64,000 bases of DNA, from NCBI RefSeq assembly GCF_013113715.1, contig NZ_CP053344.1:4030001-4094000 (forward strand). Direction: 5' to 3'. Under the pieces are notes generated by a model. That model saw only the letters and a program-made list of their open reading frames with translations. It did no database searches and was not told the DNA's origin. The first letter of the stretch is position 1; each line of letters opens with the position of its first letter. Origin of the DNA: Herbiconiux sp. SALV-R1. Lineage in GTDB: Bacteria > Actinomycetota > Actinomycetes > Actinomycetales > Microbacteriaceae. Made by a program: the position numbers and the translations under genes. Positions 1 through 64,000 of this stretch are shown here, piece by piece.

Positions 1-129
1 CGTGTGCGCCTCCCGCAGCAGCGCCTCGGCGGTGTCGACGGCGCCCACGACCTCGTGCCCCGCGTCGGCGAGCAGGCGTTCGAGCCCGGCGCGCAGCAGC
101 ACGGAGTCTTCGGCGATCAGAATGCGCAC
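1..129 (-). CDS. Response regulator, NarL/LuxR type (N-terminal part only)
   Basis: Only the first 43 codons lie in the window; the gene runs off the left edge. It begins at GTG (129-127) and reads VRILIAEDSVLLRAGLERLL, a standard receiver-domain start with the acidic pair E-D that binds magnesium. The phosphoacceptor Asp and the DNA-binding domain are outside. Its start overlaps the end of the upstream histidine kinase by 13 bases, so the two are cotranscribed and form one two-component system. The HisKA_3 type of the kinase makes a NarL-type (REC plus LuxR helix-turn-helix) regulator most likely; this is inferred from the partner, not seen. Confidence 0.9.
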   Translation of the reverse strand, partial: MRILIAEDSVLLRAGLERLLADAGHEVVGAVDTAEALLREAHT

Positions 130-1325
130 GGTGCCTCCACGGTGAGGATGGTCGGCCCGCCGGCCGGCGAGTCGAGGGTGAGGGTGCCGCCGGCCGAGCG
201 CACGCGGTCGGCGAGGCCGGTGAGCCCCACGCCGCCACCACGGCCGAGCGCTGCGCCGCCGACACCGTTGTCGAAGACGACGGCGCGCACGCCGGTGGGT
301 GACTGGGTGACGCTCACCGAGCATCCGGATGCTCGCGAGTGCTTGCTCACATTCGTGAGGGCCTCCGAGACGGCGAAGTAGAGCATGGCCTCGGTCTCTT
401 TCGAGGGGCGGGTGGGAAGGTCGACGCGCACGCTGGTGGGCACGGAGCAGTGGGAGGCGACGGCGGAGAGCGCCGCGTCGAGGCCGCGGTCGGTGAGTAC
501 GGCGGGGTGGATGCCGCGGGCCAGGTGGCGGAGGTCGGTGATCGACCCCTTGGTCTCCTGGTGGGCCTCGTCGAGGAGGGCCTTCGCGCCGGCCGGGTCG
601 GTCTCGAACTTCGAGCGGGCGAGCCCGAGGGTCATCGCGACCGACACCAGGCGGGGCTGCACCCCGTCGTGGAGGTCGCGTTCGATGCGCTGACGTTCGG
701 CCGCGGCGGCGTCGACCGCGCCCTGGCGGGCGTCTTGCAGCACGTCGACGCGCTCCTCGAGGGCGGTGGTGCGGCTCGTGCCGAGGAGGGCCCGGGCGAG
801 GCGGCGGTCGAGAAGCCCGGCGCCGACGACGTAGGCGATCAGCACGGCGAGGGCGGCGAGTGCGCTGAGGGCGGCGGCGCCGGAGCCCGCGAACCCGCGG
901 GCGAACTCGCCGCGCGAGACGAGCACCGCGAGGTCGACGCCCTGGCTGAGGATGAGCCAGAACACCGTACCGAGAATCATCGTGACGACGTGGTGAAGCA
1001 GACCCTTCCAGGTCGCGGCCGAGAAGGTGTCGAGGAAGACCTGCGCGATCCAGCCGCCGAAGCCTCTCGCCGTGGTGAGACGGCGGGGCGGGGGCGTGAC
1101 GGTGATGCCGTAGAGCGCCTCGGCGCGCCGTCGTTCGACGAAGCGCAGCCCGCGCCCCACCCGCGTGGTCACCCACAGCAGCGCGATGCCGACGCCGAAC
1201 GCCGGGATCGCCGAGATGCCCGACGCCAGCAGCGACACCATCAGCGCGAACCACACCGTGCCGAGGATGCCGTCGAGCGCCAGATCGACCGTCGCCCCCC
1301 AGAAGAACATCAGTTTCTGCTTCAC
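117..1325 (-). CDS. Sensor histidine kinase, HisKA_3 (NarL/DesK) family
   Basis: Membrane sensor kinase of 402 residues. There are two hydrophobic pairs near the N terminus (about residues 8-55 and 110-175) separated by a basic cytoplasmic stretch, an arrangement like the actinobacterial putative-sensor domain. The dimerisation box is ERDLHDGVQPRLVSVAMTLG with the phosphoacceptor His, followed by a HATPase with the N box EALTNVSKHS and a glycine-rich G box (GRGGGVGLTGLADRV). Start chosen at GTG 1325, preceded by GGTGGAGGC; an ATG five codons further in is possible, and the open frame extends upstream to 1430 without a plausible ribosome site. It overlaps the response regulator gene that follows. 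The signal sensed is not evident; the divergent amylase operon is a possible but unproven target. Confidence 0.9.
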   Translation of the reverse strand: MKQKLMFFWGATVDLALDGILGTVWFALMVSLLASGISAIPAFGVGIALLWVTTRVGRGLRFVERRRAEALYGITVTPPPRRLTTARGFGGWIAQVFLDTFSAATWKGLLHHVVTMILGTVFWLILSQGVDLAVLVSRGEFARGFAGSGAAALSALAALAVLIAYVVGAGLLDRRLARALLGTSRTTALEERVDVLQDARQGAVDAAAAERQRIERDLHDGVQPRLVSVAMTLGLARSKFETDPAGAKALLDEAHQETKGSITDLRHLARGIHPAVLTDRGLDAALSAVASHCSVPTSVRVDLPTRPSKETEAMLYFAVSEALTNVSKHSRASGCSVSVTQSPTGVRAVVFDNGVGGAALGRGGGVGLTGLADRVRSAGGTLTLDSPAGGPTILTVEAPCAF

Positions 1326-1444
1326 GCCTCCACCGTAGGGCTGCCCCACCCACCCCCACGATGCGGTTCCCCGCCCGATCGGTGCGGGGGATAACCCCCG
1401 GATGCGCGTGGTGCCGCTCGCGCATCCCATTCCACGGATTTTCC

Positions 1445-1473
1445 TTGACAGGCCCGAGAGGTTGCTGTTTTAT
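1445..1473 (+). promoter_or_regulatory. Predicted sigma-70-type promoter of the glucan operon
   Basis: TTGACA at 1445-1450, a 17-base spacer, then TTTTAT (4 of 6 to TATAAT) at 1468-1473, in an AT-richer island about 70 bases before the amylase start. A short inverted repeat GATT-CAGT-AATC (1475-1486) sits just downstream, where a LacI-type repressor could bind, but it is weak. Nothing else is evident between the divergent kinase and the amylase. Confidence 0.55.
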
Positions 1474-1540
1474 CGATTCAGTAATCTGTGTATCTCGCGG
1501 CCAAGATGCATTTCCGACGACGAAGTCAGGATGGTATCGA

Positions 1541-3418
1541 ATGTTCAGAACACGCTCGCGGGTGGGCGTCGAGTTCCGCGTCCGCCGCGCCACCGCAGCC
1601 GCCATCGGGGTCGCCCTGGTCGGCTCCGCTCTCACCGTTCCTGCGCTCGCGGCTCCGGCGTATGCCGACCCGCCCGCCTCGCCCGGCCCGCTCGCTGAGG
1701 GCGACGTCATCTACCAGGTGCTCGTCGACCGGTTCAAAGACGGCGACCCGACCAACAATGATCAGGGCGACGGAGAGTACGACCCTGACGACCTCGGCTT
1801 CTACCACGGCGGCGACTGGGCGGGGTTGACCGACGAACTCGACTACATCGCCGGCCTCGGCGTGACCGCGATCTGGCTGTCTCCGGTGTCGGAACAGCAA
1901 CCTCTCTCCCGCGACGGACTCGAGGCGAGCTACCACGGCTACTTCACCAAGAACTTCGCCACCCCCAACGAGCACTTCGGCGATACCGCCGAACTCCAAG
2001 AGCTCATCGACACCGCCCACGGCCTCGGCCTCAAGATGATCCTCGATGCGGTGCCCAACCACACCGCCGACTACCTCGCCGGCACGTCGACCACCTACTC
2101 CCCGAGCACCTACAAGCCGGACGCCCCACTCGACGATCCGTCGTACTTCCACCACAACGGCGACTGCCTGTTCAACGGCCTCGAGACCCAGACCCAGATC
2201 GAGAACTGCGACCTCGGCGGGCTCGACGACCTCGACCAGTCCGACCCCGACGTCAACGACTACCTGATGGAGACCTATAAGGACTGGGTCGACATGGGCT
2301 TCGACGGCATCCGCGTCGATGCGGCACGCTCCGTGCCCAAGGACTGGCTCGCCGACTTCGAGACCGAGATGGGCGTGCCCACCTTCGGCGAGGTGTTCGT
2401 CGGCGACGTCGACTACGTGTCGGAGTATCAGGACTCGGAGTGGGGCGTGCTCGACTTCCCCTACTTCTTCACCGTGCGGCAGGCGTTCTCGGCCGACACC
2501 GACATGAACGCGCTCGGCGACCTGTTCGACCAGGACTACAAGTACAGCAACCCGAATCGGCTCGAGACCTTCCTCGACAACCACGATCGCGCGCGCTTCC
2601 TCACCTGGGCCGACGACAACTACCAGCGGTTGCGGTCGGGCCTGACCTTCCTGCTCACCAGCAGGGGCGTGCCGGTGATCTACTACGGCACCGAGCAGGC
2701 CGACGACGGAAACGGCAATCCCTACGAGGTGCCCATCGCGAATAAGGACAACCGCAAGGACATGACCTCGTTCGACGACAACTCGAACCTCTACAACCAC
2801 ATCCAGCGCCTCACCACCATCAAGAAGGCCTACCCGGCGCTGCAGATCGGCACGCAGCGCGAGATGTGGTCGGACACCTCGGTGTACGGCTTCTCCCGCC
2901 GGGTCGACTCCACCGGTGCCGAGGCCATCACCCTCTCGTCGAACTCGTGGGGTACGCAGACGCGCACCATCCCGCTGCGTGCCGAGAGCTCGATCACGGT
3001 CGGCACCGTGCTCACCAACCTCATGAACACGAGCGACACCGTGACCGTCGCCTCGGGCGGAGTGACCGGCAAGCAGATCACGGTGAGCCTCGGGGAGCAC
3101 GAGACGAAGGTCTACGCTCCCGGCACCCCGGTCTCGACCTATTCGCCCGAGGCGCGCAACACCACGAAGATCCGCGTGCACTACAACGTGGGGCTCGGTC
3201 ACTCCATCGCGATTCGCGGCGACGAGTATCCCTTCACCTGGACTTCGGGTCGTGGTGCGCGCAACGTGGCGAGCGACGTCTGGGAGTTCGAGGTGGAGCG
3301 CATCCCCGATGGCGAGACCTTCGAGTTCAAGCCCCTCATCGATGATGCGACCTGGTCGACCGGCAGCAACTTCACGGGGACGGGCGGCGATGTGATCGAC
3401 ATCTATCCGACCTTCTAG
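1541..3418 (+). CDS. Secreted GH13 alpha-amylase-like enzyme
   Basis: Extracellular hydrolase of alpha-1,4-glucans (starch, dextrins), 625 residues. A signal peptide is clear: a basic start (MFRTRSRVG), a hydrophobic core (AAAIGVALVGSALTVPALA) and an APAYA-type cleavage region near residue 36. The GH13 barrel shows all four conserved regions: DAVPNH (about 169), GFDGIRVDAAR with the Asp nucleophile (about 259), FGEVF with the Glu acid (about 283) and LDNHD (about 348). An all-beta region follows the barrel, and the last about 80 residues look like a carbohydrate-binding or starch-binding beta-sandwich (inferred). Start chosen at ATG 1541 because the signal peptide begins there. First gene of the operon; its product would feed the ABC importer. 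CGTase or cyclomaltodextrinase activity within GH13 cannot be excluded. Confidence 0.9.
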   Translation: MFRTRSRVGVEFRVRRATAAAIGVALVGSALTVPALAAPAYADPPASPGPLAEGDVIYQVLVDRFKDGDPTNNDQGDGEYDPDDLGFYHGGDWAGLTDELDYIAGLGVTAIWLSPVSEQQPLSRDGLEASYHGYFTKNFATPNEHFGDTAELQELIDTAHGLGLKMILDAVPNHTADYLAGTSTTYSPSTYKPDAPLDDPSYFHHNGDCLFNGLETQTQIENCDLGGLDDLDQSDPDVNDYLMETYKDWVDMGFDGIRVDAARSVPKDWLADFETEMGVPTFGEVFVGDVDYVSEYQDSEWGVLDFPYFFTVRQAFSADTDMNALGDLFDQDYKYSNPNRLETFLDNHDRARFLTWADDNYQRLRSGLTFLLTSRGVPVIYYGTEQADDGNGNPYEVPIANKDNRKDMTSFDDNSNLYNHIQRLTTIKKAYPALQIGTQREMWSDTSVYGFSRRVDSTGAEAITLSSNSWGTQTRTIPLRAESSITVGTVLTNLMNTSDTVTVASGGVTGKQITVSLGEHETKVYAPGTPVSTYSPEARNTTKIRVHYNVGLGHSIAIRGDEYPFTWTSGRGARNVASDVWEFEVERIPDGETFEFKPLIDDATWSTGSNFTGTGGDVIDIYPTF

Positions 3419-3428
3419 CACACAGACC

Positions 3429-3469
3429 CCGTCCGGGCGGCGCGGCCGCGAACAGCGCCGTCCGGGCGG
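3429..3469 (+). repeat. Twelve-base direct repeat around a GC hairpin
   Basis: CCGTCCGGGCGG occurs at 3429-3440 and 3458-3469, 29 bases apart, flanking GGCGC...GCGCC arms. It lies in the 96-base gap between amylase and alpha-glucosidase. It may be a processing or attenuation hairpin that uncouples the secreted enzyme from the rest of the operon; no T-run follows, so a terminator is not supported. Confidence 0.35.
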
Positions 3470-3514
3470 CTCCACCCCACCCCTGCAGCTTCCCCGACCC
3501 GAAAGACACGATCC

Positions 3515-5299
3515 GTGAATGCATCCTCGACCCGTCGCCCCTGGTGGAGCGACGCCGTGGTCTACCAGATCTACGTGCGGTCGTACCGCGACGCCTCCGG
3601 TGACGGCATCGGAGATCTCGCGGGCATCCGTGCCGGTCTCGACGACCTCGACCGGCTCGGCGTCGACGCCGTGTGGCTCAACCCCTGCTATGTCTCTCCG
3701 CAGCGCGATCACGGCTACGACATCGCCGACTACTTCGACATCGACCCCGCCTACGGCACCGTCGCCGACCTCGAAGAGCTCGTCGTCGCGGCTCACGACC
3801 GCGGCATCCGCGTGCTCATGGACCTGGTGGCGAACCACTGCTCGACCGATCACACGTGGTTCACGACGGCCCTCGCGTCGCCCCCAGGTAGTGCGGAGCG
3901 TGCCCGCTTCCTCTTCCGTGACGGGAGAGGCGACGCCGGCGAGCTGCCTCCGAACAACTGGCAGAGCGTGTTCGGCGGCCCTGCTTGGACCCGTGTCGTC
4001 GAGGCCGACGGCCAGCCAGGGCAGTGGTACTTCCATGCCTTCGACGCAGGCCAGCCCGACTTCGACTGGAGGAACCCCGAGGTCGCACACTACTTCGAGG
4101 GCGTGCTCGACTTCTGGTTCGCGAAGGGGGTCGACGGGTTCCGCATCGACGTGGCGCACGGGCACGTGAAGAGCGCGGACCTCGCCGACTGGCCGGGGGC
4201 CGACGACGGCACCGGTGGCCACAACTACGCCATGTGGGATCAGCCGGAGGTGCATGACATCTACCGCTCCTGGCGGTCGCTCGGCGATCGCAGGCCCGTA
4301 CCCGCCTATTTCGTCGGCGAGATCTGGGTTCCCTCAATCGACTCACTGGCCGCCTACCTCCGCCCCGACGAGTTGCACCAGGCCTTCAACTTCGACCTCT
4401 TGGTGCAGCCGTGGGACGCCGGCCGGATGCGCGCTGCCGTCACCGCAGGATTGGCTCAGGGCACGGCGGTGGGAGGAGCGCCTGCCTGGGCGCTCGCCAA
4501 CCACGACGTGCACCGGGCGGCCACACGCTACGGGCAGGAGCAGCACCTCGGCGCCCCCGACCCCACCGACATGATCGCCGCGGCGCGACGCACGGGCCCC
4601 GTCGACGTCGAACTCGGAACGAGACGGTCGCTCGCTGCAACCTTCCTCCTCCTCGCCCTCCCCGGCACGGCCTTCCTCTACCAGGGAGAGGAGCTCGGGC
4701 TGCCCGAGGTCTTCGACCTCCCCGACGACGCGCGCCAGGATCCCATCTGGCTCCGTTCCGGCGGCGTCGAACTCGGCCGCGACGGCTGCCGGGTACCCCT
4801 GCCCTGGTCCACCGATGCCGCGAACTTCGGGTTCACGCCTCCTGGATCGACAGCCGAACCCTGGCTGCCACAGCCCGATTGGTTCGCCTCATTCGCCTAC
4901 GACCGTCAGCGGTCCGATGCCCGTTCGATGCTGCGGGTGACGGGGGACCTCATCCGGATGCGCAAGCACCTGTTCGCACCCACCGACGAGGTCGTGTGGA
5001 TCGAGCATCCCGATCCGCATGTGCTCGCATTCCGGAGGGGAGACGCCGCCTGCGCGGTGAACTTCGGCGAGCACGCCGCTCGCATCCCCCAGGAGTGGGC
5101 CGCGCAGCCGATCATCGCTTCCGCCGGCGGTGGAAGCGCCGACGACCCCGGGTCCGACGGAGACATCCTCCTCGAGCCCGACAGCGCGGCCTGGTTCGCG
5201 CTCGACCCCGCTGCCGCAGATGCGGCTGCACGCGGCGGGGCGCACCCCAGAGTCGACACCGACTCGCCCTCATCACATCGCGACACCGTGGGCGCCTGA
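3515..5299 (+). CDS. GH13 alpha-glucosidase (cytoplasmic)
   Basis: Intracellular enzyme of 594 residues that would release glucose from the non-reducing end of imported malto-oligosaccharides. No signal peptide. The N terminus (WWSDAVVYQIYVRSYRDASG) is the classic alpha-glucosidase/oligo-1,6-glucosidase opening. Conserved GH13 regions: LMDLVANH, GFRIDVAHG with the nucleophile Asp near 211, VGEIWV with the acid Glu near 269, and LANHDVHR. Start is GTG 3515, the first codon before this opening; the ribosome site is poor (CGAAAGA). Next gene begins 26 bases after the stop. Alpha-1,6 or sucrose specificity is possible within the same subfamily. Confidence 0.9.
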   Translation: MNASSTRRPWWSDAVVYQIYVRSYRDASGDGIGDLAGIRAGLDDLDRLGVDAVWLNPCYVSPQRDHGYDIADYFDIDPAYGTVADLEELVVAAHDRGIRVLMDLVANHCSTDHTWFTTALASPPGSAERARFLFRDGRGDAGELPPNNWQSVFGGPAWTRVVEADGQPGQWYFHAFDAGQPDFDWRNPEVAHYFEGVLDFWFAKGVDGFRIDVAHGHVKSADLADWPGADDGTGGHNYAMWDQPEVHDIYRSWRSLGDRRPVPAYFVGEIWVPSIDSLAAYLRPDELHQAFNFDLLVQPWDAGRMRAAVTAGLAQGTAVGGAPAWALANHDVHRAATRYGQEQHLGAPDPTDMIAAARRTGPVDVELGTRRSLAATFLLLALPGTAFLYQGEELGLPEVFDLPDDARQDPIWLRSGGVELGRDGCRVPLPWSTDAANFGFTPPGSTAEPWLPQPDWFASFAYDRQRSDARSMLRVTGDLIRMRKHLFAPTDEVVWIEHPDPHVLAFRRGDAACAVNFGEHAARIPQEWAAQPIIASAGGGSADDPGSDGDILLEPDSAAWFALDPAAADAAARGGAHPRVDTDSPSSHRDTVGA

Positions 5300-5325
5300 G
5301 CCCACGAACACAGCTAGGAGCAATG

Positions 5326-6594
5326 ATGCACCGGAAACCACTCACACTCGCCGCCATCGGGGCGGCCGGACTGCTCGCCCTCACCGGGTGCAGCGCCTCT
5401 GGTGGCGACGCCGCGGGCGGCACCACCGAGGTCACCGTCTGGCACTACTGGGACGGCACCAATGCCGACACCTTCGATGCGATGGTCGACGATTACAACG
5501 CCGATCATCCTGACGTGAAGATCAAGTCCTCGCAGGTACCCAACGCCGACTTCCTCACGAAGCTGCGTGCCTCGGCGACGTCGAAGACCCTTCCCGACCT
5601 GGCCATCGGCGACCTGGTGTGGGTGCCCCAGATCGAGCAGATCGGCTCCCTCGCCGATCTCACCCCCTTCATCCCCTCCGAGACCCTCGATGACATCACA
5701 CCCGCTCTGACCTCGTTCGGGACCATCGACGGGAAGCAGGTCTCGGTGCCCGTGTCGGCCAACAACCTCGCCTACATGTACAACAAGACGCTGTTCGAGG
5801 AGGCGGGCCTCGACCCCGAAGCGCCGCCCACCACCTGGGAGGAGCTCATGGCAGACGGCAAGACGGTTCTGGAGAAGACCGGCAAACCCGGTTACGACCT
5901 GTTCACCCAGGCCGGGGACAACGGTGAAGGCCTCACCTGGAACTTTCAGGTGAATCTCTGGCAGGCGGGCGGGGAGTTCCTCACCGCCGACAACTCGGCG
6001 GCGGCATTCAACACGCCCGAGGGTGAGAAGGCACTGCAGTTCTGGGTCGACCTCATCGACTCCGGAATCAGTCCCTACGCCAAGTGGGGCGAGTTCGAGA
6101 AGGGCCAGGGCGGCTCCGCCCAGGAAGGCTCGTGGATGGTCGGTATCTGGGCCGCCGACCCGCCGTTCGAGTTCGGCACGGCCAAGGCTCCCTATCCGAG
6201 TGACGGTGTGCCGGCCACGAACCTCGGCGGGGAGCAGGCCATGGTGTTCGACAACTCCGACGCCACCACCGAGGCGGCGGCCGACTTCCTGAGCTGGTTC
6301 CTGGAGCCCGAGCAGGTCACGAGCTGGAGCGAGCAGACCGGCATGCTCCCCGTCACCACCTCCGTCGCCACGAGCGCCGACTACCTCGAGTGGGTGAACG
6401 ACACGGAGCCGCGTCTACTGCCCTACGTCGAGCAGATGGCTGACGCCCATGCCCGCCCGAACACGCCGCTGTACCCGAAGATCTCCTTCGCATTCGCCAC
6501 CGCCATCGAGACGGCCCTGAGCGGCCAGGCGAGCGTCAGCGAGGCACTCGACGCAGCCGAGACCGCCGTCAACGACGTCATCGAGAAGGGCTGA
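5326..6594 (+). CDS. ABC transporter sugar-binding lipoprotein
   Basis: Family 1 extracellular solute-binding protein, 422 residues, MalE-like, expected to capture maltodextrins or related oligosaccharides at the membrane surface. The lipoprotein signal is textbook: a basic start, a hydrophobic core and the lipobox LALTGC with the lipidated Cys at residue 22. Mature protein opens with VTVWHYWDGTNADTFDAMV, typical of the family. Two adjacent ATGs exist (5323 and 5326); the second has the better distance from GGAG at 5317-5320 and was chosen. Immediately followed by two permease genes. Substrate is inferred from the neighbouring glucan enzymes. Confidence 0.93.
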   Translation: MHRKPLTLAAIGAAGLLALTGCSASGGDAAGGTTEVTVWHYWDGTNADTFDAMVDDYNADHPDVKIKSSQVPNADFLTKLRASATSKTLPDLAIGDLVWVPQIEQIGSLADLTPFIPSETLDDITPALTSFGTIDGKQVSVPVSANNLAYMYNKTLFEEAGLDPEAPPTTWEELMADGKTVLEKTGKPGYDLFTQAGDNGEGLTWNFQVNLWQAGGEFLTADNSAAAFNTPEGEKALQFWVDLIDSGISPYAKWGEFEKGQGGSAQEGSWMVGIWAADPPFEFGTAKAPYPSDGVPATNLGGEQAMVFDNSDATTEAAADFLSWFLEPEQVTSWSEQTGMLPVTTSVATSADYLEWVNDTEPRLLPYVEQMADAHARPNTPLYPKISFAFATAIETALSGQASVSEALDAAETAVNDVIEKG

Positions 6595-6602
6595 GCGGTT
6601 CC

Positions 6603-7514
6603 GTGACCGAGCACCGCATGTTCGCGCCGCGGCGCGAGCGCTACGAGCGCGAGCAGGTGATCACGGCGGTCGTGTTCCTCCTGCCCGCGCTCGTGGTGCT
6701 CGGGGTCTTTGTGATCTACCCGATCGTCGCGGCCGGGCAGATCAGCCTCACCTCGTGGAACGGCTTCGACCCGGTGAAGGAGTTCATCGGCTTCGACAAC
6801 TACGCCCGCCTGTTCAGCGACCCCGAGTTCTGGAACAGTCTCCTGGTCACCTGCGTCTACGCCGTCGGCGTGTGTCTGCTGTCGGTGGCCACGGGCCTCA
6901 CCATCGCCCTCCTGCTCGACGCCCCGCTCCGTGGCCGCGGCTTCTACCGAGGGATCTACTTCCTCCCCGCCGTCACGTCCTCGGTAGCGGCGGCGATCGT
7001 CTGGAAATACATGCTCGATCCGGCGGGCTTCGTGAACGGGGTGCTCGCGCTCGTCGGCATCGAGGGCCCCGACTGGCTGCAAGACCGCTGGCTCGCCCTC
7101 GGCGCACTCACGGCGCTCACGGTGTGGAAGAACCTCGGCTTCAACGCCATCCTCTACCTCACCGCTCTTCAGGCCCTCCCGCAGGGGGTGTTCGAGGCGG
7201 CTCAGCTCGACGGCGCCGGCTTCTGGCATCGCCTCCGGCACCTCACCATCCCGCTCCTGGCGCCGATGACCTTCTTCGTCGTGGTGCAGGCCCTGATCAC
7301 CAGCTTCCAGGCCTTCGATCTGGTCTACGTGCTCACCGGAGGTGGACCGCAGGGGGGCACAGAGGTGCTCGGGATGCTGATGTACCGCGAGGCGTTCCGT
7401 CTCGGTGACTTCGGCTACGGAACCGCAATCGCCTTCGTCACCCTGGCACTCGTGCTCGGTGTCTCGCTCGTCAACTGGCGAGCATCCGGCGCGGGAAGGT
7501 CATCGCTCCGATGA
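6603..7514 (+). CDS. ABC sugar permease, MalF-like
   Basis: First integral-membrane subunit of the CUT1-type importer, 303 residues, about six membrane helices. The inner-membrane contact (EAA) loop reads EAAQLDGAGFWHRLRHLTIP, the coupling site for the ATPase. GTG start 8 bases after the binding-protein stop; the 3' end overlaps the next permease by four bases (ATGA), so translation is coupled. No ATPase gene accompanies the pair; actinobacterial CUT1 systems commonly share one MsiK-type ATPase encoded elsewhere. Confidence 0.93.
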   Translation: MTEHRMFAPRRERYEREQVITAVVFLLPALVVLGVFVIYPIVAAGQISLTSWNGFDPVKEFIGFDNYARLFSDPEFWNSLLVTCVYAVGVCLLSVATGLTIALLLDAPLRGRGFYRGIYFLPAVTSSVAAAIVWKYMLDPAGFVNGVLALVGIEGPDWLQDRWLALGALTALTVWKNLGFNAILYLTALQALPQGVFEAAQLDGAGFWHRLRHLTIPLLAPMTFFVVVQALITSFQAFDLVYVLTGGGPQGGTEVLGMLMYREAFRLGDFGYGTAIAFVTLALVLGVSLVNWRASGAGRSSLR

Positions 7515-8332
7515 GGCGCTCCACTCGACTCAACCTGGTGCGCCACCTCGTGCTCATCGCCGGCTCGGCCGTCGTGGTCGTGCCCTTCCTGTGGATGTTC
7601 ACCACCGCCCTCCAGTCCCGGGCGGAGACCTACACGAACACCTCCATCCTGCCCACCTCGTGGCACTGGGAGAACTTCGCACAGGCATGGGAGGCCGCGC
7701 CGTTCGGCCAGTACTACCTGAACAGCATCGTCATGTCGGCGGGCATCGTCACCGGGCACCTCGTGCTCGATGCGCTCGCCGCCTACGCGTTTGCACGGCT
7801 GCGCTTCCCGTTCCGCAACACGCTCTTCGTCGTGCTGCTGGCTGCGCTCATGATCCCGACGTTCGTCACCATCATCCCCGCCTACGCGATCGTCGCAGAC
7901 CTCGGCTGGATCGACACCTACTGGGGTCTCATCGTGCCGCGCCTCGCCGACGTGTTCGGCATCATCCTGCTCCGCCAGTTCTTCGCGTCCATCCCCGTCG
8001 AACTCGAAGACGCGGCGCGCATCGACGGCTGCAGTCGCGTCGGAACCTTCTTCCGAGTGATCGTGCCGCTGTCGAGGCCGGCGTTCGCCACGCTCGCGAT
8101 CTTCAGCTTCCTGTTCGCCTGGAACGACTTCCTCTGGCCGCTCCTCGTCACCAACACGGATGAGGTGCGCACCATCCAGATCGGTCTCGCTTCATTCGTC
8201 GGCCGCTACGGCACGTCGTGGAACTACCTCATGGCCGGCACCCTGACGGCGACCATCCCGAGCATCGTCGTCTTCCTCTTCTTCCAGCGCGCCCTCGTGC
8301 GCGGCATCGCCACGACAGGACTGAAGGACTGA
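7511..8332 (+). CDS. ABC sugar permease, MalG-like
   Basis: Second membrane subunit of the importer, 273 residues. A hydrophobic N-terminal helix is followed by the periplasmic-type segment and five further helices. The EAA loop is ELEDAARIDGCSRVGTFFRV with the conserved Gly. Starts inside the stop of the first permease (ATGA) and its own stop overlaps the next start (TGATG), so the whole importer and the cyclomaltodextrinase are translationally coupled. Confidence 0.93.
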   Translation: MRRSTRLNLVRHLVLIAGSAVVVVPFLWMFTTALQSRAETYTNTSILPTSWHWENFAQAWEAAPFGQYYLNSIVMSAGIVTGHLVLDALAAYAFARLRFPFRNTLFVVLLAALMIPTFVTIIPAYAIVADLGWIDTYWGLIVPRLADVFGIILLRQFFASIPVELEDAARIDGCSRVGTFFRVIVPLSRPAFATLAIFSFLFAWNDFLWPLLVTNTDEVRTIQIGLASFVGRYGTSWNYLMAGTLTATIPSIVVFLFFQRALVRGIATTGLKD

Positions 8333-9717
8333 TGGGCACACCCGATTGGGTCGCTGACGCGACTTTCTACCAGATCTTCCCCGAGCGCTTCGCGAACGGC
8401 GATCCGTCACTCGACCCGCCAGGCGTCGAGGCGTGGGGAGCGGAGCCGACGCGGGAGAACTTCTTCGGGGGCGATCTCGCCGGTATCACGGCGCACCTCG
8501 ACCACATCGAGGCGCTGGGTGCGAACGCCATCTACCTCACCCCGATCTTCGAAGCCGACACCAACCACCGTTACGACGCGAAGGACTACTTCGCGATCGA
8601 TCACAGGCTGGGCGACTTGTCCGCGTTCCAGACCTTCCTCTCCGCCGCTCACTCCCGTGGAATCCGGGTCGTGCTCGACGCTGTGCTCAATCACTGCGGC
8701 GACGGGCACTGGGCGTTCCGCGACGTGGTCGAGAACGAGCGGGCATCCGACTATGTGAACTGGTTCTCGGTGGAGGGCTTCCCGGTGTCACCCCACCCGG
8801 TACCCAACTACCGCACGTGTTCGGGTTGCTACTACCTGCCCAAGTGGAACGCGTACAACCCCGAGGTGCGCGACCATCACTACGAGGTGGCACGGTACTG
8901 GCTCGAGCAGGGGATCGACGGCTGGCGGCTCGACGTGCCGTACTTCATCAACCACAGCTTCTGGAGGGGTTTCAGGAACGTCGTCAAGGAGTTGGGCGAC
9001 GACAACTACATCGTGGCTGAGGAGTGGCGCGACCCGGAGGAATGGCTGCAGGGCGACCTCGCTGACGGCACGATGAACTACACCCTGCGTGACCTGGTGC
9101 TCGGCTTCACCGCCGACCGTTCCCTGACCGCCGGGCAGTTCGCCGAGGGTATGAACCGGCTCACCGAGCGCATCCCCGAGGGCTATCGCACCGGGATGCT
9201 CAATCTGCTGGGGAGCCATGACACCGAACGGGTGCTCACCCGGCACCGCGGCGATCACCGTGCAGCGCTGCTCGCTTACGCTCTGCTCTTCTCTTCGGAG
9301 GGCGCACCGATGGTCTACTACGGTGACGAAGTGGGGCTCGAAGGCGAGAATGATCCCGGCTGCCGGGGGACCATGCCGTGGGACGAATCCGTGTGGCAGG
9401 CAGAGCTGCTCGACGAGCTGCGTCGTCTGGCCCACGCGAGGAAGGAGATCCGAGCGCTTCGTAGGGGCTCGCAGCGGGTGGCGCCTCTCGGCGTGGATAC
9501 TGTAGTGGTGATTCGGACGACCGACAGTGGCGAGACCGCCGTGATGATCGTCAATCGCGGTGAGCCGATCGCTGTCGGACGGGACGATCTGACCGAGCTC
9601 TCCTCGGCAGCGCGGTGGTCCCGAGCGGACGGGACGGCCGTTCTGAGCTCCGGCGAGTCCCTGACCATCGAGGCCCGCTCAGCTCTGCTTCTCACTGCGC
9701 GAACGGATGCTCGGTGA
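8332..9717 (+). CDS. GH13 cyclomaltodextrinase/neopullulanase-like enzyme
   Basis: Cytoplasmic GH13 enzyme of 461 residues, predicted to open cyclodextrins or cleave imported maltodextrins and pullulan fragments. The opening WVADATFYQIFPERFANGDP and the block NFFGGDLAGI are those of the neopullulanase/cyclomaltodextrinase group. Catalytic regions: DAVLNHCGDGHW, GWRLDVPY (Asp near 200), IVAEEW (Glu near 229) and GSHDTERVL. It lacks the N-terminal CBM34-like domain that most members carry and is correspondingly short. Start ATG 8332 overlaps the permease stop by one base. Its stop overlaps the LacI start (GTGA). Confidence 0.88.
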   Translation: MGTPDWVADATFYQIFPERFANGDPSLDPPGVEAWGAEPTRENFFGGDLAGITAHLDHIEALGANAIYLTPIFEADTNHRYDAKDYFAIDHRLGDLSAFQTFLSAAHSRGIRVVLDAVLNHCGDGHWAFRDVVENERASDYVNWFSVEGFPVSPHPVPNYRTCSGCYYLPKWNAYNPEVRDHHYEVARYWLEQGIDGWRLDVPYFINHSFWRGFRNVVKELGDDNYIVAEEWRDPEEWLQGDLADGTMNYTLRDLVLGFTADRSLTAGQFAEGMNRLTERIPEGYRTGMLNLLGSHDTERVLTRHRGDHRAALLAYALLFSSEGAPMVYYGDEVGLEGENDPGCRGTMPWDESVWQAELLDELRRLAHARKEIRALRRGSQRVAPLGVDTVVVIRTTDSGETAVMIVNRGEPIAVGRDDLTELSSAARWSRADGTAVLSSGESLTIEARSALLLTARTDAR

Positions 9718-10787
9718 ACGGCCGCGCTCGGCGGGTGACGATGCAAGACGTCGCCGACCGCGCCAACGTCTCGAAGACCGCCGTCTCACTCGCCTTCAAC
9801 AACTCGACGCGACTGTCGGAAGCGACGGTCAAGAACATCCTCGAAGTGGCGGCAGAACTGGGCTACGCGCAGGATCCGGCGGCTCGGATGCTGCGCACAC
9901 GTCGCACTGACAGTCTCGGACTCCTGTTGCCGCAGCAGCTCGATCGGGTGCTCGAGAACCCGTACTACACCCAATTCCTGCAGGGCATCGGACAGACGTG
10001 CCAGCGAGAGGGCTTCACGCTACTGCTCGCTCCGCCTCTTCGTGGGTCGATGCTGAAGACGATCCCGTACGCCGCGGTCGACGGCTTCATCGTGAGCGGG
10101 TTGGAGTACGACCGCGGAGAGGTCGATGCCCTCCGTCAGCGGCGCATCCCGTTCGTGCTCGTCGACAGCGAGTTCCACGGCGATGTTCCGTCCGTCGAGA
10201 TCGACGACAGCGAAGGCATGGAGAACCTCGTGGCGCACCTGCTCGATTTGGGGCACCGGCGTATCGCACTCGTCGCCTTCGAGTCGGGCTCCGGTGGTGG
10301 TCACCAGGGCTGGCGCGGACCGGTGCTTCGTCGCATGCAGGGAGCCATCGCCGCGCTTGCGACACGGGGCCTGTCACCCGAGAGTGAGGGCATCACCCTG
10401 GTCGAGGTTCCGTGCACGCGTGCCGGTGGAGCCCAGGCGTTCCAGCAGCTCTGGGCCGCTCCTGTCGACGAACGCCCCACCGCCATCGTGACGTTCAGCG
10501 ACATCATCGCGCTCGGGGTGCTCGACGCCGCCCGAGAGGCGGACGTGTCGGTGCCGGGCCAGGTGTCGGTGAGCGGTTTCGACGACACCGTGGCTGCCAA
10601 CTGGGCTTCGCCGTCCCTCACCACGGTGCGTCAACCCATCGAGACGAAAGGCAGGCTCGCGGCGGAGTACCTCGTCGAGGCGATCTCCTCCACCGGCGAG
10701 CCCGCCATCCACCATCAGCGTCTTCACACCGCCCTCCTCATCCGCGACTCGACGGGTCCGGCCCCGACCACTGACGCGACCCGGTAG
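9714..10787 (+). CDS. LacI-family transcriptional regulator of the glucan operon
   Basis: Sugar-responsive repressor, 357 residues. The N terminus is a LacI helix-turn-helix (VTMQDVADRANVSKTAVSLA) with hinge sequence DPAARMLRTRRT, followed by a periplasmic-binding-protein-like sensor domain. GTG start overlaps the previous stop by four bases, so it is the last gene of the operon and is made with the genes it presumably controls, giving feedback. No operator could be assigned with confidence upstream of the amylase; the operator may be atypical. Confidence 0.92.
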   Translation: MNGRARRVTMQDVADRANVSKTAVSLAFNNSTRLSEATVKNILEVAAELGYAQDPAARMLRTRRTDSLGLLLPQQLDRVLENPYYTQFLQGIGQTCQREGFTLLLAPPLRGSMLKTIPYAAVDGFIVSGLEYDRGEVDALRQRRIPFVLVDSEFHGDVPSVEIDDSEGMENLVAHLLDLGHRRIALVAFESGSGGGHQGWRGPVLRRMQGAIAALATRGLSPESEGITLVEVPCTRAGGAQAFQQLWAAPVDERPTAIVTFSDIIALGVLDAAREADVSVPGQVSVSGFDDTVAANWASPSLTTVRQPIETKGRLAAEYLVEAISSTGEPAIHHQRLHTALLIRDSTGPAPTTDATR

Positions 10788-10807
10788 GGCACCGGGGTAC
10801 CCTACCG
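10782..10807. terminator. Hairpin between convergent genes
   Basis: CGGTAGGG (10782-10789) pairs with CCCTACCG (10800-10807): eight base pairs, ten-base loop. The LacI stop codon lies inside the left arm, and the next gene converges from the other strand seven bases away, so the palindrome could serve both. No T-run on either side, as is common in high-GC actinobacteria. Confidence 0.55.
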
Positions 10808-10813
10808 CCGACG

Positions 10814-12988
10814 TCACTCGAGGTGACGCCTCCGCAGCGTCCCGATGGCAACGACCAGTCCGCCCCCGAGAAGGGCGCAGCCGGCAAGGGTGCCGATTGC
10901 TGGCGCTACGGAGCCGGTGCTGGCGAGGCGCCCGCCTGACCCGGCCGCTACGGACCCGCCGGACGATGCCGAACCTCCCGCGCTACCGGCGCCGCCGCCG
11001 GGCGTCCCTGTCGGGGGCGCGGGTGTCGATGTCGAACCAGGGGTCGTCGGGGTGGGAGTAGCGCTCGGGGTGGGGGTCACGGTGGGTGTGGGGGTCGCGG
11101 TCGGCGTCGGGGTCGGGGTGGGAGTGGGTCCGGCGGCCTCGATCACCATCGTGTATTCACGACTGTCTTGGCCGGCGACGTTCGTCGCGGTGACCGTGAA
11201 CGCGAAGCGGCCGGCCTTCGTGGGGGTGCCCGCCAGGGAGCCGGTGGCGGCGTCGAGGCTCAGCCCCGCGGGCAGGCTGCCCGACGTCACCGTGAAGCGC
11301 GGCGCCGGTGAGCCCGACGAGGTGATGGTGAACCCGGAATACTTCGTGCCGACAGTACCCGCGGTCGGCGTGCCCGACGTGATCGTGGGTGCGACGGCCG
11401 TGGCGGGGGCGATGACGACCGCGTAGTCGAGGCTGTCGGCCACGCCGACGCCGTTCTCGGCCTTGATGGTGAACTCGAAGCGGCCGGCGACGGCGGGGAT
11501 TCCGTAGATCTCGAAGGTGCGCTCGTCGAGGTTCAACCCGGGCGGAAGCGAGCCGCGCGAGACCGTGAAGGTGGCGGAAGGGCTGCCGCTCGCGGTGAGC
11601 TGATGGCGCGGGTAGGCGACGCCCACGGTGCCGTTCGGTGGAGCCGCCGACGTGATCACCGGTGCTGTGGGAACCGCCGGGGTGACGGTGATGCGGTAAG
11701 GCGCAGCCCAGGCCGTGGGCGACCCGTTCGAGGCGCTGACGGTGAAGTCGAAGGTGCCGCTCGTCGTGGGTGTGCCCGTGATCTCGCCGGTCGAGGCGAG
11801 CGAGAGGCCAGGGGGCAAGGCGCCGCCCGTCAGGCTGTAGGTCATGGTCGTGGGCAGTCCCACCGCCACGGCCACGAGAGTGAACGGCACTCCGACGGCG
11901 GCGGTGGAGGTGGTGAGCGACACGATGATGGGGCTGGCCGCGACCTCGTAGGTGGCGAGATTCGCCGCCGACATGCCGGAGGTCGTGCCGATGACTCGGT
12001 GCGACGCCGGGTCGACGGTCGCGGTGCTCAGCGCGCTGGGAAGCATGGTGGCGTCTCCATCGGCCGTGAGCGTGTCGAGCCGCAGTGCATGGAGCCGGCC
12101 GCTCGTGGTGACGACGTAGTGCAGGAACGCCGTCCCGTCGCTCGACACGGAGGCGACGGGGGAGTCGAGCGCGGCGGAGACGTTCAGCCGGGTGGGGAAC
12201 GAGTCGTAGAGTGCGACACGGTTCTCGGTTCCATCGACGGTGGAGACGACCAGCCCGCCCGCGCCGAGCGACAACCCCGTGGGTGTCGCCGCTACCGCCA
12301 CAGACGCGCCGGCGACCTTGCCCGTCACCGGAGTGATGGTGCGCGATGCCTGGCTCGAGACGTACACACGGTGATCGCCCGAGGAGACGACGACGTCATC
12401 GGGCTTGCCCGCGAGGGCCACCCTGGCGGTGGAACCGGTGCCGAGATCGATGATGGAGAGGTCGCTCGAATCGGTGTTCGCCACATAGAGGGTCTTGCTG
12501 CCCTCGTCGACGGCGATGCCCTGGCCGCCGAGACCCGTGGTCGACAGGGTGCCGACGATCGTGTTGGCGGTCGGCGATGCGGGGTGGCCGTCGACGACGG
12601 TGACCGTGTTGTCGACATGGTCGGAGACGTAGACCTGGTGGGTGTCGGGATCGACCGCCACGTCGACGGGATCAGACCCCAGCGGCACACGCGCCAACGC
12701 CCTCGGGGAGGCCAGGGAGATGTCGTAGACCACCAGCTCGTCGCTCGGGTGGTCGATGGCGTACGCGCGGCCGGTGACGGCGTCGATCTGGAGCTGCGTC
12801 ACCCGCTTCGACGAACTGTCGGCGAGGGAGCCGGTCTGCGTGAAGACCACCGAGCGAGCACCACCCGCTGCCAGGGCGGGCGACTCCGTCGCGGCCAGCG
12901 AGGCGGCGACACCCAGTGTCACTAAGACGCTAACGGTGACGACGGCGGTGAACGGATGAGCCGAAAGGCGACGTTTCCTCGAGAACAT
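10814..12988 (-). CDS. Cell-wall-anchored beta-propeller/Ig-like surface protein (LAxTG)
   Basis: Secreted and sortase-anchored protein of 724 residues. Signal peptide at residues 1 to about 42. Residues about 50-360 are YVTN-type beta-propeller blades (VAVDPDTHQVYVSD, IAVDEGSKTLYVANT). Three putative-Ig (He_PIG) repeats follow, each with a LPPGLxL or LPAGLSL strand, then a Thr-Pro repeat stalk, a Gly/Ser stretch, and the C-terminal sorting signal LASTG with a hydrophobic helix and a basic tail (RRRHLE), a class-E-type sortase motif. Start at ATG 12988 fits the signal peptide; TTG and GTG codons upstream lack a ribosome site. The neighbouring gene is a shorter relative. Role: probably surface display or adhesion; ligand unknown. 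Confidence 0.85.
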   Translation of the reverse strand: MFSRKRRLSAHPFTAVVTVSVLVTLGVAASLAATESPALAAGGARSVVFTQTGSLADSSSKRVTQLQIDAVTGRAYAIDHPSDELVVYDISLASPRALARVPLGSDPVDVAVDPDTHQVYVSDHVDNTVTVVDGHPASPTANTIVGTLSTTGLGGQGIAVDEGSKTLYVANTDSSDLSIIDLGTGSTARVALAGKPDDVVVSSGDHRVYVSSQASRTITPVTGKVAGASVAVAATPTGLSLGAGGLVVSTVDGTENRVALYDSFPTRLNVSAALDSPVASVSSDGTAFLHYVVTTSGRLHALRLDTLTADGDATMLPSALSTATVDPASHRVIGTTSGMSAANLATYEVAASPIIVSLTTSTAAVGVPFTLVAVAVGLPTTMTYSLTGGALPPGLSLASTGEITGTPTTSGTFDFTVSASNGSPTAWAAPYRITVTPAVPTAPVITSAAPPNGTVGVAYPRHQLTASGSPSATFTVSRGSLPPGLNLDERTFEIYGIPAVAGRFEFTIKAENGVGVADSLDYAVVIAPATAVAPTITSGTPTAGTVGTKYSGFTITSSGSPAPRFTVTSGSLPAGLSLDAATGSLAGTPTKAGRFAFTVTATNVAGQDSREYTMVIEAAGPTPTPTPTPTATPTPTVTPTPSATPTPTTPGSTSTPAPPTGTPGGGAGSAGGSASSGGSVAAGSGGRLASTGSVAPAIGTLAGCALLGGGLVVAIGTLRRRHLE

Positions 12989-13055
12989 AGCCCGAGGATA
13001 GGTCACAAAGGAGTGTGGCTGCAACGCTTCATCGCCACGCGCTCATCGATACCGG

Positions 13056-14369
13056 TCACGGGGAGACGACGATTTTGAAGGACGCCATGGCGGACGTAGC
13101 GCTGCCGTTCGAGGCCGTCACCAGCAGAGAGTGCGTACCGGCGGCGCGCGGTGTACCGCGGATCTCGCCGGTGGCAGAGTCGAGCACCAAGCCCGAGGGT
13201 AGTTCGACGGGTTTGACCGAGTAGGAGACCGGGCCGGGGGAGGCGACCGCCTCGATGCGGGCGCGGTAGGGCATGCCGATTCGAGCGGGCGGGAGGATGC
13301 CCGGCACGAACGCGGGGCTGGCCGCGACGCCAAGGAGGGTCACGGTAGCCGTGCGGCGATCGGTGGTGACGAGGAGGAGGCGGTGGGTGGACTGCTGCAC
13401 CGTCACCTGGCGGGGCTGACCACCGGTCACGGGCGGTGGGGTGAGGGTGAGCTCGTCGAGCGCGTCGAGTCCGAGGGCGCGCAGCTCGCCGGCCTCGGTG
13501 CGCACGAAGACGAGGCGCAGCTGCGCGTCGACCGCGACACCGCTCGCCCGGGCGCCCAGGTTCGCCGAGGTGGCGAGCTCGTGGAGGTCGCGGTCGTAGG
13601 CGCGCACGCGGAAGACGGAGCTCGTCGGCGCGAGCTCGTCGGTGGCGACGAGCACCCGGTCGCCGACGACGCTCAGGCTGCGCGGCGTCGCCCCGATCGC
13701 CGCGCGGGCACCCGGAGCACCGCCCACGATCGTCGAGACGCTCGCCCCACCGGCCTCGGCCACGTAGACGGTGTGGGTGATGGGGTCGACCGCCACGTCG
13801 GCGGGCGCGTCGCCCACCGGCACGAGGGTGGCGACGCCGGTGTCGAGGTGCAGCACCGTGACCGTGTCGGTCGCCTGGTTCGCGACGTACACGGTCGACG
13901 AGGCGCCGTCGACGGCGATCGCCTCGGCGTCGACCGAGCCCGTCGGGAAGGTGGCGACGACCGCCGGTGTGGTCGCCGTGGCGTCGATGACCGAGACCAT
14001 GTCGGCGACGTCGTCGGCGACGACGACGCGGTGCCCCACGGTGTCGACCGCGACATCGCTCGGCGATGGGCCGAGGCGCACCGTCGCGACGCGGGAGAGG
14101 AACGACGGGCCGATGTCGAACACGATCAGCTCGTCGCGGAGCGTGTCGAGCGCGAAGGCCCGGCCGATGCCGTCGTCGAGCACCAGCGCTCCGGGCGCCG
14201 CCGGCCCCGAGGTCGCGACGGAGTCGAGCGCCGCGAGCCCCACCTGGCGGTCTGACGCCGCGTGGGCGCCCGGCGCCGAGGCGAGACCCGAGGCCCCCAC
14301 CGCGGCGAGAACGCAGACCCCCGCCAGGGCGATGCGGGCCGAACAAGTCGTCGAACGAGTCGTTGGCAT
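13056..14369 (-). CDS. Secreted beta-propeller/Ig-like protein, paralogue of its neighbour
   Basis: Exported protein of 437 residues with a signal peptide (IALAGVCVLAAVGASGLASA core, AHA cleavage) and YVTN-type propeller blades (VAVDTVGHRVVVADDVADMV, VAVDPITHTVYVAEAG). It ends in a single He_PIG-like domain (LPSGLVLDSATGEIRGTP). Same layout as the adjacent downstream gene but with one Ig unit instead of three, no Thr-Pro stalk and no sorting signal, so it is expected to be released or bound by other means. Start ATG 14369 suits the signal peptide; ATG 14408 is an alternative. The 131-base gap to the divergent ATP-grasp gene must hold both promoters, but I could not assign boxes. Confidence 0.8.
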   Translation of the reverse strand: MPTTRSTTCSARIALAGVCVLAAVGASGLASAPGAHAASDRQVGLAALDSVATSGPAAPGALVLDDGIGRAFALDTLRDELIVFDIGPSFLSRVATVRLGPSPSDVAVDTVGHRVVVADDVADMVSVIDATATTPAVVATFPTGSVDAEAIAVDGASSTVYVANQATDTVTVLHLDTGVATLVPVGDAPADVAVDPITHTVYVAEAGGASVSTIVGGAPGARAAIGATPRSLSVVGDRVLVATDELAPTSSVFRVRAYDRDLHELATSANLGARASGVAVDAQLRLVFVRTEAGELRALGLDALDELTLTPPPVTGGQPRQVTVQQSTHRLLLVTTDRRTATVTLLGVAASPAFVPGILPPARIGMPYRARIEAVASPGPVSYSVKPVELPSGLVLDSATGEIRGTPRAAGTHSLLVTASNGSATSAMASFKIVVSP

Positions 14370-14499
14370 GCCCCCACGGCGAAGAACGGATGCGCTAGGC
14401 TGTTTCATGACATGACGATAGCTCAGCAAATGATGGGAGGCAACGCACCCCGCGCATCCGGAAACACCGCCGCAACACCCGCGCAGTAGGGTCAGGGAC

Positions 14500-16215
14500 A
14501 TGGTTGACCTGTTCGACGGCTACGGCGCCACCCTCGCCCCGGCCAAGAGGCGCGGCAGCGCATCGCCGTGGGACGAGATGTTCCCCGAACCCAAGTCGCA
14601 CGACCCCGTCGAGGCCCGCGCCGCCTACAAAGACATCTACAACGCCCTCGCCCGCATGACGCAGGAGGAGCTGCGTGGCCGCACCGACGCGCTGGCGAGC
14701 TCCTACCTCGCCCAGGGCGTCACCTTCGACTTCGCCGGTGAGGAGCGGCCCTTCCCGCTCGACGCCGTTCCACGCGTCATCGCGCAGAGCGAGTGGGTCG
14801 ACGTCGAAGCCGGTGTCGCGCAGCGCGTACGCGCGCTCGAGGCCTTCCTCGCCGACATCTACGGGGGCCAGGCCGCCGTGCGCGACGGCGTCATCCCGGC
14901 CGGACTCATCAGCTCCTCCAGCCACTTCCACCGCGAGGCCGCGGGCATCGTGTCGCCGAACAACGTGCGCATCCAGGTCTCGGGAATCGACCTCATCCGC
15001 GACGAGAACGGCGAGTGGCGGGTGCTCGAAGACAACGTGCGGGTGCCCTCAGGCGTCTCCTACGTCATCTCGAACCGCCGCGTCATGGCGCAGACCCTCC
15101 CCGAGCTCTTCGTGTCGATGCGGGTACGGCCCGTGGGCGACTACCCGAACAAGCTCCTGCAGGCCCTCCGCGCATCCGCCCCCAGCGGGGTCGACGACCC
15201 GACCGTCGTCGTGCTCACCCCGGGCGTCTACAACTCCGCCTACTTCGAGCACACGCTGCTCGCCCGCCTCATGGGCGTCGAGCTGGTCGAGGGCCGCGAC
15301 CTGTTCTGCTCCGGCGGCAAGGTGTGGATGCGCACCACGGCCGGCCCCCAGCGCGTCGACGTCATCTACCGCCGGGTCGACGACGAGTTCATCGACCCGC
15401 TGCAGTTCCGCGCCGACTCGATGCTCGGCAGCCCAGGACTCCTGCTCGCCGCGCGGCTCGGCAACGTCACCATCGCCAACGCGGTCGGCAACGGGGTCGC
15501 CGACGACAAGCTCGTCTACACCTACATGCCCGACCTCATCGAGTACTACCTCGGCGAGAAGCCGATCATCAAGAACGTCGACACCTGGCGCCTCGAGGAG
15601 CCCGGCGCGCTCGAAGAGGTGCTCGACCGCCTCGACGAACTCGTCGTGAAACCCGTCGACGGGTCGGGCGGCAAGGGCCTCGTCGTCGGCCCCGACGCCT
15701 CGCCGAAGGAGCTCGAGACGCTCCGCAACCGCCTCACCGCCGACCCCCGCGGCTGGATCGCCCAGCCCGTCGTACAGCTGTCCACCATCCCCACCCTCGT
15801 CGAAGACGGCATGCGCCCGCGCCACGCCGACCTCCGCCCCTTCGCCGTCAACGACGGCACCGACATCTGGGTGCTCCCCGGCGGGCTCACCCGAGTGGCC
15901 CTCCCTGAGGGGCAGCTCGTGGTGAACAGCTCGCAGGGCGGCGGGTCGAAAGACACCTGGGTGGTGGGCACCGATCCGCTCTCCTCCTCGAGCGACGGCC
16001 ACAACATCCAGGGCCTCGTCGCCGAGCAGGCGGCGAACACGCAGGCCATCCCCATCATCGGGCACGGCCACCAGCCCGATCACTCGCCCGAAGACGCGCC
16101 GCGCAGCGACCAGTCGCAGCAGCAGCAACAGTCGCGCCAGGTTCCGGATGCGGTGCTCGCGCACGCTCACAAGGTTCCGGATGCCCGCCCCACCACCGAA
16201 GGCGGGGTCGCCTGA
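14500..16215 (+). CDS. Circularly permuted type 2 ATP-grasp protein
   Basis: Protein of 571 residues of the DUF404/DUF407 family, predicted to make an amide or peptide-like bond with ATP. Family hallmarks visible: RVLEDNVRVPSGVSYVISNR, a PGVYNSAYFEHTLLA block, RRVDDEFIDPLQFRADS, and VVKPVDGSGGKGLVVGP, the ATP-binding glycine loop displaced to the C-terminal half by the permutation, with WIAQPVVQLS after it. A non-conserved tail rich in Ser, His and Gln (about residues 490-571, ending in a Q5 run region) extends past the usual family end. First of three overlapping genes with alpha-E and transglutaminase-like proteins, a partnership conserved in mycobacteria and many other bacteria; the product is unknown. 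Confidence 0.9.
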   Translation: MVDLFDGYGATLAPAKRRGSASPWDEMFPEPKSHDPVEARAAYKDIYNALARMTQEELRGRTDALASSYLAQGVTFDFAGEERPFPLDAVPRVIAQSEWVDVEAGVAQRVRALEAFLADIYGGQAAVRDGVIPAGLISSSSHFHREAAGIVSPNNVRIQVSGIDLIRDENGEWRVLEDNVRVPSGVSYVISNRRVMAQTLPELFVSMRVRPVGDYPNKLLQALRASAPSGVDDPTVVVLTPGVYNSAYFEHTLLARLMGVELVEGRDLFCSGGKVWMRTTAGPQRVDVIYRRVDDEFIDPLQFRADSMLGSPGLLLAARLGNVTIANAVGNGVADDKLVYTYMPDLIEYYLGEKPIIKNVDTWRLEEPGALEEVLDRLDELVVKPVDGSGGKGLVVGPDASPKELETLRNRLTADPRGWIAQPVVQLSTIPTLVEDGMRPRHADLRPFAVNDGTDIWVLPGGLTRVALPEGQLVVNSSQGGGSKDTWVVGTDPLSSSSDGHNIQGLVAEQAANTQAIPIIGHGHQPDHSPEDAPRSDQSQQQQQSRQVPDAVLAHAHKVPDARPTTEGGVA

Positions 16216-17153
16216 TGGCCATGCTCTCCCGCATCGCGGAGTCCCTGTTCTGGATCGGCCGCTACATCGAGCGCTCCGACGGCACCGCGCGCATCCTCGA
16301 CGTGCACCTGCAGCTCCTGCTCGAAGACCCCTGGATCGAGGAGAACCTCGCCTGCCGGTCCCTGCTCAGCGTCATGGGGTCTGACGTGCCCGACGACGAG
16401 CGCTCGTTCACCCGCGCCGACGTGCTGGCCATGCTCGCGGTCGACCGCACGCATCCGGCCTCCATCGCGTACTCCCTCGGTGCCGCGCGCGAGAACGCCC
16501 GCCGCGCCCGCGAGATCGTGTCGACCGAGCTGTGGGAGTGTCTCAACACCACCCGAGCACGCATGCCGCGCCGCATCGCGAGCGAGAAGACGCACGAGTT
16601 CTTCGGCTGGGTGCGCGACCGCGCGGCGCTCGCCGTGGGCATCATGGAGTCGAGCGCGTCGCGCGACGAGGCCTGGCACTTCTTCACCCTCGGCCGCTCC
16701 ATCGAGCGCGCCGACATGACGGCACGCCTGCTCGCCACGCGGTCGCTCACCGAGGCGTCGGGCCCGTCGTGGACGACGATCCTCCGCTCCTGCGGCGCCT
16801 ACGAGGCGTACCTCCGCACCTACCGCGGCGTGCCCTCGGCCCGCAACGCGGCCGAGTTCCTGCTGCTCGACCGGTTGTTCCCGCGCTCCATCCTCTACTC
16901 GGTCACCCGCGCCGAGCAGTGCCTCCGCGACCTCGGCCCGCGCAACGAGCGCATCGGGGTCAGCGACGACGCGCAGCGACTGCTGGGGCGCATCCGGGCT
17001 CAGCTCGAATACCGGCCGATCACCGACATCCTGCAAGAACTTCCGCGCCACATGGACGGTGTGCAGGAGGCCACGAGTGCCGCGTCGGAGGCCATCCGGC
17101 AGCGCTACTTCCCCACCAACGCCGCCCCCAGCTGGATCGGAGAGAGCGCATGA
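16215..17153 (+). CDS. Alpha-E domain protein (DUF403)
   Basis: Helical protein of 312 residues in the alpha-E family. The start MAMLSRIAESLFWIGRYIER and the internal FFTLGRSIERADMTARLLAT repeat are diagnostic. Its biochemical role is not established; it is found almost only beside the permuted ATP-grasp enzyme. ATG overlaps the ATP-grasp stop (TGATG), and its own stop overlaps the transglutaminase-like start, so the three are made in step. Confidence 0.9.
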   Translation: MAMLSRIAESLFWIGRYIERSDGTARILDVHLQLLLEDPWIEENLACRSLLSVMGSDVPDDERSFTRADVLAMLAVDRTHPASIAYSLGAARENARRAREIVSTELWECLNTTRARMPRRIASEKTHEFFGWVRDRAALAVGIMESSASRDEAWHFFTLGRSIERADMTARLLATRSLTEASGPSWTTILRSCGAYEAYLRTYRGVPSARNAAEFLLLDRLFPRSILYSVTRAEQCLRDLGPRNERIGVSDDAQRLLGRIRAQLEYRPITDILQELPRHMDGVQEATSAASEAIRQRYFPTNAAPSWIGESA

Positions 17154-17995
17154 ACCGGCTGCGCATCCGGCACATCACCGGCTACCGCTACGAGGGCGAG
17201 GTGCAGGCGTCGTACAACGAGGCGCGCATGCTCCCCGTGTCGTCGGAGGGGCAGTTCGTGCTGCACTCCTCGCTCGACATCTCGCCCGTGTCGTCGTCGC
17301 ACCACTACGTCGACTACTGGGGCACGAGGGTGTCGTCGTTCGAGGTGCTCACGCCGCACAAGGAGCTGTCGCTCACCGCCACCTCGCTGGTGGAGGTGCG
17401 GGCGCGCGACCATGCCGCGCATCCGATCGACTGGGACGGGCTGGCGGATGCTGCGGCCGCGTCGACCTCGTACGTTGAGCAGACGAAGCAGACGAAGCTG
17501 ACCGCGCCCGCCGACGACCTCGCCGAGCTGGCGGCCTCGATCGCGGCCCGGCACGCCTCGCCGTGCGACGCGGCGCTCGAGATCTGCCAGGAGATCGGGC
17601 GGCAGGTCGAGTACGTGCAGGGCGTCACCGGGGTGCAGTCGACGGCGCGCGAGTCGTGGCGCGGCAAGCGCGGGGTGTGCCAGGACATCACGCACATCGC
17701 GATCGGGGCGCTGCGCTCGGTCGGCATCCCGGCGCGGTACGTGTCGGGGTACCTGCACCCGAAGCCCGACGCGGCCATCGGCGAGACCATCGCCGGCGAG
17801 TCGCACGCCTGGGTCGAGTGGTTCTGCGGCGACTGGCGCGGCTACGACCCCACGAACCTCATCGACATCGGCGAGCGGCACGTCATCGTCGGCCGCGGGC
17901 GCGACTACAACGACATCGCGCCGTTGCGCGGGGTGTACGCGGGGCCGTTCGGGTCGCAGCTGTTCGTGAAGGTGGAGATCACGCGGGAGTCGTGA
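17150..17995 (+). CDS. Transglutaminase-like cysteine peptidase-fold protein
   Basis: 281 residues: an N-terminal bacterial transglutaminase-like beta domain (LRIRHITGYRYEGEVQASYN) and a papain-like core with an intact triad: Cys177 in KRGVCQD, His in GESHAWVEW and Asp in RGYDPTN. Probably a peptidase or amidase acting on the ATP-grasp product or on a protein carrier (inferred from the conserved gene triad). ATGA overlap with the alpha-E gene. No signal peptide, so cytoplasmic. Confidence 0.9.
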   Translation: MNRLRIRHITGYRYEGEVQASYNEARMLPVSSEGQFVLHSSLDISPVSSSHHYVDYWGTRVSSFEVLTPHKELSLTATSLVEVRARDHAAHPIDWDGLADAAAASTSYVEQTKQTKLTAPADDLAELAASIAARHASPCDAALEICQEIGRQVEYVQGVTGVQSTARESWRGKRGVCQDITHIAIGALRSVGIPARYVSGYLHPKPDAAIGETIAGESHAWVEWFCGDWRGYDPTNLIDIGERHVIVGRGRDYNDIAPLRGVYAGPFGSQLFVKVEITRES

Positions 17996-18046
17996 GGCGG
18001 GTGGCCGCGGCCGCGGCCGCTTCGCGCCGCGGGCGCCGCGGCGTCG

Positions 18047-18130
18047 GCCGAACGACGGAGTTTCGCTCGGGAGGCGGCTTGAGGGTCCGTCGTTTCGCCG
18101 ATCTGGGGTGACACTCCGTCGTTTCGCCCC
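18047..18130 (+). repeat. Three-arm dispersed element R1 (CCGTC subtype)
   Basis: One inverted core (AACGACGGAGT, 18051-18061) is followed by two direct cores (TCCGTCGTTTCGCC at 18086 and 18115). The distance from the end of GGAGT to the first TCC is 25 bases and between TCCs 29 bases. The inverted arm can pair over 11 bases with the second direct copy. It lies in the 294-base gap after the transglutaminase-like gene. The rest of that gap holds a small hairpin (CCGGATG/CATCCGG, 18203-18220) and no gene. Confidence 0.75.
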
Positions 18131-18289
18131 GGCCAGTCGGGCGCGCGGCCGAGGCAGTGGCAGTGGCAGTGGGGGTGGCGGCGTCGGTGGATGCGGTGGT
18201 TGCCGGATGGGCGCATCCGGCGTTGGCTGAGACGACACCCGGGCCGCCACCGGCGCCCGCACGACACCGACGTCGAAGGAGACCACATC

Positions 18290-18571
18290 ATGAGCGACGA
18301 CACGACGAAAGACGGACTCGGCGAGCCGTTCGACCAGACCAACGGCCTCGCGGAGGGCCTCGGCGGTGACGACGACGGCACCCTCGACGGGGGTGCGTCG
18401 GGCGAGGCCGGCGACGGCGATCGCGACGAGCCGGGCGGCCTGCTCGGCGAGAACTTCCGCGGTCTCGCCGACCCCATCGATCCGATCGCCGACGCCGACC
18501 GCGACCCCGAGGGTGCCACCCCCGAAGACCTCGACGACGCCGTCACCCCCTACAGCGAGGAGGGCCGCTGA
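18290..18571 (+). CDS. Small acidic hypothetical protein
   Basis: 93 residues, strongly acidic (many Asp, Glu and Gly; almost no hydrophobic core), beginning MSDDTTKDGLGEPFDQTNGL. A strong ribosome site GAAGGAG at 18275-18281 sits eight bases before the ATG, which argues that it is translated. I recognise no domain; composition suggests an intrinsically disordered, cytoplasmic protein. It stands alone, with repeat element R1 upstream and R2 downstream, and its stop codon overlaps the first of three tandem hairpins. Confidence 0.65.
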   Translation: MSDDTTKDGLGEPFDQTNGLAEGLGGDDDGTLDGGASGEAGDGDRDEPGGLLGENFRGLADPIDPIADADRDPEGATPEDLDDAVTPYSEEGR

Positions 18572-18644
18572 CCGGCCCGCGCCGGTAGAGCCCCCCGCTG
18601 ACCGGCCCGCGCCGGTAGCCGCCCGCTGAGCGGCCCGCGCCGGT
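18571..18644 (+). repeat. Three tandem hairpins after the small acidic gene
   Basis: The palindrome ACCGGC-CCGC-GCCGGT occurs at 18571-18586 and 18601-18616, with a near copy starting AGCGGC at 18629-18644. The first two copies are embedded in a 30-base direct repeat (CCGCTGACCGGCCCGCGCCG...), the third is 28 bases on. They begin exactly at the stop codon of the acidic protein gene and probably act as a terminator or transcript-stabilising structure. Confidence 0.6.
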
Positions 18645-18663
18645 AGCCGCCCGCGCACGCTCG

Positions 18664-18746
18664 AACTCGATGGAGTCCCCGGCCCGATTCGGGCTGAGGC
18701 TCCATCCGTTTCCCTCAGGAGCCAGAAACTCCATCCGTTCCGGGCG
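18664..18746 (+). repeat. Three-arm dispersed element R2 (CCATC subtype)
   Basis: Inverted core CTCGATGGAGT (18666-18676), then direct cores at 18701 (TCCATCCGTTTCC) and 18730 (TCCATCCGTTCCGGG). Spacings are 25 and 29 bases, identical to R1, although the core is a different subtype. It lies in the 240-base gap before the hydrolase gene, 66 bases ahead of its start. Confidence 0.75.
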
Positions 18747-18811
18747 CGCGTGCCCACGTTAGGGGGTCGGACGCTCCGGGCGACGGGCCGACCGGCGTGG
18801 GAGGATGAGGC

Positions 18812-19771
18812 ATGCCAGCCCCCGACGCCGCCGCCGACGCTCCCGACCAGCGCCCCGAGCCGGCCGCGAACCCCGCACCGACCGCGCACGAGCGGCGGCG
18901 CGCGCACTTCACCGCGACCTTCGTCGACGAGGTGGGCGTCGAGATCACCTACTACGCGTGGACGGTCGAGCACCCCACCGCCGTCGTGCAGATCGCGCAC
19001 GGCCTCGGTGAGCACGGCCGCCGCTACGAGCCGCTCGCCCGCGACCTGAACGCCGCGGGGTACTCCGTCTACGTCGCCGATCAGCGCGGGCACGGGGCCA
19101 CCGGTCTCGCCCAGCACGGCGGCGACCGCACGAAACTGGGGCGGCTGGGGGTCGGGGGTCTGGAGGCGACCGTCGACGACATCCGTCAGCTGGGCGTCGA
19201 GATCGCTCGCGAGCATCCCGAGGTTCCGCTGGTGCTGCTCGGGCACAGCTGGGGGTCGCTGATGGTGCAGATCCTCGTGAACTCGCCCGCGCTCGTGCAC
19301 TACGACGCCATCGTGCTGAGCGGCACGGCCTACCGCATGCCCGGCCACATGGACGGCGGCGACCTCACCCGCAAGCACCGCCCCACCGACGGCGCCACCG
19401 GCAACGGCTTCGAGTGGCTGAGCCGCGACGTCGAGGCGCAGCAGCGCGCCGCGGAAGACGAGCTCATGTTCCCCGCCGAGGTGCTGAAGCTCTTCGGCGT
19501 GCTCGACGGCCTGCGCCTGTTCGGTCGCCCGGCGAAGCGTCTCGCCGCCGACCGCCCCCTCCTCATCCTGGCCGGCGACGACGACACCCTCGGCGGGCAC
19601 CGCAGCACGCTCAAGCTCGCCGAGGCCTACCGCCGCCGCTCCCGCCTCAGCGACGTCACCCTCCGGGTGTATCCGGATGCGCGCCACGAGGTCTTCAACG
19701 AGACCAACCGCGACGAGGTGGTCGCCGACCTGGTCGCGTGGCTCGACGAACGGGTCGGAGCGCACGCCTGA
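18812..19771 (+). CDS. Alpha/beta hydrolase, monoacylglycerol-lipase-like
   Basis: Serine hydrolase of 319 residues in the S33/lysophospholipase group. The oxyanion and nucleophile region is VLLGHSWGSLMVQ (Ser near 145). Acid residue candidate is Asp in LAGDDDTLGG and the His is in YPDARHEVFNE, all in the expected order. YVADQRGHGATG is the typical block after strand 4. No signal peptide. Start ATG 18812 follows GGAGG in GGAGGATGAGGC. It overlaps the next gene by one base, suggesting joint expression of two esterase-like proteins. Substrate unknown. Confidence 0.88.
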   Translation: MPAPDAAADAPDQRPEPAANPAPTAHERRRAHFTATFVDEVGVEITYYAWTVEHPTAVVQIAHGLGEHGRRYEPLARDLNAAGYSVYVADQRGHGATGLAQHGGDRTKLGRLGVGGLEATVDDIRQLGVEIAREHPEVPLVLLGHSWGSLMVQILVNSPALVHYDAIVLSGTAYRMPGHMDGGDLTRKHRPTDGATGNGFEWLSRDVEAQQRAAEDELMFPAEVLKLFGVLDGLRLFGRPAKRLAADRPLLILAGDDDTLGGHRSTLKLAEAYRRRSRLSDVTLRVYPDARHEVFNETNRDEVVADLVAWLDERVGAHA

Positions 19772-21078
19772 TGGACTCCCTGCTCGAGACCCGCATCGTC
19801 GACGGGCCCGTCATCTGGGTCGTCTTCACCCTCGCCGCGGCCGCGTTCGTGTACCTGCTGGTGCGGCCCCCGCGCATCCGGTGGGTGCTCACCGCGCTGA
19901 TCGGCATGCTCGCGGGCGCCCTCGTCGCGTTCGCGACCATCTGGGTGGTCGAGGCGATGAACGTGTTCGGCGTGCCGCTCAGCACGCAGACGGATGCGTG
20001 GGTCGTCGTCACCTTCGCCGCCATCGGCCTCGCCGTGGTGAACCTGTGGCGCTCTCGGTGGTGGCGCAAGCTCGTCGCTGTGGTCGGGGTGGTGCTGTTC
20101 GCGCTCGCGGGCACGCTCGGCATCAACGCGTACTTCGGACTGAAGCCCACGATCGCGTCGTTCTTGGGGGTCGTCGTGGAGCATCCGATCGACCTGCCCA
20201 CGGCGTCGCCGCGACCCACCGACGACCCCGATGCGGGCAAGCCCCTCTACGAGACCTGGACCCCGCCCGCCGACATGCCCGCCACCGGCAAGACCGGTAC
20301 GCAGGTGATCCCGGCGACGGCCTCGGGCTTCACCTCGCGCCCCGCCGGCCTGTACCTGCCGCCCGCGGCGCAGGTGGCGAACCCGCCGGCGCTGCCGTTC
20401 ATGATCCTCATGATGGGGCAGCCGGGCGACCCCGACCCGCAGTACGTGGCGAAGGTGCTCGACGAGTACGCGGCTCGCAACAATGGGCTTGCGCCGGTGG
20501 TACTCGTCGCCGACCAGTTGGGCGACGAGAGCATCGACCCGGTGTGCGCCGACACGGCCGCCCTCGGCAACGCCGAGACCTTCATCACCCAAGACGTGGT
20601 GTCGTGGGCGCGGGCGAACCTGCCGATCGAGCAGGACCCCGAGCACTGGGTGATCGCGGGGTACTCCAACGGCGGCGGATGCTCGTTCAAGTACGGCGCG
20701 AAATATCCCGAACTCTGGCAGAACGTGCTCTCGATCTCGGGCGAGGAGTACCCCGGATCGGAAGACCCCGACACCGTGGTCGCCAAGCTCTTCGGCGGCA
20801 ACCAGGCGGCGTTCGACGCGGAGAAGCCGTCGTCGATCCTCGCCTCGGGTGCTCACGCGTACCCCGACACGGTCGGCATCTTCACCGTCGGCGGGGGCGA
20901 CCCCGCGTTCATCCCTGCCGCCCAGGCGGCATCGGATGCTGCTGCCGCTGCAGGCTGGCACACCACCTTCTACGTCATCCCGGGCGCCGGTCACGTGCTC
21001 GACGCCCTCCAGGGCGGCTTCGAGAAGGGCTTCGAGATCCTCTACCCCCGCCTCGGCCTCTCCGCCCCCACGGGCTGA
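19771..21078 (+). CDS. Membrane-anchored alpha/beta hydrolase (esterase-like)
   Basis: 435 residues. The first about 130 residues hold three to four membrane helices (VIWVVFTLAAAAFVYLLV and similar), then a domain on the outer face resembling the enterochelin/antigen-85 esterase group: nucleophile elbow IAGYSNGGGCS, and His in IPGAGHVLDALQGGF. Family members in actinobacteria act on cell-envelope esters or lipids; a specific substrate cannot be named. ATG overlaps the previous stop by one base. Converges on the GH65 gene. Confidence 0.8.
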   Translation: MDSLLETRIVDGPVIWVVFTLAAAAFVYLLVRPPRIRWVLTALIGMLAGALVAFATIWVVEAMNVFGVPLSTQTDAWVVVTFAAIGLAVVNLWRSRWWRKLVAVVGVVLFALAGTLGINAYFGLKPTIASFLGVVVEHPIDLPTASPRPTDDPDAGKPLYETWTPPADMPATGKTGTQVIPATASGFTSRPAGLYLPPAAQVANPPALPFMILMMGQPGDPDPQYVAKVLDEYAARNNGLAPVVLVADQLGDESIDPVCADTAALGNAETFITQDVVSWARANLPIEQDPEHWVIAGYSNGGGCSFKYGAKYPELWQNVLSISGEEYPGSEDPDTVVAKLFGGNQAAFDAEKPSSILASGAHAYPDTVGIFTVGGGDPAFIPAAQAASDAAAAAGWHTTFYVIPGAGHVLDALQGGFEKGFEILYPRLGLSAPTG

Positions 21079-21098
21079 CGGGCGTCGGCCGCGCCGCG

Positions 21099-21160
21099 GG
21101 CGCCCGGCGGCGCCGACCGGGCTGCGCCGGCGGGCAGGCCCGCGCCGGGCTCCGGGCGCC
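21099..21160. terminator. GC-rich inverted repeat between convergent genes
   Basis: GGCGCCCGG (21099-21107) pairs with CCGGGCGCC (21152-21160), with further GC pairing inside the loop. It fills the 85-base gap between the convergent hydrolase and GH65 genes. No T-run; terminator role inferred from position only. Confidence 0.35.
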
Positions 21161-21163
21161 GTC

Positions 21164-23794
21164 TCAGTCCATGCCGACGAGGTGCTCGGGTTCGTCGAGG
21201 TCGGAGACGATGGTGGGCATGGAGGCGGTGATGACGGAGCCGTCGGCGCGGACGGTGCCCTCGATGTCGGAGGTGGTGGGGGCGCCCTCGATGGTGGGGC
21301 GGTCGTCTTTGAGGGGGACGGTGACCGGTCGGTCGGGAGCGACGAGCACGCGCTCGCCGCGCACCCAGAGCTCGAGCGGCTGACCGACCCGCATGCCGCC
21401 GGGCACGTCGGAGGCGACCGGCACCGGGTCTGAGCCGACGGCGGCGCCGGCACCGTGGCCGAAGGGCTCGCCGGCGCCCGCCTGCTCGAGGATGGTGAAC
21501 GTCATCGACGACTGCTCGAGCAGCACCTCGACGAGTGAGCCGTGGATGGTGACGTGGAACACCAGCGACTCCCACTCCTCGGGCAGCCGCGGGTCGAAGG
21601 TAAACTTTCCGAGGTAGTCGCGCATGCCGCCGAAGCCGAAGGCGAGACCGCTCCACACGCCGCCGGTCGAGGCGACGTGGATGCCGTCGGCGGTGTTGTT
21701 GTGCAGGTCGCCGAGGTCGACGTAGAGCGCTGCCTGGAAGTAGCCGAGCGCGAGCTCGCGGTAGCCGACCTCGGCCGCGATGATCGACTGCGTCGACGCG
21801 GAGAGGGTGGAGTCGCCGGTGGTGAGGGCGTCGTAGTACTCGAAGTCGGCGCGCTTCTCCTCCGTGGTGAACTCGTCGCCCTGCAGCAGCAGCGCCAGCA
21901 CCACGTCGGCCTGCTTGATGACCTGGAAGCGGTAGATGACCAGAGGGTGGAAGTGCAGCAGGAGCGGGCGCTTCGACGCGGGGGTGTTCTCCAAGTCCCA
22001 CAGCTCCTTCTCGAGGAACTGCGCGTCTTGCGGGTGGATGCCGAGGTCGGCGTCGTACAGGATGTGCATGGCCTCCGCGGCGGTCGACCACTCCTCGATC
22101 TCGTCTTCGGCGAGGTCGAGCCGCTTCACCATGGCGGCGTAGAGGGCGGGCTCCTCGCGCTTGAGCCGCCGGGTCTGCCGTACCGCCGCGCGCAGGTTGG
22201 CGCGGGCCATGACGTTCGTGAACAGGTTGTCGTTGACCACCGTGGTGTACTCGTCGGGCCCCGTCACGCCGTGGATGTGGAAGGTCTCGCTCGACTTGCC
22301 CCGTGCCCGCCAGAAGCCGAGGTCGGCCCACATGCGCGCGGTCTCGACGAGGATGTCGATGGCTCCCCGGTCGAGGAAGTCGAAGTCGCCGGTCGCCGCC
22401 ACGTACTGCGAGAGCGCGTGGGAGATGTCGGCGTCGATGTGGTACTGCGCGGTACCCGCGGCATAGTACGCCGACGACTCGAGCCCGTTGATGGTGCGCC
22501 ACGGGAACAGCGCGCCGCGCTGGTTCAGTTCGACCGCGCGGTCTCGCGCGGCGTCGAGCATGCCGTGCCGGAAGCGCAGCGCGTTCCGCGCCACCTGCGG
22601 CGAGGTGTAGGTGAGGAAGGGGAGCACGTAGATCTCGGTGTCCCAGAAGTAGTGCCCGCCGTACCCCGAGCCCGAAACGCCCTTCGCCGCGATGCCGCCG
22701 CCGTCGGTGCGCGCCGTCGACTGGGCGAGCTGGAACAGGTTCCAGCGCACCGCCTGCTGCACCTCGGGCTGCCCCGCCACGACGACGTCGGAGCGCTTCC
22801 AGAACGCCGCGAGCCAGCGCTCCTGCTCGGCGAACACCTCGTCGATCGGCGCCTCGCCGATGCGGTCGAGCGTGCGGTTGGTGCGATCGGCGAGCTCCGT
22901 CGTGGGCACCGTGGAGGAGGTGTGATACGCCAGGGTCTTCACCAGACGGATGCGCTGGCCGGCCTTCGCGCGCACCCGGTAGACGTGCTTGGCGATGTCG
23001 TCGTCGATCTGGGAGGTCTCGTCCCACTCGTTGTCGGTCTCGAGGCGGTGCTCGGCCCCGCAGGCGATGGTCATTCCCGAGTTGGCGGTGCGGTACCCGA
23101 GAACGTAACGGCCCTCGTGAGTCCACTTGAAGCGGGGCAGCAGCACGCGGTCGGCGAAGCCGGAGGCCTTGCGCGGGTCGGCGATGCCACCGGAGGACGA
23201 GCCGGAACCCGAGCCCCCGGCGGCAGCGAACTCGTCGACCCGGTCTTGGCGGTTGAGGATCTGGCTCGAGATGAGGATCGACGCGTCGGCGTCGAGCATG
23301 GTGACCTCGTAGTCGATGACCGCGAGGTGACGGTCGGCGAACGACACCAGGCGACGCGAGCGGATGAGCACCCGCTTGCCCGAGGGCGTGCGCCACTCGA
23401 TGACCCGCTCGAGCACGCCCGTGCGAAAGTCGAGCCGGCGGGAGTACTCGATGGTGTCGGCGTCGGCGACCACGAACGGCTCGTCGTCGACGTAGAGCCG
23501 GATGACGCGCGCGTCGGGCGCGTTCACGATGGTCTGCCCCACGCGCGCGAAGCCGTAGGCCTCCTCGGCGTGCCTGATCTGCCAGGTGTCGTGGAAGCCG
23601 TTGATGAAGGTGCCCTCGGCGTAGGCCTTGTGCCCCTCCTCGAAGTTGCCGCGGAGCCCGAGGTACCCGTTGCCCACGGCGAACAGCGTCTCGGTGCGGC
23701 CCTGCGTGGCGGTGCTGAACTCCGCCTCGGTGAGCGCCCACTCGTCGACGGGGAACTGCGTGCGGTCGAGCGGGTCGGAGGTGATCGGGTTCAT
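21164..23794 (-). CDS. GH65 disaccharide phosphorylase (maltose/kojibiose/trehalose type)
   Basis: 876 residues, the usual length for GH65. The N-terminal beta-sandwich opens with FAVGNGYLGLRGNFEEG, and the catalytic (alpha/alpha)6 barrel carries VTGPDEYTTVVNDNLFTN with the acid Glu. A small all-beta domain ends the protein. It would split an alpha-linked glucose disaccharide with phosphate, giving beta-glucose 1-phosphate. The upstream gene encodes the matching beta-phosphoglucomutase-like enzyme, which supports a phosphorylase rather than a hydrolase. Linkage specificity cannot be read from the sequence. Ribosome site is weak (AGAAAG). The 156-base gap to the HAD gene shows no clear promoter. 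Confidence 0.9.
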   Translation of the reverse strand: MNPITSDPLDRTQFPVDEWALTEAEFSTATQGRTETLFAVGNGYLGLRGNFEEGHKAYAEGTFINGFHDTWQIRHAEEAYGFARVGQTIVNAPDARVIRLYVDDEPFVVADADTIEYSRRLDFRTGVLERVIEWRTPSGKRVLIRSRRLVSFADRHLAVIDYEVTMLDADASILISSQILNRQDRVDEFAAAGGSGSGSSSGGIADPRKASGFADRVLLPRFKWTHEGRYVLGYRTANSGMTIACGAEHRLETDNEWDETSQIDDDIAKHVYRVRAKAGQRIRLVKTLAYHTSSTVPTTELADRTNRTLDRIGEAPIDEVFAEQERWLAAFWKRSDVVVAGQPEVQQAVRWNLFQLAQSTARTDGGGIAAKGVSGSGYGGHYFWDTEIYVLPFLTYTSPQVARNALRFRHGMLDAARDRAVELNQRGALFPWRTINGLESSAYYAAGTAQYHIDADISHALSQYVAATGDFDFLDRGAIDILVETARMWADLGFWRARGKSSETFHIHGVTGPDEYTTVVNDNLFTNVMARANLRAAVRQTRRLKREEPALYAAMVKRLDLAEDEIEEWSTAAEAMHILYDADLGIHPQDAQFLEKELWDLENTPASKRPLLLHFHPLVIYRFQVIKQADVVLALLLQGDEFTTEEKRADFEYYDALTTGDSTLSASTQSIIAAEVGYRELALGYFQAALYVDLGDLHNNTADGIHVASTGGVWSGLAFGFGGMRDYLGKFTFDPRLPEEWESLVFHVTIHGSLVEVLLEQSSMTFTILEQAGAGEPFGHGAGAAVGSDPVPVASDVPGGMRVGQPLELWVRGERVLVAPDRPVTVPLKDDRPTIEGAPTTSDIEGTVRADGSVITASMPTIVSDLDEPEHLVGMD

Positions 23795-23950
23795 CGGGCG
23801 CTTTCTGTGACGAGATGCCTGGGATGCTGCGGAGGGCGGGTGCTGACGGTGGCGTCGGTCGATGCTAGCGAAGGAGCGGCGCGTGTGCCGAGCATCCGTT
23901 AGCCCTGTGGAGAGATGAGGCGCCGGGGCACCGCTGTGGAGAACGGGCCG

Positions 23951-24697
23951 TCAGCGCAGCGCGGGCACCAGCTCGGCGAGATCGTCGACCACGATGTCGG
24001 CGCCCGACCCGAGCAGCTCCTCAGCTCCGACACCCCGATCGACGCCCACGACCAGCCCGAAATCGCCGTCGCGCCCGGCCTGCACGCCGGAGTGCGCATC
24101 CTCGATCACGACGCACTCCGCCGCCGTGAACCCGAGCAGCTCGGCCGCGCGCAGGTAGGTGTCGGGCGCGGGCTTGCCCGCGATGCCCTCGCGGGCGGCG
24201 ACCAGTCCGTCGACGATCACCTCGAAGCGGTCGCGGATTCCCGCCGCCGTCAGCACCGCCTCGGCGTTGCGCGAGCTCGACACCACGGCGACCTCGTAGT
24301 CCGCCTCGAGGGCGGCGGTGAGGAACTCGAGCGAACCCGGGTAGGCCTCGACGCCGTTCTCGGCGAGCTCGGCCGCCACCGCGTCGTTCTTGCGGTTGCC
24401 GAGGGCCCATACGGTCGACTCGCCGGCCGCGTCGTCGGGCGAGCCCGAGGGGAGGCTGAGGCCCCTGGCCTCGAGCATCGAGCGCACGCCCTCGACCCGC
24501 GGCTTGCCGTCGATGTGGAGGTAGTAGTCGTCGTCGGTGTAGGGCGCGACGCCCTGCGAGGCCAGGTAGGGGGTGAACAGACGGGCCCAGGCCTTCATGT
24601 GCACGTCGACCGTCGGGGTGAGCACGCCGTCGAGGTCGAACAGGAGAGCGCGGGCGGTCGCGAGACGGCTCGCATCGCGGGTGACGGTGTCGGTCAT
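23951..24697 (-). CDS. HAD-family beta-phosphoglucomutase-like enzyme
   Basis: 248 residues. HAD motif I is LLFDLDGVLTPT with both catalytic Asp residues, motif II VVSSSRN, motif III Lys in AGKPAPDTYL and motif IV VIEDAHSGVQAG; a helical cap lies between I and II. Expected to convert beta-glucose 1-phosphate, released by the GH65 enzyme downstream, into glucose 6-phosphate for glycolysis. GTTGAGGT just before the ATG is a usable ribosome site. HAD phosphatase activity on another sugar phosphate is an alternative. Confidence 0.85.
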   Translation of the reverse strand: MTDTVTRDASRLATARALLFDLDGVLTPTVDVHMKAWARLFTPYLASQGVAPYTDDDYYLHIDGKPRVEGVRSMLEARGLSLPSGSPDDAAGESTVWALGNRKNDAVAAELAENGVEAYPGSLEFLTAALEADYEVAVVSSSRNAEAVLTAAGIRDRFEVIVDGLVAAREGIAGKPAPDTYLRAAELLGFTAAECVVIEDAHSGVQAGRDGDFGLVVGVDRGVGAEELLGSGADIVVDDLAELVPALR

Positions 24698-24752
24698 ACC
24701 TCAACGCTACTTGCTCGTCGTGAACAGCGTGTTATCGCGTCGTTTCGTCTGA

Positions 24753-24840
24753 CCACCGGATGCGCCCCCCACCGGGCAGCGCCGGCCACCGGATGCGCGC
24801 CCCACCGGGCAGCGCCGGCCACCGGATGCGCGCCCCACCC
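24753..24840. repeat. 33-base tandem repeat, 2.7 copies
   Basis: Unit CCACCGGATGCGCGCCCCAC... begins at 24753, 24786 and 24819; the third copy is cut after 22 bases. Copies are nearly identical (one C/G difference). It occupies the gap between the start of the HAD gene and the end of the carrier gene and contains GGATGCG in every unit. Contiguous units without spacers, so not CRISPR. Confidence 0.85.
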
Positions 24841-24878
24841 AGTCGCGGGCGCGCACCCGGATGCCCGGCGATGCGCGC

Positions 24879-26435
24879 CTACCCGATCCCGATCGCCCCC
24901 ACCAGCACGCCCACCGCGAGCATCACCAGCGCCACCACGACGGCCCGCCACAGCACCCGCTTGTGGTGGTCGCCGAGGTTGACGCCGGCGAGCGAGACGA
25001 GCAGCAGGATGGCCGGCACGAGCGGGCTCTGCATGTGCACCACCTGCCCCGTGATGGACGCCCGTGCCATCTCGACCGGGTCGATGCCGAACGCCGCGGC
25101 GCTCTGCGAGAGCACGGGGAGGATGCCGAAGTAGAAGGCGTCGTTGGAGAGGAAGAACGTCATCGGGATGCTGAGCAGGCCCGTGATGATCGCCGAGAAC
25201 GCCCCGAGCCCCGACGGGATCGACCCCGCCACCCACTGCGCCATCGCGTCGACCATGCCGGTTCCCTCGAGCACGCCGATGAGCACGCCGGCGGCGAGCA
25301 CCATCGACACCACGCCGACGATCGAGGGGGCGTGCGCCACGATCCGCTGCGCCTGGTCGGCCACGCGGGGGAAGTTGACGATCACAGCGATGGCGCTCGC
25401 CACCATGAACACGTAGGCGAGCGGCAGCACGTCGGCCACGAGCAGCACCATCACGGCGACGGTGAGCGCCAGATTGAACCAGAACAGCTTCGGCCGGAGC
25501 GTCGGGCGCTGCGGGTCGAGCATGGTGTCGGCCATCGCGGTGTCGGCCGGGTTCACGAGGGCGCGCAGCGCGCCGGTGGAGATGCGCTCCACGTGCGTGC
25601 GGGTTCCGGTGCGGCTGCCCGCGCCGGTTCCGGATGCGGTGGTCGCCCCCGGTCCGGAGGTCCCGACACCCGCGCCCCCGGCACCGCCGCGCGCCCCGCT
25701 GCCCTCCGCGGGCGCCGACCCCCGGCGGAACAGCCGCGCGGTCATGCGACCGAGCGTTCCCGCTTCGCCGGCCGCCGCATCCGCTTCACCCTCCCGGCTG
25801 CCCTCCCCGGGCAGATCGAGCGTACCGAGGCGCTTGCGCTCCATGAGCCCGAGGTGCCAGGCGAAGACGAAGATGATGGCGAGCCCGGCGAGCATCGACG
25901 GGATCATCGGCACGAACACCTCGCTCGCCGACACGTCGAGCGCCGCAGCGGCGCGCGCGGTGGGCCCGCCCCACGGCAGGATGTTCATGGTTCCGTTGGC
26001 GAGGCCCGCCACCACGGTGAGCACCACCGGGCTGAGTCCGAGCCGCAGGTAGATCGGCAGCATGGCGCTCGTGACGACGATGAAGGTGGTCGACCCGTCG
26101 CCGTCGAGCGAGATGACGGCGGCTAGGAGTGCCGTGCCGACGACCACCTTCACGGGGTCGTGGCCGACCAGCCGCAGGATGCCGCGCACCAGCGGGTCGA
26201 ACAGCCCCACGTCGATCATGAGCCCGAAGTAGATGATCGCGAACATGAGCAGCGCCGCCGTCGGCGCCAGCCCGCCGATGGCCTCGAGCGCCATGTCGCC
26301 GACGCCGAGCCCCGCTCCCGCGAACAGCCCGAACACGGTGGGCACGATGATGAGGGCGAGCACGGGCGTCATGCGTCTGGTCATGATGAGCACCATGAAG
26401 ACGGCGACCATTCCGAATCCGAGGAGGACGAGCAC
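24879..26435 (-). CDS. CitMHS-family divalent-metal/citrate:proton symporter
   Basis: Integral membrane carrier of 518 residues with about 12 helices. The signature region IISLDGDGSTTFIVVTSAMLP and NGTMNILPWGGPTARAA are characteristic of CitMHS transporters, which import citrate complexed with magnesium or calcium. A cytoplasmic Gly/Ala-rich loop of about 80 residues (about 215-295) is unusually long. GTG start 26435 is preceded by GAAGGAG with seven-base spacing. Divergent from a CitA/CitB-type two-component system, the usual control of citrate or dicarboxylate uptake; the 173-base gap would hold both promoters. Confidence 0.88.
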   Translation of the reverse strand: MLVLLGFGMVAVFMVLIMTRRMTPVLALIIVPTVFGLFAGAGLGVGDMALEAIGGLAPTAALLMFAIIYFGLMIDVGLFDPLVRGILRLVGHDPVKVVVGTALLAAVISLDGDGSTTFIVVTSAMLPIYLRLGLSPVVLTVVAGLANGTMNILPWGGPTARAAAALDVSASEVFVPMIPSMLAGLAIIFVFAWHLGLMERKRLGTLDLPGEGSREGEADAAAGEAGTLGRMTARLFRRGSAPAEGSGARGGAGGAGVGTSGPGATTASGTGAGSRTGTRTHVERISTGALRALVNPADTAMADTMLDPQRPTLRPKLFWFNLALTVAVMVLLVADVLPLAYVFMVASAIAVIVNFPRVADQAQRIVAHAPSIVGVVSMVLAAGVLIGVLEGTGMVDAMAQWVAGSIPSGLGAFSAIITGLLSIPMTFFLSNDAFYFGILPVLSQSAAAFGIDPVEMARASITGQVVHMQSPLVPAILLLVSLAGVNLGDHHKRVLWRAVVVALVMLAVGVLVGAIGIG

Positions 26436-26608
26436 GGGAGACTCCTTCGTCTGAGGCCGGCACGACGGGGCCGGGCGGCTGTTCCGACACGATAGGAAGG
26501 AGCGCGGAGGCGTCGCGCGCTACTGCGCATTGACGGCGAATTCCGCATTGAACCCGTTCTGCGCATTCTGCTCATCGCGGGGGCCACGGGCCTGGGTACC
26601 ATCACCTC

Positions 26609-28375
26609 ATGACGACGGCGCCGCGACGGAGACGGGGCCGCTCCGTGCCCTTCACCCGCCAGGTGAACCGCTCGATCGTCGCCGCGATGGTCGCCGTCTC
26701 GGCCATCACCCTGTGCCTGTTCGCGGCCACCGGAGTCGCCCGCATCGTGCAGCAGACGCAGGAGTCGGCGCTCCGTCTGGCACAGACCGTCGCCGAGACG
26801 CCGCAGGTGCGCGAGGCGGCGGAGGCGGAGTCCGACCGCAGCACGCCCTCGACCGACGCCCAGCTCGTGGCGGGAACGCTCGACGACTACGCGCGGGCGA
26901 TCGAGAGCCGCACCGGAGCCCTCTTCGTGGTGGTGACCGACGACACCGGGCGCCGGCTCGCGCATCCGAACCCCGACGAGATCGGCGACCCGGTGTCGAC
27001 GAGTCCGGATGCTGCCCTCCGCGGCGAGGAGACCGTCAGTTGGGAGCGGGGCACGCTGGGCGACTCGGCCCGGGCCAAGGTGCCGATCTACGGCCTCGAC
27101 GACCCCGAGCGTGTGGTGGGTGAGGTGAGCGTCGGGCTGCCGCCCTCGGAGGTGTGGGCGACCGCCCTCTCCGACGCGCTCGCCGTGGCCGTCGCGACGG
27201 CGTTGGCGCTCGCGGTGGGCTGGGTGCTCGCCGCCTTCATCACGCGGCGACTGCGCCAGAAGACGCTGGGCCTCGAGCCCGAGGAGCTGCTCGAGCTGGT
27301 GCACGACCAGCAGGCGGTGCTGCAGGGGGTGGGCGACGGCGTGATCGGCCTCTCTCCCGACGACGTCGTGACGGTGTGCAACGAGCGCGCCGCCGAGCTG
27401 CTCGGTCTCGCCGGGCCGGTGGGCCGGCCGGTGCGCGAGGCGATCACGGATGCGGGGGTGCTCGCCTGCCTCGACGAACCCCGCGACGAACCCCTGGTGG
27501 TGAACGGGCGGCTCGTCTACGTCGACGTGCACGTCGTGCGCCGCGACGGGCAGGAGCTCGGGCGGGTCGTGATCGTGCGCGACGTCACGGCGGTCGACGA
27601 CCTCACGCGGCGGCTCACCGCGGTGGGCACGCTCGCCAGTGCGCTGCGCGAGCAGCGGCACGAGTTCGCGAACCGCATCCACGTGGTGACGGGGCTGGTG
27701 CGAGCGGGCGAGACGACAGAGGCGCTGGCCTACCTCGACCAGGTGGGTGAGCACGGGCCGGTGCGCTTCCCCATCGAACGGGCCGAGCTCATCGCCGAGC
27801 CCTACCTGCAGGCGTTCCTCGGGGCGAAGGCGCTCGAGGCGGAGCGGCGGGGCGTCGCCCTGCGGGTGGGGCCCGACGCCGACGTCACCGGCTCGCTCCG
27901 CCACCCCGAAGACGTGACCACGGTGCTCGGCAACCTCGTCGACAACGGCATCGAGGCGGCAGCCGCCTCCGCGCGCGAGCCGCGCTGGGTCGAGGTGGAG
28001 GCGTTGCGGCACGGCGACGAGCTGCACCTCTCGGTGATGGACTCGGGCGACGGCATCGGGGCCGCGACGGGCGGCATCGATCTCGCGCAGGCCGACGCGG
28101 TGTCGACGGATGCGCGGCTCGGCTCGGCGGTCGAGCCCGGTTCCGAGGCGGCGCAAGGCCCTGAGCCCGAACCCGAGCCCGCGCCCGTTCCCGCGCCCGT
28201 TCCCGCGCGGGGCCCCGAGCCCGCCCACGGGCACGGCATCGGCCTGCGCCTCTCCGCCGAGGTCGCCCGCCGGCACGGCGGGGAGCTGCGTCTGGCGAAG
28301 GGGCGCACCGAGCGCCACGGCGCCGTGTTCGTAGCGCGGATGGAGCACCAGTTCGACGACGAGGACGGACGATGA
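26609..28375 (+). CDS. Sensor histidine kinase, CitA/DcuS family
   Basis: 588 residues. Helix 1 (about 16-40), an extracytoplasmic Cache-like sensor domain, helix 2 (about 185-210), a PAS domain (DGVIGLSPDDVVTVCNERAA), the dimerisation box LREQRHEFANRIHVVTGLV with the phosphorylated His, and a HATPase (VDNGIEAAAASA; DSGDGIG; GIGLRLSAEVARRHGGEL). Between the D box and the final G box there is an unusual low-complexity insert of about 45 residues with Glu-Pro and Val-Pro repeats. Probably senses citrate or another di/tricarboxylate for the divergent CitMHS carrier. Overlaps the response regulator by four bases. Confidence 0.9.
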   Translation: MTTAPRRRRGRSVPFTRQVNRSIVAAMVAVSAITLCLFAATGVARIVQQTQESALRLAQTVAETPQVREAAEAESDRSTPSTDAQLVAGTLDDYARAIESRTGALFVVVTDDTGRRLAHPNPDEIGDPVSTSPDAALRGEETVSWERGTLGDSARAKVPIYGLDDPERVVGEVSVGLPPSEVWATALSDALAVAVATALALAVGWVLAAFITRRLRQKTLGLEPEELLELVHDQQAVLQGVGDGVIGLSPDDVVTVCNERAAELLGLAGPVGRPVREAITDAGVLACLDEPRDEPLVVNGRLVYVDVHVVRRDGQELGRVVIVRDVTAVDDLTRRLTAVGTLASALREQRHEFANRIHVVTGLVRAGETTEALAYLDQVGEHGPVRFPIERAELIAEPYLQAFLGAKALEAERRGVALRVGPDADVTGSLRHPEDVTTVLGNLVDNGIEAAAASAREPRWVEVEALRHGDELHLSVMDSGDGIGAATGGIDLAQADAVSTDARLGSAVEPGSEAAQGPEPEPEPAPVPAPVPARGPEPAHGHGIGLRLSAEVARRHGGELRLAKGRTERHGAVFVARMEHQFDDEDGR

Positions 28376-29037
28376 CCGCAGCGCTCCGGGTGCTCGTCGT
28401 CGACGACGACTTCCACGTCGCACGGCTCCACTCGCGCATCGTCGACTCGCTCGACGGCTTCGCGGTCTCGGCGACGGCGGGCACGGTCGCCGAGGCGGTC
28501 GCGGCCATCGAGGCCGACCGCCCCGACGTGGTGCTCGCCGACATCTACCTCCCCGACGGCTCGGGCCTCGACCTCATCGCCCGCTACGACCTCGACTCCG
28601 TCGTGCTGTCGGCGGCGGTGACGTCGGCTGCCGTGCGTCGCGCGTTCCAGCGCGGAGCCTTCGGCTACCTCGTGAAGCCGTTCGCCGACGAGCAGCTCGT
28701 CACGCTGCTGCGCTCGTACCAGCGCTACCGCAATCTGCTCGACGCCCGGCCCGAGCTCGACCAGGAGACCATCGACCGGGCCCGCCGGGTGCTGAACGGG
28801 GGAGCCCGCGACACCCCGGCACGCCGCTCGCCCACCGAATCGGCGGTGCTCGAGGTGCTCGTGGCGGCCGACACCGCGCTGTCGGCACCGGTCGTCGCCG
28901 AGCGGCTCGGCCTCTCGAGGGCCACCGCGCAGAGACACCTCTCCGCGCTCGCGCACCAGGGTCTGCTCGTGGTGGAGCTGCAGTACGGCAGCACCGGCCG
29001 GCCGGAGCATCGCTACCGATCGGTCGCGCAGCACTGA
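28372..29037 (+). CDS. Response regulator, CitB/DpiA family
   Basis: 221 residues: receiver domain with the acidic pair (VVDDDFHVARLHSRIV), phosphoacceptor Asp in VVLADIYLPDGSGLDLI, conserved Thr/Ser and Lys (GYLVKPF), then a C-terminal helix-turn-helix of the CitB kind (SAPVVAERLGLSRATAQRHL). Starts in the kinase stop (ATGA). Expected to activate the divergent citrate carrier gene on phosphorylation. Confidence 0.9.
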   Translation: MTAALRVLVVDDDFHVARLHSRIVDSLDGFAVSATAGTVAEAVAAIEADRPDVVLADIYLPDGSGLDLIARYDLDSVVLSAAVTSAAVRRAFQRGAFGYLVKPFADEQLVTLLRSYQRYRNLLDARPELDQETIDRARRVLNGGARDTPARRSPTESAVLEVLVAADTALSAPVVAERLGLSRATAQRHLSALAHQGLLVVELQYGSTGRPEHRYRSVAQH

Positions 29038-29100
29038 CCCCGCGCATCCGGATGCGTTCTAGGCTTGACCCGGCCGGAGAACGGCGGACGGGAGCGGGAG

Positions 29101-30150
29101 ATGCACGGAGAGTACAAGGTGCCGGGCGGCAAGCTCGTGGTCGTCGATCTCGACGAGGTCGACGGGCGCATCCGCGACTTCAGGCTGGCGGGCGACTTCT
29201 TCCTCGAACCCGACGACGCGCTGCCGCTCATCGACGCGGCGGTCGAGGGTCTTCCGAGCGACAGCGACGCGGCGACCATCGCGGCAGCCGTGCGCGGGGC
29301 GCTGCCCGAGGGAGCGGTGCTGCTCGGGTTCTCACCCGAGGCCGTCGCGGTCGCCATCCGGCGTTCGCTGGCGAAGGCGACGAGCTGGGATGCGTACGAG
29401 TGGCAGCTCATCCATTCCGGGCCCGAGACGCCGCAGATGCAGCTCGCGCTCGACGAGGTGCTCACCACCGAGGTGGGGGAGGGGCGCCGCAAGCCCACCC
29501 TGCGCATCTGGGAGTGGAACCGGCCCGCCGTGGTGATCGGCAGCTTCCAGTCGCTGAAGAACGAGGTCGACCTCGAGAACGCCGAGAAGTACGGCTTCGA
29601 GGTGGTGCGGCGCATCTCGGGCGGCGGGGCGATGTTCATGGATGCGAACTCGGTCGTCACCTACTCCATCTACGCGCCCGCGGCGCTCGTGCAGGGCATG
29701 ACCTTCGCCGACTCCTACGCCTTCCTCGACGAGTGGGTGATCACGGCGCTGAAGTCGCTCGGCATCGAGGCGTTCTACCAGCCGCTGAACGACATCTCGT
29801 CGACCAAGGGCAAGATCGGCGGGGCCGCGCAGAAGCGTCTCGGCAACGGTGCCGTGCTGCACCACGCCACGATGAGCTACGACATGGACGGCGAGAAGAT
29901 GGTGCAGGTGCTGCGCATCGGCCGGGAGAAGATGAGCGACAAGGGCACCAAGTCGGCGGCCAAGCGGGTCGACCCGCTGCGCAGCCAGACCGGGTTGCCG
30001 CGCGACGAAGTGATCGACCGCCTCATCGCGACGTTCACCGGGTTGTACGGTGCGCATCCGTCGACCATCACCGACGCCGAGCGCGCCGCCGCCGAGGAGC
30101 TGGTGCGCACGAAGTTCGCGACCCCCGAGTGGATCGGACGAGTTCCGTGA
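29101..30150 (+). CDS. Lipoate-protein ligase-like protein with swapped domain order
   Basis: 349 residues. The catalytic BPL/LplA domain lies C-terminally: MQLALDEVLTTEVG, RRISGGGAMFMD (the RRxSGGGA lipoyl-binding block), and STKGKIGGAAQKR with the conserved Lys. The first about 95 residues (MHGEYKVPGGKLVVVDLDEV) resemble the small accessory domain that follows the catalytic domain in E. coli LplA, so the order is reversed. It would attach lipoate or octanoate to E2 and GcvH proteins. Start ATG 29101 has GGGAGCGGGAG before it. Overlaps the next gene (GTGA). Confidence 0.82.
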   Translation: MHGEYKVPGGKLVVVDLDEVDGRIRDFRLAGDFFLEPDDALPLIDAAVEGLPSDSDAATIAAAVRGALPEGAVLLGFSPEAVAVAIRRSLAKATSWDAYEWQLIHSGPETPQMQLALDEVLTTEVGEGRRKPTLRIWEWNRPAVVIGSFQSLKNEVDLENAEKYGFEVVRRISGGGAMFMDANSVVTYSIYAPAALVQGMTFADSYAFLDEWVITALKSLGIEAFYQPLNDISSTKGKIGGAAQKRLGNGAVLHHATMSYDMDGEKMVQVLRIGREKMSDKGTKSAAKRVDPLRSQTGLPRDEVIDRLIATFTGLYGAHPSTITDAERAAAEELVRTKFATPEWIGRVP

Positions 30151-30647
30151 AGACCGACCCCAGAAGCCCCGAGCTCCCGGTGTTCACCGCGGAGGCGCTC
30201 GCCGAGGTGCCGCGGCTGGAGCTACCCGCGTTCACGAACGACGATGCGGTCGAGCTGGGAACGATCGCGGTCGAGCTCGTCCGCGAGCGCGACCTCGACC
30301 TGGCCGTCGACGTGGTACTCGGCGACGACCTGGTGTTCCGCGCCCGGCTGGGCGCGACCGGGCCCGGCAACGACCCGTGGCTCGCGGGCAAGGCCGCGGT
30401 GGTGCGGCACTTCGGCATTCCGTCGCTGCTCGTGAAACGGCGCTTCGAAGACGCCGGCACGCCCTTCGAGCAGGCCACCGACCCCATGATCGACCACGAG
30501 GTGATGCGGGCCCACGGCGGCTCCATCCCCCTCTTCGCCGCCGGCGAGCTCGTCGGCACCCTCACCACCTCCGGCGAACCCGACGTCATCGACCACCAGC
30601 TCGCCGCCGCCGCCATCGACCGCTTCCGCGCCCGCCGCGGCCTGTAG
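30147..30647 (+). CDS. Heme-binding/HbpS-like domain protein (UPF0303 type)
   Basis: 166 residues with the fold and motifs of the DUF336/heme-degrading group: VELVRERDLDLAVDVVLGDDLVFRA, a KAAVVRHF helix, and a C-terminal HGGSIPLFAAGELVGTLTTSG strand block. Members bind heme or cofactors and respond to oxidative stress, but many are uncharacterised. GTG start overlaps the lipoate-ligase-like stop, indicating joint expression. No signal peptide. Confidence 0.75.
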   Translation: MKTDPRSPELPVFTAEALAEVPRLELPAFTNDDAVELGTIAVELVRERDLDLAVDVVLGDDLVFRARLGATGPGNDPWLAGKAAVVRHFGIPSLLVKRRFEDAGTPFEQATDPMIDHEVMRAHGGSIPLFAAGELVGTLTTSGEPDVIDHQLAAAAIDRFRARRGL

Positions 30648-30701
30648 CGCGGGAGTCGCCCGATACCGCCGAGGAGTCGAGCAGCTACAGTTCGCGGCCA
30701 A

Positions 30702-32969
30702 TCAGCGGGGCAGGTACTGCTCGAGTGAGTCGAAGACCGCGGGTGAGACCGTGTTCTCTCCACCGAGCACCACGATGCGGTCCGGATTCAGCCGCTCCAG
30801 TTCGGTTGCCGCCGCGGCGGGTACGGCATTCTTGGTGACGAGTATCACCGGCGCGCCATTCTTGATGGCCGAGGCGCCGCCGGAAAGGGCGTCGGGAAAG
30901 ACCTCGCCAGAAGCGACGAAGACTGTCTTGGCTCCTCCGGCGAAAATCGTTCTCGAGACCGCGGCTGCGCCTTCGTATCGGTCAGGTCCGGCGATTCGAG
31001 TCGTCGGAGCGATCGTATTGAGAGACGCCACAACACCATCTGTGACGCTGTTCGGACCTCCCAGCACCAGAATCTTGGTCACGCCGAGCCGCTCCAGCTC
31101 CTCCTTGACTCCGGGTGGAAGGGAACCTTTCTGGGTCAGTAGGACAGGGGCCTTGTCGCGCCCGGCAGCCGCGGCTCCGGCCAAGGCATCGGGAAAGTTC
31201 TCGCCCGATGCCACATACGCGACGGTGCTCGACAAGAACGTCTTGCTGACAGCGACCGAACCGCTGTATCTGTCAGGGCCTGACACGCGGTCGACGGTCG
31301 TGCGCGTGTATGCCTTCAGATCATTCTCGACTTGCGTGCTGACCGTGTCCGGACCCCCGAGGACCACGATGCGTCGTGGGGTCAACCGGGTGAGTTCTGC
31401 GCGCATGTCCGCAGAGATGGTGTTCTTCCCCACGAGGAGGATCGGTCCTTGGTCGTGACCGGCGGCCGCTGAACCGGGGAGCGCGTCAGCGAAGCCCTCG
31501 CCGGAGGCCACATACACGATCGGTCCGACAATTCCGTCGGACACGAACGCGTCGGCGGCGACGTTGGCCGACACGGTGTATCGGTCTGCTCCGGCAATCC
31601 GTTCGAGACGGGGAGTGACATGACCCATCGCCACGAATGCCTGAGGTGACCCAGGCGAAGGGGTCGTTCCTGTGAGGTCGGTCGCCGCCGACCGGAAAGC
31701 CACGAGGCTGCCGTCGCTGCTCAACCAGGGCAGGTCGGACTGCCCATTTCCTGCATTCGTACCGACGAGATTGCGGCTGGCGACCACGACGCTGCCGGTA
31801 AGGCGGTCACGCACGTAGACCTGAGTGTAGGGAAGCGGGAAACTTGAGCCCTCGGGGACGACATCGGTTTGAGCGGTATCGAATGCAAGATAGCGGCCGT
31901 CTTCGGAGAGCACAGGGTGCGCGGCTTTGGCGATGCCCATCGTGCCCGCGGCATTTGGGGTGCCGAGCGTGGTTGACTTCGCGATGAGGTCTCGTACGTA
32001 GATCGACGTACCCCCCACCGCCGGATGCTTCTCGTTGATGTCAGAGGCTTCGCTCGTGAAAGCGACAGTGGTGCCGTCAGCCGACACCGCCGGCATCGCC
32101 GACGGTCGGTCTCCTCCGGCAGTACCGTCGATATTCACGCTGACCAGCTCGGTTGCTCGCGCAACAATCGACCTCGCGTAGATCTGGGAACGCCCCCCGG
32201 CGGGCTGTGCACTCAACGTGTCCGTCGACGCGAAGACGACCACGGATCCGTCGCGTGAGACGGCGATGTCGCGGTCGATGCCCCGCGCACCCGAGGGTGC
32301 GGCTGCCATGGGATTGACACTCACCATGGTGGTCGTGGCCAGGCGAAGATCTCGTACATAAACCTGCTCGGTAGCAAGATTGTCCTCTGCCGTCAGCTTC
32401 GATGCCGAGATGAAAGCCACTACCGAGCCGTCACCGGACATTCGAACCGAAGTCGCCCCTTGAATCGCAGGTGCGGGACTCGTTCCATCAGTCACACTCA
32501 CGAGCTGTGTCGAACCTGTGTCCCGATCCCAGACGAGCGCCTTCGCGCGTCGCGACGGGACGCTGCCCGCGAGGTTGTCGGCAATGGAGGTATAGGCGAT
32601 GTAACGACCATCGTCGGAAATCGATGGCTGATAGGACGGCATATCTCCGGCCACTCCCCCGCGCGCGCTCACCATCGTGATGGCGCCGGTACGAAGGTCG
32701 CGGAGATAGACCTGCTCCACACCGTTCGCTAGATCGCTCATATTTGTCGCTCGGGTCGAGAAGGCCGCGTACCTGCCGTTCCCGGACAGAGCGATCGACT
32801 CGACCGGAAGATTGGCAGAGGCCGGGGGGAGGGACAGAGTCTCTGACACCTGGCGAGTCGTGGATTCCCAAGTAGTCGCCCATGACACGGTGGGCGGTGT
32901 CAGTGCGACGGCAGCGCCGAGGACGGCAGCGAGTGCGACAGTGTTACGAATGGTGCGGTTGATGATCAT
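30702..32969 (-). CDS. Secreted protein: TolB-like propeller plus three CWB2 cell-wall-binding repeats
   Basis: 755 residues. Signal peptide in the first about 32 residues (VALAAVLGAAVALT core). Residues about 50-450 are WD40/PD40-type propeller blades (ISDDGRYIAYTS, VSADGTTVAFTSEA, LSEDGRYLAFDTA). Three CWB2 repeats end the protein, each with a xRYxxA(A)V start, a VASGExFxDAL(P/A/S)G strand and an IVVLGGxxTVS-type end; they bind wall polymers non-covalently. Start ATG 32969 has GGGAG eight bases upstream. GC content drops visibly over 31.7-33.05 kb and codons ending in A or T are commoner than in neighbours, suggesting acquisition. The AT-rich run at 33013-33053 probably holds the promoter. 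Confidence 0.88.
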   Translation of the reverse strand: MIINRTIRNTVALAAVLGAAVALTPPTVSWATTWESTTRQVSETLSLPPASANLPVESIALSGNGRYAAFSTRATNMSDLANGVEQVYLRDLRTGAITMVSARGGVAGDMPSYQPSISDDGRYIAYTSIADNLAGSVPSRRAKALVWDRDTGSTQLVSVTDGTSPAPAIQGATSVRMSGDGSVVAFISASKLTAEDNLATEQVYVRDLRLATTTMVSVNPMAAAPSGARGIDRDIAVSRDGSVVVFASTDTLSAQPAGGRSQIYARSIVARATELVSVNIDGTAGGDRPSAMPAVSADGTTVAFTSEASDINEKHPAVGGTSIYVRDLIAKSTTLGTPNAAGTMGIAKAAHPVLSEDGRYLAFDTAQTDVVPEGSSFPLPYTQVYVRDRLTGSVVVASRNLVGTNAGNGQSDLPWLSSDGSLVAFRSAATDLTGTTPSPGSPQAFVAMGHVTPRLERIAGADRYTVSANVAADAFVSDGIVGPIVYVASGEGFADALPGSAAAGHDQGPILLVGKNTISADMRAELTRLTPRRIVVLGGPDTVSTQVENDLKAYTRTTVDRVSGPDRYSGSVAVSKTFLSSTVAYVASGENFPDALAGAAAAGRDKAPVLLTQKGSLPPGVKEELERLGVTKILVLGGPNSVTDGVVASLNTIAPTTRIAGPDRYEGAAAVSRTIFAGGAKTVFVASGEVFPDALSGGASAIKNGAPVILVTKNAVPAAAATELERLNPDRIVVLGGENTVSPAVFDSLEQYLPR

Positions 32970-33033
32970 CACGACGACTCCCAGGGAGAGAGGGTATGGA
33001 GTTTGTCGAGAGAGTATCATAAAAAAATGAGTA

Positions 33034-34131
33034 TCAATCAGTAATGCTTAAATTTCGGAGCAACTCGGGCCAGAGGGTGGGGGCGACGGGGTAGGGGGCG
33101 CTGAAGGAGAGGCGGTGCACGAGGCCCGCGAAGCGGGTGGTGAGGGCGGCGGCGACGTCGGTGGGGGAGCCCGCGACGGCGAAGGCGTCGAACATCTCGT
33201 CGGTGATGAGCTCGCCCATGGCGTCCCACTCGCCGCGGAGGGAGCCGCGGTGGAGCTGCTCGTGCACCGAGGCCCAGCCGTGCAGCTCGAGCACGGGGAG
33301 GTAGGTGGGGGTCGAGCCGTAGAAGGCGATCTGCTTCTTCACGGCGGTGCGGGCGGCCTGCACCTCCGACTCGTCGCGGCCGATCGCGATGAAAGCGGGG
33401 AGGCTGACCTCGAAAGCGGGTCGCGAGGCACGCGCATCCGGGCCCGACACGTCCGGGGTAGCCGCACGCCCCCGAGCCACCGCCGGCAGGCTCACCTCCT
33501 CGAGGTAGCGACGTGTCGTGAACGGGTGCGCGAGCATCCCGTCGGCCACCTCGCCCGCGACCTCCGCCATGCCGGGCCCGACCGCCGCCAGGGTGATGCG
33601 CGGCGCACCGAACGGGTTGGGCCCCGGGCTGAACATGGGCGGCATGAGGGTGTGCGTGTAGAACTCGCCCGCGAACGACAGGCGCGAGCCCGTCGCCCAT
33701 GACTCCTGAATGGCGTGCAGCGCCTGCACGTACTCGCGCATCCGTGCCGCCGGCCGCGACCACGGCATCGAGAAGCGGCGCTCGATGTGCGGCTTCACCT
33801 GCGAGCCGAGGCCGAGCACGAAGCGTCCGCCCGAGATGAGCTGCAGGTCGTTCGCGAGCACCGCCGTGTTCATGGGGTTGCGGGCGAACGCCACGGCGAT
33901 CGAACTGGTGAGACGGATGCGCTCCGTCGCCCGCGCCGCCAGCGCCAGCCCCACGAAGGGGTCGTGCTTCAGCTCGACGGCGAGTGCCCCGTCGAAGCCG
34001 GCGGCCTCGGCGGCGGCCACCGCGGCCTCGAGCTCGAGCGGGCTGCTCGAGACGTCACCGCCCCCGTCGATCGCGAACGGGGCGGGCTCTGACAGGGTGG
34101 GGTTCGCGGGCTGCTGCACGGCATCGGACAT
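33034..34131 (-). CDS. LLM-class F420-dependent oxidoreductase
   Basis: 365 residues of the luciferase-like monooxygenase superfamily, close to the TIGR03617-type F420 enzymes: EAAGFDGALAVELKHDPFVG, RIRLTSSIAVAFARNPMN, QLISGGRFVLGLGSQVKPHI and an ITLAAVGPGMAEVAGEVADG block. A cytoplasmic redox enzyme using reduced F420; substrate not evident. Start ATG 34131 chosen from the family's usual N terminus (open frame continues to 34188). Its last codons run into the AT-rich region that precedes the CWB2 gene. Confidence 0.85.
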   Translation of the reverse strand: MSDAVQQPANPTLSEPAPFAIDGGGDVSSSPLELEAAVAAAEAAGFDGALAVELKHDPFVGLALAARATERIRLTSSIAVAFARNPMNTAVLANDLQLISGGRFVLGLGSQVKPHIERRFSMPWSRPAARMREYVQALHAIQESWATGSRLSFAGEFYTHTLMPPMFSPGPNPFGAPRITLAAVGPGMAEVAGEVADGMLAHPFTTRRYLEEVSLPAVARGRAATPDVSGPDARASRPAFEVSLPAFIAIGRDESEVQAARTAVKKQIAFYGSTPTYLPVLELHGWASVHEQLHRGSLRGEWDAMGELITDEMFDAFAVAGSPTDVAAALTTRFAGLVHRLSFSAPYPVAPTLWPELLRNLSITD

Positions 34132-34189
34132 ACCGTCATTCCACCGGTTGCCCTCGCCCCGCGCATCCTGCCTGTGGGGTTCCCACACC

Positions 34190-34480
34190 TCAGCCGCGGT
34201 CGACGAGCTCCTGATAGTCGGGGTGCTGGTCGATGAAGTGGGCGACGAAGCTGCACTGCGGAACGACGGTGAGGTCGCTCGAGGTGCGCACGTCGTCGAG
34301 CGCGTACTCCACCAGGCGCCCGGCGAGTCCGCCCTTGCGCTTGGCGGGGTCGACCTCGGTGCGGGTGAACACGATGCGGTGACCCTCGAGGCGGTAGTCG
34401 GCGAAGCCGGCGACCTGGTCGTCGAGGGAGATGGTGTAGCGGTTCTGGCGGACGTCGTTGCTGATCAAGGTGCTCGTCAC
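34190..34480 (-). CDS. Small GNAT N-acetyltransferase (YjdJ-like)
   Basis: 96 residues, the size of the single-domain YjdJ group of GNAT enzymes. The acetyl-CoA loop is DPAKRKGGLAGRLVEYALDD and the C-terminal part VVPQCSFVAHFIDQHPDYQE fits the family. Cytoplasmic; acceptor unknown. GTG start with no strong ribosome site; divergent from the methyltransferase gene, whose start is only 46 bases away, so the promoters overlap. Confidence 0.85.
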   Translation of the reverse strand: MTSTLISNDVRQNRYTISLDDQVAGFADYRLEGHRIVFTRTEVDPAKRKGGLAGRLVEYALDDVRTSSDLTVVPQCSFVAHFIDQHPDYQELVDRG

Positions 34481-34526
34481 GAGGCCGAGGATACGCCTGT
34501 CCCCTCGGAACTGTCAGAATTGCACG

Positions 34527-35468
34527 GTGCCAGTCGCCGATCCGTCCTCCGCTGCGGTGGCGGGGTCCGATCCGCGCGACGGCATCGCGGCCGGGGCGCG
34601 GGGCGAGGGGTTGCTGTTCCACGCCGACAACCTCGACGTGCTCGCCCGCTTCGCCGACGCATCCTTCACCCTCGTCTACCTCGACCCGCCCTTCAACACG
34701 GGGCGTCCGCAGGAGCGCAGGCCCACCACCTCGACCCGGGTGCCACCCGCCTCCGACGGGGAGACGGATGCTGCTGCCGCCGAACCGCGGCAGGGTCGCG
34801 TGACGGGGTTCAAGGGTCAGCGCTACGACCGCATCCGGGGCGATCTGCTGCGCTACGACGACCGCTTCGACGACTACTGGGGCTTCCTCGAACCGCGCAT
34901 CGTGGAGGCGTGGCGGCTGCTCGCCGACGACGGCACGCTGTACCTGCACCTCGACTACCGGGAGGCGCACTACGCGAAGGTGCTGCTCGACGCGCTGTTC
35001 GGGCGGGAGTGCTTCCTCAACGAGATCATCTGGGCGTACGACTACGGGGCGAAGTCGAGGCGTCGGTGGCCGACGAAGCACGACACGATCCTGGTGTACG
35101 TGAAGAACCCGAAGGCGTACCACTTCGATTCGGAGCAGGTCGACCGGGAGCCGTACATGGCGCCCGGGCTGGTGACGCCCGAGCGGGCGGAACGGGGCAA
35201 GCTGCCCACCGACGTGTGGTGGCACACCATCGTGTCGCCGACGGGGCGGGAGAAGACGGGGTACCCGACGCAGAAGCCCGAGGGCATCCTGCGGCGCATC
35301 GTGCAGGCGTCGAGCCGCGAGGGCGACTGGGTGCTCGACTTCTTCGCCGGCAGCGGCACCACGGGCGCGGTCGCGGCGGCGCTCGGCCGCAACTACGTGC
35401 TCGTCGACCACAGTGCGGATGCGGTGCGCGTCATCCGCGAGCGGCTGCCGGGGGTGCGCGCGCTGTAG
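34527..35468 (+). CDS. Orphan beta-class DNA methyltransferase (N6-adenine or N4-cytosine)
   Basis: 313 residues. Catalytic motif IV is YLDPPFNTG near the N terminus and the AdoMet motif I DFFAGSGTTG is near the C terminus, the beta-class order. DGTLYLHLDYREAHYAKVLL and PTQKPEGILRRI are also typical. No restriction endonuclease, specificity subunit or helicase gene lies nearby, so it appears solitary, like regulatory methylases. Start GTG 34527 lacks a ribosome site; CAGAAT at 34516-34521 could be a -10 box six bases before it, implying a leaderless transcript (inferred). The target sequence cannot be read from the protein. Confidence 0.88.
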   Translation: MPVADPSSAAVAGSDPRDGIAAGARGEGLLFHADNLDVLARFADASFTLVYLDPPFNTGRPQERRPTTSTRVPPASDGETDAAAAEPRQGRVTGFKGQRYDRIRGDLLRYDDRFDDYWGFLEPRIVEAWRLLADDGTLYLHLDYREAHYAKVLLDALFGRECFLNEIIWAYDYGAKSRRRWPTKHDTILVYVKNPKAYHFDSEQVDREPYMAPGLVTPERAERGKLPTDVWWHTIVSPTGREKTGYPTQKPEGILRRIVQASSREGDWVLDFFAGSGTTGAVAAALGRNYVLVDHSADAVRVIRERLPGVRAL

Positions 35469-35475
35469 GGCGGGT

Positions 35476-35531
35476 GTTGGTCGCGCAAACTGCTCGTATT
35501 CGAGCGGGAAAGAGCAGTTTCTGCGACCAAC
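35476..35531. terminator. Long imperfect hairpin between convergent genes
   Basis: Left arm 35476-35495 (GTTGGTCGCGCAAACTGCTC) and right arm 35512-35531 pair over 20 positions with two mismatches; loop of 16 bases. It sits eight bases past the methyltransferase stop and 43 bases before the end of the convergent LacI gene, fitting a bidirectional terminator. The stem is unusually long and AT-richer than its surroundings, so a dispersed palindromic element is an alternative. Confidence 0.65.
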
Positions 35532-35574
35532 GCGGGCCTGAGCGTGGGTGTCCCAGGGTGCGCGGGTGTGCTCC

Positions 35575-36606
35575 TCAGGTGGAGGCGCGCACCACCAGGT
35601 GGGTGGGGATGAGCGTGCGGTGCGGCGGGTTCTTGCCGGCGAGGCGGGCGACGAGAACCTCGGCCATGCGGGCGCCGAGGTCGGCGGAGGGCTGGTGCAC
35701 GGTGGTGAGCGGCGGGGTGAGGGTCGACGCGAAGGTGTCGTCGTCGTAGCCGACGACGGCGACGTCGCCCGGCACCGAGAGCCCGCGCTCGTGCAGCACG
35801 CGCATGGCACCCGCCGCCATCTGGTCGTTCGCCACGAAGACGGCGTCGAACGCGGGTGCGCCGGCGGTGTCGGATGCGCGATCGAGCAGGCGGCGCATCG
35901 CCAGCACACCAGACTCCTGCGTGAAGTCGCCGAACTCCACGAGCTCGTCGGTTCGAGCTGCGTCGCCGCCCACGACCGCCCGCCACCCCGCCAGCCGGTC
36001 GATACCCGCGGGCATGTCCTGCCGCCCGGCGATGTGGGCGATGCGGCGCCTCCCGATGTCGACGAGGTGCCCGGTCGCGAGCCGCGCGCTCGCCTGGTTG
36101 TCGACGTCGACGTAGTGCGCGTCGGCGAGTTCCGGGTTCACCGGGCGGCCGCCGAAGACGATCGGCAGCGAGTCGCCGAGCCCCACGTAGGAGTGGTCTT
36201 CGGCGTGGTGCGACACGACGAGCGCCCCGTCGACGTTCCCGCCGAGCAGGTACCGGCGGGTCTTCTCGGGTCGCGCCTCCGACGCGATGAGCAGGTTGAG
36301 CGTGTAGTCGGTGTCGCTGAGCGCCCGCGCGACTCCGCGCACGACGGGCGCGAAGAAGGGGTCGGCGAACACCGTCGAGGTCGACTCGGGGACGATCAGC
36401 GCGATGACGTCGGTGCGCCTGCTCGCCAGCGACCGCGCCACCCGGTTCGGCACGTAGTTCAGCTGCGCCACCGCCGCGTGCACGGCCGCGGCAGCCTCGG
36501 GCGCGACGCTCGTCGACCCGTTCACCACCCGCGACACGGTCGCCCGCGAGACGCCGGCGACCGCCGCCACCATCTCGAGCGTGGGCACGCCCCCCGCGTT
36601 CTTCAT
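35575..36606 (-). CDS. LacI-family regulator, probably CebR/BglR-like
   Basis: 343 residues. Helix-turn-helix PTLEMVAAVAGVSRATVSRV, hinge NRVARSLASRRTDVIALIVP, then a sugar-binding sensor domain ending VVGYDDDTFASTLTPPLTTV. Located directly downstream of a GH1 beta-glucosidase gene whose promoter region carries GAGAGCGCTCTC, the same type of site as the cellobiose repressor CebR of Streptomyces binds, so it probably represses beta-glucoside use. The 129-base gap to the glucosidase shows no other gene. Confidence 0.88.
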   Translation of the reverse strand: MKNAGGVPTLEMVAAVAGVSRATVSRVVNGSTSVAPEAAAAVHAAVAQLNYVPNRVARSLASRRTDVIALIVPESTSTVFADPFFAPVVRGVARALSDTDYTLNLLIASEARPEKTRRYLLGGNVDGALVVSHHAEDHSYVGLGDSLPIVFGGRPVNPELADAHYVDVDNQASARLATGHLVDIGRRRIAHIAGRQDMPAGIDRLAGWRAVVGGDAARTDELVEFGDFTQESGVLAMRRLLDRASDTAGAPAFDAVFVANDQMAAGAMRVLHERGLSVPGDVAVVGYDDDTFASTLTPPLTTVHQPSADLGARMAEVLVARLAGKNPPHRTLIPTHLVVRAST

Positions 36607-36735
36607 GAGCCCATGACCGAGACCAGGTCGGCACGGATGCGCGACCCGGCCCCGCGCGTCCGGTCACGACGCCCGACCCCGACCTCGACCCCGGCTCCGC
36701 GCATCCGCACCGTCGCCGGCGGCCCGCCCGCCTCG

Positions 36736-38193
36736 CTACGAGACGGCATCGACCGCGCCGGCCGCAGCATCCGCACGGGCGATGACCTCGGCGTAGGCCT
36801 TCGCGCTGTCTTTGGGGGTGCGCACCAGCGTGTCGTAGTCGACCCGCACGATGCCGAAGCGCTTGCCGTAGCCCCAGGCCCACTCGAAGTTGTCGAGCAG
36901 CGACCAGACGAAGTATCCGCGCACGTCGGCGCCGTCGGCGATCGCCTGCGAGACCGCCTCGATGTGGTCGCGGATGTAGGCGGTGCGCTCGGCGTCGTGG
37001 ATCGCTCCGTCGGCGGACACCTCGTCGTCGTACGCCGCACCGTTCTCGGTGACGTAGAGGGGAGGCAGCGCGTCGTACTCGTGGCCGAGCCGCACCAGCA
37101 GGGTGCGGAGCCCCGCGGGGTGCACCTCCCAGCCCATGCCGGTAAGGGGGAGTCCGCGCAGCGGGAAGGTGAGGAACTCCGAGCCCACGAACGGCGACTT
37201 GGCGGGCAGGCCCCCCGCGACCGCGTGCGGGTCGACCGGCACCACCGAAGGGTCGGCGGGCTGCTCGATGGGGTGCCCGCTCACCTGGTCGTCGTGGTAG
37301 TGGTTGACGCCGAGGAAGTCGAGCGGCTGCGTGATGATCTCGAGGTCGCCCTCGTGCACGAGCGGTCCGCCGGTGGAGAGGTCGATGCCGACCGCGGCGA
37401 GGTCGGTCTTCACGTCGGCCGGGTACTCCCCGCGCAGCAGCGGGTCGAGGAAGATGCGGTTGTTCAGCGAGTCGAGCCGGCGCGCGGCGTCGAGGTCGAC
37501 CGGGTCGTTCCGGTCGGCCGGCACCGCGTTGGTGAGGTTGAGCGTGATGCCGAGGTGCTGCGCGCCGAGCTCGCGCAGGCGGGCGACCGCGAGGCCGTGT
37601 CCGAGGTGCTGGTGGTGCACCGCGGCGATGGCTGCTGCGGGCTCCTGCCGCCCGGGCGCGTGCACGCCCGAGGCGTAGCCGAGCAGCGACGAGCAGAACG
37701 GCTCGTTGAAGGTGGTCCAGTGCTCGACCCGGTCGCCGAGCGCGTCGTAGACGACCTCGGCGTACTCGGCGAAGCGGTGCGCGGTGTCGCGGTTCGCCCA
37801 GCCGCCCTGCTCCTCGAGCGCCTGCGGCAGGTCCCAGTGGTAGAGGGTGAGCCAGGGGAGGATGCCCGCGCCGAGCAGCTCGTCGACGAGCTTCGAGTAG
37901 AAGTCGAGCCCCGCCTGGTTCGTGAACCGGTCGCCGGGCCGGATGCGCGCCCAGCTGGTCGAGAACCGGTACGAGTGCAGACCCAGCTCTTTCATGAGGG
38001 CGACGTCGGCGGGAACGCGGTGGTAGTGGTCGACCGCGACGTCGAGGGTGTCGCCGTTCAGCACCGCACCGGGGACGCGGGCGAACGCGTCCCACACCGA
38101 GGCCTCCTTGCCGTCTTCGAAGGCCGCGCCCTCGATCTGGGCGGCTGCGGTAGCGGATCCCCAGAGGAAACCAGGGGGGAAAGCGGTGGTCAT
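36736..38193 (-). CDS. GH1 beta-glucosidase
   Basis: 485 residues, full family length. Opening FPPGFLWGSATAAAQIEGAA, acid/base Glu in TTFNEPFCSSLLGY, nucleophile Glu in LYVTENGAAYDDE, and GYFVWSLLDNFEWAWGYGKR at the end: all GH1 hallmarks. Cytoplasmic (no signal), so it acts on imported cellobiose or aryl-glucosides, but no transporter lies beside it. GAGGAG precedes the ATG at a good distance. Predicted repression by the LacI protein encoded next, through the operator 38 bases upstream. Confidence 0.94.
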   Translation of the reverse strand: MTTAFPPGFLWGSATAAAQIEGAAFEDGKEASVWDAFARVPGAVLNGDTLDVAVDHYHRVPADVALMKELGLHSYRFSTSWARIRPGDRFTNQAGLDFYSKLVDELLGAGILPWLTLYHWDLPQALEEQGGWANRDTAHRFAEYAEVVYDALGDRVEHWTTFNEPFCSSLLGYASGVHAPGRQEPAAAIAAVHHQHLGHGLAVARLRELGAQHLGITLNLTNAVPADRNDPVDLDAARRLDSLNNRIFLDPLLRGEYPADVKTDLAAVGIDLSTGGPLVHEGDLEIITQPLDFLGVNHYHDDQVSGHPIEQPADPSVVPVDPHAVAGGLPAKSPFVGSEFLTFPLRGLPLTGMGWEVHPAGLRTLLVRLGHEYDALPPLYVTENGAAYDDEVSADGAIHDAERTAYIRDHIEAVSQAIADGADVRGYFVWSLLDNFEWAWGYGKRFGIVRVDYDTLVRTPKDSAKAYAEVIARADAAAGAVDAVS

Positions 38194-38230
38194 CGGACGA
38201 CTCCTCGTGATGTGATGCGCGATTCGGCTC

Positions 38231-38244
38231 TGAGAGCGCTCTCG
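38231..38244. promoter_or_regulatory. LacI/CebR-type operator
   Basis: TGAGAGCGCTCTCG holds the perfect 12-base palindrome GAGAGCGCTCTC (38232-38243), centred on GCGC as for LacI-family sites and close to the Streptomyces CebR consensus TGGGAGCGCTCCCA. It lies upstream of the beta-glucosidase start on the minus strand and is probably bound by the neighbouring LacI protein. Confidence 0.75.
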
Positions 38245-38414
38245 CCAGCTTAGTCAGCGCATCCGTCGGCTGCATCCGCGCAGCGGTCGTACGCGGGTCG
38301 TGCACCTCGGCGTGGGCGCTGGGGGAGGTGCCTACGCAAGCGGGCCCGGCCGCCCGCGTAACAGTAGTTCGCATAAGGCCGTGAGCGGGGGGCGCCGTGC
38401 GACTCTGGTACATC

Positions 38415-39863
38415 ATGACCGAGCACACCGCCATCCGACCCGCCGGGTTCGCCACGCGTCAGGTGCACGCCGGCCGCGCCCCGGGCGCGGGGGCGGGCGC
38501 CGTGAACCCGCGGGCGACGCCCATCCACCTCACCGCCGGCTTCGAGTTCGACGACTTCGCGCAGGCCCGCGACCGCTTCGGCGGTGCCGAAGACGGATTC
38601 ACCTACACGCGCATCGGCAACCCCACCACCTCCTCGGCCGAGCGGCGCATCGCCGCGCTCGAGGGCGGCATCGACGCCATCCTGGTGGGCAGCGGGCAGG
38701 CGGCGGTGGCCTCGGCCGTGCTCGGGCTGCTGCAGGCGGGCGACCACCTGGTGTCGGCGTCGAGCATCTACGAGGGGTCGCGCGGGCTGTTCCTCGACAA
38801 CTTCGGCCGCCTCGGCATCGAGACCGACTTCGTCGTCGACGCGAACGATGCGGCGTCGTGGCAGCGCGCCATCCGGCCCACCACCCGGGCGCTCTTCGTG
38901 GAGTCGATCCCGAATCCGAAGAACGACCTGGTCGACATCGCGCTCGTGGCCGAGGTGGCGCACGCGCACGGCATTCCGCTCATCGTCGACAACACCTTCG
39001 CCACCCCCTACCTGCAGCGGCCGCTCGAGCACGGCGCCGACGTCGTCGTGCACTCGGCGAGCAAGTTCCTGGCCGGCCACGGCTCGGTGCTGGGCGGCGT
39101 GATCGTGTCGGGTTCGGCCTTCGACTGGGCGGTGACGGATGCGCGGGGCCCGTTGTTCCCGCACCTCGCCGAGCCGTCGCGAGCGCTGGGCGGGCAGAGC
39201 TACGTCGACCGCTTCGGCGCCGCCGCCTTCATCACCTACGTGCGCGACGTCGTGGTGTCGCGCTTCGGGCCGACGCCGTCGCCGCTCAACGCCTTCCTCA
39301 TCGAGCAGGGCATCGAGACGCTCTCGCTGCGGGTCGACCGGCAGTCGCAGAGCGCACTCGCCATCGCGCGCTGGCTCGAGGAGCAGCCGGGCGTGGAGTC
39401 GGTCGACTACTCCGGCCTCGAGTCGAGCCCGTTCCATGAGCTCGCCGAGCGGTACCTCCCCGACGGGCAGGGCTCGGTGTTCGCGTTCACGCTCGCCGGG
39501 GGTGCTGCAGCCGCCGAGGTGTTCTTCGACTCGGTCGAGCTGTTCACGCGCATGACGCATCTGGGCGACGTGCGGTCGCTCATCATCCACCCCGCTTCGA
39601 CCACGCACGCGCACCGCACGCCCGAGCAGCTCGCCGAGGCGGGCATCGCGCCCGGGCTCATCCGGCTGTCGATCGGGGTGGAAGACGCCGACGACCTCAT
39701 CGACGACCTCGCGCTGGGGCTGGCGGCGGTGCGGGGTGCGGGTGTGGTTCCGGATGCGCGGGGGGCTGTCGCCGAGAACGGTGAGGTCGCAGCATCCGTC
39801 GTTCTGGGGAGCGGGACGCTCGACGTGCACGAGGGTCGCGCGCTCGCGCACGAGGCGGCCTGA
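38415..39863 (+). CDS. PLP-dependent O-acetylhomoserine/cystathionine gamma-synthase-like enzyme
   Basis: 482 residues of the Cys/Met metabolism PLP family. [14 protein letters not shown] at the start, [20 protein letters not shown], pyridoxal region [20 protein letters not shown] and the PLP Lys in [27 protein letters not shown] ends the fold. Sequence fits O-acetylhomoserine sulfhydrylase best; cystathionine gamma-synthase is an alternative. A non-conserved tail of about 40 residues follows. Start ATG 38415 lacks a ribosome site. The next gene, a flavin monooxygenase of the organosulfur group, starts one base after the stop, suggesting a sulfur-acquisition pair. Confidence 0.88.
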
Positions 39864-39864
39864 G

Positions 39865-41205
39865 GTGGTTCGACCTCAGCACTTCGGCTGGTTCCTCTCG
39901 CGCGGATTCGGGCCGCACGGGTGGGGGCATCCGTACCTCGACTGGGACCACCGCTGGGCGGGGCCTGAGCTCTACCAGCAGTCGGTGCGCACGCTCGAGC
40001 AGGCGGGATTCGACCTCGTCATCATCGAAGACGCGCTCTCGCTCGGCAACGCATCGACGCTCGATCTGCGCATCCGCAGTGCTTACGGCGGGCCCAAGCA
40101 CGACCCGTTGCTGCTCGCGCCGTACCTCTTCGACGTCACGCAGCACATCGGCATCGCGCCGACGGTGAACCCGCTGGCGTACTCGCCGTACCAGGCGGCA
40201 CGCCAGTTCGCGACGCTGCAGCACCTGAGCGACAGCCGGTTCGGCATCAACGTCGTGACCGACGTGGGGTCGTCGCGGCACTTCGGGGTCGACCCGCTCG
40301 ACCACGACGGGGCGTACGACCGGGCCGAGGAGTGGCTCGGGGCGCTCAAGCGGCTGTGGGGGAGCTGGGGTGGGGAGGGGCTGGTGGCGGATGCTTCGAC
40401 CGGGCAGTTCGCCGACGGGTCGAAGCTCGACGCCTTCTCGCACCGGGGGGAGTACTTCTCGTTCGACGGGCCGCTGAACGCGCTGCCGTTCGGGGGAGGC
40501 GACTCAGAGGCGCTGTCGGGTGACCCGATCGTGGTGTCGCCCGGTGGGTCGCCGCGGGGGCTCGGGTTCGCGGGAGCGAACTCGCAGGTGCAGCTGGCGC
40601 TGGCGTCGCTCGACGTCGAGACGGTGAAGGCCTATCGCACGAAGGTGCTCGCCGCGGCAGCTGCGGCGGGGCGCGGGCCCGCCGACATCGACATCCTGTT
40701 CGTGTTCAAGCCGATCGTGGTGTCGAGCGCGGAGGAGGCGCAACGGCTCGTCGACGCCTCAGAGCATCCGTCTGACGAGGCTCTGCAGGCGATCGCGCTG
40801 GGGCAGTCGAGCGACCTCGAGACCGACCTCACCACGCTCGATCTCGACCGGCCGATCGACCCCGCGATCTTCGGCGACCACGTGTCACGCGGCACCATCA
40901 AGGGGCTGCTCGGAAAGTTCGAGAGCTTCGACGGGGTGCCGCTGCGCGACATCCTCACCGCGAAGGCGAAGCTCGGGCGCATCGCCTCCCGGGAGGGCTA
41001 CGTGGGCACCGCCGACGAGATCGCCGACTTCATCGAGGAGTTCGGCGAAGAGGCCGACAACGACGGCTTCATCTTCTCAGGCGACCTCCACCCCGTCACC
41101 GTGCACCGGATGCTCGATGAGCTCGTGCCCATTCTGCGGCGCCGCGGGATTCTGCGGCGGTCGTACGGGGGCGGCGGGTTGCGGGGGAATCTGCGGGACT
41201 TCTAG
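39865..41205 (+). CDS. NtaA/SnaA/DszA-family FMN-dependent monooxygenase
   Basis: 446 residues, family length. HFGWFLSRGFGPHGWGHPYL, IIEDALSLGNASTLDLRIRS, PYQAARQFATLQHLSDSRFG and the conserved NVVTDVG block place it among NtaA/SnaA/DszA enzymes, which use reduced FMN to oxidise organosulfur or amine substrates. GTG 39865 follows the PLP gene stop by one base. The pairing with a sulfhydrylase suggests release of sulfite or sulfide from organic sulfur and its assimilation (inferred). Confidence 0.85.
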   Translation: MVRPQHFGWFLSRGFGPHGWGHPYLDWDHRWAGPELYQQSVRTLEQAGFDLVIIEDALSLGNASTLDLRIRSAYGGPKHDPLLLAPYLFDVTQHIGIAPTVNPLAYSPYQAARQFATLQHLSDSRFGINVVTDVGSSRHFGVDPLDHDGAYDRAEEWLGALKRLWGSWGGEGLVADASTGQFADGSKLDAFSHRGEYFSFDGPLNALPFGGGDSEALSGDPIVVSPGGSPRGLGFAGANSQVQLALASLDVETVKAYRTKVLAAAAAAGRGPADIDILFVFKPIVVSSAEEAQRLVDASEHPSDEALQAIALGQSSDLETDLTTLDLDRPIDPAIFGDHVSRGTIKGLLGKFESFDGVPLRDILTAKAKLGRIASREGYVGTADEIADFIEEFGEEADNDGFIFSGDLHPVTVHRMLDELVPILRRRGILRRSYGGGGLRGNLRDF

Positions 41206-41380
41206 CTGGGGTGGTGCCGGGCGTGCTGGGGTGGCGCGCTGTGCTGGTTGCCGCGCCGCCGCTGCTGCGGCGCGGGCGAGATGTTCGCGTGCGGTCGGAG
41301 GGCGCGGCCTGCGGTCGCACCCTCCGGCCACGCGCTCACCCTGGGTCGTCGAGAAGGGCCTGTTGCGTTCGGCGCGCGGG

Positions 41381-41461
41381 GTGGCCCGGCACGCCGGGGT
41401 GGGCGGGGTGGCCCGGCACGCCGGAGTGGGCGGGGTGGCCCGGCACGCCGGGGTGGGCGGG
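41381..41461. repeat. 27-base tandem repeat, three copies
   Basis: Units start at 41381, 41408 and 41435 (GTGGCCCGGCACGCCGGGGT..., middle copy with one A), each holding the CCGGCACGCCGG palindrome; a degenerate fourth starts at 41462. They lie in the 263-base gap between the convergent monooxygenase and efflux genes, ending eight bases from the efflux stop codon. The remaining part of the gap shows no gene. Confidence 0.85.
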
Positions 41462-41468
41462 GTAGCGG

Positions 41469-43505
<2,037 letters not shown>

Positions 43506-43547
43506 CTCGCAAATATCTCCGGCGGGCGGCGGGATGTTGCCCGGCCC

Positions 43548-43633
43548 GTGCAAACTCGATGGACTTTCGGCGCTTCTCCGGAATCGGATGGACTCTCGTG
43601 TCCGAATGGAGTCCGGTCTCCATCCGTTTCGGG
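43548..43633 (-). repeat. Three-arm dispersed element R3 (CCATC subtype, reversed)
   Basis: Read on the minus strand: inverted core GAAACGGATGGAGA (ends 43617), direct cores at 43592 (TCCATCCGATTCCGG) and 43563 (TCCATCGAGTTTGC). Spacings 25 and 29, as in the other four elements. An extra ACTCCATTCGG copy sits in the first spacer. It lies between the end of the last gene of the secretion locus and the efflux promoter. Confidence 0.7.
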
Positions 43634-43651
43634 GGAGACCGGCTGCAGCCC

Positions 43652-44146
43652 TCAGGCGCCGAAGATCTTGCCGAAGAGGCCCTTGCGGCGGGGTTCCCAG
43701 CCGGCGGCTTCGAGGGTGTCGATGACGGGTTGTTTGATCTCGTCGGTGTCGAAGGTGTAGCCGTACGTCTGGCCGACGGTCTCGCCCTGGCGGTCGGTGA
43801 CCTTGGCGAGGATGGCGGCGCCGAGGTTAAACGAGTACGACTTCTTGTGGCCGCGGAAGGTGGAGCGCTCGTAGGAGAGGCCGATGCCGTCGCCGCCCGC
43901 CGAGAGGCCGCCGCGTTCGACGGTCTCCTGCTCGTCGAAGGAGTACGTGCCCTTCTCCTCGTCGAGCAGCACCCAGAGGGTGTAGTCGGCGTCGAGCGAT
44001 TGGGCGCCGAGCACGGCCGCCCACTTCTGGTTCGCGTAGTTCCAGCGGCCGACGACCCCCGCATCCGTCGGCTCGTAGACGAACGGCAGTTCGTCGTTGT
44101 TGAGGGCGAGGATGCTCGCCTGGGCCTCGTGGAAGGTGGTCGCCAT
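43652..44146 (-). CDS. Unrecognised protein at the end of the WXG100 locus
   Basis: 164 residues, no signal peptide or membrane helix, mixed alpha/beta composition with several aromatic-rich strands (YTLWVLLDEEKGTYSFDEQE; GHKKSYSFNLGAAILAKV). I recognise no family. Starts 17 bases after the LpqN-like gene and is the last gene in the minus-strand series, so it may be an accessory or chaperone-like factor for the WXG100 proteins (inference from position only). ATG 44146 chosen because the longer frame overlaps the preceding gene. Confidence 0.7.
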   Translation of the reverse strand: MATTFHEAQASILALNNDELPFVYEPTDAGVVGRWNYANQKWAAVLGAQSLDADYTLWVLLDEEKGTYSFDEQETVERGGLSAGGDGIGLSYERSTFRGHKKSYSFNLGAAILAKVTDRQGETVGQTYGYTFDTDEIKQPVIDTLEAAGWEPRRKGLFGKIFGA

Positions 44147-44163
44147 ACCGGTGGGGGCCCCGC

Positions 44164-44655
44164 TCAGGCCGTCGCGACGGTGTCGGTGGTGGCGGCGCTG
44201 TCTTGGATGGCGCGCACCTCGCCCCACAGCTCCTGCGCCTGGGCGCCGGTGGCGGTGGCGGTGATCTGCACCAGGTCGGCGGCGGAGCCGTGGTCGACGA
44301 TGGCGATGCGCACCGCCTGTATGAGCACGCCGACGCGAGGGTCGGGGTAGCTGAACTCGATGCGGAAGCCGGGGCGTCCGAGCACCTCGGTCTCTTCACG
44401 ACCGAGCTCGGCGACACCCTCGATGGCCTCGACCCGGCGCACGACGGCGTCGATCGCGGTCTCGAGCGAGTAGCCCGCCCCGAAGCGCGACACGGCGACG
44501 ACGACGTTCGGCCGGAACTGGCCCTGCTCGACCGTCTTGCCGGCGGCCAGCACCGCACCGGAGACCGAGAGGGCCTTCCAGTCGTCGGGCAGCTGGAGCT
44601 CGAGGGGCGCGAAGGCGGGCGCGGCCTCGCTCGGGAAGGAAAGCGTGTGCGTCAT
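44164..44655 (-). CDS. LpqN/Mog1-like accessory protein
   Basis: 163 residues with a PsbP/Mog1-type pattern: PLELQLPDDWKALSVSGAVL, NVVVAVSRFGAGYSLETAID, GRPGFRIEFSYPDPRVGVLI. Similar small proteins (LpqN type) accompany actinobacterial type VII secretion genes. There is no lipobox, so it is probably cytoplasmic. AGAAAGG before the ATG is a reasonable ribosome site. Assignment rests on weak pattern similarity. Confidence 0.5.
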   Translation of the reverse strand: MTHTLSFPSEAAPAFAPLELQLPDDWKALSVSGAVLAAGKTVEQGQFRPNVVVAVSRFGAGYSLETAIDAVVRRVEAIEGVAELGREETEVLGRPGFRIEFSYPDPRVGVLIQAVRIAIVDHGSAADLVQITATATGAQAQELWGEVRAIQDSAATTDTVATA

Positions 44656-44735
44656 GATGTGGCCTTTCTAGCAGGATGCTGACGGAGCTGAAGGGGAATC
44701 GGTGAGGATTCGCAGGGGGACGGTGAGCGGGTTCA

Positions 44736-45761
44736 TCACCACGGCCAGACCTGCTCGAGGCCCTCGACGAACTGGCGCGGGCTGAACGAGAAGTCCATCG
44801 AGACGCTGCCGCCGACGCCGAGCGCGACGCCCGCGTCGAGCGAGAAGCTGACCTCGTCGTAGGTGAGCTGCACGTCGGCCTCAGCCTTGGCGCCGACACC
44901 GGCCCAGACCTCGCCGCCGACGCCCACTCCGACGCCGCCGACCGAGAGGTCGACGTCGCCACCGGCTCGTGCACCGGCGAAGCCGTCGATACCCGCGTTC
45001 ACACCGACGCCGTTCGGGCCGATCGTTCCGCCGACCTCGGCGTCGACCTCGGCGCCCGCCATGGCGTGGCCCTCGACGCCGACACTGGCCATGCCGGTGT
45101 CGAGCGAGCCGGAGGCGTTCACCTCGGCGCCGACCAGGCCCTCGGCCGAAGCCGAGGCGTGAGCGTTGCCGCCCTCGTCGATGCCTGCTCCTGCGTCGGC
45201 GAGACCCTCGACTCCGATGTAGCCGTCGACCGAACCCTCGCCCGAGATGTGGCCGGCCTGGAACTCGCCGGAGGCTTCGCCGCCCGCGCCCCACTGCCAG
45301 CCGGTCTCGGCCGTGTGGTCGACGGAGCCGTTCGGCCCGTAGACCGTCTCGACGTTGCCGAACCCCACCCCGCCGTAGAGGCCACCCTCGAGGTTGCCGG
45401 TGGCGCCGTCTCCGTTGCCGCTGCCCGAGCCGCCGCTACCGGTGCTGCCACCGCCCGAGCCGCCGGAGCCCCCGCCGAACGCCCCGCCGTCTGTCGACGC
45501 GGTGTTCTGCTCCTCGGCGTTCTTCACCAGGTCGGCGCTGCCGGTGCGCAGCGCCTGCGCTGCGGCCTTCAGCTGCGCCGAGTGGGTCGCGTTCCAGTCG
45601 GCGCGGAAGCTCGTCGCATCCGGCCCCTGCCAGGCCTGCGCCTGGTTGACGCTCGAGGAGAGCGTCGAGTCGATCGTGCCGAGTCGTTCAGCAGCCGTAT
45701 CGAACTGCTTGGCGAGCCGGCGGAGCTCGTCGACATCGGCTCCGTAGAAACCACCAGCCAT
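44736..45761 (-). CDS. WXG100 protein with a long Gly/Val-rich C-terminal domain
   Basis: 341 residues. The first about 90 residues form a WXG100 helical hairpin: DELRRLAKQFDTAAERLGTI, the turn motif W-Q-G in AQAWQGPDATSFRADWNATH, and a second helix. A Gly/Ser linker (about 90-118) follows, then about 210 residues rich in Gly, Val, Ala and acidic residues in an alternating pattern (GVEGHAMAGAEVDAEVGGTI), suggesting repeated beta strands, ending FVEGLEQVWPW. Canonical WXG100 proteins are about 100 residues, so this is probably a secreted effector or surface structure. GAGAGGG ribosome site. No nuclease, protease or other toxin motif recognised. Confidence 0.8.
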   Translation of the reverse strand: MAGGFYGADVDELRRLAKQFDTAAERLGTIDSTLSSSVNQAQAWQGPDATSFRADWNATHSAQLKAAAQALRTGSADLVKNAEEQNTASTDGGAFGGGSGGSGGGSTGSGGSGSGNGDGATGNLEGGLYGGVGFGNVETVYGPNGSVDHTAETGWQWGAGGEASGEFQAGHISGEGSVDGYIGVEGLADAGAGIDEGGNAHASASAEGLVGAEVNASGSLDTGMASVGVEGHAMAGAEVDAEVGGTIGPNGVGVNAGIDGFAGARAGGDVDLSVGGVGVGVGGEVWAGVGAKAEADVQLTYDEVSFSLDAGVALGVGGSVSMDFSFSPRQFVEGLEQVWPW

Positions 45762-45840
45762 GACACCCTCTCAAGCGTGCGGGTCGGACAGAGAAGACAG
45801 AAGACCGGCGGGAGCCACGGGGGCTCCCGCCGGAGACGCA

Positions 45841-46107
45841 CTAGGCGTTGGAGGTGGCCTCCTGGTCGGACGCGTTCTTCGCGGCCTTGTTCGACGCGTC
45901 TTCGAGCGCGGTGATGACCTGCTTCAGCGCGGCGGTGTGGGTGGAGTTCCACTCGTTGCGGAAGTTCTCCGCGTCGGGGCCCGTCCACTGCACGCTCTGC
46001 AGGGCGCTGGTGAGCGTGGTGAGGATCTGCTGCACCTGCTGCGACTGCGTGTTCAGCTGCTTGCTGAGCGACCGGACCTGCTCGACATCAAGACCCCAAA
46101 CGGCCAT
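45841..46107 (-). CDS. WXG100 family secreted protein (EsxA-like)
   Basis: 88 residues, canonical helical hairpin of the ESAT-6/WXG100 family. The turn is W-T-G in SVQWTGPDAENFRNEWNSTH. Helix 1 and helix 2 are Gln-, Ser- and Ala-rich. No signal peptide; substrates of this class leave through an FtsK-like ATPase pore. Strong ribosome site AAGGAG. The 164-base gap to the ATPase gene probably has its own promoter, allowing high-level expression of the substrate. Probable partner of the longer WXG100 protein encoded 79 bases downstream. Confidence 0.92.
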   Translation of the reverse strand: MAVWGLDVEQVRSLSKQLNTQSQQVQQILTTLTSALQSVQWTGPDAENFRNEWNSTHTAALKQVITALEDASNKAAKNASDQEATSNA

Positions 46108-46271
46108 TGTTCTCTCCTTACTCTCCGCGGCCCGGACGTTCCGGTTCCGCTACTTCCTGTGAGGATCCCCCTCACGAGAAAGACAATACGGACGGTTGTC
46201 GATTTCGGCGATGGGGAGAAGTCCCCATGAAGAACTCGACGGCGCGCGAACGCCTGTGCAGGACTGGCCCG

Positions 46272-49200
46272 TCACTCATCCCGCGTCGCCACCTGCAGCT
46301 TCACGATGCGCCCACCCTGCACGAAGAACCCCCGGCCAGGCGGCAGATCGGCGCGCTTGAAGCGCCCGAGCGAGGTGCCGAGCAGCGAGTCGCCGTCGAG
46401 CTCACCCGGCACGAGCAGCAGCCCGCGCTTGGAGTTCTTGAACGGCCCCGCGAGGGTCCACGCCGCCGACCAGGTCGACGACTCGCTCTCGCCCACCACG
46501 AACACCTCGTCGCGCAGGGCCCGCTTCACCAGCCGGTCGACGTCGTTCTCGGCGGGGGAGCCGTTCAGCTCCCCGACGTTCTCGACGAACACCGCGAACT
46601 GCGTGGGCCGCAGCGTCTCGGCGTCGAGCTGAGCGATCACGTCGTCGGCGAACGCCGCGATCTGCGCGGGGTCGTTCAGCGACAGCGACCACAGCGGCAG
46701 CGCGGTGAGGTTCGTCTTCCGCGGGGAGAGGTGCACGAGACGGATGCTCGGGTCGGCCCGCCGCAGAGCCGTCGCCATGGTGGCCAGCGCCGTCGAGCGC
46801 CCGCTGCCCGCCGACCCGGCCACGAGCAGCGCCCCGCGCGGCTCGAAGCCGAACGGCTCGAGCGTGTCGTCTCGCACGCCCAGCACCGGCTTGCCGCCCA
46901 CCGTGGTGGCGGGCAGCGTGCCGAGCGGGATGGCGTCGCCGAGCGTGAGCACGGGCTGCGCGGGCGCCACTCCCTGGCGCGCCATCGCCTCGGCGAGCTT
47001 CGCGATCTCGCGCGACTGCACGGCCACGTTGGAGTCTCCGCCGAGCACCGCGAGCTGCACCTCGTCGCCCTCGAGCACCCCGCGCCCGGGCGGCGACGCG
47101 GCGCTCAGCGTGTCTTTCGGGGCGCCGAGCAGCGAGTAGTCGTCGTCGTTCGCCAGGCGCAGCACGAGCCGCTTCTGCACGGTCGAGCCGAGCGAGGCGG
47201 GCACCGAGTTGGGCCGGTCGCCCGCGATGACGATGTGCACGCCCACCTGGCGCCCGTCGGTGGCGATCTGCGAGAAGGTGGTGAACCACGCGGAATGCCC
47301 GCCGAACTCGTACTGGTCGCGGAACGCCCCGATGCCGTCGACGAGCACCAGGATGCGCGGCTCCGCGGGGGCGCCCGCGATGCGCCGGTACTCGCCGATG
47401 CTGCCGGCGTTGACCGCCGAGTACCGCAGTGACCTGTCGTCGACGAGGTCGCGCAGCATCCGGAGCAGACGGATGACCCGTTCCTCGTCGTCGCCCGAGA
47501 TGATGGCGCCGACGTGCGGCAGCTGCTCGAGCATGCTGAGGCCGCTCGAGCCGAAGTCGAGGCCGTAGACGTGCACCGGGCCGCCGCGCGGGGTGACCGC
47601 TGCCGAGACCGCGATCATGCGCAGGGTCGCGCTCTTGCCCGAGCCGCCGGTGCCGTAGACGGCCATGTTGCCGTCGCGGTCGGGCTCGTAGAACACCGTC
47701 GGCTGGCTCTGGTTCGCCGGGTCGTCGATGACGCCGAGCAGCAGGCGCTCGTCGGTGCGCGGGTTCGGCAGCAGCGAGAAGTCGTACACGGCGGCGAGCT
47801 CGTCGAGCCACGGCTTCCGCGGCGCGGGGATCTCGGCCATCTTCGCGGCGGTGCGGATGCTCGACACCAGCCGGGCGATGTCATTCGGCCCCGGGTCGGC
47901 GAGCACCGGTGCCTCCTCCTGCGGGATGTCCCAGGCGGAGCCCGAGCCGAAGCCCATCTCCACCAGGTCGATGCGCGGGCGGGGCGTCTCGTTCGTGGTC
48001 CAGCCGCCGGCGTAGCCGGTCTGGAACGCGGCGATGCGGCCGGGCCCGGTCTTCGCCGCACCCCGGCCCGGGATGCTCTGGTCGAAGTAGGCGGCCATCG
48101 GGTCGCCCAGGATGTCGCTGGAATCGTCGGCGTCGGCCATCCGGAGCGCGATGCGCAGGTTGGTGTTGGCCCTGAGGTTGTCTTTGATGACACCGGCGGG
48201 GCGCTGCGTGGCGAGGATGAGGTGGAGGCCGAGCGAGCGGCCGCGCTGGGCGACGTCGACGACGCCGTCGACGAACTCCGGCACCTCCTGCACGAGCGCG
48301 GCGAACTCGTCGACCACGATGAGCAGGCTCGGCGGGGTGTCGGGGTCGCCGGTCTTCTCGAGCGAGACCAGGTCTTTCGCCTTCTTGCGGTTGAGCAGGT
48401 GCTCGCGGTAGCGCAGCTCGGCGCGGAGGCTGGTGAGCGCGCGGCGCACGAGGTGCGGCGAGAGGTCGGTGACGAGGCCGACGGTGTGCGGGAGGCCGAC
48501 GCAGTCGGCGAAGGCCGCGCCGCCCTTGTAGTCGACGAAGAGGAAGGTGGCGCGGTCGGGGCTGTGCGCCGCCGCCATGCCGAGCACCCACGACTGCAGG
48601 AACTCCGACTTGCCCGCACCCGTGGTGCCGCCGACGAGGGCGTGCGGGCCCTGGCTGCGGATGTCGAGGTGGAACGGCTCGGTTCCCGAGTGCCCCACGA
48701 GTGCGCGCAGCGACCCCTCCTTCTTGCGGCGCACGGGCGGCGAGCCGTCGCGCACGGCGATGGAGTTGCTCTCGCGCCAGCGGTCGATGACGGCCTCGGG
48801 CACCTCGGCGAGCTCGGTGCCGACGAGGGAGAGGTAGGAGACCGAGCGCGGCAGGTCGGAGTCGTCGTCGATGGGCGCGCCCACGTCGACGACCGGCGAG
48901 AGGCGGCGTGCCAGCCGGGTCGCGGTATCGGCGTCGACGGTCTCGGCGTCGAGCGGGAAGGTGTGCTCGCCGAGCCGCACCTGCCCCGCGGTGGCCGCCT
49001 GCGCGGTGGTGCCGCCGTCGAGGCTCACGAAGCTGCGGCAGGCGGCGGGGAGGTCGCCGATGGAGGGGGCCGTCCAGATGACGTGCACGTTCGCATCCGC
49101 TCCCCGCTCCACGATGCGGGTGAGGCGGCCGCGGTCGGCGGGGGCGTCGTTCTCGATGACGAACAGCACGGCGGGGGTGATGGGGCGGGGGAGCTCTTCG

Positions 49201-50774
49201 CGGTCGCCGTCGCTCGAGCTGCCGGCCGGGCCCTCCGGCTGCATCGGCCCGCGCGGGCGGGGGGCGCCCGCGGTGCGCTCCGTGATGAGCTCCTCGATGC
49301 GGGAGAGCAGGGCGGCGCCGCTGCCCGGGTTGTCGGCGAGGTGGTCGCCCGCGAGCGGGCTGTGCGGCGAGCTGGTGTGGGGCAGCCACTCGAGCCACTC
49401 CCAGGTGCTCCGGGAGGCGGGGGAGGCGAGCCCTGTGACCACGAGCTCGGAGGGAGAGTGCAACGCGATGAGCTGCGTCACGAGGGCGCGGGCGACACCC
49501 GCGCGTTCGGCGGCGGGCCCGGCCACCCCGAGCGCGCCCGCACGCCGCAGTTCCACGACGATCGGGACGCCGTCGATGCGACTGAAGCGCTCGGCGGTCT
49601 CGAGCACCTGCACGTAGTACTCGGGCAGCGCGTCGTTCTCGTTCGGGGTCGACACGCGGTCGCGGCTGAACGCGGTTCCGATGCCGAGGCGCGCGGTGAG
49701 GAACGCCGGATGCTCGGGCCGGTGAGTCCACATCAGCGGGCCCAGGCGCTCCACGGCGTCGATCGTCGCCGCCACCGCCGGCGCCTCGGTGACGCGCACG
49801 GCGCGCTGCACCCGCTGCCGTTCGTGCATGGCGGCGACGAAGGCGTCGAGCGAGGCGTTGAACTGCTTGATCGCGTCGCGCAGCTGGCGCCTGGTCTGCA
49901 GCTTGTGGTCGGCCCAGGTGCCGATCATGATGAGCGGGCTCAGCGCGATGAAGATGAGGCTGAGCGGCGAGCCCGTGGCGAGGAAGAGGATGGGGCCCAT
50001 GAGCAGCGGGGCGATGAGGGCGACGACCGGGAAGCGGATGGCCTGCGGCTGCTTCGGCGGGGTGGGCGCCGGGTACTCGTCGCCGGGGTAGCGGGCGACG
50101 ACGCGGGGGGAGCGGTTGAACTCGATGACCGGGGTGGAGGGGGCCGCGGCACCGCCGAGGCGCTGCAGCGGCACGACGCTGAGGGCGGTGTCGCCGAGCA
50201 CGACGACGTCGGCGGAGGAGAGCGTGGTGCGCGAGATCTGCTCGCCGCCCATGAGCAGTCCGTTCGCCGAACGGAGGTCGATGATCTCGACCTGCTCGCC
50301 GATGTTGATGCGGGCATGGCGCTTCGAGACCAGCCCGTCGCTGAGGCGCACGTCGATGCCGCGCTCGCGGCCGATGTAGCTGGAACCGAAGGGGAGGGGG
50401 AACTCGGCCCCCGCATCCGGACCGCTCAGCACCCGCAGAGTGGCGGCGGCGGGGCCACCTCGGCCCGGGGCGGCGAAGCCGTCGCTGAAGGTCGTGAGCT
50501 CGAGGGTGGCGCCCGAGCGCACGCCCGCATCGAGGAGGTTCGAGGCCGGGTCGATGACGCGCTGGTCGCCGCCGAAATCGGCGATCTTGAGGGTGAGCCC
50601 GGCGGGAGCGGGGGGCGCGGGCTGGGTCTGGCCGCCGCTCGCGGCTCCGGGGCGCTGGGGGTCGGCGGCGTGGATAGCGCGGGCGATGTCGCCGACGCTG
50701 GCGGTGGCGTCGGCCGTGATCTGCAGCTTGCTGGTGCTGCCGCCGGGGCGGACGAGGCTGGCTTTGATGCGCAT
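46272..50774 (-). CDS. EssC/EccC-type FHA-FtsK/SpoIIIE ATPase of type VII secretion
   Basis: 1500 residues. Residues 1 to about 100 look like a ubiquitin-like YukD/EccD-N domain (LDAGVRSGATLELT at its end). Next an FHA domain (YIGRERGIDVRLSDGLVSKR, about 105-205), two membrane helices (about 238-285), then three P-loop ATPase domains: GGTTGAGKSE (about 713), GTGGSGKSAT (about 1040) and a degenerate GSAGSGRSTA (about 1318, Arg for Lys). FLFVDYKGGAAF and LLIVVDEFAAL belong to the first, most intact ATPase. This is the expected motor for the two WXG100 proteins encoded next. The partner membrane proteins EccB, EccD, EccE and MycP are not in the window. Confidence 0.93.
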   Translation of the reverse strand: MRIKASLVRPGGSTSKLQITADATASVGDIARAIHAADPQRPGAASGGQTQPAPPAPAGLTLKIADFGGDQRVIDPASNLLDAGVRSGATLELTTFSDGFAAPGRGGPAAATLRVLSGPDAGAEFPLPFGSSYIGRERGIDVRLSDGLVSKRHARINIGEQVEIIDLRSANGLLMGGEQISRTTLSSADVVVLGDTALSVVPLQRLGGAAAPSTPVIEFNRSPRVVARYPGDEYPAPTPPKQPQAIRFPVVALIAPLLMGPILFLATGSPLSLIFIALSPLIMIGTWADHKLQTRRQLRDAIKQFNASLDAFVAAMHERQRVQRAVRVTEAPAVAATIDAVERLGPLMWTHRPEHPAFLTARLGIGTAFSRDRVSTPNENDALPEYYVQVLETAERFSRIDGVPIVVELRRAGALGVAGPAAERAGVARALVTQLIALHSPSELVVTGLASPASRSTWEWLEWLPHTSSPHSPLAGDHLADNPGSGAALLSRIEELITERTAGAPRPRGPMQPEGPAGSSSDGDREELPRPITPAVLFVIENDAPADRGRLTRIVERGADANVHVIWTAPSIGDLPAACRSFVSLDGGTTAQAATAGQVRLGEHTFPLDAETVDADTATRLARRLSPVVDVGAPIDDDSDLPRSVSYLSLVGTELAEVPEAVIDRWRESNSIAVRDGSPPVRRKKEGSLRALVGHSGTEPFHLDIRSQGPHALVGGTTGAGKSEFLQSWVLGMAAAHSPDRATFLFVDYKGGAAFADCVGLPHTVGLVTDLSPHLVRRALTSLRAELRYREHLLNRKKAKDLVSLEKTGDPDTPPSLLIVVDEFAALVQEVPEFVDGVVDVAQRGRSLGLHLILATQRPAGVIKDNLRANTNLRIALRMADADDSSDILGDPMAAYFDQSIPGRGAAKTGPGRIAAFQTGYAGGWTTNETPRPRIDLVEMGFGSGSAWDIPQEEAPVLADPGPNDIARLVSSIRTAAKMAEIPAPRKPWLDELAAVYDFSLLPNPRTDERLLLGVIDDPANQSQPTVFYEPDRDGNMAVYGTGGSGKSATLRMIAVSAAVTPRGGPVHVYGLDFGSSGLSMLEQLPHVGAIISGDDEERVIRLLRMLRDLVDDRSLRYSAVNAGSIGEYRRIAGAPAEPRILVLVDGIGAFRDQYEFGGHSAWFTTFSQIATDGRQVGVHIVIAGDRPNSVPASLGSTVQKRLVLRLANDDDYSLLGAPKDTLSAASPPGRGVLEGDEVQLAVLGGDSNVAVQSREIAKLAEAMARQGVAPAQPVLTLGDAIPLGTLPATTVGGKPVLGVRDDTLEPFGFEPRGALLVAGSAGSGRSTALATMATALRRADPSIRLVHLSPRKTNLTALPLWSLSLNDPAQIAAFADDVIAQLDAETLRPTQFAVFVENVGELNGSPAENDVDRLVKRALRDEVFVVGESESSTWSAAWTLAGPFKNSKRGLLLVPGELDGDSLLGTSLGRFKRADLPPGRGFFVQGGRIVKLQVATRDE

Positions 50775-50952
50775 CCGGTGCGGTTACCTGTCTGGGAGGG
50801 GCGTGCGGTGGGGCGGGGGCGGGGCGGTTCGGGCGGTCGGGTGGGGCTCGGGCTGGGGCGGGCTGGGCTGGTGGCGGGTTCGGTGAGCGGGGCGTCGTCT
50901 AGTGGCGGGGACGTCGGCGGGCAGTCGCGGCTCGGAGGCGGTCGGCGGTGCT

Positions 50953-51795
50953 CTAGTCGGCCTCGTCGTGGGGTTGGTCGAGCAGGGGGAGGTCGGCCTT
51001 CGTGACGAGGCGGGAGAGCACGGCGTACTCGACGAGGCGCGCGCGGCGGTTGGTGGCGAGGGCGCCGACGCCGCCGCGCAGGCCCTCGACGCCGCTGCGG
51101 CTGAGCTTGTCGCAGACGTTGTCGAGCTTGCGGTTGAAGCGGCTGAGTGCCCAGCCGAGGCGTTCGGCCGCGGCCTGGGAGGAGGGGATCTCGCTGGTGC
51201 CGGTGCCCTCGCGGCGAAGCATCGTCTCGGCGAGGGCCAGGATGAGCAGCTTCTGCGAGACGGTGAAGGTCACCGCGCCGACGGTGGTGGCGCCGCTCGC
51301 ATCGGGCACCGGGGTGAGGTCGACGAAGGTGGGTGCCGAGGTGTGCACGGTGAACTCGTAGCTCGTCGGGCCGGCGGTGAAGACCACGGTGGTGAGGCCG
51401 AACACGATCGGCATGCGGGCGCCCGGGGCGAGCCAGGCCTGCATGGTGCGGGAGGCGTCGGAGACGGTGGCGCTGAGCCGCGACCCCACGTTCGAGAGCC
51501 ACCACATGCCGTCGACGTTGGCGATCTGGAGGAAGCGGCGGTGCAGGTACTGGTTGTCGTCGATGTCGAGGTCGGCTTCGCGCCCGATCTCGAACGGCTT
51601 CGCGGGGTCGAGGGTGAACCACTCGCCGCAGAACTCGACGCTGGCGGTGGAGCCGGGGGCGGGTGCGGCGGATGCGGTGGGTGCGGTGCTCCCGGATGCG
51701 GTGGCCGGGCCGGGTGCGAATGCGGGGGCCGCGGCGGGCGCCTTGGTCTTCGCCTCGTGGGCCTGCTGCTGGGCGGTGGGCCTGGGGTCGGTCAT
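50953..51795 (-). CDS. FHA-like/winged-helix protein
   Basis: 280 residues. An Ala/Pro-rich start, then an FHA-like beta domain (PFEIGREADLDIDDNQYLHR, with the Gly-Arg and His-Arg of the phosphothreonine pocket partly kept, Ser and second Asn less clear), then a helical C-terminal part with helix-turn-helix character (ILALAETMLRREGTGTSEIP; SSQAAAERLGWALSRFNRKL). Its ATG overlaps the kinase stop (ATGA), so it is a likely kinase partner and possibly a phospho-dependent transcription factor. The 178-base gap downstream, before the ATPase gene, is extremely G-rich and shows no gene. Confidence 0.75.
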   Translation of the reverse strand: MTDPRPTAQQQAHEAKTKAPAAAPAFAPGPATASGSTAPTASAAPAPGSTASVEFCGEWFTLDPAKPFEIGREADLDIDDNQYLHRRFLQIANVDGMWWLSNVGSRLSATVSDASRTMQAWLAPGARMPIVFGLTTVVFTAGPTSYEFTVHTSAPTFVDLTPVPDASGATTVGAVTFTVSQKLLILALAETMLRREGTGTSEIPSSQAAAERLGWALSRFNRKLDNVCDKLSRSGVEGLRGGVGALATNRRARLVEYAVLSRLVTKADLPLLDQPHDEAD

Positions 51796-53588
51796 GGGGC
51801 GCACGTCCTCGTCGCGTCGGAGCTCTTGCCGTCGGAGCGCACCACGCTCACCTCGATGCACACCGACCCGCCCGCGGAGACGGGCAGCGTGACGGTGGGC
51901 GAGTCGGTGCGCTCGGCCTGGCCGGTCTCGGTGGAGGTGTACGTGTTCCAGAGGAACTCGTCACCGTTCTGCGGATCGGGGTTCACCCAGCTGAAAGTGA
52001 CACTCGTGCCGTCGTCGGTGACGGTACCCGCCAGCTCGGTGGGTGCGGCGACGACCGCGCCCACGCCGATCTCGTCGACCGGGGCGCTCGACTCCTCCAC
52101 GCTCTCCTGCGCGGGCGACTGCGAACCCGCGTTCAGCGCGAACACCAGCCCGCCGATGCCCGCCAGCACCACGATGCCGGCCGCAGCGATGACGTAGGGC
52201 AGGGCGCGGCGTCGCGGGGCGGTGGTGGTGGCGGCCGCGTCGCCGGGTGCGGGGGTGGCAGGGCGGTGGAGGGTCTGCTCGAGGGGGAAGTCGTCGGTGG
52301 CGGCGGATGCGCGGCCCGCGCCCGCGCCGGCCCCCGAACTCGAGGGAGTGCCGGGGCCGGAGGAGGCCGAGAGTCCATCCGGATTCGGGGAGGTGCCGGA
52401 ACTCCATCCGGTTCGGGGAGGGGTTGAGGTGCGTGGGGCGGCGGGCGGGGTGGCGAGGTCGTCGCGGAGTTGGGTGCGGCCGGTGGTGTCGTCGGCGGGG
52501 GGCGCTTGCCACGACGACGGAGTCGTGGCCGGAGGGCGGGCTGAGGCTCCGTCGTTCGGCCGAACCGGCCCCGAACTCCGTCGTTCGGGCGAAGAAGGTG
52601 CCGCGCGGGGCGGGGTGGTCGCGGGGGCGGGGCCGGTGGGGTCGATGGTGACGATGCCGCGGATGCGGGTGTTGCCGTCGTCTTCCTCGTCGATCTCGTC
52701 GGTGGGAACGTGCTCGTCGAGCACGTCGGTGGGGGTGACCGACATGCTGAGCTCGAGCTGCACCTTCTGCAGCGCGCGGGCGAACTCGAGCGCTGTCGAG
52801 TAGCGGTCGGACTCGTTCTTCGCCATGGCCGTCGCCAGCACCTGCTCGAGCGAGGGGGGCACGTCGGCGCGTCCGGTCGGGGCGAGGCGGGCGGTCTGGA
52901 TGCGGCCGATGAGGTCGAGTCCGCTGTTCGCGCCGCCCGGCACCTCGAACGGCGAGCGGCCGGCGAGGATCGTGTACACCGTGGCCCCGAGCGAGTAGAT
53001 GTCGGCGGCGGCGCCCGAGGAGGGGGTCGCGGCGAACACCTCGGGCGGCGACCACGGGATCGACATGCCCACCGATTCCTGCTCGTCCCCGCCGACCAGG
53101 GCGACCGAGATGCCGAAGTCGGTGAGGGCGGGACGGTTGTATTCCGTCACGAGAATATTCGCGGGCTTGATGTCGCGGTGCAGGATGCCGGCGCGGTGCG
53201 AGGTCTCCACTGCACCCGCCACCTGCACCCCGATGCGGAGCGCTTCAGCGACACTGATCTTCTCGCGTCGGTACCGGGCGCCGAGGTTCGGCTTCGGGCA
53301 GTACTCCATGGCGAGGTACGGCCTGCCGTCTTCGGAGATGTCGGCCTGGTAGATCGTCACGATCGACGGATGCGTCGACAGCTGCGCCATGAGGTTCGCC
53401 TCGGCGTCGAAGCTCTCGCGCGCCCCGTCGGTGAGTGCCTCCCGCAGGAGCACCTTGATGGCCACGCGGCGGCGCGGCATCCGCTGTTCGTAGAGGAAGA
53501 CGTCGGCGAACCCGCCCGAACCGAGCAGCTGAACGTAGCTGAAGCCCGGGATCTCGGGGGGCGCGGAGGGCGGGCGGCGGGCGTTCAC
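51792..53588 (-). CDS. Membrane Ser/Thr protein kinase (Hanks type)
   Basis: 598 residues. Kinase domain about 15-280: glycine loop LLGSGGFADVFLY, catalytic Lys45 in VAIKVL, HRDIKPANIL, TDFGIS in place of DFG context, and SIPWSPPEV. A Pro/Ser/Thr-rich linker (about 290-445), a single membrane helix (about 453-476) and an extracellular FN3-like domain (VTFSWVNPDPQNGDEFLWNT) follow. The linker contains two copies of the dispersed element (R5 at residues about 331-359 and R4 at about 390-417), translated in frame. GTG start overlaps the preceding FHA stop by four bases. Targets are probably the FHA partners in the same operon. Confidence 0.93.
   Translation of the reverse strand: MNARRPPSAPPEIPGFSYVQLLGSGGFADVFLYEQRMPRRRVAIKVLLREALTDGARESFDAEANLMAQLSTHPSIVTIYQADISEDGRPYLAMEYCPKPNLGARYRREKISVAEALRIGVQVAGAVETSHRAGILHRDIKPANILVTEYNRPALTDFGISVALVGGDEQESVGMSIPWSPPEVFAATPSSGAAADIYSLGATVYTILAGRSPFEVPGGANSGLDLIGRIQTARLAPTGRADVPPSLEQVLATAMAKNESDRYSTALEFARALQKVQLELSMSVTPTDVLDEHVPTDEIDEEDDGNTRIRGIVTIDPTGPAPATTPPRAAPSSPERRSSGPVRPNDGASARPPATTPSSWQAPPADDTTGRTQLRDDLATPPAAPRTSTPPRTGWSSGTSPNPDGLSASSGPGTPSSSGAGAGAGRASAATDDFPLEQTLHRPATPAPGDAAATTTAPRRRALPYVIAAAGIVVLAGIGGLVFALNAGSQSPAQESVEESSAPVDEIGVGAVVAAPTELAGTVTDDGTSVTFSWVNPDPQNGDEFLWNTYTSTETGQAERTDSPTVTLPVSAGGSVCIEVSVVRSDGKSSDATRTCAP
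52337..52418 (+). repeat. Three-arm element R4 (CCATC subtype) inside the kinase gene
   Basis: Inverted core AACTCGAGGGAGT (52337-52349), direct cores at 52374 (TCCATCCGGATTCGGGG) and 52403 (TCCATCCGGTTCGGGG); spacings 25 and 29. It is antisense to the kinase and translated there as a Ser/Pro/Gly-rich stretch. The inverted arm has one mismatch to the direct cores. Confidence 0.75.
52511..52595 (+). repeat. Three-arm element R5 (CCGTC subtype) inside the kinase gene
   Basis: Inverted core ACGACGGAGT (ends 52523), direct cores at 52548 (TCCGTCGTTCGG) and 52577 (TCCGTCGTTCGGGCG); spacings 25 and 29. Only 92 bases from R4 but of the other core subtype, so the two are not a simple local duplication. 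Its spacer shares GGGCTGAGGCTCC with R2 at 18691. Confidence 0.75.
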
Positions 53589-55690
53589 GGGATCTCCTCG
53601 AACGAGACGGTGACGCCGTCGCCGAGGTCGACCAGGTCGCCGTCGAGCACCAGCACCGGCTCGTTCGGGCCGAGGCGCAGCGGCGGGGTGCCGGTGCGGT
53701 GCAGCACGGATCCGTTGGTGGTGTCGAGGTCGACGACGAGCACGTGCCTGCCCTCGAGGCGGATCTCGAGGTGGTTGCGCGAGATGTCCTGCTCGGGGCT
53801 CGGCACGGTGACGAGGATCGGCACCTGGTTGGCCTGCACGCGGTTGGCGCGGGGGCGGCGGCCGATGATGATGCCTCGGTCGAGTGCGTGCGTCTCGCCG
53901 GTGGAGAGCACCACCCGGCCGAGGGAGCCGGTCGCGGGCTGGTGCGCTTCCCCGGCGCCGGCGCCGGCGGCGTCGAGGCGGCGCATGGCCTCGAGCTCCG
54001 AGACGGTGACGGTGAGGCCGTCGTGGTCGTCGTCGATGCCCGAGGGGTGCGCGGGCGTCGAGGCCGGTACCGCGGTGGCCACCGGTGTGGCGGGCGTCGC
54101 GGGCGCGGCGGGCGGGACGGTGTGCGCGTCGAAGCCGGCGCTTCCGGATGCGGCGCCCACGTTCCCGAAGTCGGGGATGCCCGAGATGAGGCCTCCGGCC
54201 GTCGGGGTGACGGGCGCCGGGGCAGTCGGCGCCTGGGCGGTGGGGGGCGCGAAGGACGCGGGGGCGGGTGGTGCGGATGCTGCGGCCGGGCTCGCGGGCG
54301 CGGGCGCGGACGCGGGTGGTGCGGATGCTGCGGCCGGGCTGGCGGTGGGGGCCGACGCGGAGTCGGTCTCGGTCTCGGTCTCGTCGTCGTCGAGTTCGCG
54401 CACGGCCGCCTGCTCGACCGACTTCACGACGGTCGCACCCCAGAGGTGGTCGTAGGCGTCGTCGGGCAGCTCGCTCCGGGTGCTGCCGAGCTCCTCGTCG
54501 ATGCTGACCTCGGCCGGCACCTCGGCTCCGGCCTCGGCGGACGGCTCGTCGTCGGCCAGGGCGGTCTCGTCGTCCACGGTCTGCTCGACGCCATCGGTCG
54601 GCGCGGTGGGCGGCGGGGGCGCCGCGGGGGTGCTCTCGTCGCCGCGCTCCACCGGCACGTCCTCGGGCAGCAGCGTCGCCTCGTGGATCTCCTCGCTCGA
54701 GGGGCCGGCCGCGGTCGCCGACGCCTCCTGCGACTCGCCCACCGACACAGCGGGGAAGTCGGTCTCGGCAGCCACGGGCGACTCGACCACCGGCGCGGCG
54801 GAGGCGTCGGCCTCAGGAGCTGCGGGCGACTCGGTCGCCGGCGTGGCGGGAGATTCGGCCCCGGCGACCACGGGCGACTCGGAACCGGAAGTGGCGGGTG
54901 ACGTGGTCGCCGGCGAGGCGGAAGACCCGTCCGCCGGGACGGCGGGAGACGTGGCCTCGGCGGGATGGGCCGCTCCGGTGGCAGCGTCCGCGGCGGGATC
55001 AGCCGGGCCGGCGGGTGAGTCGGCGGTCGAACCCGCGGCGCCGGTGGGCGCGTCCGCGGTGCGGTCGGTGGATTCGGTGGCCGTGTCTTCGGGGAGAGGG
55101 GCCGCTCCGGTGGCAGCGTCCGCGACGGGATCAGCCGGGCCGGCGGGTGAGTCGGCGGTGGAACGCGCGGCGCCGGTGGCCGCGGCGGCGGGTGTGGGGA
55201 CGGTGATGGTGGGGGCGGTGAGGTCGACCTCGATGGAGGAGCTCAGCACGACGCCGCTGGCGATGCGGTAGCGAGCATCCGTGGGCTCTCCGTCGGCGCC
55301 ATCGGGGGCCGAGGTGGCTCGGAGCACGAGGCGCTGGGCGGTGGGGACGACGCGTTCGCTCCAGGTGGTGACGTCGGCGCCCGAGACCGAGTAGCCGTCG
55401 GTGGCGCCCTCCGCGCCCGCCTCGACGACGTCGATCGCGAGCTCGCCGCGCACCGCGAGGCGCACCTCGGAGCCGTCGACGGTGGCCACGGCGAACGGCG
55501 GGATGGCGCGCAGGCTCGTGCCGAAGGCGCCGGTGAGCGACTCGAGCACGGCGCCGAGTCCGTGTCCCTCCGAGAGCGACAGCCAGAGGCGCTCGAGCAT
55601 CTCGCCGCTCACGCCGGCGGGCAGCACCGCGACGCCGGCGGGGGCCACGATGGCGTGCCAGCCGCCCGGCGTGTAGTGGAAAGCCGTCAT
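53585..55690 (-). CDS. FHA-domain protein with long Ala/Pro-rich linker
   Basis: 701 residues. An N-terminal globular part (MTAFHYTPGGWHAIVAPAGV, about 1-160) of unknown family, a low-complexity Ala/Pro/Ser/Glu linker (about 160-590, with a 44-residue duplication), and a C-terminal FHA domain (GIIIGRRPRANRVQANQVPI; QDISRNHLEIRLEG; TTNGSVLHR) carrying the Arg, Ser, His and Asn of the phosphothreonine pocket. Probably docks phosphorylated partners of the kinase encoded next (four-base overlap). GGGAGGA is a strong ribosome site. No signal peptide. Confidence 0.85.
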   Translation of the reverse strand: MTAFHYTPGGWHAIVAPAGVAVLPAGVSGEMLERLWLSLSEGHGLGAVLESLTGAFGTSLRAIPPFAVATVDGSEVRLAVRGELAIDVVEAGAEGATDGYSVSGADVTTWSERVVPTAQRLVLRATSAPDGADGEPTDARYRIASGVVLSSSIEVDLTAPTITVPTPAAAATGAARSTADSPAGPADPVADAATGAAPLPEDTATESTDRTADAPTGAAGSTADSPAGPADPAADAATGAAHPAEATSPAVPADGSSASPATTSPATSGSESPVVAGAESPATPATESPAAPEADASAAPVVESPVAAETDFPAVSVGESQEASATAAGPSSEEIHEATLLPEDVPVERGDESTPAAPPPPTAPTDGVEQTVDDETALADDEPSAEAGAEVPAEVSIDEELGSTRSELPDDAYDHLWGATVVKSVEQAAVRELDDDETETETDSASAPTASPAAASAPPASAPAPASPAAASAPPAPASFAPPTAQAPTAPAPVTPTAGGLISGIPDFGNVGAASGSAGFDAHTVPPAAPATPATPVATAVPASTPAHPSGIDDDHDGLTVTVSELEAMRRLDAAGAGAGEAHQPATGSLGRVVLSTGETHALDRGIIIGRRPRANRVQANQVPILVTVPSPEQDISRNHLEIRLEGRHVLVVDLDTTNGSVLHRTGTPPLRLGPNEPVLVLDGDLVDLGDGVTVSFEEIP
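54967..55182. repeat. 132-base tandem duplication in the FHA linker
   Basis: GGGCCGCTCCGGTGGCAGCG begins at 54967 and again at 55099. The first about 84 bases of each unit are near identical; the period of 132 is 44 codons, so the frame is kept (ADSPAGPADP seen twice in the protein). Points to recent expansion of the disordered linker. Confidence 0.8.
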
Positions 55691-55691
55691 G

Positions 55692-56918
55692 TCAGTTCCT
55701 CCCGAAGGCCCCGGCGCGGCCGCGCGGGATGGTGTCCTCGTCGTGCGACGCGCCCGCCGAGCCCTCGTGCGCCCCGTCGCGGGGGCGTTCGGTGTCGCTC
55801 GAGCTCCAGGCGTCGACCACGACCGCGGTCAGGTTGTCGCGCCCGCCGTGCAGCAGACCTTCATGCACGAGCCGCACCGCCGCCTCCTGCGCCACCGGCT
55901 CCTCGCGCAGCACCCGGGCGATGACCTCGTCGTCGAGTTCGGTCGAGACCCCGTCGCTGCACACCAGCATCCGGTCGCCCGCTTCCATCGGCACCAGCCA
56001 GTAGTCGGCCTCCGAGAGCCCGCCGCCGCCGAGGGCGCGGGTGATCACGTTGCGGCCGGGGTGGTTCGCGGCGGCGGCGCGGTCGAGCTCGCCGTCGTCC
56101 ATGAGCTCTTGCACGACGGAGTGGTCGACGCTGATCTGCTCGAGGGTGCCGTCGCTGAAGCGGTAGGTGCGCGAGTCGCCGAGGTTGAACACGAGCCAGT
56201 AGGCGCGTCCGTCGTTCTCGGCGACGGCGACCCCCGACACGGTGGTGCCGGCACGGCGGCTGCCGCTGTGCGCGAGCCTGCCGATGGCGGCCCTGGCGCG
56301 GTCGAAGGCATCACGGATGTCGGCGGGCTCGAGCGCCCCGGCACCCGCGAGCGTGGAGAACGCCTCGACGGCCAGCGCGCTCGCCACCTCGCCGGCCTCG
56401 TGCCCCCCCATGCCGTCGGCCACCAGGAACACCGGGTCGGACGCCAGCAACGAGTCCTCGTTCCCCCGCCGCCGGAGCCCCGTGTGCGTCGAACTGCCCA
56501 CGCCGAGCCGCAACTCGTTGCGCCGCACCCCGCCGCCGGCACCGCCACCGGAACCCGCCCGTACGTCTGCCGCCCCGGCGCTGGCGCGCCTGGCACCCGC
56601 GGCGCCGCCGCCCGCGCCCCCGCCGGCGCCGCCCGCCGCGCCGGCACCGGCCGTGCCCGACGACCCGACGCTGGCCAGGCCCATCGGGCCGCCGTTCGCG
56701 CCGCCCGCCGCGCCCGCCGACCCGGCGCCAGCCGCGCCCGTCGCGCCGCCGTTCGCGCCGCCCGCCGCGCCCGCCGGGCCTGCGCCGGCCGTGCCCGCAG
56801 CGGCGCCGCTGGTTGCGCCTGCCGCCCCCGCTGTGCCGCCGCCGACCGCGCCCGCCAGGCCGCCGCCCGCGCCGCCCGCCGCGCCGGCGCCGCCGCCCGC
56901 AGCGCCCGCGCCCGTCAC
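55692..56918 (-). CDS. PP2C-type Ser/Thr phosphatase with Gly/Ala-rich N terminus
   Basis: 408 residues. The first about 140 residues are almost only Gly, Ala and some Asn/Ser (repeats such as AGAAGGANGG), then a complete PP2C domain: RRGNEDSLLA, LVADGMGGHEAGEVAS with metal-binding Asp, NLGDSRTYR, MLVCSDGVSTELDD and GGRDNLTAVVV. Counterpart of the kinase in the same operon. Start GTG 56918 overlaps the upstream stop (GTGA); a later start would drop the low-complexity arm but would leave no ribosome site. The arm resembles PGRS/collagen-like stretches and may be surface-adhesive or a flexible tether. Confidence 0.9.
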   Translation of the reverse strand: MTGAGAAGGGAGAAGGAGGGLAGAVGGGTAGAAGATSGAAAGTAGAGPAGAAGGANGGATGAAGAGSAGAAGGANGGPMGLASVGSSGTAGAGAAGGAGGGAGGGAAGARRASAGAADVRAGSGGGAGGGVRRNELRLGVGSSTHTGLRRRGNEDSLLASDPVFLVADGMGGHEAGEVASALAVEAFSTLAGAGALEPADIRDAFDRARAAIGRLAHSGSRRAGTTVSGVAVAENDGRAYWLVFNLGDSRTYRFSDGTLEQISVDHSVVQELMDDGELDRAAAANHPGRNVITRALGGGGLSEADYWLVPMEAGDRMLVCSDGVSTELDDEVIARVLREEPVAQEAAVRLVHEGLLHGGRDNLTAVVVDAWSSSDTERPRDGAHEGSAGASHDEDTIPRGRAGAFGRN

Positions 56919-58456
56919 GGCGCGCCCTCCACGGTGAAGTACCGCGTGCCGACCCGCACGCGGTCGCCGTTCTCGAGCGTGATGCGCTCGCCCGGGTCGA
57001 GCTGCAGCTCGGCGCCGTCGCCTCGCACGATGGCGGAGCCGTTGGTGGAGCCGCGGTCGCTCACCCAGACCCCGCCGGGCTCGACATCGAACTCGAGGTG
57101 CGTCTTCGACACCGAGAGCGTGTCGCCGGTGAGGGCGATGAGGATGTCGCGCGGGTCGTTCGACGGCGACACCGGGTCGCGCCCGAGCACCCCGTGCCGC
57201 GTGATGGGCACCACGGCACCGCTGTCGAGCCGGAACGCCGTCACGCCCGCCGCCCGCGCCGACACCGGCGGCTGCGACAGCCGCGTGTGCTCGGCGTCGT
57301 CGTGGTCGTCGGATTCGGGGAAGGCAGCGGCGAGCTCCGCCGGCGTCACCACGGGTGCGGGAGCGAAGCCCGGCACGACGCTGATCGGCTCTGCGGGCAC
57401 CCCGGGCGGCTGGGGCGGAACCGGAGCCGCCGCGCCCGCGCCCGCGCCACCCGCGCCCGCGCCACCCTCCCCGGCGCCCGGCGCGTACCCCGGCGCCGCG
57501 TACTGCGGAACCGGCCCGGGAGCGGGCGGAGCGGGCGGCGGCGGCGCCACCGGCACACCCGCACCCGAAGGCACACCCGCGCCCGACGTCACACCCGCAC
57601 CCTCGACACCTGCACCCTGCCCACCCCGGCCGTACCCCGCATCCTGAGCCGCCTGCGACGACGCGTTGCCCGGCGTGAACGCCCGCCCGCCCCCGAACCC
57701 GGCGGGCTCGGGCTGCGCGGCCGCGCCACGCGAGGAGTCGTCGAGCACGAGCTGCCCCGGCGCCGCCTTGAGCGGGTTCGGCCCCGCCTTGACGTCGATC
57801 ACCCAGGTGCGGGCGAGCCGGTCGTGCCAGCCGCGCCCGATCTTCTCGGAATCCCAGAGCGGCGAGAGGTACACGACGTACTGCCCGATGAAGAACACGA
57901 GCGACGCGGCGGCGACGAACGCGTCGCGCAGCAGCATCCAGCCGAAGCCGGGCCGGCCGAGCGTGGTGACGTTCACGATGCGGAGTCCGAGCGCGAGCTT
58001 GCCCAGCGAGAACCCGAGGAACGATTGCATGAGCAGCTTCGCCAGCGGGTACACGATCGCAGGCACGATGAGCAGCACAGCGCTCAGCCCGCTCACTCCG
58101 ATGCGGGTCTCGTCGGTCTGCACCTCGATGACGCCGAGCGCGATGAGCGGCATGGTCACGAGCAGCCAGAACGCGAGCCCGATCGCGCCGTCGAGCAGGA
58201 ACGCCACGACCCGGCGGCCGTAGTTCGCGGGGAACAGGTCGCCGCGGCGGATGGGCGGTGCCGCGGGCGTCGGCTGCCACCCGTCGATCGGCCGCCCGTC
58301 GGCGCCGACCGTGGCGGGGGCACCCGCGAGCGACTGCGCCCCGAGCGCCGAGGTCTGGCTGCGCGACGACACCGGGGTGCCGCACACCAGGCAGAACTGC
58401 GCGCTGCGGGGAACCGCCGAGCCGCACTGGGCGCAGGGGAAGGATGCGTCGGTCAT
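56915..58456 (-). CDS. Zinc-ribbon/RDD/FHA membrane protein
   Basis: 513 residues. N-terminal zinc ribbon (CAQC at 8-11 and CLVC at 22-25), an RDD domain with three to four membrane helices (YGRRVVAFLLDGAIGLAFWL; FSLGKLALGLRIVN), a long Pro/Ala/Gly linker, and a C-terminal FHA domain (GVLGRDPVSPSNDP; VSKTHLEFDV; DRGSTNGS). A membrane scaffold that would recruit a phosphothreonine partner of the operon kinase. Start ATG 58456, two bases after the TgpA-like stop. Confidence 0.88.
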   Translation of the reverse strand: MTDASFPCAQCGSAVPRSAQFCLVCGTPVSSRSQTSALGAQSLAGAPATVGADGRPIDGWQPTPAAPPIRRGDLFPANYGRRVVAFLLDGAIGLAFWLLVTMPLIALGVIEVQTDETRIGVSGLSAVLLIVPAIVYPLAKLLMQSFLGFSLGKLALGLRIVNVTTLGRPGFGWMLLRDAFVAAASLVFFIGQYVVYLSPLWDSEKIGRGWHDRLARTWVIDVKAGPNPLKAAPGQLVLDDSSRGAAAQPEPAGFGGGRAFTPGNASSQAAQDAGYGRGGQGAGVEGAGVTSGAGVPSGAGVPVAPPPPAPPAPGPVPQYAAPGYAPGAGEGGAGAGGAGAGAAAPVPPQPPGVPAEPISVVPGFAPAPVVTPAELAAAFPESDDHDDAEHTRLSQPPVSARAAGVTAFRLDSGAVVPITRHGVLGRDPVSPSNDPRDILIALTGDTLSVSKTHLEFDVEPGGVWVSDRGSTNGSAIVRGDGAELQLDPGERITLENGDRVRVGTRYFTVEGAP

Positions 58457-58458
58457 CG

Positions 58459-60954
58459 CTACCGGTCTCCTCTCGTCGTCGACGTCGTCGAGGTGGTCGA
58501 CCGCGTGCGACGGTGGAAGAACGACCCCAGCGACCACCGGGCCGCGAACCGCTTCCACCACGACGCCGACTTCGCCATGTTGTGCACGACGAGGTCGACC
58601 TCCGTCCAATACTGGTCGATCTCCTCGGGGCTCGGGTCTCCCGGGCCGAAGACGCTGCCGTCGGCGCGGCGCGCGACCTCCACCACGGGCACCGACGGGT
58701 ACGCACCGGCCAGCACGAGGGCGTTGTCGCGGCGGGTCGCCCCGGCCGGAACCCGCGTGCCGAGGTCGCCGGCGCGGTCGACGATCTCGTCCCAGCCGCC
58801 GCTCACCCGGTCGGCGGGCCGCGGGGCCTGCCGCCGCCGACGGCGCCGGGCGAGCTTGATCAGCACGATCACGAGCAGCGGACCGAGCACGACGACGAGC
58901 AGCCCGAGCACCCCGCCCCCCACGAGGAACAGCGGGAGGAAGTCGAAGCCCTCCTCCTGCACCTCCTCCTGGGCGGTGTCTTCGGTGCGGATGTCCGGCG
59001 GCAGCTCGGCCGGCTCCTGCGGCGGGGGCGGCGGCTGCAGCACCTGCGCCTTGGGATCGCTCTTGGGCTTCGGCGCCTCCTCGAGCGGGATCTGGTCCTC
59101 GGGCGGAGTCGGGTCGAACGTGATCCAGCCGGCACCGTCGAACGGCACCTCCACCCACGCGTGCAGCTCGTCTCCGGTGAAGTCCTGCACCGCATCCGCA
59201 CCCTCGTACTGGTCGGGGTAGAAGCCCATCACGACCCGCGCCGGCATACCGAGCGAGCGCACCATGAGCGCCATCGCCACGGCGTACTGCTCGTCGTCGC
59301 CGACCATCTGCTCGGCGTCGAGGAGGCTCGCGATGCGCTCGGCGCCGTGCCCGGCCCTCGAGACCGCCTCGCCCTCGAGCCCGTGGCTGAAGAAGCCGTC
59401 TTGGCTGAGAGCATTCGCGATGTTGCGCACCTGCTGGATGGGTGTCTCGGCGTCGCCGGCGTACTCCGAGGCCAGCGAGCTCACCACGTCGGGCACCCCG
59501 CTCGCCCGCGGCATGCCGATGTCGGAGACCTGACGGCTCGACAGCTGCTCGTCGTTGAAGCTCGGCGGCAGCACGGTGTCGATCGTGTAGGTGTCACCCT
59601 CGCCGATGCCCGCGGTGTCGAGCGCGACCCCGGTCGCGCGGTTGTAGTGCAGGGCGCCCTCGAGCTGCGTGGCGCGCTCGCCGCTGAAGGTGAGCCCGTC
59701 GAGGTAGCCGGTGTCGGGCAGCCATACACCGGTGAGCCCGGTGATCGCGACCTCGAGCGTCGCCGGGTCGCCCTCGACGTCGTTCGCGATGTCGGGGCTC
59801 ACCCGCACGAACGACCCCGAGCCCGAGGAGCCGTCGCCCGCCACGTTGTAGACGGTGCCGTCGTAGGTGTCGAGGGTGGCCAGACGGATGCGCGCCCCGT
59901 CGGGCAGACCCTTCACCGTGAACAGGGAGTCGTCGACCTTGTCGCGCACGTAGCTGCGGAAGCCGACGAGCGGGCTGGCGTAGTCGTGGAGATCGAGCGG
60001 AGGCTCGATCTGGTCGCGCAGCACCTCGCGGGCGGCGGCCGGCACGAGCAGGCCGCCGGTGGCGAAGCCGATGCCCAGGGCGGCGACCACGAGCCCGGCG
60101 GCGGTGGCCAGGCGGGTGCGCCGCAGCTTGGCGGCGGTCTGCGGGTCGGCGACCGAGGCCGAGCCGGCGAGCGTGGTGTCGGCCGACGCGGCGGCGCGCG
60201 CCTCCTGCCGGCGCCAGGCGGCCCAGCCGAGCGCGATGCCCACGAAGGCGAGACCCTGGGCGACCGGGAAGGCGCCCTCGCGGGTGCCGAAGGCGATGGC
60301 GGTGACGAACAGCGCGACCATCGGCAGGAGAGCCCAGGCGAAGCGCGTGAGTCGCAACGCGAAGCTCGTGGCGAGCACTGCGGCCAGGAGCGAGGTGAGG
60401 AAGGGCACGATGAGCACCGACTCGAACCCGCCGAGCGGGGTCACGAGCGTGAGCACGTCCTTCCACGAGAACACCACGCCGAGCACGAGGGTGCGGAAGG
60501 TGTCGAGGGTGGGGATCACCCCGAGGATGGTCGTCGTGGGGGCGGCCAGCGGGCCGCCGAGGACGAGGTACACCAGGATGGTGACGGCGGCGACGACGAC
60601 GAGGTTCCAGCGCATCCGCCAGCCGGCCAGGCCGATGGCGATGCCGAGCACGATGCCGCCGATGCCGGCCACGAGGTAGCCGACGCCGCCGTAGGCGGGC
60701 CCGAAGCTGAGCACCGACACGAGGAGCAGGGCGGCGACCACGCCGCAGTCGAGCGCGATGGCCCAGGTGGGGCGGCCCGGGTTCGGCCGCGGCGGCAGCA
60801 GCGGAGTGCCGGTGCGGGCGCCGGATGCGGCGGGAGCGCCGGACGCGCCGGATGCGGCAGCGCCGGCCGGCCGGGGCGCGCCCGCGCCCGCGCCGCGCGC
60901 GGCAGAGCGCGCGGCGGCACGCGCCGCCCGCCGCGAGGATTCTGGTGTCGTCAT
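58459..60954 (-). CDS. TgpA-like (DUF3488/transglutaminase) membrane protein lacking the catalytic Cys
   Basis: 831 residues. An Ala-rich basic start, about eight membrane helices (about 65-330), an outer transglutaminase-like domain, another helix (about 665-690) and a cytoplasmic tail with DUF4129-like features. The core block MVGDDEQYAVAMALMVRSLG aligns with the family's GxCExxA block, but the Cys position is Asp (residue about 554); the His (ELHAWVEV) and Asp (ITFDPTP) are present. Thus the fold is kept but the nucleophile is missing. Starts inside the DUF58 stop (TGATG), as in the family's usual operon. Confidence 0.85.
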   Translation of the reverse strand: MTTPESSRRAARAAARSAARGAGAGAPRPAGAAASGASGAPAASGARTGTPLLPPRPNPGRPTWAIALDCGVVAALLLVSVLSFGPAYGGVGYLVAGIGGIVLGIAIGLAGWRMRWNLVVVAAVTILVYLVLGGPLAAPTTTILGVIPTLDTFRTLVLGVVFSWKDVLTLVTPLGGFESVLIVPFLTSLLAAVLATSFALRLTRFAWALLPMVALFVTAIAFGTREGAFPVAQGLAFVGIALGWAAWRRQEARAAASADTTLAGSASVADPQTAAKLRRTRLATAAGLVVAALGIGFATGGLLVPAAAREVLRDQIEPPLDLHDYASPLVGFRSYVRDKVDDSLFTVKGLPDGARIRLATLDTYDGTVYNVAGDGSSGSGSFVRVSPDIANDVEGDPATLEVAITGLTGVWLPDTGYLDGLTFSGERATQLEGALHYNRATGVALDTAGIGEGDTYTIDTVLPPSFNDEQLSSRQVSDIGMPRASGVPDVVSSLASEYAGDAETPIQQVRNIANALSQDGFFSHGLEGEAVSRAGHGAERIASLLDAEQMVGDDEQYAVAMALMVRSLGMPARVVMGFYPDQYEGADAVQDFTGDELHAWVEVPFDGAGWITFDPTPPEDQIPLEEAPKPKSDPKAQVLQPPPPPQEPAELPPDIRTEDTAQEEVQEEGFDFLPLFLVGGGVLGLLVVVLGPLLVIVLIKLARRRRRRQAPRPADRVSGGWDEIVDRAGDLGTRVPAGATRRDNALVLAGAYPSVPVVEVARRADGSVFGPGDPSPEEIDQYWTEVDLVVHNMAKSASWWKRFAARWSLGSFFHRRTRSTTSTTSTTRGDR

Positions 60955-62210
60955 CAGCTGTTGGCCCTCCGAAGAGCGAGGGGGAAGTCGGTGAGCTCGC
61001 CCACCGAGAGCAGGGTGGTGTCGCCGATCTGCCGCAGCGACATCGCCGACCCGGGCCGCGCCGCCACAGCGATCACGCGCACGCCGAGCGGGATGTGCAC
61101 GCTCGCCGCCTGCAGCTGCGACGGCGTCACCTGCCCGCCGAACAGCAGGAACGCCACCGAGGCGTTCGGCACCGCGGTGCCCGTGGTCTTCGCCAGCTGC
61201 ACGATCGACTCGCGCCGGTCGCTCTGCTCCACGCCCGAGAGGTCGTCGAGCAGGCGCCGGCCGGTCTCAGTGTGCAGCGTGTCCTTCTGGGTGAGCACGG
61301 TGAGGTCGCGCTCCTCGATGAGGGCCTGCACCCCGAGCGATCCGCAGATCGACACGGCGAGCTCGAACTCGTCGTCGTCGACGTAGTCGCTGCGGTTGGT
61401 GGAGAGGGCGACGGCGAGGTGCGAGCGCCTGGTCTCCTCGAACTGGCGCACCATGAGCTTGCCGGTGCGCGCCGAGGTCTTCCAGTGGATGTACCGGCGG
61501 TCGTCGCCCGGCACGTACTCGCGCAGGGCGTGGAACGACACGTCGTTCTCGCTCAGCACCCGGCTCTCGATGCCCTCGAGGTCGCGCAGGAAGCCCGACG
61601 AGGAGCCGCCGAGCGAGATGGTCTTCGGATGCACGAACAGCTCGCGCGGGTCGGTCCAGCGGATCTCGCGGCGCAGCAGGCCCAGCGGGTCTCCCCGCAC
61701 CGAGCGCACGGGGCCGACGATGATGACCGCGCGGCGGTGGGTGGGGATGCCGAACAGGTCGTCGTGCTCGGCGCCGGGGGCGAGGCGCGGCAGGTGGAAC
61801 GAGGCGAACGACGAGCCGACGGGCAGCTCGATGCGGGCGGGCAGCAGTGTGCGCTGCGAGGTGTTGGCCACGGCGATGCGGCCCACCGCCTTCTCGCCCA
61901 CCACCACGCGGTTGAGCGCGAGGTCGAGGGTGACGGCGTAGGCCGAGCGGCCGAGCGCGAAGCCGACGGCGATGAGCAGGGCGGCGAGCAGCACGAAGCC
62001 CACCACGAGCAGCTCACGCCACCCGAGCACCGCCCCGGCCACGAGGGCCGCCACCGTCGCGACGAGCACGCCCCAGCCGAAGCCCGAGACGGTCGTGAGC
62101 ACCGGCCCGGCGACACGCCAGACGGGGCGCCAGGCCGTGCCCAGCCACCCCGTCACCGCCGGCCATCCGGTGCCCGTCACCCAGCCGGTCGCTTCGCGGA
62201 CCCGTTTCAT
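60954..62210 (-). CDS. DUF58 protein
   Basis: 418 residues. Two membrane helices near the N terminus (GVLVATVAALVAGAVLGW and the next) and the DUF58 signature with vWA-like fold: VREYVPGDDRRYIHWKTSAR-type block (here LREYVPGDDRRYIHWKTSAR), then RQFEETRRSHLAVAL. Partners of MoxR ATPases in many bacteria, thought to act in protein assembly at the envelope. ATG overlaps the MoxR stop (ATGA). Start 62210 chosen over a longer frame. Confidence 0.92.
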   Translation of the reverse strand: MKRVREATGWVTGTGWPAVTGWLGTAWRPVWRVAGPVLTTVSGFGWGVLVATVAALVAGAVLGWRELLVVGFVLLAALLIAVGFALGRSAYAVTLDLALNRVVVGEKAVGRIAVANTSQRTLLPARIELPVGSSFASFHLPRLAPGAEHDDLFGIPTHRRAVIIVGPVRSVRGDPLGLLRREIRWTDPRELFVHPKTISLGGSSSGFLRDLEGIESRVLSENDVSFHALREYVPGDDRRYIHWKTSARTGKLMVRQFEETRRSHLAVALSTNRSDYVDDDEFELAVSICGSLGVQALIEERDLTVLTQKDTLHTETGRRLLDDLSGVEQSDRRESIVQLAKTTGTAVPNASVAFLLFGGQVTPSQLQAASVHIPLGVRVIAVAARPGSAMSLRQIGDTTLLSVGELTDFPLALRRANS

Positions 62211-63181
62211 GCAGCCGGTTGCCTCGACTGGGGCGCCGCGACGTCGGCGAGCACCCGGGCGAGCACGTCGGCGGCGGTGGCGCCCTGGAACTCGGCCTCG
62301 GCGTCGAGCACGAAGCGGTGCGTCCACACCGGCCCGGCGAGCTCCCGGATGTCGTCGGGCAGCACGTAGTGGCGCCCCTGCGTCGCGGCCCACACCTTCG
62401 CGGCACGGACGAGCGCCATGGCGCCGCGCACCGAGACCCCGAGCCGCGACTCGGGGGCGAGCCGGGTCTCCTCGGCTAGCTGCGCGGTGTAGCGCAGGAT
62501 GGCGGGGTCGACGTGCACCGTGGCGGCGAGATCGGCCATGTCGGCGACGGCCGAGGTGGTGATGACCGGCGACAGCCGGGCGGAGGGGTTGCGGTCGGAG
62601 GAGCCGGCGAGGATCTGCTCGGCCGAGGCCAGGTCGGGGTAGCCGATCGAGGTCTTGATGAGGAAGCGGTCGAGCTGCGCCTCGGGCAGGCGGTACGTTC
62701 CGGCCTGCTCGATGGGGTTCTGTGTGGCGATCACGAGGAACGGGCGGCCCACCTCGTGGGTCACGCCGTCGACCGACACCCGCGACTCCTCCATCACCTC
62801 GAGCAGCGCCGACTGGGTCTTCGGCGAGGCGCGGTTGATCTCGTCGGCGAGCACGATCGACGCGAAGATCGGCCCCTTGTGGAAGTCGAACTTGTGCGTC
62901 TCCTGGTCGTAGATGGTGACACCGGTGACGTCGGAGGGCAGCAGGTCGGGTGTGAACTGGATGCGCTGGTGCGACCCCTGCACCGTCGCCGCGATGGCCT
63001 TCGCCAGGCTGGTCTTGCCGGTGCCCGGGGCGTCTTCGAGCAGCACGTGCCCCTCGGTGATCATGGCCATGAGCGTGAGCCGCACCACCTGCTCCTTGCC
63101 GAGCACGGCGATGCCGACGTTCTGCACCAGCTTGTCGAAGGTGCCGGCGAACCAGGTCGCCTGCTCGGGGGTCATCGTCAT
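62207..63181 (-). CDS. MoxR-family AAA+ ATPase
   Basis: 324 residues, family length. Walker A DAPGTGKTSLA (about 50-60), RIQFTPDLLPSDVTG, Walker B IVLADEINRASPKTQSALLE, sensor 1 FLVIATQNPIEQAGTYRLPE and RFLIKTSIGYP. Chaperone-like ATPase acting with the DUF58 and TgpA-like proteins encoded next. ATG 63181, with AAAGGA twelve bases upstream; an ATG two codons later is equivalent. Separated from the FN3 gene by 49 bases. Confidence 0.94.
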   Translation of the reverse strand: MTMTPEQATWFAGTFDKLVQNVGIAVLGKEQVVRLTLMAMITEGHVLLEDAPGTGKTSLAKAIAATVQGSHQRIQFTPDLLPSDVTGVTIYDQETHKFDFHKGPIFASIVLADEINRASPKTQSALLEVMEESRVSVDGVTHEVGRPFLVIATQNPIEQAGTYRLPEAQLDRFLIKTSIGYPDLASAEQILAGSSDRNPSARLSPVITTSAVADMADLAATVHVDPAILRYTAQLAEETRLAPESRLGVSVRGAMALVRAAKVWAATQGRHYVLPDDIRELAGPVWTHRFVLDAEAEFQGATAADVLARVLADVAAPQSRQPAA

Positions 63182-63230
63182 GGGAGGGGAAGTCCTTTCG
63201 GGGTGGAGGAGCTGATCGGAGTCGGGGTGG

Positions 63231-64000
63231 TCATCGCCTGGCCTGCACCTGCACGCCGTCGCATTGCATGCGCGACGCCTGGTTCTCGAGCGAGTAGTTC
63301 CCGGTGTCCTGTGTGTACCACTGGGTCTGGCGCGAACCGTTGCCGTTGCCGTCGACCGTGACCACCGTGGAGCGCACCGGGGTGCCATCCCAGGTGCAGG
63401 TGACGGTGGCCTGGCCGAGGAAGTTCTCGACGCTCAGCTGCATGCGCACGCAGGGCGGGCCGTTCACGAGACCCTCGCCGTCGCACGACTGCCAGGCCGA
63501 GACGTAGGCGCGCTTCGGCGGCGCGTCGCCGCTCTGCGCCGATGCCGAGTTCTCGGAGGTCTGCCCCGCGGCGTCGGTCGCCACGACCCGGATGCTGTGG
63601 GCCTCGCTGTAGGCGTCACCCACGGTCGCCGATCCGCTGCCGTCGCGGGAGTACAGGTTGCCGTCGATGTAGACCTCGACGCCCGTGACCGCGCGACCGT
63701 TGCCGGGAGGGGCGCTCCACGAGAGCGTCACCGACTTGGCGTTCCCCGTCGCTGAGACGCCCGGCGCCTGCAGCGGCCCGAAGGGCACACCGGCGTTGGA
63801 GGATGCGCTCGGCTGGCCCTCGTAGTTCTGGCCGTCGAGCGGCGTGACCGCCCGCACCTGCACGGTGTACGAGGTGCCGTTCGAGAGTCCGCCGACGGTG
63901 TAGCTCGAGGCGTTGCCCGGGATGTTCGTCCAGCCGCCGCCGTTCAGGCTGTACTGGTACACCAGCTCGCCCGGCGAGGCGCCGTTGCCGGCCGCATCGC
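63231..64000 (-). CDS. Fibronectin type III surface protein (C-terminal part)
   Basis: The reading frame stays open to the right edge; the last 256 codons are seen. Two FN3 domains can be read (WTNIPGNASSYTVGGLSNGT; APGVSATGNAKSVTLSWSAP), then a Cys-containing C-terminal domain (WQSCDGEGLVNGPPCVRM, TCTWDGTPV, MQCDGVQV) with four Cys, probably two disulfides, so the protein is outside the cell. It heads the kinase/MoxR/DUF58/TgpA operon, as the fn3 gene does in the bifidobacterial PFNA cluster. The N-terminal part is outside the window. Confidence 0.85.
   Translation of the reverse strand, partial: DAAGNGASPGELVYQYSLNGGGWTNIPGNASSYTVGGLSNGTSYTVQVRAVTPLDGQNYEGQPSASSNAGVPFGPLQAPGVSATGNAKSVTLSWSAPPGNGRAVTGVEVYIDGNLYSRDGSGSATVGDAYSEAHSIRVVATDAAGQTSENSASAQSGDAPPKRAYVSAWQSCDGEGLVNGPPCVRMQLSVENFLGQATVTCTWDGTPVRSTVVTVDGNGNGSRQTQWYTQDTGNYSLENQASRMQCDGVQVQARR

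Follow-up and report, generated by a model that had tools for sequence, protein, structure and literature searches.

Genomes of Herbiconiux (Microbacteriaceae) carry a dispersed element of ~80 bases in which a single short word occurs three times at rigid distances, and dozens of copies lie mostly behind the ends of genes. It is best read as a REP/BIME-like 3'-end element, with a putative DNA-binding factor as its reader and a terminator hairpin as an optional addition. REP/BIME-like repeats have been known for decades, and their role is still argued over. Five copies, R1 to R5 (Table 1), lie in the window, the whole 64-kb stretch of DNA analyzed here (positions 4030001-4094000 of contig 1 in the 4.52-Mb genome G000, referred to as the own genome), at the positions claimed in an earlier note on this DNA. 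The word is ~13 bp long; its inverted copy is named arm A and its two direct copies arms B and C, with word starts 34 bp apart from A to B and 29 bp apart from B to C. The equal distances reported earlier hold in all five elements, each being an exact GA.GGAG - 25 nt - TCC.TC - 23 nt - TCC.TC (the '29' of the earlier note counts from the first base of one TCC core to that of the next, the gap between the cores being 23 nt). The further claim that one subtype occupies all three arms of an element stands for R1 and R5 (CCGTC in 3/3 arms) and for R2 and R3 (CCATC in 3/3 arms), but only in part for R4, where arms 2 and 3 are CCATC and arm 1 is one base from GATGGAG.

Table 1. The five elements of the window and the genes next to or around them (window coordinates)
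Feature	Position	Strand	Subtype or remark	Arm A	Arm B	Arm C
R1	18047..18130	+	CCGTC	18048-18060	18085-18097	18114-18126
R2	18664..18746	+	CCATC	18663-18675	18700-18712	18729-18741
R3	43548..43633	-	CCATC	43618-43630	43581-43593	43552-43564
R4	52337..52418	+	CCATC, arm A degenerate (GAGGGAG)	52336-52348	52373-52385	52402-52414
R5	52511..52595	+	CCGTC	52510-52522	52547-52559	52576-52588
Transglutaminase-like gene	17150..17995	+	3' end with R1			
94-aa acidic ORF	18290..18571	+	between R1 and R2; no Pfam match; conserved in G307			
Ser/Thr protein kinase ORF (PF00069)	51792..53588	-	intact frame through R4 and R5			

Two of the five elements closely follow a gene in sense orientation, R1 at 52 nt past the stop of the transglutaminase-like gene and R3 at 21 nt past the stop of an ORF at 43652-44146 (-); R2 lies downstream of the 94-aa ORF. 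The G288 orthologue of the transglutaminase-like gene is also followed by an element. R4 and R5 are antisense within the Ser/Thr kinase gene, where, on a reading of the translation, they appear to occupy a low-complexity linker between the kinase domain and a predicted membrane segment. The three-arm element is absent from this linker in the kinase orthologues of 10 other Herbiconiux (≤2 substitutions allowed), and two CCATCGAGTTCGGG words lie at the R4/R5 place in the orthologue of the near relative G307. Between the 94-aa ORF and R2, immediately past the ORF (window 18560-18655), there are also three short tandem copies around CGGCCCGCGCCGGTAG, spaced by 30 and 28 bp, of which G307 has a reduced trace at most. 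CCATC and CCGTC elements often adjoin, as in R1/R2, R4/R5 and the loci L068 and L074. L068 (own genome, 1111579-1112269) is an array of six copies, with successive copies 102-107 bp apart except for one gap of 207; the subtypes largely alternate along it, which recalls the order of BIMEs, themselves mosaics of alternating units.

The motif extends beyond what the earlier note described. Over 141 pattern matches at the fetched loci it runs from about -9 to +69 around GGAG, conservation dropping at both ends, with the consensus CGAAACGACGGAG...CGGGCTGAG.CTCCGTCGTTTCCG...GGCCCGAAACTCCGTCGTTTCG; the mid-spacer columns (13-17 and 42-47) hold merely 0.06-0.43 bit each, chiefly an A/T tilt. These matches were chosen by their core, so that core conservation is built in, but that of the outer word, the inner flanks and the boundaries is not. 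All three arms are CCGTC in 121 matches and CCATC in 10; one match is R4-like, three mix CCATC and CCGTC, and six carry some other change in arm A, a few of these six being chance matches outside the genus. Loss of the spacing or mixing of the subtypes genome-wide had been named beforehand as the outcome that would speak against the family; the spacing is kept, and mixtures amount to 3/141. Self-pairing within a single arm (A, B or C) shows no excess over expectation, a tagged hairpin is absent from the consensus, and Rfam gives 0 gathering-level matches in the 64-kb window, with just microRNA families far below their cut-offs around R1-R2.

The rigid distances reappear when they are not assumed. 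In G250, the positions of the exact word CTCCGTCGTT (100 of its 114 occurrences covered, pairs <150 bp) give same-strand pairs at 29 bp (15 times) and 14 bp (once), and inverted pairs at 34 bp (18), 33 bp (1), 63 bp (23) and 77 bp (1). Since the letters of the spacers vary and their length is constant, the geometry itself must be selected or mechanistically fixed. When exact 8-mers are used to look for the three-arm plan de novo, no 29-bp peak emerges in unselected samples (200 kb of G301, 100 kb of G299 and G300), which indicates that elements are sparse there; the reversed-sequence control of this search is uninformative, as reversal leaves the plan unchanged. Intergenic DNA, examined for direct 8-mer repeats, likewise gives no 29-bp peak in the samples from G307, G301, G299 and G300 and shows one in the window only, and 10-mer over-representation in samples of 100-200 kb does not reveal the dialect words described below.

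In the own genome, the strict pattern GGAG-25-TCCRTC-23-TCCRTC has 39 copies (20 + 19), and its reversed control 0 + 0. A looser pattern (gaps of 22-28 and 20-32) returns 75 matches vs. 35 in its control; two of these were judged, on reading, to be off-spacing members of the family, at 642774 (one base short) and 2495565 (shortened between arms 2 and 3). Among 299 genomes of the family Microbacteriaceae, eight have a strict match and five of these are Herbiconiux (39, 37, 24, 16 and 6 copies); the single matches outside the genus (G131, G133 and G186) proved on reading to be unlike the element, and more than one strict match is found in Herbiconiux only. Within a set of 16 Herbiconiux genomes, nine have the strict pattern (39, 37, 24, 19, 16, 12, 10, 6 and 3 copies) and seven have none. 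A stricter pattern run over 84,980 species genomes finds 72 stretches, 71 of them in Herbiconiux or the same genus group; the remaining one, in Methylobacterium (L120), is without the rest of the word and was taken as chance. A phage or plasmid origin was rejected, as the strict pattern is not found in viral contigs and R1 with its flanks has no match among phage or plasmid records. The exact word CTCCGTCGTT occurs 67 times in the own genome. The own genome also holds, as side matches at L006 (1501-1577) and L009, a different palindromic word, ACGGACAAAGTCCGTC / GACGGACTTTGTCCGTC, that possibly belongs to a separate repeat family. The density of the heptamer GCATCCG/CGGATGC in the window is ~2.7 times higher between genes than in coding DNA (3.56 vs. 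1.32 per kb), with a similar excess in G307 (L301-L319; 2.82 vs. 1.03 per kb) and no intergenic excess in G301 (1.05 vs. 1.28 per kb coding).

While the word differs between some species of Herbiconiux, the layout is kept. The words CTCCGTCGTT, CTCCATCCGTT, TTCCTCCGTT and CCTCCCGA are found among different genomes, the first two together in the own genome and G305, and CCTCCCGA replaces the usual word in G299 and G301. A search for pairs of CCTCCCGA with a free gap of 10-35 yields 21 pairs in G301 and 34 in G299 (reversed controls, 0 and 1). Direct spacings in G301 are 19 (7 pairs), 29 (10) and 30 (4), all 21 fitting a rule of 19 or 28-30; in G299 they are 19 (15), 18 (1), 28-30 (15) and other (3), and 30/34 fit. 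At the loci of these two genomes, inverted pairs <35 bp are all exactly 17 apart (11/11), and longer ones fall at 35-36 (8), 46-47 (10), 54 (1), 64 (1, in opposite order) and 65 (6). The usual plan is word' -19- word' -17- word -29- word, in either direction, and 10 of the 20 loci (some overlapping) are convergent and 10 codirectional. The two spacing classes, 19 and 29, are about one helical turn apart. The G306 word TTCCTCCGT keeps 29 bp in 3/3 pairs. Dialects are also found at the same genes: behind both sdhB and fumC, G306 has TTCCTCCGTT arms with B and C 29 bp apart and G301 has CCTCCCGA arms at a spacing of 29, and in G299 fumC has the CCTCCCGA word at 30 and sdhB two copies 19 bp apart together with an imperfect one at 30. 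Judged by eye, sdhB is followed in G300 and G304 by a hairpin whose 3' arm is copied again ~24 nt further and in G011 by a plain hairpin, and fumC in G093 by an ordinary hairpin with a T5 run instead of the element (the G093 sdhB flank is uninformative). G300, which has no CCGTC word, holds between convergent genes (L239, 4061-4186) the series GGCTGAGTCGCGGC - 30 bp - GGCTGAGTCGCGGC - hairpin - GCCGCGACTCAGCC; this triple is the same plan with an unrelated word.

The copies lie at gene ends and show a bias toward the sense orientation. With our own simple codon-usage gene caller, context was obtained for 131 of 137 deduplicated copies: 75 are between convergent genes, 31 are codirectional in the sense orientation, 9 codirectional and reversed, 6 divergent and 10 inside ORF calls (77, 31, 9, 6 and 11, with one at an edge, under a looser gene cut-off that includes some chance matches). 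Convergent intergenic regions thus hold 75 of the 121 intergenic copies on 27% of the intergenic length, and sense copies outnumber reversed ones 31:9 (p 0.0007), beginning at a median of 25 nt (quartiles 19-38) past the stop codon. Neighboring genes in the own genome, named from the Pfam matches of 20 proteins, include icd, sdhB, fumC, dcd, ftsY, uvrB, dnaE, a sufU-like gene, a DEAD-box helicase and a thiolase; they are mostly housekeeping genes and belong to no single pathway.

Some of these 3' ends have kept their element across species. Among the fetched strict copies, the 3' end of fumC is occupied in seven genomes, that of sdhB in five, dcd in four and icd in three (the icd group includes flips), with diverged spacers at all four genes. 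Orthologous pairs in which a shared gene reads toward the element have the same orientation in 54 cases and are flipped in 9, the pairs not being independent of each other. When the gene, instead of the word, was used to pick the 3' ends (16 genomes for sdhB and 15 for fumC, G303 having a fumC fragment at a contig end), inspection by eye finds A-B behind sdhB in 9/9 genomes with the usual word, with arm C exact in 5/9, degenerate in 3/9 and absent in G205. The element likewise follows fumC in 8/8 readable genomes with the usual word, also by eye, arm C being degenerate in G250 and B-C measuring 28 bp in G302. The sdhB word is CCATC in the own genome and G305 and CCGTC in seven other species, so a site can change the word in its arms.

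Copies are turned over as well as inherited. The near relative G307 has 3 strict copies vs. 39 in the own genome, a more than 10-fold difference; the compared flanks align at 83-97% identity. Ten own-genome sites were tried there and eight found, equal to nine element places when R1 and R2 are counted apart; for 2495449 and 2140990 the G307 stretches fetched contain no syntenic match. No word is left at 5/9 places (R1, R3, 2048178, 2079254 and 3883814). Since three other species have the element at 3883814, its absence from G307 at that site is a loss. The other four places retain part or all of the element: only arm C at R2, A and B at 2927296, B and C of one of two copies at 3264507, and all arms at 2182317, where the inner loop differs and arm C carries a single-base change. 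G307 also retains the element at fumC. At the element-less G307 sites examined there is no clean target duplication, the surroundings having diverged, and precise insertion boundaries were not found at these sites or in the kinase orthologues, where the flanks are too diverged. Twelve G250 copies at scattered places of the genome closely resemble each other in their inner sequence. The three compared with their surroundings, at the G250 loci L178, L181 and L185, have the element near the center of an inverted-repeat composite of 350-400 bp with its own GACATGTTCG...CGAACATGTC arms. The earlier note saw no transposase nearby and suggested a search for one of the RAYT kind; as far as the Y1/RAYT class goes, Y1_Tnp (PF01797) has 0 matches in the nine genomes with the word. 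The single Y1_Tnp (IS200/IS605-type) among the 16 Herbiconiux lies in G011 (C11:24558-24878, L280), a genome without elements. Mobilization by RAYT was accordingly rejected for Y1 transposases.

Matched arms had been explained in the earlier note either by switchable hairpins, in which arm A pairs with B or C, or by one protein bound to all three sites. Covariation of A with B and of A with C is apparent among pooled copies; this is a between-species plus between-subtype effect. When copies are shuffled within species and subtype, z is 1.3 for outer A-B, 0.2 for outer A-C and -1.0 for inner A-C, and the direct pair B-C gives 1.6 (outer) and 0.8 (inner). Inner A-B alone covaries (z 3.6; G155 3.7, G250 1.9, four smaller genomes pooled 2.0, own genome 0.5), with one control (sum 33, inner, pooled set) also at z 2.1. 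Repair of 10% of the mismatches would give z 4-5, and the negative A-C result therefore carries weight. The switch between A-B and A-C pairing, which fitted the pooled data, was rejected on these shuffles and the power check, and the protein option is the one supported. As the arms drift independently within species, they are best seen as copies of a recognized word. A terminator-like A-B stem is an optional refinement: a long inner stem (≥8/10) is present in 27 of 137 copies vs. 16 ± 3 in the shuffle, shuffling the spacers weakens the A-B fold (mean z per group, -0.7 to -2.2), and the 8 nt past B hold on average 2.6 T, largely the word's own, which is no real U-tract.

Several known systems resemble the element in part. 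In the excerpted text of PMC3733652, REPs lie behind stop codons of convergent or same-direction genes and occasionally within genes, CGTC REPs have no dedicated transposase, and untagged REP-like families are mentioned in M. tuberculosis; the word Actinobacteria is absent from that text. The Herbiconiux element shares the dispersed intergenic 3' placement of those REPs, at convergent and same-direction genes, together with some intragenic copies and species-specific sequence types. However, a REP unit is a palindrome of 20-40 bp with a GTAG/CGTC tag, whereas the Herbiconiux unit is a non-palindromic word repeated three to four times at rigid distances, with no RAYT found. Given the absence of a palindromic tagged unit, we consider the element a variant of the REP/BIME kind and not a REP member, a comparison drawn with the tagged REPs. 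REPINs, RAYT-linked REP doublets according to PMC3116915, are likewise inverted pairs of a genome-specific word able to form a hairpin. The Herbiconiux element differs by its additional direct copy 29 bp on, by its retention at orthologous gene ends, and in that element-bearing genomes have no RAYT. The neisserial DUS, in the portion of PMC3630211 consulted, have species dialects, terminator-like inverted pairs at 3' ends and thousands of copies per genome. The element resembles them in its short word, which varies in dialect between species and forms inverted pairs behind genes, but it has tens of copies instead of thousands and a rigid three- or four-site geometry. Intrinsic terminators share the position just past stop codons and, at some sites (sdhB, fumC), the strong A-B hairpin, but the element has no U-tract beyond the TTT of the word, a word shared genome-wide and a third arm downstream, and the extended stem is missing in most copies. 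The statement in the earlier note that no family of this shape is described must therefore be narrowed: the three-site layout is apparently new, but the placement is shared with REP/BIME, and the dialects and terminator-like inverted pairs with the neisserial DUS. No Herbiconiux or Microbacteriaceae family of this kind is among the matches listed in the open-licence literature; the Herbiconiux pangenome paper (PMC10011130), searched by term, yields one irrelevant 'repeat' and none of the terms palindrome, intergenic and transposase.

A DNA-binding protein reading the word at gene ends would be the most economical account. It would explain why the arms drift independently, why some sites are partial and why distances are rigid, with two direct distances allowed that lie about one turn apart; the dialects and the position at 3' ends would be accounted for as well. 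A putative sequence-specific protein would bind the words as an array on duplex DNA just behind stop codons, and the effect may be a transcription roadblock or termination, or the handling of supercoils, at the ends of transcription units. Once transcribed, the inverted A/B pair can also fold into a hairpin in the emerging RNA, and at some sites this has been refined to a terminator-like stem. By an estimate from textbook footprints, a polymerase that has just transcribed A-B would have its front edge near arm C, and arm C could be the roadblock holding polymerase at the hairpin. The protein, duplex DNA as its substrate and the effect on termination or topology are inferred; that the element is a dispersed 3'-end array of words, bound by such a protein on duplex DNA and acting at transcription-unit ends, has in our judgment about an even chance of being right. 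A bolder version, put forward tentatively, is that a fast-evolving dedicated factor marks transcription-unit ends by reading arrays on one helix face (19 and 29 bp) and stops or unloads RNA polymerase between convergent genes; its specificity would have shifted between species, the sites being rewritten in concert (CTCCGTCGTT, CTCCATCCGTT, TTCCTCCGTT, CCTCCCGA) with the geometry kept, as a bacterial counterpart of roadblock termination in which the 'end of gene' words evolve. Whatever the function, it cannot be essential, given the more than 10-fold difference in copies between near relatives, the wordless G307 places and the 7/16 genomes without the word. The antisense position of R4 and R5 inside an intact coding sequence argues against a terminator or roadblock role. 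The low copy number in some relatives, the scarcity of strong stems (just 27/137), the own-genome z of 0.5, the lack of a real U-tract and the 9 flipped of 63 orthologous pairs also speak against the account, as do the similar copies and the composite in G250, which behave as expected of a mobile element.

The main rival reading is a mobile REP-like repeat that is tolerated behind genes. Such a non-autonomous repeat (REP/REPIN/MITE-like) would spread by transposition or copying and persist mainly at 3' ends, since insertions at other places do harm, and the three-arm layout would be the recognition site of its mobilizing enzyme. This would fit the places that are wordless in G307 (R1, R3, 2048178, 2079254 and 3883814), R4 and R5 at a kinase linker that is free of three-arm elements in 10 orthologues, the twelve similar G250 copies dispersed over the genome, with three fetched within a common 350-400 bp composite, and the like placement, 3' or convergent and partly intragenic, of REPs in other phyla (PMC3733652, in excerpt). 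Nevertheless, we regard it as unlikely. Element-bearing Herbiconiux have no transposase of the Y1/RAYT class, clean target duplications are missing from the sites examined, and a sense bias of 31:9 is not expected from neutral survival. Up to seven species carry the element at the same 3' ends, usually without a change of orientation; the spacers have diverged and some sites differ in their word between species, a pattern that independent insertions would not yield. Additional empty sites (R1 and 2079254) left our estimate unchanged, as at least one such absence in G307, at 3883814, is a loss.

An RNA switch, in which A pairs with B or with C in alternative hairpins and so controls termination, RNA processing or a second chance of termination, would account for a consensus arm A complementary to both B and C, for the sense bias of 31:9 and for an inner A-B stem that covaries (z 3.6) and folds better than with shuffled spacers (z -0.7 to -2.2). 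It is improbable, since A-C covariation is absent within species (outer z 0.2, inner z -1.0) in a comparison of good power, arm C can be missing with A and B present (2927296 in G307 and sdhB in G205), and the four-arm plan of G299 and G301 does not suit a simple two-state switch. A word of the DNA-uptake type (DUS/USS-like) that has built up at terminators in inverted pairs and differs in dialect between species would have two hallmarks of the neisserial DUS, the dialects and the inverted 3'-end pairs, by the excerpted account in PMC3630211. This reading is the least probable and was rejected for its low copy number: CTCCGTCGTT occurs 67 times in the own genome and 114 times in G250, compared with the thousands per genome in that account, in which a rigid third copy at 29 bp is not mentioned for the DUS.

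The family separates the question of REP/BIME function cleanly, as it combines short words, exact geometry and dialects within one genus. Near relatives offer full, partial and empty versions of one site beside the same housekeeping genes. Terminators with a U-tract are scarce in Actinobacteria. If a protein does read the words, it would be a general gene-end factor in Actinobacteria, and the way it co-evolves with its dozens of sites could be traced within one genus.
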